Part shown: piece by piece, positions 1-32,766 of the stretch
How the letters are laid out: each line of letters starts with the position of its first letter
Numbering within the stretch: the first letter of the stretch is position 1
Source: an uncultured Nostocoides sp.
GTDB lineage: Bacteria > Actinomycetota > Actinomycetes > Actinomycetales > Dermatophilaceae
Direction: 5' to 3'
DNA: 32,766 bases
NCBI GenBank assembly: GCA_937907685.1
Contig: CALCXF010000136.1
Location: 1-32,766, forward strand
Program-made: the position numbers and the translations under genes
The notes under the pieces: model-generated
The model's input: the letters and a program-made list of their open reading frames with translations, nothing else
Told to the model about the DNA's origin: nothing
Databases searched by the model: none

Positions 1-463
1 GGCGGGTGTTGATGTGCCCGGCGAGGATGGAGGCGCCGGGGAAGCCGGGCTTAGGCCAGCCGCGCTCGTCGTACCACCCGGCGACGCCGGGCGGAGGGGC
101 CAGGATCCCGTGCGTGTCGAGGCCGGTGGGGACCAGCGCGGCGTTGACGAGCTTGTCACCGCGGGCGCTCATCACGACCACCCGCGTCGGCTCACCATTC
201 GGGCGGCCGTGCGCGGGCCGCGCGGTCGGCGGCCTCAAGGCGGGTGCAGTGGGCCGTGGCAGGGCGCGGCTCGGCGTCGGTTGGGGGGTCGCCACGCTGT
301 GGCGTGGTGCGGCCGTCGGGGTGTCCGTAGCGGTTGGTGTGGGCGTGGTCGGCACTGGCGCCGTCGGGGCCTGATGCGCGCAGGCTCCGAGGAGGGCGAG
401 CACCAGCGCACCCCCAGCCAGAGCAGCGCGACGGTCCACGGGCCACCAGACCCGGCGACTCAT
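1..463 (-). CDS. Class F sortase, partial (C-terminus outside window)
   Basis: Transpeptidase predicted to join secreted proteins to an envelope acceptor on the outside of the membrane. The visible 154 residues start at ATG 463. A short arginine-containing N-terminus leads into a hydrophobic segment (about 13-27) that ends in a lipobox-like LGAC (Cys28). A Pro/Thr/Ala-rich linker follows to about residue 85, then the start of the sortase beta-barrel. The segment ILAGHINTR (His150) matches the catalytic-histidine motif of sortases, and the region before it (GWYDERGWPKPGFPG) is typical of actinobacterial class F enzymes. The catalytic Cys and Arg would lie beyond base 1 and cannot be checked. 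It starts 26 bases after the stop of an anchored surface protein that is its likely substrate, so the two are probably co-transcribed. Family assignment is good; the lipoprotein nature is inference. Confidence 0.82.
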   Translation of the reverse strand, partial: MSRRVWWPVDRRAALAGGALVLALLGACAHQAPTAPVPTTPTPTATDTPTAAPRHSVATPQPTPSRALPRPTAPALRPPTARPAHGRPNGEPTRVVVMSARGDKLVNAALVPTGLDTHGILAPPPGVAGWYDERGWPKPGFPGASILAGHINTR

Positions 464-489
464 GGCGTCACCGGCGCCGACCCGACACC

Positions 490-1278
490 TCAGTGGCGTC
501 GCGAGGACGACCGCTGAGCACGCCGAAGCCCCACAGCCGTGGCGAGCAGGACCAGGGCGCCGGCACCGAGCACCGGTGCCCCGGCGGCCCTGTCATCACC
601 CTGCGCGGCGTCGGTCTGGACCAGCACGGGGCGCACCGGGGCGGCTGTGGTCACGGTCACCGTCGGTACGGGCACCGCGGTGGCCTGCCGGGCCTGGAAG
701 GTGTCGACGACCACCTCGTCGTCGGACCCGCAGAACATCCATGCAACCGGTTCCTCTTCTCCGGTCTCGACCCAGAAGGCGAACCCGGACATCAGGATCC
801 TGTGGGCGCCCGCGTCCTGCACCCGGTACGACTCCGCGTCACCCTCGAGCAGCTCCACCGTGAGTGGGCCCTCGGCCGGCACCGCGACGGGACCCCACGG
901 GAAGGCTGCGTACAGCTCACCCTCACCCCCGTCGACGAACAGGAACGCCTCCCCGCCGCCTTCCAGGGAGGTCAAGCCGGCGTCCCGCAGCATCGTGACA
1001 AAGGCTTCAGGGAAAGTGACGGTGCCGGTGAACGGGTTCAGCGTCACCTGGTCGCCGACGTCGACCACCAGGCCATCGGGGACAGCGGTGTCGAACGACG
1101 CCGTGGCGGTGCCCGAACCCTCCTCGCCCGGGCCTTCAGGGTCACCGACGCCGAACTCGCAGGAGTACTCCACCGGCCCCGAGTCGGCGCTGGCGCTCGT
1201 CGCGGTCAACGCGACGAGCCCGAGGGCCAGCGCTGCGACCAGCATGGAGCGGGTGGATGGACGAGCAGTGGTGTTCAT
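490..1278 (-). CDS. Secreted, C-terminally anchored surface protein (DUF6801-like), putative sortase substrate
   Basis: The protein has 262 residues. An N-terminal signal peptide (hydrophobic 12-30) has a likely cut after the ASA at 29-31. A globular, acidic domain follows (about 35-193) with two cysteines, Cys40 and Cys183, that could form a disulfide. The pattern of a YSC start, a TAVPDGLVVDVGDQVTL stretch and a late CGS resembles the actinobacterial DUF6801 family, recalled from memory and not searched. A Val/Thr/Pro linker (about 197-218) leads to LVQTD (219-223), a transmembrane segment (about 234-251) and an Arg-rich tail, which is the layout of a cell-wall sorting signal. LVQTD matches LPxTG only at Leu and Thr. 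The ATG at 1278 is preceded by GGAG at suitable spacing. The sortase gene follows 26 bases downstream on the same strand. The function of the globular domain is unknown. Confidence 0.78.
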   Translation of the reverse strand: MNTTARPSTRSMLVAALALGLVALTATSASADSGPVEYSCEFGVGDPEGPGEEGSGTATASFDTAVPDGLVVDVGDQVTLNPFTGTVTFPEAFVTMLRDAGLTSLEGGGEAFLFVDGGEGELYAAFPWGPVAVPAEGPLTVELLEGDAESYRVQDAGAHRILMSGFAFWVETGEEEPVAWMFCGSDDEVVVDTFQARQATAVPVPTVTVTTAAPVRPVLVQTDAAQGDDRAAGAPVLGAGALVLLATAVGLRRAQRSSSRRH

Positions 1279-1364
1279 GGTGCTCCAAAGGATCGCGGAA
1301 GGTGCGCTGGCAAGGGGCGACGCTACTCCCGCCCGCAGCGGGCGTCCATGTCCTCGACCTCCTG

Positions 1365-1645
1365 GTGGAGCGCGGAGGCTCAGATGGTGCCGTCGGAGAC
1401 CGCGAGCAGGCCGTGATCACCGCGCGATGGAGGGTGGTCACGGCCTACCCCGAGGTGCGAAAGCGAGACCTAGCCCTGCTGGGCGAGGTCGAACTGCTCG
1501 ATCCGCGCGGGTGGCTACTCAACTCCGGGGTGCCGACGGAGCGGAGTACGAGGTGCAGATCGTCGAAGGCGTCAAGGGGAACCCGATCACAGCCATCAGG
1601 CGGACGGCCCCGCCGGGAGAGGTACTCGCGTTCACGGACGACTGA
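1365..1645 (+). pseudogene. Possible frameshifted small gene relic
   Basis: Two adjoining plus-strand frames have coding-like third positions. The first runs from about GTG 1365 and reads through VVTAYPEVRKRDLALLGEV and LLDPRGWLLNSG. The second ends at TGA 1643-1645 and reads YEVQIVEGVKGNPITAIRR followed by GEVLAFTDD. They would join if one G were added to the GGGG run at 1527-1530. Alternatively, only the second half is real and starts at GTG 1511, giving 44 residues. No ribosome binding site is evident for either start, and I do not recognise the family. It could also be chance in GC-rich DNA. Confidence 0.25.
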
Positions 1646-1701
1646 CGCGAGCTCGCAGTCCGCAGAAAGTCCGGAGCACCTCCGCGAAACCCCCAACGAC
1701 G

Positions 1702-1763
1702 ACCAACGCTGCCAACCACGTCGTCGCAGGTCACCCGGCCTCCACCCAGCACCACCAACGCTG
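1702..1763. repeat. 10-base direct repeat pair
   Basis: ACCAACGCTG occurs at 1702-1711 and again at 1754-1763, in the non-coding stretch downstream of the small secreted protein gene. Function unknown; a pair this short may be chance. Confidence 0.3.
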
Positions 1764-1875
1764 ACCGCTCGTGCTGGCCCGATCCACGAACTACCGCTGA
1801 CGGGGCGGCGAGCTGCAGGTCACCGCCTGTTCGAGGCCCGCGGTTGCGGGGAGTCCCCAGGCGCGGGGCGGAGGA

Positions 1876-2286
1876 TCACTGGCCGCGAATGGTTCCCGTG
1901 ATCTCGATCTCGAAGCTGACGCCCTCCCCGGTTGCCCCGGTGAAGGAGCACGTCACGACGTTCGTCGGCTCCTGACCGGGCCGGGTGTAGGTGTCGCCGG
2001 GAACCAGGTGCCGAGCCTTCAGCCCGTCCCCGCTGATCACCGTGACCTCGTAGGGCAACAGCACTTGCCCGGTGGGCGTGAAGTCCTCGCCCAACAGTCG
2101 CACCGGCCCGAAGAGGTACGGGGTGTGAGGCGTCGCGTAGACGGTCTTGATTCCGCCACAGTCTTCGCCATGCAGCCGGAGGCCACTCAGGGATCCGTCC
2201 GGCGCGGCGGTGGCCGCGGACGGCACGAGCGCCGCTGCCACGACGACGGCCAGCGCGCCAAGTGTCCGACGACGAGAACGAGACAT
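1876..2286 (-). CDS. Small secreted protein of unknown function
   Basis: The protein has 136 residues. Residues 2-7 are Arg/Ser-rich, followed by a hydrophobic core (about 9-27) and an AxA-type site near ATA-AP, which together form a standard Sec signal peptide. The mature part (about 108 residues) is rich in beta-prone stretches such as GQVLLPYEVTVI and VSFEIEITGTIRG. It contains two cysteines, Cys43 and Cys113, which could form a disulfide outside the cell. There is no membrane anchor or lipobox, so it is probably released. The ATG at 2286 is preceded by a strong GGAGGAG about nine bases upstream, which fixes the start. It is divergent from the cyclase/NB-ARC gene across a 147-base spacer with a perfect inverted repeat. 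I do not recognise the family. Confidence 0.8.
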   Translation of the reverse strand: MSRSRRRTLGALAVVVAAALVPSAATAAPDGSLSGLRLHGEDCGGIKTVYATPHTPYLFGPVRLLGEDFTPTGQVLLPYEVTVISGDGLKARHLVPGDTYTRPGQEPTNVVTCSFTGATGEGVSFEIEITGTIRGQ

Positions 2287-2322
2287 GTGTTCCAACTCCT
2301 CCAGTGCAGCTTGTCGGCGGCA

Positions 2323-2351
2323 ACGATAGGCGCACGTCCGGCGTCGTGAAC
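2323..2351 (-). promoter_or_regulatory. Candidate promoter of the small secreted protein gene
   Basis: On the minus strand a -10-like TATCGT lies at 2328-2323, and a weak -35-like GTTCAC lies 17 bases further upstream at 2351-2346. The start of transcription would fall near 2316, giving a leader of about 30 bases that contains the strong ribosome binding site. The -35 matches poorly, so the call rests mainly on the -10 and the spacing. Confidence 0.4.
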
Positions 2352-2373
2352 GGCGAATCGAGAGATTCGCCGT
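2350..2373. promoter_or_regulatory. Perfect 10-base inverted repeat in divergent spacer (operator or hairpin)
   Basis: ACGGCGAATC (2350-2359) and GATTCGCCGT (2364-2373) are exact reverse complements separated by GAGA. The site abuts the candidate -35 of the leftward secreted-protein gene and lies 61-84 bases upstream of the rightward cyclase start. This placement suits a dimeric regulator acting on one or both genes. The regulator is unknown. A transcribed hairpin is the alternative. Confidence 0.5.
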
Positions 2374-2421
2374 CCGGGGGCAGGATGCCGAAATGCCGGG
2401 TGCGGGGGTCACCCGCGTGTG

Positions 2422-2434
2422 CATACTGTGGCCA
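2422..2434 (+). promoter_or_regulatory. Candidate leaderless promoter of the cyclase/NB-ARC gene
   Basis: A -10-like CATACT (2422-2427) sits six bases before ATG 2434, so transcription would begin at or near the start codon. No Shine-Dalgarno sequence is present. The overlapping TACTGT (2424-2429) also fits TANNNT and would give a slightly different start. No good -35 is seen. Confidence 0.4.
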
Positions 2435-5091
2435 TGAGCCCGTTGCCGACGGGGACGTTGACGTTGCTGTTCAGTGATATTGAGGGTTCGACGTCCCTGT
2501 TGAACGGGTTGGGGTCTCGCTGGGGGGAGGCGCTGTCCGCGCAGCGGCGGATCCTGCGGGCGGCGTGGGAGGCGCACCAGGGTCGTGAGATGGGGACCGA
2601 GGGCGACAGCTTCTTCGTGGTGTTCACATCGGCGCAGGAGGCGCTGCTGGCGGCGATCGAGGGGCAGCGGGCGTTGGCTGGGCACGACTGGCCCGGTGGG
2701 GTGGCTCTGCGGGTCCGGATCGGCTTGCACACCGGTGAGCCGGAACGGCACGAGGACGACTACATCGGCATCGACGTGCACCGGGCTGCCCGGATCATGG
2801 CCACGGCCCATGGGGGTCAGATCGTGCTGTCGGCGACCACGCAGGAGCTGGTGGGCGGTGGCACCGCCGAATACCGGGTGCGAGACCTCGGGTGGCACCG
2901 CCTGAAGGACCTGACCGAGCCGGAGCACCTGTTCGACGTCGCCGCTGCAGGCCTCGAGCGGGAGCACCCGCCGCTGCGGAGCCTGGGCACCAGGGCGAGC
3001 CTGCCGACGCATGCCACCGAGCTGGTCGGCCGCTCGCGGGAGGTGACGGAGATCTGCGAGATGTTCGACCTGGGGGGTGTCCGGCTGGTGACGCTGACCG
3101 GGACCGGGGGGACCGGGAAGACGCGGCTGGCGGTCGCGGTGGCGGGTGAGCTGGAACACCGGCTCGCCCGGGACACGTACTTCGTCCCGCTGCACGCCCA
3201 CGATCGGGCCACCTTGATGTGGGCGGGGATCGCGGACGCGGTCAGCGCCCCAGCCGACGCGAAGCAGGCGCCCGACGAGCGGGCGCTGCGGTTCCTCACA
3301 GACCGTTCCGCGTTGGTCGTCCTGGACAACCTGGAGCAGATCACCGACGCGGACGTCGTCGTCGCCCGCTTGTTGGGTGAAGCTCCCGGGGTGCGGATCC
3401 TGGCCACCTCGCGTCGGCCGCTGCACCTGGTCGACGAGCAGCAGTACCCGGTGTCGCCCCTGCCGGTTGCAGAACCGACCCGGGACGGCAACCTTGCGGA
3501 CGTGCAGACCGGGGCGGTGGACCTCTTCGTCCGGCGGGCCAGGATGGTCAAACCGGCGTTCGCCCTGACACCCGGCAACGTCGACGACGTGGTCGCCCTG
3601 TGCCGGCGGCTGGACGGTCTGCCCCTGGCCATCGAGCTGGCCGCCGCCCGCTCGCGGCTGCTCAGCCCGAAGGCCCTCCTGCACCGCATCGACGACCGAC
3701 CCACGGACACCGTCTCGCTCGCTGGCCGGTCGGAGCGGCAGCGCACCCTCCAGGCGACGATCTCCTGGAGCTACGACCTGCTCGACGACAGCGACCAGCG
3801 GGTGTTCCGCCACCTCGGGGTCTTCTCCAGCAGGTTCGACCTCGACGCGGTCGCGCACGTCGTCGGCGCCCAGGACCGGGACCCGCTCGACGTCGTGGCC
3901 CACCTGATCGACGTCAGCCTGCTGGAGATCGTCGAAGGGCCTGACGGCGAGCCGATGCTCTTCCTGCTCGAGACGATCCGGCGGTTCGCGCGGGAACGCC
4001 TGCAGGCCTCGGACGAGGAGGACGAGGTGCGCCTGGCGCACGCACGGTGGTACCTGCAGGTGGCGGCACAGATCAGTGGGCTGCTCGACGGGCCCCGGCA
4101 GATGAGTGCGCTGGACCGGATGAAGGCGGTGGAACAGGACATCCGCGCGGCGCTGGGCTGGTGCCTGGCCCCGACCGCGGAGCCGGCCGGGGAGCGCGCC
4201 GAGTGCGGCTACGCCCTGCTGGAGCCGATGAACTCCTACTGGTACCGCTTCGGGCACATCGCCGAGGGCCGAGCCTGGCACGAGCGGGCGATGCGGCTGC
4301 TTGCCAGCGACGACGTGCCCGACAGTGCACAGGTCGTCGACGCCCTCCACGGCGAGGGCATCTTCGCGGTGCAGCAGCTCGACCTCACGGTCGGCAGCCA
4401 GGCCCTCGAGCGGGCCCTGGCCATGGCGCACCGCCTCGGTGACCTGCACCGCGAGGCCCGCGAGTACAACAGCCTGGGCATCGCGAGGCGCGAATCCGGT
4501 GACGTGACCCAGGCGCGCGAGCTCATCGAGCGCAGCCTCTCCCTCGCCCGACAGATCGGGGACCGCCGCCGAGAGGCGAACGCGCTGACCAACATCGTCC
4601 ACCTCCACATGGACCTCGACGACTACGCAGCCGCGGTCCAGGCCGCACACACCGCGATCGCCGCAGACCGGGCTCTCGACGACCCCTGGGGGGTCGCCAT
4701 CAACCAGTGCAACCTCGTGGTGGCCCTGCTCCACGCCGAAGGCCCCGAACGCGCGCGCGACGTCCTCCGGGACGTCGCAGCCGGCGCCGTCGCCCTCGGC
4801 GACATCGAGCTCTCCATCGACGTCATCGACACCTCCGCCGCGATCTGGGCCGCGCTCGGACACGCCGAACAGGCCGCCACCCTGCTCGGCACAGCCGAGA
4901 AGCAGCGGCAGGTGGCCGGCATCCCCCGCCCCGCACCCGACCAGCAGCACCTCGACCGCTTCATCGACCCCGCCCGGCGATCAGTCCCCGAACACCACTG
5001 GAACAGCGCCCTCGCACGAGGAGCCACACTGACCATCGACCAGGCCGTCACACAGGCAACCTCCGACATGACGATGCCCACGACCGCCTGA
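2434..5091 (+). CDS. Class III nucleotidyl cyclase fused to NB-ARC ATPase and helical repeats
   Basis: This is an 885-residue cytoplasmic signalling protein. Residues 9-170 form a class III cyclase domain with the metal-binding aspartates Asp15 (FSDIEGSTS) and Asp58 (GDSFFVVF). An NB-ARC/STAND ATPase follows, with P-loop GTGGTGKT (223-230), Walker B ending at Asp298 (VVLDN), a sensor-like ATSRR and the GLPLAIELAAAR motif. The C-terminal half (about 430-860) is helical and TPR-like, which suits ligand or partner sensing. The transition-state Asn position holds His116 and the substrate-lysine position holds Gly54, while Asp109 and Arg120 are kept, so the nucleotide product and activity are uncertain. 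Unlike many relatives it has no C-terminal LuxR helix-turn-helix. ATG 2434 is preferred over the in-frame GTG 2419, because a -10-like element lies just upstream of 2434. Confidence 0.88.
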   Translation: MSPLPTGTLTLLFSDIEGSTSLLNGLGSRWGEALSAQRRILRAAWEAHQGREMGTEGDSFFVVFTSAQEALLAAIEGQRALAGHDWPGGVALRVRIGLHTGEPERHEDDYIGIDVHRAARIMATAHGGQIVLSATTQELVGGGTAEYRVRDLGWHRLKDLTEPEHLFDVAAAGLEREHPPLRSLGTRASLPTHATELVGRSREVTEICEMFDLGGVRLVTLTGTGGTGKTRLAVAVAGELEHRLARDTYFVPLHAHDRATLMWAGIADAVSAPADAKQAPDERALRFLTDRSALVVLDNLEQITDADVVVARLLGEAPGVRILATSRRPLHLVDEQQYPVSPLPVAEPTRDGNLADVQTGAVDLFVRRARMVKPAFALTPGNVDDVVALCRRLDGLPLAIELAAARSRLLSPKALLHRIDDRPTDTVSLAGRSERQRTLQATISWSYDLLDDSDQRVFRHLGVFSSRFDLDAVAHVVGAQDRDPLDVVAHLIDVSLLEIVEGPDGEPMLFLLETIRRFARERLQASDEEDEVRLAHARWYLQVAAQISGLLDGPRQMSALDRMKAVEQDIRAALGWCLAPTAEPAGERAECGYALLEPMNSYWYRFGHIAEGRAWHERAMRLLASDDVPDSAQVVDALHGEGIFAVQQLDLTVGSQALERALAMAHRLGDLHREAREYNSLGIARRESGDVTQARELIERSLSLARQIGDRRREANALTNIVHLHMDLDDYAAAVQAAHTAIAADRALDDPWGVAINQCNLVVALLHAEGPERARDVLRDVAAGAVALGDIELSIDVIDTSAAIWAALGHAEQAATLLGTAEKQRQVAGIPRPAPDQQHLDRFIDPARRSVPEHHWNSALARGATLTIDQAVTQATSDMTMPTTA

Positions 5092-5143
5092 CGTCCACGT
5101 TCGACGGCCGATCGAGGGGCTGCCGCCGCACGGCATCCTGACG

Positions 5144-5156
5144 TAGCGTGAGGCGA
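5144..5156 (+). promoter_or_regulatory. Candidate leaderless promoter of the MoxR gene
   Basis: TAGCGT (5144-5149) matches the TANNNT consensus and is followed by six bases and then ATG 5156. The only Shine-Dalgarno-like bases (GAGG) are too close to the start codon to work normally, which supports a leaderless start. No clear -35 is seen. Confidence 0.45.
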
Positions 5157-6562
5157 TGAGCGAGCCCTTCCTCACGACCGAGCGTCCGGCCCCCAGCACC
5201 GTTGGGGAGCTGCGCGCCACCGGTGAGGTCGCACGCTCGGTCCACGTGGAGATCCGCGACAACCTCCTCTCCGCACTGGCGGCGGGACGGGACCCCTGGC
5301 CGGGACTGCACGGCTTCGCCTCCAGCGTCATCCCCCAGCTCGAGCGGGCCCTGCTCGCGGGCCACGACGTCGTCCTCCTCGGCGAGCGCGGCCAGGGGAA
5401 GACCCGGCTCCTGCGGAGCCTCGTGGGCCTGCTCGACGAGTGGTCGCCGGTGCTCGCCGGCTCCGAGCTAGGGGAGCACCCCTTCGAGCCGATCACCGTG
5501 GAGTCACGGCGCCGGGCCGCCGAGCTGGGCGACGCCCTGCCCGTCGACTGGCGGCACCGCTCGGAGCGGTATGCCGAGAAGCTCGCCACCCCGGACACGA
5601 GCGTCGCCGACCTCATCGGAGACGTGGACCCGATGCGGGTGGCCGAGGGTCGGCGGCTCGGTGACCCCGAGACGATCCACTTCGGGCTCATCCCGCGCAG
5701 CCACCGCGGCATCGTCGCCATCAACGAGCTGCCCGACCTCGCCGAGCGCATCCAGGTGGCCATGCTCAACGTCATGGAGGAGCGGGACATCCAGATCCGT
5801 GGCTACGTCCTTCGCCTCCCCCTCGACGTCCTCGTCGTCGCCAGCGCGAACCCCGAGGACTACACCAACCGCGGTCGGATCATCACCCCCCTGAAGGACC
5901 GGTTCGGCGCGGAGATCCGCACGCACTACCCGCGTGACCTCTCCGACGAGGTGGCGGTGGTCCGCCAGGAGGCTCGGCTCGTCGCCACCGTGCCGGAGGC
6001 CCTCGTCGAGATCGTGGCGCGCTTCACCCGCGCCCTGCGCACGTCCCCCGCCGTCGACCAGCGCTCGGGCGTCTCCGCACGGTTCGCCATCGCCGCCACC
6101 GAGACCGTGGCCGCCGCCGCGCTCCACCGAGCGACCGCCCGCGGGGAGGCGCAGGCCGTTGCCCGCATCGTCGACCTCGATGCCGCCCTCGACGTGCTGC
6201 GCGGCAAGGTGGAGTTCGAGTCCGGTGAGGAGGGCCGCGAGCGTGAGGTGCTCAGCCACCTGCTGCGGACGGCGACCGCCGAGACGGTGCGCCACCACCT
6301 CGGCGGCATCGACCTCGGGCTGCTCGTCGGTGCCATCGAGGACGGTGCGCTCGTCACGACGGGTGAGCGGGTCACCGCCCGCGAGCTCCTCGACGGCCTT
6401 CCCGTGCTCGGGGAGTCCGCGCTCTACGACGAGGTGTGCGACCGGGTGGGTGCGAGAACCGACGGGGAGCGGGCGAGCGCTGTCGAGCTGGCGCTCGAAG
6501 GGCTCTACCTCGCGCGCCGGATCGCCAAGGACAGTGCCGACGGGGAGACGGTCTACGGGTGA
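5156..6562 (+). CDS. MoxR-type AAA+ ATPase (magnesium-chelatase ChlI-like)
   Basis: The protein has 468 residues and no signal peptide. It shows Walker A GERGQGKT (76-83), a Walker B-like GIVAINE (185-191), a sensor segment VVASANPEDYTNRGRI and a PLKDRF stretch with an arginine-finger position, followed by a helical lid domain. This is the layout of MoxR and ChlI ATPases, which remodel or assemble protein complexes, often with insertion of a metal or cofactor, together with a VWA-domain partner. The partner gene follows with a 4-base overlap (GTGA), so the two are translationally coupled and almost certainly act together. The substrate is unknown: no obvious metalloenzyme lies next to the pair. 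It starts 64 bases after the cyclase gene, probably from its own promoter. Confidence 0.88.
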   Translation: MSEPFLTTERPAPSTVGELRATGEVARSVHVEIRDNLLSALAAGRDPWPGLHGFASSVIPQLERALLAGHDVVLLGERGQGKTRLLRSLVGLLDEWSPVLAGSELGEHPFEPITVESRRRAAELGDALPVDWRHRSERYAEKLATPDTSVADLIGDVDPMRVAEGRRLGDPETIHFGLIPRSHRGIVAINELPDLAERIQVAMLNVMEERDIQIRGYVLRLPLDVLVVASANPEDYTNRGRIITPLKDRFGAEIRTHYPRDLSDEVAVVRQEARLVATVPEALVEIVARFTRALRTSPAVDQRSGVSARFAIAATETVAAAALHRATARGEAQAVARIVDLDAALDVLRGKVEFESGEEGREREVLSHLLRTATAETVRHHLGGIDLGLLVGAIEDGALVTTGERVTARELLDGLPVLGESALYDEVCDRVGARTDGERASAVELALEGLYLARRIAKDSADGETVYG

Positions 6563-8583
6563 GCGGCACCGGTCGCAGGTCCCGCTACGCCCGGTATGCC
6601 GGGGGGCCGGACCCGCTCGCGCCGCCGGTGGACCTGCGCGAGGCCCTCGACGCCATCGGTGAGGACGTCATGGCCGGCGCCTCCCCCGAGCGCGCGATGC
6701 GCGAGCTGCTCCGCCGCGGGTCCACCTCGCGCACCGGGCTCGACGACCTCGCCCGGCAGGTGGCCGCTCGTCGCCGGGAGATGCTCCAGAAACACTCCCT
6801 CGGCGGCACCCTCGACGAGGTCCGGCGGCTCCTCGACGAGGCGGTGCTGGCCGAACGGAAACAGCTCGCACGCGACCTCGACGACGACGCACGGTTCGCC
6901 GAGATGCGGATCGAGGGCCTGCCACCCTCACCGGCGGCGGCCGTCACCGAGCTCGCCGACTATGACTGGCGCAGCGGCGAGGCCCGCGAGAAGTACGAGC
7001 AGATCAAGGACCTCCTCGGTCGTGAGCTGCTGGACCAGCGGTTCGCCGGCATGAAGCAGGCCCTCGAGAACGCGACGGACGAGGACCGAGCGCAGATCGA
7101 GGAGATGCTCCGGGACCTCAACGACCTGCTCGCCGCCCATGCCCGGGGCGACGACACCACCGAGCAGTTCGGCGACTTCATGGAGCGACACGGAGACTTC
7201 TTCCCCGAACGCCCCGAGACGGTCGAGGAGCTCGTCGACGCCCTCGCTGCCCGGGCCGCCGCCGCCCAGCGGATGCTCGCCTCGATGACGAGGGAGCAGC
7301 GCGCCGAGCTGGCCGCACTGTCCCAGCAGGCCTTCGGCTCCACCAGCCTCATGGAGCAGCTCGGGCAGCTCGACGAGACCCTCCAGTCCCTGCGTCCGGG
7401 CGAGGACTGGGACGGGTCGGAGCAGTTCAGCGGCCAACAGGGGCTGGGGCTGGGCGACGGCACCGGGGTCCTCCAGGACCTCGCCGAGCTCGACGGACTC
7501 TCGGAACAGCTCGCGCAGGCGCACCCGGGAGCCCGGATGGACGATGTCGACCTCGACGCCCTCGCCCGTCAGCTCGGCGAGGAGGCCGCGGTCGAGGCGC
7601 GCGCCCTGTCCGCACTCGAGAAGGCGCTGCGCGACAGCGGCTACCTCACCCGGGCCACGGACGGCACGCTGCGACTCTCGCCCCGGGCCATGCGTGAGCT
7701 GGGCCGGTCACTGCTGCGCGACGTGGCGGGGCGGCTGTCGGCCCGGCCGGGAGCGCGCGACGTGCGGGCGGCCGGAGCCGCCGGCGAGCAGAGCGGGGCG
7801 AGCCGCCCGTGGGAGTTCGGCGACACCGAGCCCTGGGACGTGACGCGCACGATGACCAACGCCCTGACCCGCACGGCCGGGGGCGACGCCGACCGGCGCA
7901 CCGGCATCCGCCTCGACATCCGCGACGTCGAGGTGACCGAGACGGAGGCTCGCACCCGGGCCTGCGTGGCCCTCCTCGTCGACACCTCGTTCTCCATGGC
8001 GATGGACGGCAGGTGGGTGCCGATGAAGCGCACGGCCCTCGCCCTGCACCAGCTCGTGTCCACCCGCTTCCGCGGCGACCACCTCCAGCTCATCGGGTTC
8101 GGCCGGCACGCGCAGGTGATCCAGGTGGAGGAGCTCACGGGGCTCGACGCGAGGTGGGAGAAGGGGACCAACCTCCACCACGCCCTGCTCCTCGCGAACC
8201 GTCACTTCCGCCGGCATCCGCACGAGCAGCCGGTCCTGCTCGTCGTCACCGACGGCGAGCCGACCTCGCACCTCGAGCCCGGAGGAGAGGTGTTCTTCGA
8301 CTACCCGCCGCACCCGCGCACGATCGCGCTCGCCGTCCGTGAGCTGGATGCCGCCACGCGGCTGGGAGCGCAGACCACCATCTTCCGCCTCGGCGAGGAT
8401 GCCGGGCTGGCCCGGTTCGTCGACGGCATGGCCAAGCGTGTGGGCGGCCGCGTCGTCGCCCCGGAGCTCGGCGACCTCGGGGCCGCAGTGGTCGGGTCGT
8501 ACCTCGGCTCGCGCGACCCGTCCTCGGCCTTCGGCTCCTCGTACCGGGAGCTCTTCGGCGGACGCGGCTTCTGGGCCGAGTGA
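6559..8583 (+). CDS. VWA-domain partner protein of the MoxR ATPase
   Basis: The protein has 674 residues. GTG 6559 overlaps the upstream stop, and this start is chosen for the GTGA coupling. The first two thirds are highly charged and mostly helical, with Glu/Arg/Leu-rich stretches likely to form coiled coils (for example about 110-260). The C-terminal third is a von Willebrand A domain with a complete MIDAS: DTSFS at 475-479, Thr537 in KGTN, and Asp565 in VTDGEP. Such proteins bind a divalent metal and a target and are driven by the neighbouring AAA+ ring. No membrane segment is present, so it acts in the cytoplasm. The N-terminus is Arg/Tyr-rich (RRSRYARYAGGPDPLAPP). Family and pairing are clear; the biological target is not. 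Confidence 0.87.
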   Translation: MSGTGRRSRYARYAGGPDPLAPPVDLREALDAIGEDVMAGASPERAMRELLRRGSTSRTGLDDLARQVAARRREMLQKHSLGGTLDEVRRLLDEAVLAERKQLARDLDDDARFAEMRIEGLPPSPAAAVTELADYDWRSGEAREKYEQIKDLLGRELLDQRFAGMKQALENATDEDRAQIEEMLRDLNDLLAAHARGDDTTEQFGDFMERHGDFFPERPETVEELVDALAARAAAAQRMLASMTREQRAELAALSQQAFGSTSLMEQLGQLDETLQSLRPGEDWDGSEQFSGQQGLGLGDGTGVLQDLAELDGLSEQLAQAHPGARMDDVDLDALARQLGEEAAVEARALSALEKALRDSGYLTRATDGTLRLSPRAMRELGRSLLRDVAGRLSARPGARDVRAAGAAGEQSGASRPWEFGDTEPWDVTRTMTNALTRTAGGDADRRTGIRLDIRDVEVTETEARTRACVALLVDTSFSMAMDGRWVPMKRTALALHQLVSTRFRGDHLQLIGFGRHAQVIQVEELTGLDARWEKGTNLHHALLLANRHFRRHPHEQPVLLVVTDGEPTSHLEPGGEVFFDYPPHPRTIALAVRELDAATRLGAQTTIFRLGEDAGLARFVDGMAKRVGGRVVAPELGDLGAAVVGSYLGSRDPSSAFGSSYRELFGGRGFWAE

Positions 8584-8584
8584 A

Positions 8585-8603
8585 GGGCCTCCCCGCCGGG
8601 CCC
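8585..8603 (+). terminator. Weak GC hairpin after the VWA gene
   Basis: GGGCC (8585-8589) can pair with GGCCC (8599-8603) around a 9-base loop, one base after the VWA stop codon. There is no run of T after it, so any terminator role is doubtful. Confidence 0.2.
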
Positions 8604-8647
8604 ATGGAGTGAACGTCTCCTGACGACGCCACGCCCGTAGGCGCAGG

Positions 8648-8661
8648 ACCACCCGGGTGGT
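8648..8661. promoter_or_regulatory. 14-base perfect palindrome upstream of the small-protein/Lnt-like operon
   Basis: ACCACCCGGGTGGT is its own reverse complement and lies 68 bases before the GTG at 8729. CGGGTGGT recurs about 19 bases downstream, giving a further half-site. It may be an operator for the downstream pair or a fold-back at the end of the MoxR/VWA transcript. No promoter hexamers stand out nearby. Confidence 0.35.
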
Positions 8662-8728
8662 TCCGTGCCGCGGGTGGTGTGCGCCCCTGCGGTCAGCGGG
8701 GAGTCTGGCGTGGACACAGGAGGCCGCC

Positions 8729-8983
8729 GTGGCATCGACGTACTGCGTGGTCGTCAGTGGCCGGGTACCACTCGGGTTCCCAGCCGCGGCGCGACACCGG
8801 TTCGACGACGTCTGCGTCCACACGACACCGGCACGCACGGTGATCGAGTGCTCCGTCAAGGATCAGGCCCAGCTTCGGGCACTGCTCACCCAGCTGTGGG
8901 ACGTCGGCGTCGAGGTGCTGCTGATCTCGCGGATGAGCGACGAGACGACGAGGAGGAACCGTCATGGACGCACCGAGAAGTGA
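8729..8983 (+). CDS. Small cytoplasmic protein of unknown function, overlapping the Lnt-like gene
   Basis: The protein has 84 residues. GTG 8729 is chosen because GGAGG stands five bases before it; longer in-frame starts lack a ribosome site. The sequence alternates beta-like stretches (TYCVVVSGRVP, RTVIECSV, VEVLLISRM) with a helix (QAQLRALLTQLWDVG). This suggests a compact alpha/beta fold, perhaps ferredoxin-like as in ACT domains, but that is inference. It ends in a basic, polar tail (TTRRNRHGRTEK). Its last 20 bases overlap the start of the Lnt-like gene, so the two are co-translated. I do not recognise the family. Confidence 0.65.
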   Translation: MASTYCVVVSGRVPLGFPAAARHRFDDVCVHTTPARTVIECSVKDQAQLRALLTQLWDVGVEVLLISRMSDETTRRNRHGRTEK

Positions 8984-10622
8984 CATCTTCGGGCAGCCGG
9001 GAGCGCACACGGGCAGCGGTGGATGGAGGAGTGCGCCCACAGCCCGAGCGCCCCGCCACTGGCCGTGGCTCTGGCTCGTCGTGGGCACCGCCCTCCTGCC
9101 GTTCGCCAACCTCCAGACGCTGGTTCCGCTGACTGCCTGGTTGGCGCCCGTCTTCCTGATGCGCTTCAGCCGGAGCCAGCGCGCAGCGCTCGGTCTTCCG
9201 GTGCTCGTCGTCGCCATCGCCGCCGCACTGCTCGTCGGTCTGCGAGGTGGCTTCTTTCCCATGGCCGAGGGGGCCGGCTACTACCTCTTCGTCGCCGGAC
9301 TCGCGATCGGTGGTGCCCTGCCCTTCGCCCTCGACCGGCTCGTGGCACCGCGACTGACCGGTCTGGCTCGCACGCTGGTGTTCCCTGCCGCCGTCGTGGC
9401 CCTGGACTTCATCGGCACGAGTGGCAACCCGTTCGGTGCTGCCGGCAGCACGGCCTACTCGCAGTACGCCTCCCTCCCCCTCCTGCAGATGACGTCCATC
9501 ACGGGTATCTGGGGGCTCACCTTCCTCGTCAGCTGGCTGGCTCCGGTGGTGAACGACCTCTGGGACCAGGACTGGCAGCCGTCGACCGTCAAGGTGCCCG
9601 TCGTCCTGTTCCTCATCGTGACGGCATCCGCGCTCGCGTTCGGCGGCGCCCGAGTCGGGTTCGGTGCGCCCGGCGGCGACACGGTTCGTGTCGCCGCGCT
9701 GGCACCCGACCGCCGGCTCTCCGAGCTGGCGTACTCAGCCCCGGACCTCCGCGGCGCCAGCGCGGAGCAACGCGCCTCGGTGCGAGACGCGCACTTCCAG
9801 CCGGTGATCGATGAGCTGTTCACCCGGTCCGCGGGCGAGGCCCGCGCCGGCGCTCGCATCGTCGCCTGGTCCGAGGCAGCCGCGCGGACCCTCGAGGAGG
9901 ACCAGGCCGCGGTCGTCGCACGGGCCGCCGACCTCGCCCGAGAGCACGGGGTCTACCTGCAGGTCTCGATGATGGTCCAGCTCGTGCTGGGTGACGACCA
10001 CGACGGGCCGGTGAACGAGAACCACGCCGTCCTCCTGGACCCACGGGGATCCGTCGTGTGGGACTACCAGAAGTCCAGGCCGGTACCGGGCGACGGTCAC
10101 GACGCCGGACCTGGGGTGGTCCCCACCGTCGACACCCCGTACGGCAGGCTCGCCACGATCATCTGCCAGGACGACCTTTTCCCGGCGCTGGTCCGCCAGG
10201 CGGGGGCAGCAGGTGTCGACATCCTCCTCGTTCCTTCCAGCGACTGGGACACGATTGCTCCCTGGCACGCGCAACAGGCACCGTTCCGCGCGGTGGAGAA
10301 CGGCCTGGCGCTGGTCCGACCCACCCGTCAGGGAATCTCCTTGGCGAGCGACTCCCAGGGCCGGCTGCTCGCGCACAAGGCTGACTACTTCGTCGGCGCG
10401 GACCAGACGCTGGTCGTCTCCGTGCCCACCCGAGGCCAGCAGACCGTGTATGCCGCCACAGGGGACTGGTTCGCCGTGGCGGCGATCGCCACCCTGGCCG
10501 GGCTAGCGGGCTACGTCCTCCGCGCCGCGGTACGCGCCCGACGGGCGCGTCAGGTCCTCGACGTCGTCGCCTCAGACGAGACCGAGACTCCGGGCCCGCG
10601 CGACCGCCTCCTGACGCGATGA
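8964..10622 (+). CDS. Apolipoprotein N-acyltransferase-like membrane protein (carbon-nitrogen hydrolase family)
   Basis: The protein has 552 residues. ATG 8964 follows a GGAGGAA ribosome site. About six membrane segments occupy residues 35-230. A carbon-nitrogen hydrolase domain follows (about 240-490), then a final membrane helix (about 510-530). The catalytic triad is visible: Glu304 in AWSEAA, Lys370 in YQKSRPVPG, and Cys401 in IICQDD. Next comes the family stretch FPALVRQAGAAGVDILLVP. This architecture is that of Lnt, which adds a third acyl chain to bacterial lipoproteins on the outer face of the membrane. The surrounding motifs (SEAA, CQDD) differ from enterobacterial Lnt, so the acceptor may differ. 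Its 3' end overlaps the convergent luxR-type gene by 51 bases. Confidence 0.78.
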   Translation: MDAPRSDIFGQPGAHTGSGGWRSAPTARAPRHWPWLWLVVGTALLPFANLQTLVPLTAWLAPVFLMRFSRSQRAALGLPVLVVAIAAALLVGLRGGFFPMAEGAGYYLFVAGLAIGGALPFALDRLVAPRLTGLARTLVFPAAVVALDFIGTSGNPFGAAGSTAYSQYASLPLLQMTSITGIWGLTFLVSWLAPVVNDLWDQDWQPSTVKVPVVLFLIVTASALAFGGARVGFGAPGGDTVRVAALAPDRRLSELAYSAPDLRGASAEQRASVRDAHFQPVIDELFTRSAGEARAGARIVAWSEAAARTLEEDQAAVVARAADLAREHGVYLQVSMMVQLVLGDDHDGPVNENHAVLLDPRGSVVWDYQKSRPVPGDGHDAGPGVVPTVDTPYGRLATIICQDDLFPALVRQAGAAGVDILLVPSSDWDTIAPWHAQQAPFRAVENGLALVRPTRQGISLASDSQGRLLAHKADYFVGADQTLVVSVPTRGQQTVYAATGDWFAVAAIATLAGLAGYVLRAAVRARRARQVLDVVASDETETPGPRDRLLTR

Positions 10623-12842
10623 CGCCCCGAGCTTGCGGTAGAGGCTCTTGGTGTAGCCCTTCACGGTGTTGACCGACAGGAAGAGGTGGTCACCGATCTC
10701 GCGTTGGGTCGCGTCTCCGGGCAGCTCGCGCAGGATCGACAGCTCACGGTCAGTCAGGTCCTCGTGCAGGCGACCTGCCCTTCTCGCCGCCCGGACCGCT
10801 CCGCGACCCAGCCGGCCCTCGACCACGTCGAGCCGACGCAGGTCGCCAGCTCGGGCCTGGGCGCTGTCCTCGAGGTCGCGAGCCCGGGCCACCGTCCGCC
10901 GGGCCGCCTCGCGGTCGCCGCTGGCCAGGTCCGCCGCGGCCAGGCTGCTGAGGGCCGCCGACCGGTCGACGGGACGCCCCCACACCTCGGCAAGCTCCGC
11001 GGCACGGCGAAGGAGGTGACGGGCGGCCGCCAGGTCACCCCGGCCGAAGGCGATCCGGCCCTCGACGAGCCTCAGCCAGGTGATCGAGGCCGCAGCAGCG
11101 TCGCCCCACGACTCCTCCACCACGTCGGCCGGTCCACGCACCTCGTCGCAGATCGCGCCGGCCTCCTCCACCTCCCCGATCTCGAGGAGGTTGATGGCGA
11201 ACAGCCCGGCGCTCTGCAGGAGGGCGGGGGTGGGCAACAAGGCCCGGGAGGGCTGGCGCCAGGCGTCGGACAGCAGCACCACGGCCTCTGCGTGGTGACC
11301 GGCCCGCATGTGGGCACTCGCGAGCGCCGCACGCGCCAGCACGTAGCCGGGCAGCTCGGGGTCCGTCTCGAGCTCGACGGCCCGGCCGCCCTCGGTCAGG
11401 GCCACCGGGGTCACTTCAGCATCGGCCCGCCCGTAGGCGGCACTCATCGTGAGGAGGCAGGCACGGGCACTGGCCCAGCCGTCGATCGAGACGGCGTCCC
11501 GGTCGAGGATGGGCTCCGCGGCGTCGCACCAGTGACGCACGCGGTCGAAGCGACCACAGAGCACCGCCGCGTAGGCAAGCATGACGAACACCTCCGCATC
11601 GGCGACGCCAACGGCGGACGCGGCCTCTTCACCCAGGTGCAGGTATGCCGCTGCCGCGCCTGCCTCGAAGAACCAGGCCTGCTCCGACCGCAGCACGTCC
11701 ATCGCCCGAGACCCTTCACCGGCAACGAGCAGGTGCCGGACGGCCTCGTCGACCTTCCCCTGTGCCAGAAACCAGTCGGCGGCCCGGGTCAGCAGTCCGG
11801 GAACGGACTCGGGATCCGTCGCATCGAGCTCGCGCCGCAGCGCATCCCGGAACAAGCCGTGACATCGGTACCACCGTCGACCCTGGTCCAGGGCTGCGAC
11901 GAAGTGGGAGGAGCTCTCGAGGTCCGCGAGGATCCGGTCGGACCTCGTGCGCACGAGCATGGCGTCGCACAGGGCACCCGACAGCCGCTCCACGACGGAG
12001 GTGTGGATCAACAGGTCTCGCTGTGCCGGTTCGAGGTGGTCGAGAACCTCGGTGCCGAAGTACTCGAGGATGTGCCGGTCATCGCCGCGCAGGCCGGCGA
12101 GCGCGGCGGTCCCGCCGTCGGCGCCGCGGACCGCGAGCGCCGCGAGTAGCAGTCCGACCGCCCACCCCTCGGTCCGACGCCAGAGGAGCTCCTCGAGAGC
12201 GGGTTCGAGCTCGACGTCGCTGACGCCGGTGACCATTGCGGCCGACTCCGCAGCCGTGAAGGCGAGCTCCTCAGCCCTGATCTCCGTCATGCGACCCCCT
12301 CCTCGCCACCTGCCGAGCGGCAACGGAGGATCGGCCCGTCCTGCCATGACGATGCGCAGCGAGGACGGCAGGTAGGTGATGAGGAACTCCAGCCCCTCGA
12401 TGAGCTGCCGGTCGGCGAGCACGTGCACGTCGTCCAGCACCAGGATGTACTCCTCCCCGCTCGCCGCGAGGTCGTTGAGGAGCACCGGCAACGTGGCCAC
12501 GGTCGGCTCCACACCAGGTGCCGACAGGGTCGCCAACGCCCTGGCTCCGATCTCCGGCGCGACACGGCAGAGAGACGTCAGGGCGTAGGACCAGAAGCGA
12601 GTCGGCTCGTCGTCTCCCTGGTCCAGCGACAGCCACGCCGTCCGCTGGCGCACCTGGGGCTCCGCCGCCCACTGGGCGAGCATGGTCGTCTTCCCCCACC
12701 CGGCCGGAGCGACCACCACGCACAGCGGCATCTCCGCGGAGGCCGACAGCCGGTCGTGGAGCCGTCGGCGCACCACGGCACCCCGGCGCACCGGGGGGAC
12801 TGCGTACTTGACCGAGACGAGGTCGTCGTGCGGCGGTCCCAT
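10572..12842 (-). CDS. MalT-like large LuxR-family transcriptional regulator
   Basis: The protein has 756 residues. A STAND-type ATPase region at the N-terminus has P-loop APAGWGKTT (45-53) and a Walker B-like YILVLDDVH. A long helical repeat region follows. The C-terminus carries a LuxR helix-turn-helix (about 695-756: LTDRELSILRELPGDATQREIG, then NTVKGYTKSLYRKLGA). Such proteins bind an inducer and ATP, oligomerise and activate transcription. ATG 12842 is chosen for the AAGGTGG sequence ahead of it. The nearest gene on the other side is a divergent methyltransferase, a plausible target across the 152-base spacer. The inducer is unknown. The 3' end overlaps the Lnt-like gene by 51 bases on the opposite strand. 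Confidence 0.87.
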   Translation of the reverse strand: MGPPHDDLVSVKYAVPPVRRGAVVRRRLHDRLSASAEMPLCVVVAPAGWGKTTMLAQWAAEPQVRQRTAWLSLDQGDDEPTRFWSYALTSLCRVAPEIGARALATLSAPGVEPTVATLPVLLNDLAASGEEYILVLDDVHVLADRQLIEGLEFLITYLPSSLRIVMAGRADPPLPLGRWRGGGRMTEIRAEELAFTAAESAAMVTGVSDVELEPALEELLWRRTEGWAVGLLLAALAVRGADGGTAALAGLRGDDRHILEYFGTEVLDHLEPAQRDLLIHTSVVERLSGALCDAMLVRTRSDRILADLESSSHFVAALDQGRRWYRCHGLFRDALRRELDATDPESVPGLLTRAADWFLAQGKVDEAVRHLLVAGEGSRAMDVLRSEQAWFFEAGAAAAYLHLGEEAASAVGVADAEVFVMLAYAAVLCGRFDRVRHWCDAAEPILDRDAVSIDGWASARACLLTMSAAYGRADAEVTPVALTEGGRAVELETDPELPGYVLARAALASAHMRAGHHAEAVVLLSDAWRQPSRALLPTPALLQSAGLFAINLLEIGEVEEAGAICDEVRGPADVVEESWGDAAAASITWLRLVEGRIAFGRGDLAAARHLLRRAAELAEVWGRPVDRSAALSSLAAADLASGDREAARRTVARARDLEDSAQARAGDLRRLDVVEGRLGRGAVRAARRAGRLHEDLTDRELSILRELPGDATQREIGDHLFLSVNTVKGYTKSLYRKLGASSRQEAVARARSLGLV

Positions 12843-12994
12843 CGCGACCACCTTCCGTGTCCGACCCGGGCTCGCGCCCCACTGTCGGTCCAGTATGTCG
12901 CCGGACCCGGACACCTCGCTTGCACGCCGGTCGGTGGGGTGGAAGCGTTGCCCCCAGCGCTCCCCGACCAGCGCGGCGCTGGAGGTGGCCGAGC

Positions 12995-13774
12995 ATGCCC
13001 GTCGACAACGACGTGTACGACCGACACGGCGAGGGGTGGTGGGACGAGGACAACCCGCTCAACATCCTCCACGGAAGCATGACCCCCGGTCGCTTCGCCT
13101 ACTTCAGCGAGGTGCTGAGGCAACGGCGACGTCTCGACCCGACCGGTGTGCGAGCTCTCGACATCGGGTGCGGTGGAGGGTTCATGGCGGAGGAGTTCGC
13201 GCGCCTGGGGTGCCACGTGGTCGGTGTCGACCCGTCGGCCGTGTCCATCGAGACCGCCCGTCGCCATGCCGTCGCCACCGGTCTGGACATCGACTACCGG
13301 GTGGCGTTCGGGGAGCGTCTGCCCGTGGCGGACGGGGGGTTCGATGTCGCCTACGCCTGTGACGTCCTCGAGCACGTGGCCGACCTGGGGGCGGTGATGA
13401 GCGAGGTCGCGCGGGTTCTGGCGCCCTCAGGGGTCTTCTTCTTCGACACGATCAACCGCACCAGGACGAGCCGACTGCTCGGCATCAAGGTCATGCAGGA
13501 GTGGCGGATGACCCGGTTCATCGACGCGGCGCTGCACGACTGGGACATGTTCATCACGCCCGCGGAGCTGACCGAGGCCCTGGGCCGGTCGGGCCTGCTC
13601 GTGGAGGAGGTCGTCGGGCTGGGGCCGAGGTCGAGCAGGCCTCGGGTCCTGCTGGACTTCGTCCGAGCCAACCGCGGGAGCATCTCCTACGGAGAGCTGA
13701 GCCGTCGGCTCGACGTCGGCCAGGTCGCGAGCACGAACATCTCCTACATGGGCTTCGCCACGAAGGCGGGATGA
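12995..13774 (+). CDS. SAM-dependent methyltransferase, UbiG/Coq3-like
   Basis: The protein has 259 residues. ATG 12995 follows GGAGGTGG at suitable spacing. The N-terminal segment VYDRHGEGWWDEDNPLNILHGSMTPGRFAYF resembles the substrate-side helix region of UbiG-type O-methyltransferases. Motif I is DIGCGGG (56-62), followed by an acidic VGVDPS, a mid-domain CDVLEHV and post-motif strands. Members of this family methylate hydroxyl groups of quinone intermediates. Actinomycetes normally make menaquinone, so another phenolic or lipid substrate is likely here. It is divergent from the MalT-like regulator and 21 bases upstream of the DUF1801 gene. Class is confident; substrate is open. Confidence 0.85.
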   Translation: MPVDNDVYDRHGEGWWDEDNPLNILHGSMTPGRFAYFSEVLRQRRRLDPTGVRALDIGCGGGFMAEEFARLGCHVVGVDPSAVSIETARRHAVATGLDIDYRVAFGERLPVADGGFDVAYACDVLEHVADLGAVMSEVARVLAPSGVFFFDTINRTRTSRLLGIKVMQEWRMTRFIDAALHDWDMFITPAELTEALGRSGLLVEEVVGLGPRSSRPRVLLDFVRANRGSISYGELSRRLDVGQVASTNISYMGFATKAG

Positions 13775-13783
13775 CCTCGGCAC

Positions 13784-13796
13784 TACGATCGGGGCG
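13784..13796 (+). promoter_or_regulatory. Candidate leaderless promoter of the DUF1801 gene
   Basis: TACGAT (13784-13789) fits TANNNT and is followed by six bases and then GTG 13796. No Shine-Dalgarno sequence is present, so a leaderless transcript starting at the GTG is likely. A -35 element is not evident within the end of the preceding gene. Confidence 0.45.
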
Positions 13797-14191
13797 TGCC
13801 AGGGCAGCGAAGGGACCCCCGGGTCGACGACTACATCGACACTCTTCCCCAGTGGCAGCGAGCGGTGGCGCAGCGCGTCCGAGACCTCGTGCACGAGGCC
13901 GATCCGGAGGTCGAGGAGGTCATCAAGCGGCGGGTGCAGCCCTACTTCGTCCTCGAGGGCAACATCTGTGCGCTGCTCGGTGCCAAGGACCACCTCAACG
14001 TCTTCATCTACGACCCCATCGCGCCGGACCCGCACGGTCTGGTCAACCAGGGTCGGAACAACGCCACGGCCCGAGGGATCCAGATCCGCCGCGACGACGA
14101 GCTGGACGAGTCGGCCCTTCTGGAGCTCTTCCGTGCCGTCATCGCGAACAACCGCGCGGGCGGATGGCGCCGGGTCCAGTCATCCCCGTGA
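13796..14191 (+). CDS. DUF1801 (YdhG-like) protein
   Basis: The protein has 131 residues and no signal peptide or membrane segment. The features VDDYIDTLPQWQRAVAQRVRDLVHEADPEVEEVIK near the N-terminus, the following PYFVLEGNICALLGAKDHLNVFIYD and the C-terminal helix are typical of DUF1801. This is a small alpha/beta fold with no firmly assigned biochemical role. GTG 13796 is the only start that keeps the family N-terminus, and a TACGAT element lies just ahead of it. The stop is 18 bases from the convergent pepN stop, and no hairpin lies between them. Confidence 0.8.
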   Translation: MPGQRRDPRVDDYIDTLPQWQRAVAQRVRDLVHEADPEVEEVIKRRVQPYFVLEGNICALLGAKDHLNVFIYDPIAPDPHGLVNQGRNNATARGIQIRRDDELDESALLELFRAVIANNRAGGWRRVQSSP

Positions 14192-14209
14192 TGGTGCCGG
14201 CCCGGACGC

Positions 14210-16690
14210 TCAGCCGAAGCGTCGACGGCTCTCGAGGGCCTCGCGGAGGGCGTGGTCTGCGTCGACGAGGGCACGTCGAACGCCCGGCGTGAGGTCACTG
14301 CGCTCGAGAACTGCGCCGGAGACCACGGCCGTGTCCTCCTCGACGACGGTGGTGGGGTGGATGGCCGCCACGATCCTCGACATGGCATCGTCGCCCATCC
14401 GGCCGGACATCCCGACGACGAGGTCTCCGACCCGGTCGAGGTAGGGGCGGACGAGGTCGTGGGTCGGCGCCACCCAGAAGCCGCCGGCGACCGAGAGCGC
14501 GGCGTAGTTGGAGAGAGTCTCGTCGTCGCGAAGCGCGGTCCATGCCCAGTCCTTGGCCTGGGCCGTGGGGCGGACCGCGCGGACGCCCAGCGCGGCGAGC
14601 TCGCCCGCGAGGGAGCGGTCGGCCGACTCGGCGGCCTCGATCTCCGCGTCGGAGAGCTCGCCGAGGGTCGCCAGTCTGCGCAGCACCGCCCACCGGAAGT
14701 CGTCGTCACCGACGAGGACCGAGGGCAGCCCCTCGCCCTGCGTCCACCGCCGAAGTCGCACGACGTCCGAGCCGCTGCGCGCCCAGACGCGCGCGGCGAG
14801 CACGGCGAGGGCTTCCCCCTCGGCACCCGGCACCGCCGCGGACCGGTCCAGCAGCTCCTCGGCGGCCTCCGCCACCCGGACCAGCGCCGGCGGCTGCTCG
14901 CCCGGGGGGAGGAACATCGGCACGATCTGGCTCGTGACGACGAGCGCGGACCGGGCCAGCACCGCCGAGGCGGTCTCGCGCGGCCAGGCCGCGCAGAAGA
15001 CGTCGATGGCGTGACGGGGGTCGACCTCGGCGCGGTGGACGCCGCCGAGCAGGGCCACCCACACCACGGAGCGGGCCTGCAGGTCCGGGACGTCTGCGAG
15101 CGCGCCGACGAGGTTGTCCAGGGTGCCGGGATCGAGCGACACCTCGGCCCACGTGAGGTCGCCGGCGTTGGGGACGACGATGGCCTTCGCCGGCAGCGCG
15201 TCGAGGCCGGGCACCGGGGTGCGGTCCCCCTCGACGACCACGTGTACCCGCGACACCTCGGCCGCCCCCGCGAACACCGCGACGTCGACGGTGTGTGGCC
15301 GCTCCACGGGGTCGGTGGAGGGAGGAACCCGCACGAGGTCGTCCCCGTCGAGCGTCAGGCGGTCCGCCCCCGCCGTCTCGAGCCAGGCCGAGCTCCAGGC
15401 CGCGAGCGATCGCCCCGACGCCCGCTCCATCGCCGCGAGGAACTCGGCGAGGTCCCCGTTCCCGAACTCGTTCGTCGACAGGTGGGTCGTGACGCCGCGC
15501 ACGAAGGCGTCGTCGCCGATGTGCGCGATGAGCTGGCGCAGCACGGAGGCGCCCTTCGCGTAGGAGATGCCGTCGAAGTTGCCGAGCGCCGAGTGGGCGT
15601 CGGGAGCCGGGGAGCCGGCCACCGGATGCGTGCTGGGTGCCCGCTCGGCCGCATATCCCCACATCTTGCGGATCACCCCGAACTCCACCCAGGCGTCGGT
15701 GAACTCGGTGACCTCGGTCAGCGCCTCGTAGGCCATGTACTCGGCAAACGACTCGTTGAGCCACAGGTCGTCCCACCAGTGCATCGTCACGAGGTCCCCG
15801 AACCACATGTGGGCCATCTCGTGGGCGATGGTGTTGCTGCGTTGGAGCACCTCGTCGGGGGTCGCCGCTCCCCGGAAGACCATCGTGTCGCGGAACGTGA
15901 CGCAGCCCGGGTTCTCCATCGCGCCGGCGTTGAACTCCGGCACGAAGACCTGGTGGTACTCGCCGAACGGGTACCGGATGCCGAACAGCCGGTGGTAGTG
16001 GTCGAAGCATGCCCGGGTCGTCTCGAGCATGTGCTCCGCCTGCTCCCGGAGGTGTGGCTCCAAAGAGCGCCGCGCATGGACACCCAGCGGTATGCCGTCG
16101 TGCTCCGCCCGCACGGACGCCCAGGGCCCGGCGCACACAGTGACGAAGTACGTCGCGAGCGGTGGCGTGGCCGCCAGGGCGGTGCGACCGGGGGCGGTCA
16201 GGGTCGCGGCGCCGTTGCCGAGCACGGTCCACTCCTCGGGCGCGGTCACCGTCAGGGTGTAGGGCGCCTTGAGGTCGGGTTGGTCGAAGCACGCGAAGAC
16301 CGTCGGCGCGGCGTCGAGGAAGAGGTGCCCGTACACGTAGTCCTCGCCGTCGGCCGGGTCGGTGCTGCGGTGCAGGCCCTGTCCGTCGTGGCTGTAGGCC
16401 ATCGTCGCCTCGACGTGGAGCACGTTGTCGGGCTCGAGCTCGGTCAGGGGCAGCCGTCCGTCCCCCAGGGATGCCGGGTCGAGGACCCGCCCGTTCAGCG
16501 TGGCCGAGACGAGGTGGCGGGGCCGGACCTCGACGAAGGTGTCGGTCCCTGGCTCGTGGCAGGAGAAGCGGATGCAGGCGCGGGAGCCGAAGACCTCGGG
16601 GCCGCGGTCGAGGTCGAGGTCGACCTCCATCGCGTCGACGGTCAGGCGGGCGGCGCGGGTGACGGCCTCGGAACGGGTCAACGACGGCAT
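14210..16690 (-). CDS. pepN: Aminopeptidase N (M1 family metallopeptidase)
   Basis: The protein has 826 residues, close to the usual length for actinobacterial PepN. It removes N-terminal amino acids from peptides in the cytoplasm. Substrate-binding GAMEN lies at 256-260. The zinc site is HEMAH (290-294), with the third ligand Glu313 after 18 residues (WLNESFAEYMAYE). The C-terminal ERAP1-like helical domain fills the rest. There is no signal peptide. ATG 16690 (MPSLTRSEAVTRAARLTV) matches the common PepN start; the in-frame TTG at 16702 is less likely. No clear Shine-Dalgarno sequence precedes it. It is divergent from the ROK regulator across 81 bases and convergent with the DUF1801 gene. 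Confidence 0.93.
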   Translation of the reverse strand: MPSLTRSEAVTRAARLTVDAMEVDLDLDRGPEVFGSRACIRFSCHEPGTDTFVEVRPRHLVSATLNGRVLDPASLGDGRLPLTELEPDNVLHVEATMAYSHDGQGLHRSTDPADGEDYVYGHLFLDAAPTVFACFDQPDLKAPYTLTVTAPEEWTVLGNGAATLTAPGRTALAATPPLATYFVTVCAGPWASVRAEHDGIPLGVHARRSLEPHLREQAEHMLETTRACFDHYHRLFGIRYPFGEYHQVFVPEFNAGAMENPGCVTFRDTMVFRGAATPDEVLQRSNTIAHEMAHMWFGDLVTMHWWDDLWLNESFAEYMAYEALTEVTEFTDAWVEFGVIRKMWGYAAERAPSTHPVAGSPAPDAHSALGNFDGISYAKGASVLRQLIAHIGDDAFVRGVTTHLSTNEFGNGDLAEFLAAMERASGRSLAAWSSAWLETAGADRLTLDGDDLVRVPPSTDPVERPHTVDVAVFAGAAEVSRVHVVVEGDRTPVPGLDALPAKAIVVPNAGDLTWAEVSLDPGTLDNLVGALADVPDLQARSVVWVALLGGVHRAEVDPRHAIDVFCAAWPRETASAVLARSALVVTSQIVPMFLPPGEQPPALVRVAEAAEELLDRSAAVPGAEGEALAVLAARVWARSGSDVVRLRRWTQGEGLPSVLVGDDDFRWAVLRRLATLGELSDAEIEAAESADRSLAGELAALGVRAVRPTAQAKDWAWTALRDDETLSNYAALSVAGGFWVAPTHDLVRPYLDRVGDLVVGMSGRMGDDAMSRIVAAIHPTTVVEEDTAVVSGAVLERSDLTPGVRRALVDADHALREALESRRRFG

Positions 16691-16713
16691 ACGCCCAGCC
16701 AACCAGAGAGGTG

Positions 16714-16730
16714 GGTCACGGTTCGGTCAC
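16714..16730. repeat. GGTCAC direct repeat spaced one helical turn
   Basis: GGTCAC occurs at 16714-16719 and 16725-16730, 11 bases apart start to start, in the spacer between pepN and the ROK regulator. Two half-sites on the same DNA face could bind a tandem regulator controlling pepN. No regulator is identified. Confidence 0.3.
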
Positions 16731-16735
16731 AAGGG

Positions 16736-16764
16736 TTGTCGAGAATAAGTTAGTAAGGTTTACT
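16736..16764 (+). promoter_or_regulatory. Promoter of the amino-sugar operon
   Basis: TTGTCG (16736-16741) and TTTACT (16759-16764) are separated by exactly 17 bases and resemble -35 and -10 hexamers. Transcription would start about seven or eight bases later, at or next to ATG 16772, which makes the message essentially leaderless. There is no Shine-Dalgarno sequence before the ATG. The -10 lies inside the inverted-repeat operator. Confidence 0.6.
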
Positions 16765-16767
16765 AAC
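16749..16767. promoter_or_regulatory. Inverted-repeat operator for the ROK repressor
   Basis: GTTAGTAA (16749-16756) and TTACTAAC (16760-16767) are perfect reverse complements around GGT. TTAGTAAA/TTTACTAA-type palindromes are typical operators of NagC/XylR-like ROK regulators. The right arm covers the -10 hexamer, so binding would block transcription of the regulator and the operon behind it. The AT-rich site stands out in this very GC-rich DNA. Confidence 0.75.
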
Positions 16768-16771
16768 GGCC

Positions 16772-17896
16772 ATGAGCAGCACCTCCCGCCGCGTCCGGAC
16801 GTCGGCGGCCGTCGTTCCAGCCGACGGGCGTCGGCAGAACCTGTCCCTCGTCCTCCAGACACTGCGCCGGCTGGGTCCGACGAGCCGGGCCCAGCTCGCC
16901 CGGGAGGTGGGAGTCACCAAGGTGACGATGTCCGACCTCGTCGCCGAGCTCATCGGGAAGGGTCGGGTTCTCGACGTGGGACCCGATGTCCAGGCCGGCC
17001 CCGGCAAGCGGGCCACCCTCGTCGACCTCGACCGGGCCCGGCTGCTCACCCTGGCCGTCGACCTGTCCGTGCCGGCCCGGCTCCGGGCTGCGGTGCTCGA
17101 CATCACCGGTGAGGTGCTCGTGCGCGAGGAGCGGCCAGCGGCCGTGGACACCGCGCAGGGCCGTGGTGTCGACCCCGCCGTGGTCGTCGAGCTCGTCCGT
17201 GCCACGATCGACCGCTCCCCGTATCCCGTGCTCGGCATCGGGATCGGAACGCCCGGCCTCGTGGACCGGCACGGCACCGTTCGCACGGCCCCGAACCTCG
17301 GGTGGACCGACGTGCCGCTGCGCGATCTCGTGGCCGACGCGACCGGGGTTCCCGTGCTCGTCACGAACGACTCCGATGCCGCGACCCAGGCCGAGCTCAG
17401 CGCCACACCGGGCAGCGAGGACATGGTCCTCGTGCACGTCGGTCGTGGCGTCGGATGCGGCATCGTCACCGGCGGCCACCGGGTCGCCGGCGCCCACCAC
17501 GCGGCAGGCGAGATCGGCCACGTCACCGTCGGCACCGACGGCGGCGAGGACTGCCCGTGCGGAAAAAAGGGCTGCCTCGAGACGTGGCTGTCCATACCGC
17601 GTCTCAGGGCGGCACTCGACGGACCGGACGGGCGCGACGTCGTCGAGGTCGGGGGCGAGCGCCTCGGTGTCGCCCTCGCGCCGATCGTCGCCGCACTCGA
17701 CCTCTCCGAGGTCGTCCTCGCCGGTCCCGAGGAGCTCATGGCCCCGGTCCTCCCCGTCCTCGAACGGACGCTCTCCGAGCGCCTGCTCGCCAACCCCGAC
17801 TTTCCCATCTCCGTCCGGCTTGCCGCGTCGCCGCAGGACATCGTCCTGCGTGGCGCGGCCGCACTGGTCCTCTGGGACCAGCTCGGGGTCGTCTGA
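16772..17896 (+). CDS. ROK-family transcriptional repressor of the amino-sugar operon
   Basis: The protein has 374 residues. The N-terminal winged helix-turn-helix (about 25-70: LQTLRRLGPTSRAQLAREVG, then VTKVTMSDLVAELI) binds DNA. It is followed by an actin-like ROK domain with GIGIGTPGLVD, a GEIGH histidine and the zinc motif CPCGKKGCLE (Cys261, Cys263, Cys268). Relatives sense a sugar or sugar phosphate (often GlcNAc, GlcNAc-6-P or xylose) and release the operator. It probably represses its own gene and the six that follow, through the inverted repeat at 16749-16767. The Lys pair in the zinc motif is encoded by AAA AAG within A AAA AAG, a slippery heptamer. The binding-protein gene starts 67 bases downstream. 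Confidence 0.9.
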   Translation: MSSTSRRVRTSAAVVPADGRRQNLSLVLQTLRRLGPTSRAQLAREVGVTKVTMSDLVAELIGKGRVLDVGPDVQAGPGKRATLVDLDRARLLTLAVDLSVPARLRAAVLDITGEVLVREERPAAVDTAQGRGVDPAVVVELVRATIDRSPYPVLGIGIGTPGLVDRHGTVRTAPNLGWTDVPLRDLVADATGVPVLVTNDSDAATQAELSATPGSEDMVLVHVGRGVGCGIVTGGHRVAGAHHAAGEIGHVTVGTDGGEDCPCGKKGCLETWLSIPRLRAALDGPDGRDVVEVGGERLGVALAPIVAALDLSEVVLAGPEELMAPVLPVLERTLSERLLANPDFPISVRLAASPQDIVLRGAAALVLWDQLGVV

Positions 17897-17926
17897 CCCC
17901 ACCCCTCCGCACCTTGGTGCACCCCA

Positions 17927-17942
17927 GGGGCCGTTCGGCCCC
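17927..17942 (+). other. Short perfect hairpin between ROK gene and binding-protein gene
   Basis: GGGGCC (17927-17932) pairs with GGCCCC (17937-17942) around the loop GTTC. There is no T tract, so full termination is unlikely. It ends 21 bases before the binding-protein start and upstream of its ribosome site. It could stabilise the downstream message or attenuate partly, raising the binding protein relative to the repressor. An 8-base palindrome GGTGCACC lies just upstream (17915-17922). Confidence 0.45.
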
Positions 17943-17963
17943 ACCGCCCGAAAGGAAGACCGA

Positions 17964-19316
17964 ATGAACCGGCGTCTGCCCCTCGTCGCGCTCACCAGCG
18001 CGGCACTCCTCCTGACCGCGTGCGCGAGTGGTGAGTCGTCGGACACCCCGGCGGCCACCACCTCGACGTCCAACGCGGACAAGACCGTCACCCTGTGGCT
18101 GGCCGGCGGGGACACCCCCGACGAGCTGCGGACCTACCTCAAGGACACCTTCAAGGCCAAGACCGGCGCCACCCTCGCGGTCGAGGAGCAGTCCTGGGGT
18201 GACCTCGTGACCAAGCTGACGACGTCGCTCCCGGATGCCGAGAACACCCCCGACGTCGTCGAGCTCGGCAACACCCAGTCCCCGACCTTCACGAACGTCG
18301 GAGCGTTCCTCGACATCTCGGACCAGTACGACGCCCTCGGTGGTGACAAGCTCCTTCCCTCGTTCGTCGAGGCGGGCTCGGTCGACGGCAAGAAGTACGC
18401 GCTTCCCTACTACTTCGGGTCGCGCTACATGTTCATGCGCAAGGACGTCTGGAAGGAGGCCGGGGTCGAGCAGCCGACAACCCTCGAGGAGTTCAATGCG
18501 GCCGTCGCCAGGATCACCTCGGAGAACCCGCGCGACATCAAGAACTTCTCCGGCTTCTTCCTCGGTGGACAGGACTGGCGCAACGGGATCTCCTGGATCT
18601 TCGCGAACGGCGGCGAGCTCGCCAAGAAGGAGAACGGCCAGTGGGTCTCGACCCTCTCGGACGCCAACTCCCTCAAGGGCCTCCAGCAGCTGCAGGAGAT
18701 CTACCGGTCCGCCAGCAAGGCGCCGTCCGACGCCAAGGACCAGTCGCCGTGGCTCTACATCAACGACACGGACCAGATCCTCGACGAGAACCAGAAGCCG
18801 ACCGGCAAGACGTCGTTGACGGCGGCCACCATCATGGCTCCCGGCTGGGCCCACTGGTCGATCGGTGACCTCGTCAAGAAGGACGGCAAGGACGTCCGGG
18901 AGTGGAACCCGAAGAAGTTCGGCACCTTCGTCCTCCCGGGCAGTGACGGCCAGCCGGCCCCCGTGTTCGCCGGTGGCTCCAACATCGCGATCTCCGCGAA
19001 GTCGCAGAACCCGGAGCTGTCCAAGGAGCTGATGAAGATCATCTTCTCCGCGGACTACCAGCAGAAGCTCGGTGGCGCGGGCCTGGGTCCGGCAAACTCC
19101 GACTATGTCTCCTCCCTGGGTGACGACGAGTTCGCCAAGGCGCTCATCGACTCGGCGTCCAACTCCAAGCTCACCCCGGCGGCGCCGGGTTGGGCGGCGG
19201 TCGAGTCCTCGATGGTGATGGAGGAGTTCTTCGGCAAGATCCGTGACGCCCAGGACGTCACGGCACTCGCCAAGGAGTACGACGCCAAGATCACCCCGAT
19301 GCTCAACCTCCAGTGA
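17964..19316 (+). CDS. ABC transporter sugar-binding lipoprotein (family 1 solute-binding protein)
   Basis: The protein has 450 residues. The signal peptide ends in lipobox LLTAC (Cys20). After a Ser/Thr linker, the family 1 extracellular binding domain begins at KTVTLWLAGGDTPDELRTYLKDTF. It carries typical elements: DVVELGNTQSPTF, YALPYYFGSRYMFMRKDVWKEAG and VFAGGSNIAISAKS. It captures the sugar outside the membrane and delivers it to the two permeases encoded next. ATG 17964 follows AAAGGAAG. The stop overlaps the next start by four bases. The substrate is inferred from the operon to be an amino sugar or amino-sugar oligosaccharide, comparable to Streptomyces DasA or NgcE. Sequence alone does not fix which. 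Confidence 0.9.
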   Translation: MNRRLPLVALTSAALLLTACASGESSDTPAATTSTSNADKTVTLWLAGGDTPDELRTYLKDTFKAKTGATLAVEEQSWGDLVTKLTTSLPDAENTPDVVELGNTQSPTFTNVGAFLDISDQYDALGGDKLLPSFVEAGSVDGKKYALPYYFGSRYMFMRKDVWKEAGVEQPTTLEEFNAAVARITSENPRDIKNFSGFFLGGQDWRNGISWIFANGGELAKKENGQWVSTLSDANSLKGLQQLQEIYRSASKAPSDAKDQSPWLYINDTDQILDENQKPTGKTSLTAATIMAPGWAHWSIGDLVKKDGKDVREWNPKKFGTFVLPGSDGQPAPVFAGGSNIAISAKSQNPELSKELMKIIFSADYQQKLGGAGLGPANSDYVSSLGDDEFAKALIDSASNSKLTPAAPGWAAVESSMVMEEFFGKIRDAQDVTALAKEYDAKITPMLNLQ

Positions 19317-20278
19317 GCACCACCCCGGCGGTCGGCGCCCCGCCAGCCGGCCGCCGGGGCGCAGGAACACCGCGCCAGGACCGCCCGACGCGCCCCGGGG
19401 GCCGCCGCCTGCCCCTCCTCCTGATCCTCCCGACGCTGGTCCTCCTCGTGGTGGCCCTCGGCTACCCGATCGGCTGGCAGCTCGTCACGAGCTTCCGCGA
19501 GTTCGGGCTCATGCAGCAGTTCGGCGCGCCCCCGGCGTGGGTCGGCCTGGACAACTACCGTTCCCTCGTCACCGACCCTGAGCTGTGGCAGGTCGTCGTC
19601 CGCTCCCTCGTGTTCTGCGTCGTCACCGCGGTCCTCACGGTCCTCGTCGGCGGGGCACTCGCCATCCTCATGAACGCCCTCGACCGGCTGCCCCGGCTGG
19701 TCCTGCAGGTCTCCCTGCTCCTGGCCTGGGCGATGCCCGTCGTCGCGTCGATGACGGTCTGGATCTGGATCGTCGACTGGCGGCGAGGGCTCCTCAACTG
19801 GCTCCTCACCCGCGTCGGCGTCGAGGCGGCGCAGGGCCACAACTGGCTCTCCCAGCCGCTGTCCTTCCTGGCCGTGGCCTGCGTCATCGTCGTCTGGATG
19901 AGTGTGCCGTTCGTCGCGCTGAGCATCTACGCGGGACTGACCCAGGTCAGCGCGGAGGTGATCGAAGCCGCCACCATCGACGGTGCGAGCTTCCTCCAGA
20001 GGCTGCGGCACATCATCCTGCCGCTCATCGCCCCCGTCCTCTCGATCGTCATCCTCCTCCAGCTCATCTGGGACCTGCGGGTCTTCACCCAGATCAAGGT
20101 GCTCCAGGATGCCGGCTCCGTCGCGAACGAGACGAACCTGCTGGGGACCTACGTCTACCAGCTCGGCACCGGCAAGGGCGACTTCGGATCGGCCAGCGCG
20201 GTGAGCGTCTTCATGCTCGTCCTCACGGTCGCCCTCAGCTGGTACTACGTCCGCTCGCTCATGAAGGAGGACTCCTGA
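19313..20278 (+). CDS. ABC sugar transporter permease, first subunit
   Basis: The protein has 321 residues with six predicted membrane segments after a long, basic, proline-rich N-terminal tail (about 1-33). The coupling loop EAATIDGASFLQRLRHIILPLIAP is the EAA motif that contacts the ATPase. It belongs to the MalF/UgpA-type (CUT1) inner-membrane family. GTG 19313 overlaps the binding-protein stop (GTGA). No ATPase gene occurs in the operon, so a shared MsiK-type ATPase elsewhere is expected, as established for several Streptomyces CUT1 systems. It is translationally coupled to both neighbours. Confidence 0.9.
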   Translation: MSTTPAVGAPPAGRRGAGTPRQDRPTRPGGRRLPLLLILPTLVLLVVALGYPIGWQLVTSFREFGLMQQFGAPPAWVGLDNYRSLVTDPELWQVVVRSLVFCVVTAVLTVLVGGALAILMNALDRLPRLVLQVSLLLAWAMPVVASMTVWIWIVDWRRGLLNWLLTRVGVEAAQGHNWLSQPLSFLAVACVIVVWMSVPFVALSIYAGLTQVSAEVIEAATIDGASFLQRLRHIILPLIAPVLSIVILLQLIWDLRVFTQIKVLQDAGSVANETNLLGTYVYQLGTGKGDFGSASAVSVFMLVLTVALSWYYVRSLMKEDS

Positions 20279-21117
20279 TGGGACGCTCGCGGACCTCCCG
20301 GACGCTGCTCACGGTCCTCGCCCTGGCCGTCGCGCTGCTCTGGGCGTTTCCCGTCTACTGGATGCTCAACTCGGCCTTCCTGCCGAACGTCGTCCTCCAG
20401 TCCACGACGCCCACGTTCCTGCCGTTCGGCGGTTCCGTGGACAACTTCCGCGTCGTCGTCACCGACCCCGCGTTCGTCCAGGCCCTCGCCGTCTCGCTCG
20501 TGGTGACGCTGACGACGGTCGTGGCCGCACTCATCGTCGCGTTCCTCGGTGCCCTCGCGATCAGCCGCTTCCGGTTCCGGGGGAGGGCCTCGTTCGTCGT
20601 CGCCCTGCTGCTCATCCAGATGCTGCCGGCGGAAGGGCTGTTCATCGCGCAGTACAAGATGATGTCCTCGCTCGGCCTGCTGAACCGGTCGCTCGGCCTC
20701 GCCGTGCTCTACACCGCCGCCGTGGTGCCCTTCACGATCTGGATGCTGCGGGGGTTCGTGGCCGGCGTCCCGGCCGACCTCGAGGAGGCCGCCATGGTCG
20801 ACGGCCTCTCGCGCACGAGGGCGTTCCTCAAGATCACCTTCCCGCTGCTGGCACCCGGGCTCGTGGCCTCCGGGGTGTATGCCTTCCTCCAGGCCTGGAA
20901 CGAGTTCACGGTCGCGTTGGTCGTCATGACGGAGGAGCAGGCGAGGACGCTGCCGTTGTGGCTGCGTGGCTTCGTGCAGGCGAGCGCGAGCCGGGAGACG
21001 GACTGGGGCCAGGTCATGGCGGCCTCCACCCTCGTCGCCCTCCCCGTCATCGTCTTCTTCCTCATCGTCCAGGGCCGGATGAGCAGCGGGCTGGTCGGCG
21101 GGGCGGTGAAGGGATGA
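20278..21117 (+). CDS. ABC sugar transporter permease, second subunit
   Basis: The protein has 279 residues with six membrane segments. The MalG/UgpE-type EAA loop reads EEAAMVDGLSRTRAFLKITF followed by PLLAP. ATG 20278 shares one base with the previous stop (TGATG), and a strong AAGGAGG stands upstream. The N-terminus (MGRSRTSRTLLTVLALAVALLWAFPVYWMLNSAF) is typical of this subunit. It pairs with the preceding permease to form the membrane channel for the sugar delivered by the binding lipoprotein. Confidence 0.92.
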   Translation: MGRSRTSRTLLTVLALAVALLWAFPVYWMLNSAFLPNVVLQSTTPTFLPFGGSVDNFRVVVTDPAFVQALAVSLVVTLTTVVAALIVAFLGALAISRFRFRGRASFVVALLLIQMLPAEGLFIAQYKMMSSLGLLNRSLGLAVLYTAAVVPFTIWMLRGFVAGVPADLEEAAMVDGLSRTRAFLKITFPLLAPGLVASGVYAFLQAWNEFTVALVVMTEEQARTLPLWLRGFVQASASRETDWGQVMAASTLVALPVIVFFLIVQGRMSSGLVGGAVKG

Positions 21118-22529
21118 GCCTGTCCGCGGACGTCGCGGCCACCCTGCAACCCGGTTTCGTCGGTGCGCATCTGCCCGCCTGGCTCGAGCGCGCGCACGGC
21201 GGCGGCCTCGTGTCGGTGTGTCTCTACGGCGACAACGTCAGCGATGGCGGAGGACTGACAGCGCTCTGCGCCGCCCTCCACGACCGGATGCCGGGGGTCC
21301 TCCTGGCGGTGGACGAGGAGGGAGGCGACGTCACCCGCCTCCACTACCCTGCCGGGTCGCCCGCCGTCGGCAACGCCGTGCTGGGGCGGCTCGACGACGA
21401 GGGGACGACGCGGGACGCCGCGGCAGCGATCGGCGAGGAGCTCACGGCATACGGAATCGGGCTCGACCTGGCACCGGTGGTCGACGTCAACTCCTCCCCG
21501 GACAACCCGGTCATCGGCGTGCGGAGCTTCGGCGCGGAGCCGGACTCCGTCGGTCGACACGGGGCAGCCTGGGTGGAGGGCCTGCAGTCGACGGGGGTGC
21601 TGGCCTGCGCCAAGCACTTCCCGGGCCACGGCGACACCGTCGTGGACTCCCATCACGGGCTTCCCCGCCTGGACGTGCCGCTCGACCTGCTCCGCGCGCG
21701 AGAGCTCGCACCGTTCCGTGCTGCCGTCGCAGCCGGCGTCGCGTCGGTCATGACCTCCCACATCGTCGTCGAGGCGCTCGACCCGGAGCGTCCGGCCACG
21801 TTCTCCCCCGCAGTCCTCGCCGTCCTGCGCGACGAGCTGCGCTTCACCGGGGTGATCGTCAGCGACGCCCTGGACATGGCGGGGGCGAGCGCGCAGACGG
21901 GCATTCCGGATGCCGCCGTCCGCGCGCTCGCGGCCGGGGTGGACCTGCTCTGCCTCGGGTCCCGGACCACCGAGGAACGGTACGCCGGCGTCCACGCCGC
22001 GGTGCTCGACGCGGCCCGTTCCGGCCGACTGGCGCCGGAACGGGTGACTGAGGCGGCCGAACGGGTGCGTTCTCTCGCCGCGCGCGCTGCCACGTCGTTG
22101 TCGCGCCCACCGGTGGCACCGACACGGCCCACCCCTCAGGAGTTGCCGGCAGAGGTCGTGGCCCGGGCGTTCCGGGTCACCGACGAGGCACGGCGGTGGA
22201 TCTCGCGACCCGGTCCTGTCTGCGTGGTGCAGGTGGACTCAGTAGCGAACCTTGCTGTCGGACAGGTTGTCTGGGGGCCTGCGGCCCTCGCTGCGGTTGT
22301 CGACGAGAGCGCCGTCCCTCCGGGCGCACGGGTCGCCGTCGTGGCCCGGGCGGTCGGCGCCGGTCACGCCGCCCATGCCGTGGTGCAGCGCCTGCGCAAC
22401 GCGGGCCACGACGTGGTCCTCGTCGAGTGTGGCTGGCCCCGAGGCGGCGCCGACGTCGAGACCTTCGGCGGGTCGCCGGCGGTCGCCCGAGCCCTCCTCG
22501 CGGTCCTCCGGGGCGAGGTGTCCGCGTGA
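21114..22529 (+). CDS. GH3 beta-N-acetylglucosaminidase (NagZ-like), cytoplasmic
   Basis: The protein has 471 residues and no signal peptide. ATG 21114 overlaps the permease stop (ATGA). The N-terminal GH3 barrel has the NagZ signature KHFPGHGDTVVDSHHG (167-182), including the Asp178/His180 dyad used as acid/base in NagZ enzymes. The catalytic nucleophile is Asp251 in VSDALDM. A second, smaller alpha/beta domain (about 345-471) follows, as in two-domain relatives. It should release GlcNAc from an imported disaccharide, such as chitobiose or a cell-wall fragment, inside the cell. A related Cellulomonas enzyme, Nag3, has been reported to act as a phosphorylase, so phosphate rather than water could be the acceptor. 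The operon supports an amino-sugar substrate. Confidence 0.86.
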   Translation: MSLSADVAATLQPGFVGAHLPAWLERAHGGGLVSVCLYGDNVSDGGGLTALCAALHDRMPGVLLAVDEEGGDVTRLHYPAGSPAVGNAVLGRLDDEGTTRDAAAAIGEELTAYGIGLDLAPVVDVNSSPDNPVIGVRSFGAEPDSVGRHGAAWVEGLQSTGVLACAKHFPGHGDTVVDSHHGLPRLDVPLDLLRARELAPFRAAVAAGVASVMTSHIVVEALDPERPATFSPAVLAVLRDELRFTGVIVSDALDMAGASAQTGIPDAAVRALAAGVDLLCLGSRTTEERYAGVHAAVLDAARSGRLAPERVTEAAERVRSLAARAATSLSRPPVAPTRPTPQELPAEVVARAFRVTDEARRWISRPGPVCVVQVDSVANLAVGQVVWGPAALAAVVDESAVPPGARVAVVARAVGAGHAAHAVVQRLRNAGHDVVLVECGWPRGGADVETFGGSPAVARALLAVLRGEVSA

Positions 22530-23434
22530 GGCTCGGTATCGACATCGGCGGGACGAAGACCGCGGCCCTCGTGCTGGACGCGACGGGCGAGGTCGTCGCC
22601 CACGTCGCGGCGCCGTCCGGGCAGGGCACGGCGCAGACGCTGTCGACCGCGGTGGACGTCGCCGACCGAGCCGCGGCCGAGGTGGGCGGGTGGGGCGAGA
22701 TCGACCACGTCGGAGCCTGCATGCCCGGACTCGTGGACCCCGAGACGGGCTGGGCGCGACACGCCGTGAACCTCTCGGTCCAGTCCCTCGACCTCGCCGG
22801 CGGCATCGAGGCAGCGACCGGCCGGCGGCCCCACGTCGACAACGACGTCAAGGCCGCCGCGCTCGGCGCGCACCACGCGGTGAGATCGCACGTCCCGGCA
22901 GGCACGACGGCATTCCTCAACGTCGGCACCGGCCTCGCTGCGGCCTTCGTCGACGGTGGCAGGGTCGTCCGCGGTGCCGGCGGCGCCGCCGGGGAGATCG
23001 GACACATCCCGGTGGGCACGGGCGTCCCCTGCTCCTGCGGTCAGGAGGGGTGCCTGGAGACGATCGCCTCCGGGACTGCCCTGGTGCGGTTGTGGCCACG
23101 GCCCGCCGGCGAGCTCTTCCCCGCCGCCTCCGCCGGGGACGAGCACGCGGGGGACGTCGTCGCGACCCTGGCCCACGGCATCGCCCTCGCCGTCCAGGTG
23201 CTCGTCGTCACCGGCGCGGAGCTCGTCGTCATCGGCGGCGGCCTGGCCCGCGACCGGCACGAGCTCGAGGAGGCCATCCGCGCGGACATCGGCCGGCGGG
23301 CGGCGGTGTCACCGTTCCTGCGGCGCCTCGACCTGGTCTCGCGCGTCGTGGTGCTCGAGGGCGGGGTGCCCGTCGCCGCCATCGGGGCGGCCCTGCTGCC
23401 GGGACAGATCGAGCAGATCGGGGCGGGGGTCTGA
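22526..23434 (+). CDS. ROK-family sugar kinase, probably N-acetylglucosamine or glucosamine kinase
   Basis: The protein has 302 residues. GTG 22526 overlaps the GH3 stop (GTGA). There is no DNA-binding domain. The N-terminal DIGGTKT is the phosphate-binding motif, VDNDVKAAALG supplies the catalytic aspartate region, GEIGHIPVG and CSCGQEGCLET form the zinc site, and VVIGGGLA closes the actin-like fold. It transfers phosphate from ATP to the 6-hydroxyl of the sugar released by the GH3 enzyme. Position between a NagZ-like enzyme and NagB suggests GlcNAc or GlcN as substrate; ROK sequence alone does not tell which. Confidence 0.88.
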   Translation: MRLGIDIGGTKTAALVLDATGEVVAHVAAPSGQGTAQTLSTAVDVADRAAAEVGGWGEIDHVGACMPGLVDPETGWARHAVNLSVQSLDLAGGIEAATGRRPHVDNDVKAAALGAHHAVRSHVPAGTTAFLNVGTGLAAAFVDGGRVVRGAGGAAGEIGHIPVGTGVPCSCGQEGCLETIASGTALVRLWPRPAGELFPAASAGDEHAGDVVATLAHGIALAVQVLVVTGAELVVIGGGLARDRHELEEAIRADIGRRAAVSPFLRRLDLVSRVVVLEGGVPVAAIGAALLPGQIEQIGAGV

Positions 23435-24219
23435 TGGAGGTCGTCGTCAGCCGCACCCCTCCGGAGACGGCCCGTCTCGCTGCCACGGCCGTCCTGGCCG
23501 GACTCCCGTCGGGGGCCGGCCGGCAGCCGGTCCTGGGGCTCGCGACGGGCTCCTCACCGCTCGGGCTCTACCAGGAGCTCGGGCGCGCCGCCGCCTCCGG
23601 GCGCGCGGACTTCTCCGCGGCGCACGGCGTGGCCCTCGACGAGTACGTCGGCCTGCCTCCCGGCCACCCGGAGGGGTACCGGCAGGTGCTCCTCCGCGAC
23701 GTCTGCGGCGTTCTCGGGCTGGCCGACGAGCGGCTCGCCGTCCCCGACGGGTCCGGTCGCGACCTGCCGACGCTCACGACAGCCGCTCGAGCGTTCGAGG
23801 AGCGGGTCAGGGCGCTCGGAGGGGTCGACGTGCAGGTCCTCGGCATCGGCGCCAACGGCCACCTGGGCTTCAACGAGCCCGGGTCGGCGCTGACGTCCCG
23901 CACCCGGGTCAAGCGGCTCTCGGAGCGGACCCGTCGGGACAACGCCCGCTTCTTCACGCGGCCCGAGGACGTGCCGACGCACTGCCTCACCCAGGGGCTG
24001 GGCACCATCCTCGAGGCCCGCCGGCTCGTCCTCGTCGCCACCGGGGACGCCAAGTCGGATGCCGTCGCTGCGGCGCTCGAGGGGCCGCTCACGGCATCCG
24101 TGCCGGCGTCGGTGCTCCAGTGGCACCCCGACACGGTGGTCTGCCTCGACGAGGCCGCGGCCGCCGGGCTGCGCAACCGCCAGTACTACGACGAGGCGGC
24201 GAGCGGGCTCACGGGTTGA
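23434..24219 (+). CDS. nagB: Glucosamine-6-phosphate deaminase
   Basis: The protein has 261 residues, the usual length. It converts glucosamine-6-phosphate to fructose-6-phosphate and ammonia. Visible motifs are [12 protein letters not shown] (35-46), LDEYVGL with the catalytic Asp69 and Glu70, and [15 protein letters not shown] with the catalytic histidine. The C-terminal VLQWHP is also typical. ATG 23434 shares one base with the kinase stop (TGATG). It closes the operon. No NagA deacetylase precedes or follows it, so the acetyl group must be removed elsewhere or the sugar enters unacetylated. Its last 11 bases overlap the convergent htpX stop. Confidence 0.94.
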
Positions 24220-25099
24220 TCCGGTGGCCGTACGCCATCTGCTCCAGCCGCGCGATGCGCTCGGCCATCGGCGGATGGGTGGCCATGAGCCGCGAGACGT
24301 CCTGGGCGCGGAACGGGTTGGCGATCATCATGTGGCTGGCGTTGACGACCTGCTGCGTCGGTGCGAGAGGGGCCCTGGCCACCCCGAGCTCGAGCTTGCG
24401 CAGCGCCGAGGCGAGAGCGAGCGGGTCGCCGGTGAGTCGGGCGCCGTCCTCGTCGGCGTCGTACTCCCGGGTGCGGGAGATCGCCAGCTGGACCACCATG
24501 GCCGCGAGCGGCGCGAGGATCGCGAGCGCGAGTCCGGCGACGGGGTTGCGGTTCTCGTCGCTCGAGCCGCCACCGCCGAACATCATGCCGAAGGAGAGGA
24601 ACTGGCCGATCGTCGAGATGACACCGGCGATGGCCGCCGCCACGGAGCTCGTGAGGATGTCCCGGTTGTAGACGTGCATGAGCTCATGACCGAGCACGCC
24701 GCGCAGCTCGCGCTCGTCGAGCAGACCCAGGATCCCGACGGTGCAGCAGACCGCGGCGTTCTCGGGGTTGCGGCCGGTCGCGAACGCGTTGGGCGCGGAG
24801 GTGGGAGAGATGTACAGGCGGGGCATCGGCTTGCCGGCGGCCGTCGAGAGCTCCCGGACGATCCGGTACATCGCGGGCGCCTCGGCCTCGCTGACCGGGT
24901 ACGCATGCATCGCGCGGATCGCCAGCTTGTCGGAGTTCCAGTAGCCGTAGAACGTCGTCGCGACGCCGAGAAGGGCGAAGACGAGCAGGAAGACGCTGCT
25001 GCCGAAGTACTGCGCCACCATCCACCCGATGGCGAGGAGGATGGCCCACATGCCGCCGAAGAGGGCGGCGGTCTTCAGGCCGTTGTTGTGGCTGTGCAT
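24209..25099 (-). CDS. htpX: HtpX-type membrane zinc protease
   Basis: The protein has 296 residues. Two N-terminal membrane segments (about 11-30 and 33-53) precede a cytoplasmic zinc site HELMH (138-142) with the further ligand glutamate in [10 protein letters not shown]. Two more hydrophobic stretches lie at about 151-175 and 191-210. This is the M48B layout of HtpX, which degrades damaged membrane proteins. ATG 25099 ([15 protein letters not shown]) is preceded by GGAG. It lies 38 bases after nuoN on the same strand and may be read from the nuo message. It overlaps nagB by 11 bases at its 3' end. Confidence 0.93.
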
Positions 25100-25137
25100 G
25101 TCGTCTCCAACGCTGCGGGGGGCTCGGTTCGTTCCGG

Positions 25138-26589
25138 TCAGGAGAGCAGGTCGAGGAGCAGCGCCGGCAGCGCGCTGAGCAGGACGAGGAGGGCCGTCCC
25201 GAGCACGAGGACCGCCCGGGAACCCCCGCCACGGCCCTCGGACGGGACGTCCTCCGCCGGCTCGCCGAGCAGCAGCGCGAACCACCGGAGGTAGACCGCG
25301 ACGCCCAGCACGACGGCGACGACCGCGACGACGACGAGTGGCCACAGGCCGGCGTCGACGGCCGGGCCGAGGGCGACCACTTTCGCGACGAGCCCGATGA
25401 CACCTGGTGGGAGCCCGGCCAGGACCAGGAGGGCGAGGGCGAGTGCTCCACCGGTGAGCCGGTCACGGCGCAGAAGACCACGGAAGCGTGCGAGGGGTCC
25501 GGGCCCGACGCGGGCCACGGCGGCGAACGCGACCATCGTGGCCAGCGCGTAGACGAGGACGTACGCCGCTGACGCACGGATGCCGCTCGCGCTGAGCGCT
25601 GCCACGGGGAGCACCACCCAGCCGGCCTGGGCCACCGTGGACCACGCGAGGAGGCGGGTGGCATCGTCCTGTCGCAGGGCCACGACGTTGCCGAGGAGCA
25701 TCGAGGCGGCTGCGACGATGCCGACCACCACGGACACCCGCCCGGCATCCGGCCCGGTCCCGGTGAGGGCGGACGCGACCACGAGGAGCCCGGCGGCCGC
25801 CGAGACCTTCGACATCGTGGCCAGGGCCGCGGCGGTTCCGATGTCTGCTGTGGAGTACGCCTGAGGTGTCCAGGCGTGGAACGGGACGAGCGACAGCTTG
25901 AAGCCGAGCCCGCAGAGCAGGACCGTGACGGCGAGGACCAACACCGTCCGGCGCTCGGGATCACCCCACGCCGCCGAGACCGTGTCGGCAGCGAAGGCCG
26001 CGTCGCCGGTCGCCGTGAGCCACAGGGCACTTCCCAGGACGAGCAGGGCGAAGGACGTGACGGACGTGACGAGGAGGGTGAGCGCCCCGTGCGCGGCGGT
26101 GCGGGTTCCGCGCAGCGCGACCAGAGCGACCAGAGGCACGGTCGCGAGCTCGAGGGTGACGAGCCAGGCGCCGATGTCACGCGACGCGGCGACCCCAGCA
26201 CCGCCCGTCGCAGCGGCCAGGAGGAGCGTCGTCGTCACGGTCGTGTCACGAGGGCCGCCGCCGGCGTCGTGGAGCAGGGCGAGCGCCGCCGCCCCGGCGA
26301 GCAGGATGCCGGCCTGCAGCGTGCCGGTTGCCGGGCCGGCGGTCCATAGACATGCGCCGTCGGGCGCCGGGAGGCACAGGGTCCGCAGCGGCTCGGATGC
26401 CGGTCGCAGACCGGTGGCCAGCGCGGCACCGGCCGCGACAAGGAGTACCGCGATCCCGAGGAGCGGCGGCCAACGCCGCCTCCCCGGGAGCAGGGCGTCA
26501 CCGACGAGGACGAGAACCGCTGCCAGGGCGGGGAGCAGCGCGGGCGCGAGGATGACGGCGTCGACGCCGACGGGGACAGGATCGGTCAC
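25138..26589 (-). CDS. nuoN: NADH-quinone oxidoreductase-like subunit N
   Basis: The protein has 483 residues with about 13-14 membrane helices. It is one of three antiporter-like proton-pumping subunits of complex I. Key residues are kept: the TM5 glutamate in [12 protein letters not shown], the lysine in [18 protein letters not shown] and the lysine in [12 protein letters not shown] 26589 overlaps the nuoM stop (GTGA). It is the last nuo gene, followed after 38 bases by htpX. Confidence 0.92.
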
Positions 26590-28061
26590 CGAGCGCCGCC
26601 GATCCGCGCCACGGCATCCGCGGTCACGGCGAGCAGCGGGCCGGGGAGCACACCGAGGACGACGACACCGAGTGCGAGGGTCGTCAGCACCACGGCCTCC
26701 ACGCCACGGGTGTCACGGGTGGTGCCGGCCTCGGGCTCGGGTACGTCGCCGACCCAGACGCGCCGAGCGACGCGGAGCGCGTATGCCGCGGCAAGGGCGG
26801 CGCCCACGGCCGCGACGACGGCGCACCCGACGAACAGCGCGCGGGGGCGGTTGTCGGCGGGAGCCCAGGCGGCATACACGGCGAGCAGCTCACCCCAGAA
26901 GCCGGCGAGTCCCGGGAGCCCCAGGCTCGCCGCCAGGCCGAGCACGAGCACGAAGCCGAGCCGCGGTGAGGTCTCACGCAGCGCCGGCCGGGCGACGGAC
27001 AGGTCGACCGTCCCCCAGCGCTGCTTCAGCCCGCCGACGAGCACGAAGAGCAGGGCCGACACGACACCATGGGCGATGTTGGCGAAGAGCGCCGCCTGCA
27101 GACCGGTCTCCGTCCCTGCCGCGAGGGCCAGCACGACGAAACCCATGTGTGCCACGGACGAGTAGGCGATGAGCCGCTTGAGGTCACGCTCGACGAGACA
27201 GACGAGCGCTCCCCAGACGATCCCCACGACCCCGAGCACCGCCAGGACCGGGCTGAGCCGGGCGAAGCCGTCGGGCACGGTCGCGACCGGGAGGCGGACG
27301 AGGCCGTAGGTGCCCATCTTCAGCAGGACCGCGGCGAGGAGCACCGACCCAGCCGTGGGTGCGATGGTGTGGGCGGGCGGCAGCCAGGTGTGCACCGGGA
27401 AGACCGGGACCTTGACGGCAAGCCCTGTCACGAGCAGCGCGGCAACGAGGAGCTGGCGGTCGGGAGGGAGGGCGGCACCCGCCCCGGCGGCGAGCTCACG
27501 GAGGTCGGAGGTCCCGGTGAAGGTCACGAGCGCGAGGATGCCGACGAGCATCAGAGTCGAGCCGAAGGCCGTGTACAGGACGAACCGGTGTCCGGCGTCG
27601 GCGCGGGCCTGGTCGTCGTGCCGGTCGCCGTAGCGGCTGATGAGCACCCACATCGGCACGAGGACGAGCTCGAAGGCGACGAAGAAGAGGATGGCGTCGC
27701 GCGCCGTGAACGTCGCCAGCGCGCCCGCCTCGACGAGCAGCAGGCACCCCAGGAACGTCGCGGGGGTACCCCCCTCAGGCACCTCGACCCACGCGTGGGC
27801 GACGACGAGCGCGCCGATGGCGGCGGTGAGCAGGACCAGGGGCACCGCGATCCCGTCGACGCCGAACGAGAACCGGACGCCCAGGTCCGGAAGCCACGGC
27901 CGGTCGATCCCCTGCCGAGACACGGCGGCGGCGAGTGACAGCACGAGGGTGAGGCCCACGGCAGTCGCCGACAGGAGCCGGGCGGCGGCCAGCGGCAGGG
28001 CTCGGCCACCGGTGACCAGCCACAGACCGGCCGCGGCCGGGATGGCGAGGAGCAGGCTCAC
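26586..28061 (-). CDS. nuoM: NADH-quinone oxidoreductase-like subunit M
   Basis: The protein has 491 residues with about 14 membrane helices and is an antiporter-like subunit. The conserved Glu131 lies in FFVAFELVLVPMW and Lys217 in GLAVKVPVFPVHTWLP. Further on are LLKMGTYG and RDLKRLIAYSSVAHMGFV, all standard for NuoM. GTG 28061 is chosen because it overlaps the nuoL stop (GTGA), as at every other junction of this operon. GTG 28067 is an alternative that adds two residues. Confidence 0.92.
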   Translation of the reverse strand: MSLLLAIPAAAGLWLVTGGRALPLAAARLLSATAVGLTLVLSLAAAVSRQGIDRPWLPDLGVRFSFGVDGIAVPLVLLTAAIGALVVAHAWVEVPEGGTPATFLGCLLLVEAGALATFTARDAILFFVAFELVLVPMWVLISRYGDRHDDQARADAGHRFVLYTAFGSTLMLVGILALVTFTGTSDLRELAAGAGAALPPDRQLLVAALLVTGLAVKVPVFPVHTWLPPAHTIAPTAGSVLLAAVLLKMGTYGLVRLPVATVPDGFARLSPVLAVLGVVGIVWGALVCLVERDLKRLIAYSSVAHMGFVVLALAAGTETGLQAALFANIAHGVVSALLFVLVGGLKQRWGTVDLSVARPALRETSPRLGFVLVLGLAASLGLPGLAGFWGELLAVYAAWAPADNRPRALFVGCAVVAAVGAALAAAYALRVARRVWVGDVPEPEAGTTRDTRGVEAVVLTTLALGVVVLGVLPGPLLAVTADAVARIGGAR

Positions 28062-29869
28062 GACCACGCGAGCACCCCCGCGAGGCCCAGGAGGACCAGG
28101 GCCGCGAGAACGAGGCCGACGGCCGATCCCGGGCGCTCGCCACGGTGGGCGCGCGCGCCGGCCCGTCCCGCGACCCGCGTGGCCACCGCCGTCCCGCGGA
28201 CGTAGGCGTCGACGACCTCGGTGTCCAGGAAGGAGACGAGCCGGGCGAGCGCGAGGACCGGCTCCGCGACGAGCCTCCGGTACGCCGCATCGGCACCGAG
28301 TCCGCGGTCCGCCAGCGGGATGAACCGCGGGACGAGCACCTCGGCCGGGTCACGGTCGAACCCGCCCCGGAGTGCGACGAGCACCCCCACGAGGACCGCG
28401 AGAGTCGTGATGACGACCCAGGTGAGGGAGAACTCCCCCACGGCGAAGGCGTCGGTGAGGAGCACGAGCCCGCCGAGGACGCTGAGCAGGACGAGCCCGG
28501 ACAGCACGCCCTGCACCGCCGGCGGCAGGCGGGGAGAGCTGCGCTGGGGTCGCACGTGGGCGGTGAGGAGGAGGTAGGCGCGGGTGCAGTATGCCCCGGT
28601 CAGGGCCGCGGTCGTGAGGAGGGCCACGAGCACGACGAGCCCCGGCCCGCCGTGGACCGCTCCCTCCCAGGCAACGGCGACGACGTGCTCCTTGGACAGC
28701 CCCCCCACGACCAGGGGCACCCCGGCGAGGGAGAGCAGCCCGAAGAGGAGCGACACCCGGAGCAACGGGGCTGCCGCGGCGCTGCCCCGGAGCGCGTACG
28801 CGGCCGTGCCGCCCGCAATGACCGCGGCCCACCCGAGGGCGAGGAAGAGGAGTGCCTTGAACACGGCGTGGGACCAGAGGTGGAAGAGCCCCGCATCCGG
28901 CCCGGCCTCGATGGGGGCGGCGGCCAGCGCCGACAGCATGACGCCCACCTGGCTCACCGTCGACCAGGCGAGCAGCCGTTTGAGGTCGCTCTGGGCGAAG
29001 GCGAGCGCCGCTGCGAGGACCATGGTGAGCGAGACCGAGATTCCGAGCACCCACCGAGCACCGGGGCTCTCGGCGAGCAGCGGGAACAGCGCGGCGAGGA
29101 CGACGGTGCCGGCGGCCACCATGGTCGCCGCGTGGATGAGCGCGCTCGCGGGGGTCGGGCCCTCCATCGCGTCGGCGAGCCAGTCCTGGAAGGGCAGCTG
29201 GGCCGACTTGCCGAGGACCCCGATGACGATAAGGGTCAGGAACAGCGCCCGAAGGGTGTCGTCCGCACCGGGCCGACCCCACGACTCGACCACCTCGCCC
29301 AAGTCTGTGGTGCGGGCGCCGGCCGCCAGCCCGATGACGCCGAGGAGGAAACCGATGTCGGCGAGCCGGGTCACGAGGAACGCCTTGTGCGCGGCGCGGC
29401 GCGCGCTGTGCCGCCGCGACCAGTGCCCGATGAGGAGGAACGAGCACCAGCCCATGACCTCCCACCCGATGACGGTGAGCACGAGGTCGCCGGAGTGGAC
29501 GACGAGGAGCATCGAAGAGGTGAAGAGGGACACCGTGGCGGCGAACACCGGATATCTGTCGTCGTCGACGAGGTACCAGACCGTGTACACCTGCACGGCG
29601 AGCGCGACGAGGGCGACGATGAAGGCCACCGCCGCGAGCGAGGGGTTGCTGACGACGTCGAGCGGCACGGAGAGCTCGCCGGTCCGGATCGACGGGCCTG
29701 CGCCCCGCACCGGTTCCTCCCCCTGGACGGCCCAAGCGACCAGGGTCAGGAGGAGGGTCAGCGCGGCAGCGGCGACCGCCACCGCCCGGGAGAGCCGGCG
29801 GTCGCGCCCGAGAAGGAGGCCGGCGAGCGACGCCAGCGCGGGGAGGAGGACGACCGGCCAGGGGTTCAC
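28058..29869 (-). CDS. nuoL: NADH-quinone oxidoreductase-like subunit L
   Basis: The protein has 603 residues, close to the 613 of E. coli NuoL. It has about 16 membrane helices, including a final one at about 582-600, so the long lateral-helix architecture is probably kept. Proton-path residues include Glu137 in IGWEVMGW, Lys221 in GKSAQLPFQDWLADAMEGPTP, and the lysine in HAVFKALLFL. GTG 29869 overlaps the nuoK stop (GTGA). This is the distal pump of the membrane arm. Confidence 0.93.
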   Translation of the reverse strand: MNPWPVVLLPALASLAGLLLGRDRRLSRAVAVAAAALTLLLTLVAWAVQGEEPVRGAGPSIRTGELSVPLDVVSNPSLAAVAFIVALVALAVQVYTVWYLVDDDRYPVFAATVSLFTSSMLLVVHSGDLVLTVIGWEVMGWCSFLLIGHWSRRHSARRAAHKAFLVTRLADIGFLLGVIGLAAGARTTDLGEVVESWGRPGADDTLRALFLTLIVIGVLGKSAQLPFQDWLADAMEGPTPASALIHAATMVAAGTVVLAALFPLLAESPGARWVLGISVSLTMVLAAALAFAQSDLKRLLAWSTVSQVGVMLSALAAAPIEAGPDAGLFHLWSHAVFKALLFLALGWAAVIAGGTAAYALRGSAAAAPLLRVSLLFGLLSLAGVPLVVGGLSKEHVVAVAWEGAVHGGPGLVVLVALLTTAALTGAYCTRAYLLLTAHVRPQRSSPRLPPAVQGVLSGLVLLSVLGGLVLLTDAFAVGEFSLTWVVITTLAVLVGVLVALRGGFDRDPAEVLVPRFIPLADRGLGADAAYRRLVAEPVLALARLVSFLDTEVVDAYVRGTAVATRVAGRAGARAHRGERPGSAVGLVLAALVLLGLAGVLAWS

Positions 29870-30174
29870 GGGGCCTCGCCGCTCGGCTCGGCGAGGTCGA
29901 TCCGTGCGCGGTGGCGGTATGCCGTGAGGATGACGGCGAGGGCCACGACGACCTCCGCGGCCGCGATGGTGATGACGAAGAGCGGCAGGACGCTGCCCGC
30001 CGCCCACCGGTCCCCACCCGCCGCCTGGGTCGCCACGAGCAGGACGAGCCCGCCGCTCAGCACGAGCTCGACGCCGACGAGGAGGAGCACGGCGTTGCGC
30101 CGGACCGTGATCCCGAACGCACCGAGACCGACCAGAGCCGCTGCCAGGAGGTACGGGCCGGTGAGGTGGATCAC
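29866..30174 (-). CDS. nuoK: NADH-quinone oxidoreductase-like subunit K
   Basis: The protein has 102 residues and three membrane helices. The two buried glutamates important for proton translocation are present, Glu36 in LLVGVELVLSG and Glu74 in ITIAAAEVVVALAV. GTG 30174 overlaps the nuoJ stop (GTGA), and its own stop overlaps the nuoL start. Length and motifs match the family fully. Confidence 0.93.
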   Translation of the reverse strand: MIHLTGPYLLAAALVGLGAFGITVRRNAVLLLVGVELVLSGGLVLLVATQAAGGDRWAAGSVLPLFVITIAAAEVVVALAVILTAYRHRARIDLAEPSGEAP

Positions 30175-30677
30175 GGGGCGGCCTCGCGGGGGATGCGCGA
30201 GACGGCCAGCGCCGCGACGAGCGCGACGAGGAGGAGCAGCGACAGCAGCTCGAACGGCCAGACCCACGTGCCGAAGATCTGTCCCGCGACCTGGGTGCTC
30301 GTCACCCCTGCGCGCTCCACCGCGCTCCCGCTGAGCGGCAGCAGGACGGACCCGAGGAGCACCGCCACCGCTGCCCCCAGGGCGGCACTCCCCGCGGTCC
30401 GCCACGGACCGGCCCGGTGCTCGAGGTCGGGGCCGATGGGGGCGCGGGTCAGCATGAGCGCGAAGAGGACCAGCACGACGACCGCCCCGACGTAGACGAG
30501 GACGAGCACGAGGGCGACGAGCTCGGCCCCGAGCACGAGCAGCGAGCCGGCGACGCCGAGGAGGGCGACGACGAGCCAGAGGGCGGCGTGGACGACATGG
30601 CGGGTCGTCACCGCCAAGACCCCTCCGACGACGGCGACGAGGCCGGTGGCCGCGAAGGCCGTGTCGAGAGCGGTCAC
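30171..30677 (-). CDS. nuoJ: NADH-quinone oxidoreductase-like subunit J
   Basis: The protein has 168 residues and five predicted membrane helices. The conserved TM3 segment is [19 protein letters not shown], with the family tyrosine and glycine. GTG 30677 overlaps the nuoI stop (GTGA). It links the quinone-site subunit H with the proton-pumping subunits in the membrane arm. Confidence 0.92.
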
Positions 30678-31384
30678 CGCGTCTCCCCGTCGGCGGGGGG
30701 ACCCGCAGCCGGCGGGGGGTCGTCCGGCACGGACTCCGGGGTGCCGGGCAGCGGCTCCCTCGGGGTCGGGGGGCGCGTGCCGGTGCCCGCCGGGCGCGGC
30801 CGGACGGTCCGCGGCATCCGTGCTCCGGGGCCCGCGGCGCCGGCTTCCGCGGCAGCGCCTGCACCGCCGACGAGACCCGCTCCACGGGCCGGTTTGGTCG
30901 CGGCGGCGATCTCACCCGGCTCGGCAGCCCGCTCGTCGAGGGCCGGCGGAGGCGGGACGGTCGCTATCCACTGTCCGATCCGGTCCTTCTCGTGGATCAG
31001 GTCTCGGATGTCGACCTCGGAGTACTCGAACTGGGGGCTCCAGAAGAGGGCGTCGAAGGGGCACACCTCGATGCAGATGCCGCAGTACATGCACAGCGAG
31101 AAGTCGATCGCGAAGCGGTCGAGGACGTTGCGCTGCCGGTCTCGGCCCCCCTCCGTCGTCGCGGGGACCGTCTCCTTGTGGGAGTCGATGTAGATGCACC
31201 AGTCGGGACACTCACGCGCGCACAGCATGCACGAGGTGCAGTTCTCCTCGAGGAGGGCGATGACCCCCCGGCTCCGGGGCGGGAGATCGGGTGCGACGTC
31301 GGGGTACTCCGCCGTGTGGGTGGGCCGCATCGCGGTGCGGGCGGTCGTCGCCAGACCCTTGAGGATGCCGGGCAGCGGGCTCAC
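30674..31384 (-). CDS. nuoI: NADH-quinone oxidoreductase-like subunit I, two [4Fe-4S] ferredoxin with long tail
   Basis: The protein has 236 residues. Two cluster motifs are complete: Cys49, 52, 55, 59 ([12 protein letters not shown]) and Cys98, 101, 104, 108 ([12 protein letters not shown]). It passes electrons along the peripheral arm toward the quinone. After about residue 145 a tail of roughly 90 residues, rich in Pro, Ala, Gly and Arg, replaces the short end of most NuoI proteins. The stretch [24 protein letters not shown] resembles, from memory, the NuoI of complexes lacking E, F and G more than that of 14-subunit enzymes. GTG 31384 overlaps the nuoH stop (GTGA). Confidence 0.91.
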
Positions 31385-32337
31385 CAGCCCATCACCACCC
31401 CGGCGCCGGTCAGCAGCAGCTGGCCGAGCGCGAGCGGCACGAGCCAGACCCACGCGAGCCGCTGCAGCTGGTCCTCGCGCAGGCGGGGCCACGCGACGCG
31501 GACCCAGATGATGACCACGGCGACCGCGAAGCCCTTGAGGAGCGTCCACAGCCATCCGAGGGTGTCCTCGAACGGGCCGTGCCAGCCACCCAGCCAGAGG
31601 ACGGCGACGAGGAGCGACATCACGACGATCCCGGCATACTCCGCGAGCAGGAAGAACGCGAAGCGCAGCCCGGTGTACTCCGTCCAGGCCCCCATGACGA
31701 GCTCGGCGTCGGCGACGGGCATGTCGAACGGTGGGCGCTGGAGCTCGGCGCAGGCCGCGACGATGAAGACGATGGCGCCGGGCAGCTGCCACACCATCCA
31801 CCAGGGGGACCATCGGTCGGTGAGCGTGGCCACCGAGAGGGAGCCACCGGCGAGCGCGATGGATGCCGCGGCGAGGACGATCGGCAGCTCGTAGGACACC
31901 AGCTGGGCGGCGGCCCGGAGCCCACCGAGGAGCGCGTACTTGTTCGCACTCGCCCAGCCGGCCATGAGCGTGCCCAGGGCTCCCACCGAGGTGGCCGCGA
32001 GGGCCAGGACCAAGGAACCCGGGACGTCGATGGCGGCGACGCCCGGGTGCAGCGGGATGGTCGCGAGGGCGACGAGGTAGGGGATCAGGGCCACCGCCGG
32101 GGCCAGGCGGAACACCCACCGGTCGGCGGCTCGGGGGGTGATGTCCTCCTTCTGGACGAACTTGACGCCGTCGGCGACGAGCTGGGCCCAGCCGTGGAAG
32201 CCACCGGCATACATCGGCCCGAGGCGCCCCTGCATGTGGGCCATGACCTTGTGCTCGGTCTGGCCGACGAGCAGGGGCAGGACGAGGAACGCGGCGAGCA
32301 CGGACGCCGAGCGCACGGCCACCTCGAGGAGGCTCAT
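31381..32337 (-). CDS. nuoH: NADH-quinone oxidoreductase-like subunit H
   Basis: The protein has 318 residues and about eight membrane helices, and forms the quinone chamber. Landmarks are [21 protein letters not shown] near the first loop, [20 protein letters not shown], the charged loop [20 protein letters not shown] and then [18 protein letters not shown]. The loop has AELQRPPFD in place of the common ETNRAPFD. ATG 32337 overlaps the nuoC stop (ATGA); the in-frame upstream start at 32349 would extend into nuoC and is less likely. Confidence 0.93.
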
Positions 32338-32766
32338 CGTGGGCCCCACTCGGCGGGCGGCACGCCCGGTGCCGCGACCCGTCGACGGCTCGGCGACTTC
32401 GCGGACTCGTGACCCTCGCCGGGCTCCTTCCCGCCCGGCCAGGGCTTGGACGCCCGCGCGGCGAGCTGGAACGACTTGCGCAGGGGGGTGCCCTCGAAGC
32501 CGTCGGGCAGGAGAAGAGGCCGAATCGCGAGTCCGCTGCCGTCGTCGAACCCGGCGAAGTCGATGCCGAACATCTCGTGCGTCTCGCGCTCGTGCCAGGC
32601 CGCTCCCGCGTACACCCCGGTGACCGACTCCATGGGCTGGCCGTCGGCGACCCGCGCGACGAGGAGCACGCCTCGCAGCGCTCCGGGGGTGCTGACGTCG
32701 AGCAGGTGCGCGGTGACGTCGAACCCCGGGGCCGTGTCGTCGTCGGTGCGGTCGACGGCACTCAGC
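32334..32766 (-). CDS. nuoC: NADH-quinone oxidoreductase-like subunit C, partial (N-terminus outside window)
   Basis: The visible 143 C-terminal residues contain the 30-kDa-subunit signature [19 protein letters not shown], then [18 protein letters not shown]. It is a peripheral-arm protein that packs against subunits B and D. The basic, proline-rich tail ([12 protein letters not shown] to PPAEWGPR) is longer than in E. coli. In 14-subunit operons nuoC is followed by D, E, F and G; here it overlaps nuoH directly by four bases. The start lies beyond base 32766. Confidence 0.87.

Follow-up and report, generated by a model that had tools for sequence, protein, structure and literature searches.

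A predicted VQTD sorting signal conserved on surface proteins near a clade of class F-like sortases

The window, a stretch of 32,766 nucleotides, comes from contig 136 of a draft genome of 3.0 Mb and starts at the contig end; it encodes a surface protein and an adjoining sortase. Judged from sequence comparison, VQTD in the tail of this protein is a conserved sorting signal. It is highly probable that the adjoining enzyme reads the signal, most likely cuts it between Thr and Asp, and transfers the protein to the cell wall. That unrelated surface proteins of related bacteria bear this signal too points to a possible new recognition code in a branch of sortases that is poorly understood. By their placement in the tree, the enzymes of this branch, here called TC-D for the Asp that follows the Cys, are one clade beside class F, nearly all of it in the window's family, Dermatophilaceae in GTDB.

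All features of the pair are on the minus strand. The gene of the putative sortase substrate (490..1278, 262 aa) is an open reading frame whose relatives have the same tail beside a sortase. It begins with a signal peptide, read by eye on the translation (residues 1-31, 1186..1278), that ends in ATSASA before D32, and a DUF6801-like beta domain follows (residues 38-169, 772..1167). The sorting signal P-V-R-P-V-L-V-Q-T-D occupies residues 214-223 (610..639), with LVQTD at 610-624, and a spacer of 12 residues leads to the hydrophobic helix found by a hydropathy scan (residues 236-251, 526..573) and the basic tail RRAQRSSSRRH (493..525). Conserved motif, hydrophobic helix and basic C-terminus, the layout of a sorting signal, are all present in this tail, PVRPVLVQTDAAQGDDRAAGAPVLGAGALVLLATAVGLRRAQRSSSRRH. 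A 26-base gap (464..489) separates the substrate stop from the sortase ATG. The sequence-only reading had placed LVQTD at residues 219-223, with a helix, an Arg tail and 26 bases to the sortase frame, and each of these was found again when the window was re-read.

The sortase gene (2..463) is class F-like by the model NF033748 and covers the N-terminal 154 aa, ending ...ASILAGHINTR with the presumed catalytic His. Its reading frame is cut by the contig end, running off the contig start, and the catalytic half is absent; the catalytic Cys and the beta7-beta8 loop are unreadable because only these 154 residues exist. The rest of the gene was not found elsewhere in its own genome, where other sortases of the same type were found only on contigs 32 and 84. 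These two further TC-D sortases (L002 and L003) have neighbours with GPVVETD. Another locus of this genome, L001, presumably encodes a class E sortase, which it resembles by eye.

Against DUF6801 (PF20611) the window protein scored 24.0 bits, under the gathering cut-off of 26, and the domain was found in two of ten scanned TC-D neighbours (L066, 91.6 bits; L073, 81.2 bits). The beta domain was assigned from this score and from an AF2 model (pLDDT 90.9), whose best PDB match is 3lso_A (Z 12.3, 4.7 Å over 168 residues), a putative membrane-anchored protein of Corynebacterium diphtheriae. This likeness of a modelled fold says nothing firm about the function of the substrate.

The signal is conserved in close relatives. 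At two loci of the same family, L005 and L007, a similar protein is followed at once by a sortase, and the tails are PVRPDVVQTDAAQ and PVRPVVVQTDAAQ, respectively. The L005 sortase, to which the window fragment is 72% identical over 53 columns, had matches with E no higher than 1e-15 in 83 of the 186 genomes of the family. For the close set we read 30 loci from this search and 40 further regions. The neighbours of sortases with a CDP...GNW signature were picked blind to the motif, and 31 of the 34 unique sortases have a neighbour with a signal-like end: VQTD in 26 cases, VQTG in two, and VRTD, VHTD and VNTG in one each. Aligning 29 of the 31 tails (two were too short) with the window protein gave 30 rows, in which the P6 Pro, P3 Val and P1 Thr columns reach a pairwise identity of 1.00, P9 Pro has 0.87, and P2 Gln and P1' Asp have 0.81; the flank columns have a mean of 0.12 and a maximum of 0.20. 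P1' is Asp in 27 of these tails and Gly in three. Written in full, the VQTD-type signal is P-x-x-P-x-[VLT]-V-Q-T-D. Where bearers have a species name, they belong to Janibacter, Knoellia or Phycicoccus, and NCBI taxonomy puts Janibacter and Phycicoccus in Intrasporangiaceae. An LPXTG reading of the window tail was rejected: all 30 rows have Val at P3 and no LPXTG occurs in the tail. The known signals of classes A-E, in which P3 is Pro or Ala and P1' is Gly, Asn or Ala, are not matched by L-V-Q-T-D either.

VQTD tails are also found on proteins encoded away from the sortase. A profile of the tail, run over the 186 family genomes, gave matches at E 0.01 or better in 91; the most in one genome was seven, in G202, of the genus holding most named Janibacter. 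Twenty places, chosen among the tail matches covering the motif, were fetched. All 20 read P-x-[VLKI]-V-[QH]-T-D, and 19 are away from the sortase; one is at a contig end. Pfam domains were found in five of ten scanned bearers (5'-nucleotidase, M28 peptidase, GDSL lipase, DUF11 and Big_8), and six of ten Gly-type neighbours have CHRD, DUF4397 or ice-binding domains. With thresholds set after seeing the tables, a strong tail (E 1e-6 or better) occurs in 30 genomes, 28 of which carry the VQTD-type sortase, compared with 11 of the 156 genomes without a strong tail. As to the two exceptions, G048 carries a different TC-D sortase, at L103, whose neighbour ends in VQTD, and the tail match of G212 is at a contig end. 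The sequence-only reading mentioned that dedicated sortase/substrate pairs are known. In the relatives, a one-to-one pair was rejected because VQTD tails are also on unlinked proteins.

In the genomes compared, the tail of the 5'-nucleotidase matches the type of sortase present. Relatives of this enzyme were found in 100 of the 186 genomes, and 50 of the listed places were read. Twenty-one end in a signal (V[VI]ETD in 10, VVTD in three, and LVQTD, IITD, KV[ED]TD and VETG in two each), one further relative has VIETD without a helix, and 28 of the 50, that of the window's own genome included, are without such a tail. The prediction set beforehand was that VETD genomes carry a VETD-type sortase (TCDD...GHRxANF) and that the LVQTD genomes G202 and G199 do not. 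It was not fully blind: G023 and G112 were already known to carry this sortase, G076 to have a second sortase of the TC-D type, and G094 to have a match beside the gene. A model search of 32 genomes found the VETD-type sortase in 10 of 10 genomes with a V[VI]ETD nucleotidase, in neither of the two LVQTD genomes, and in none of the nine genomes with other tails, which are outside the scope of the prediction. In these 32 genomes no score falls between 126 and 157 bits, and the 157-bit threshold was set after seeing the tables. Three of the ten VETD genomes belong to genus g21, in which the gene is beside the sortase, and two of them fed the model; without this genus the counts are 7/7 against 0/11, and in these seven, enzyme and substrate are encoded on separate contigs or at a distance of over 280 kb.

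At the eleven loci L319 to L329, no signal-bearing neighbour was found in the surrounding stretch examined. G117 and G077 have the VETD-type sortase and a nucleotidase frame that, as read, is without a helix. The nucleotidases of G022 and G027 end in VETG, and the sortase neighbour there likewise ends in TG. As a separate observation, some nucleotidase relatives of genus g39 (L267, L268, L269 and L272) end, as read, without helix or signal, and L267, L268 and L272 end in RPGKGN-like repeats.

The window fragment scored 30.1 bits (E 3.3e-7, residues 88-153) against the class F model NF033748, its best NCBIfam model, whose curated cut-off is 166 bits. The nine longer TC-D sortases scored 55.7-84.5 bits, all under this cut-off, and one TC-G-G sortase scored 193.3 bits, above it; class F was the top-scoring class model for all ten proteins and the window fragment. 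PF04203 (cut-off 26.6) matched nine of nine TC-D relatives at 38.2-63.0 bits and gave no match on the window fragment, which is without the catalytic half. Searching the PDB by sequence with one TC-D and one TC-G-G sortase turned up sortases only weakly (E 0.6-0.9). Modelled with AF2, the L110 sortase (pLDDT 83.5) has a sortase fold, with Z 14.7 to 7s57 (2.8 Å, 131 residues) and 13.3 to 5uus. Calling the window enzyme a class F sortase is right as to the best class model, but its score is far under the cut-off, the enzyme is fragmentary, and its clade lies beside class F.

Each of 177 sortases has either Gly at Cys+2 (98, nine of them with Asp at Cys+1) or Asp at Cys+1 without Gly at Cys+2 (79); these are the TC-x-G and TC-D groups, and the contrast between them at Cys+1 and Cys+2 is by construction because those columns define both groups. 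In model numbering, residue 139 is Trp in 1.00 of the 79 TC-D sortases and Tyr in 0.97 of the 98 TC-x-G sortases, and Lys129 is present in 1.00 and 0.76 of them, respectively. Asn at model residue 167, by alignment the catalytic Arg position, is common to both groups (0.99 of 79 and 1.00 of 98). By conservation only, the Cys+1 Asp, Lys129 and His163 are candidates for the residues that read the signal's Asp.

The wider set adds samples of genomes from the class and the order. Each unique sortase was paired, again blind to the motif, with the closest protein on its strand that has a helix and a basic tail. From 232 sortase frames, 19 without a Cys signature or cut short were dropped (the window's own and L003 among them) and 35 were identical, leaving 178 unique sortases. 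A neighbour was found for 134; the other 44 had none with a signal-like end in the surrounding stretch examined. One class-E-like row was later removed. Motif-blind EM on the 134 neighbours returned P-x-G-[GV]-V-[QED]-T-[GD], with a log-likelihood ratio of 706 versus 108-122 for five letter-shuffled sets given the same number of starts. The sequence-only reading had expected homologues to keep [LV]xxTD near the helix, and a conserved V-x-T-[G/D] was indeed found, at a median of 10-11 residues before it. The neighbours of ordinary class F sortases mostly read P-x-G-G-V-x-T-G, some with Ala or Ser for Thr. Both proposed departures of LVQTD from LPxTG, Val for Pro and Asp for Gly, were borne out, but Val at P3 is frequent beside class F sortases in general, which leaves Asp for Gly as the one departure peculiar to the TC-D branch.

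We counted P1' over 130 distinct neighbours, with three that are shared by two sortases counted once each. It is Gly in 75 of the 75 neighbours of TC-x-G sortases, and Asp in 49 and Gly in six of the 55 neighbours of TC-D-(not G) sortases. Nine TC-D rows had Gly at first: L089 was dropped, since the motif is missing from its partner frame; L165 and L173 have the reading TC-D-G and were placed in the ordinary class F clade, so they are out of TC-D-(not G). The Gly motif is a poor fit at four loci (L015, L163, L194 and L195). Because the EM model includes the P1' column, the letter after the helix-nearest V-x-T was re-read unconditionally. It is Asp in 46, Gly in six and another letter in three TC-D neighbours, and Gly in 51, another letter in four and Asp in none of the TC-x-G neighbours, 20 of which are without V-x-T. 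Gly or Asp thus follows V-x-T in 103 of 110, and the remaining seven sites are outside the motif. A 7-wide EM meant to exclude P1' failed as a test, as its register shifted and took the P1' column in. Counted by genus, leaving out one batch of loci, TC-x-G with Gly occurs in 36, TC-D with Asp in 17 and TC-D with Gly in six. The genomes counted are related, so these counts are not independent. Both sortase types were fetched from seven of 156 genomes, a count that is not systematic.

In a tree of 131 representatives and the window fragment, with the Cys+1 and Cys+2 columns kept in, TC-D and TC-x-G form two branches, each supported by an SH-aLRT of 99, and the window fragment groups with the VQTD sortases inside the TC-D clade. 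The P1' state requires five parsimony changes (shuffled mean 27.8, none of 500 as low), and the sortase type changed once on the tree, so the match between P1' and sortase type is best read as one old event with reversals. Independent co-evolution of the Cys+1 Asp with the P1' Asp finds no support in this single type change. When a TC-D profile was run over 396 genomes of the order, all of the matches listed at 144 bits or more were in the window's family, and the next scored 115. L224 (G788), from another family of the order, has a TC-D sortase that groups with the clade; a signal-bearing neighbour was not found there.

The signals given for classes A-E are LPXTG, NPXTN, LPXTA and LAXTG in the accessible part of PMC5148588. 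TC-D enzymes resemble class F in their best class model, in the His and Cys, and in Asn for the catalytic Arg, a replacement reported for actinobacterial class F generally in the available sections of PMC6998099. Their substrates resemble class F neighbours in mostly having Val at P3 and Thr at P1, a helix and a basic tail. Unlike class F, TC-D sortases score 55.7-84.5 against the cut-off of 166, have Asp rather than x-Gly after the Cys, and carry Trp for Tyr at model residue 139; P1' in their neighbours is mostly Asp, and the signal is P-x-x-P-x-[VLT]-V-Q-T-D, not P-x-G-G-V-x-T-G. The Cutibacterium acnes class F enzyme, a relative with reported activity, is said in the introduction of PMC13257024 to recognise LPXTG, whereas here Val replaces Pro at P3 and Asp replaces Gly. 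Class E SrtE1 of Streptomyces coelicolor (LAXTG) is likewise actinobacterial with a non-Pro P3, but Leu at P4 and Gly at P1' are retained in its signal, as is the catalytic Arg in the enzyme, according to the same portion of PMC5148588. In class A sortases with relaxed P1', changes in the beta7-beta8 loop alter P1' selectivity; the signal is the canonical LPXTG, and the accessible text of PMC8361268 describes no clade-wide fixed Asp at P1'. The complete set of four class F sortases in Actinoplanes missouriensis was the subject of a 2026 study that, in its available sections, calls the physiological roles of class F unknown (PMC13251363). The proteins beside srtF1 and srtF4 there have a signal peptide, helix and basic tail, and both were set aside as having no known pentapeptide (PMC13251363, same sections). 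In the open PubMed Central literature we found no paper naming such a class F motif, and searches for sortase with VQTD and sortase with VETD returned 0 papers each.

The reading we prefer is that the protein would be exported and stay in the membrane through the helix and Arg tail at its C-terminus. The neighbouring TC-D-clade sortase would read P-x-x-P-x-[VLT]-V-Q-T-D, probably contacting the Asp and Gln, and would most likely cut between Thr and Asp, with the acyl-Thr staying on the Cys until it is passed to a cell-wall precursor. Because the Asp would leave with the helix, it would matter only for recognition, and it perhaps keeps these proteins from the Gly-type class F enzymes. The peptide PVRPDVVQTDAA is of the VQTD type and is predicted to be cut by a TC-D sortase.

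Alternatively, the Asp might merely be tolerated, the sortase reading P...V-x-T and taking Gly or Asp, with Asp a matter of drift in the clade. The six TG ends among 55 distinct TC-D neighbours are in line with this, and the five P1' changes by parsimony are compatible with one origin and reversals. We consider it unlikely, however, given how consistently Gly or Asp follows V-x-T within the motif, given the 75 of 75 Gly in TC-x-G neighbours (at positions from a model that includes that column), and given that in G022 and G027 an unlinked nucleotidase has the Gly as well. It is less likely still that the sortase cuts the signal and hydrolyses the acyl intermediate, so that the protein is shed instead of anchored. 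Asn at the catalytic Arg position and the unknown physiological roles noted in the available sections of PMC13251363 would suit shedding, but that Asn is general in actinobacterial class F (PMC6998099, in the part cited above), and several substrates look like wall-anchored ectoenzymes. We give very little credence to an ordinary tail-anchored membrane protein, whose motif would serve, say, a protease other than a sortase or the binding of a helper: such a protein would presumably be anchored by helix and Arg tail alone, and Thr-Asp cleavage belongs to the conjectural part of our reading, but the motif tracks the sortase type between genomes, unlinked substrates included, and occurs on unrelated ectoenzymes.

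Beyond the preferred reading of sorting by the adjoining enzyme, we lean slightly towards several parallel sortase lanes per cell, addressed by P2 and P1' (VQTD, VETD, [VI][VI]TD, KVETD and GGVxTG), each with its own enzyme type. If so, each lane would have, at least for VQTD, several unlinked substrates; P2, a position left free in LPXTG, would belong to the address, and through the P1' Asp the TC-D set would be kept apart from class F enzymes of the Gly type in the same cell. Two candidate signals are ready for peptide assays, V-[QE]-T-D for the TC-D clade and P-x-G-G-V-x-T-G for the neighbours of ordinary class F sortases. These motifs should make many actinobacterial surface proteins findable, and TC-D sortases may offer a new specificity for protein ligation.

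Several minor observations concern the loci themselves. No VQTD-type sortase was found in G001-G003, of the same genus as the window, and G003 had only a weaker match; therefore the pair may have been gained or lost. A small secreted protein encoded at 1876-2286 on the minus strand adjoins the pair and has no Pfam or NCBIfam match. By eye, the N-terminus of the window sortase, ...ALLGAC, is lipobox-like, and the enzyme could be a lipoprotein; L005 has a plain membrane segment there. At L019 (G008), an ice-binding-like protein with the ordinary class F signal VRTG adjoins a class F sortase. At L079, L082, L084, L091 and L209, two TC-D sortases are near a single substrate gene, which they flank at L079 and L082.
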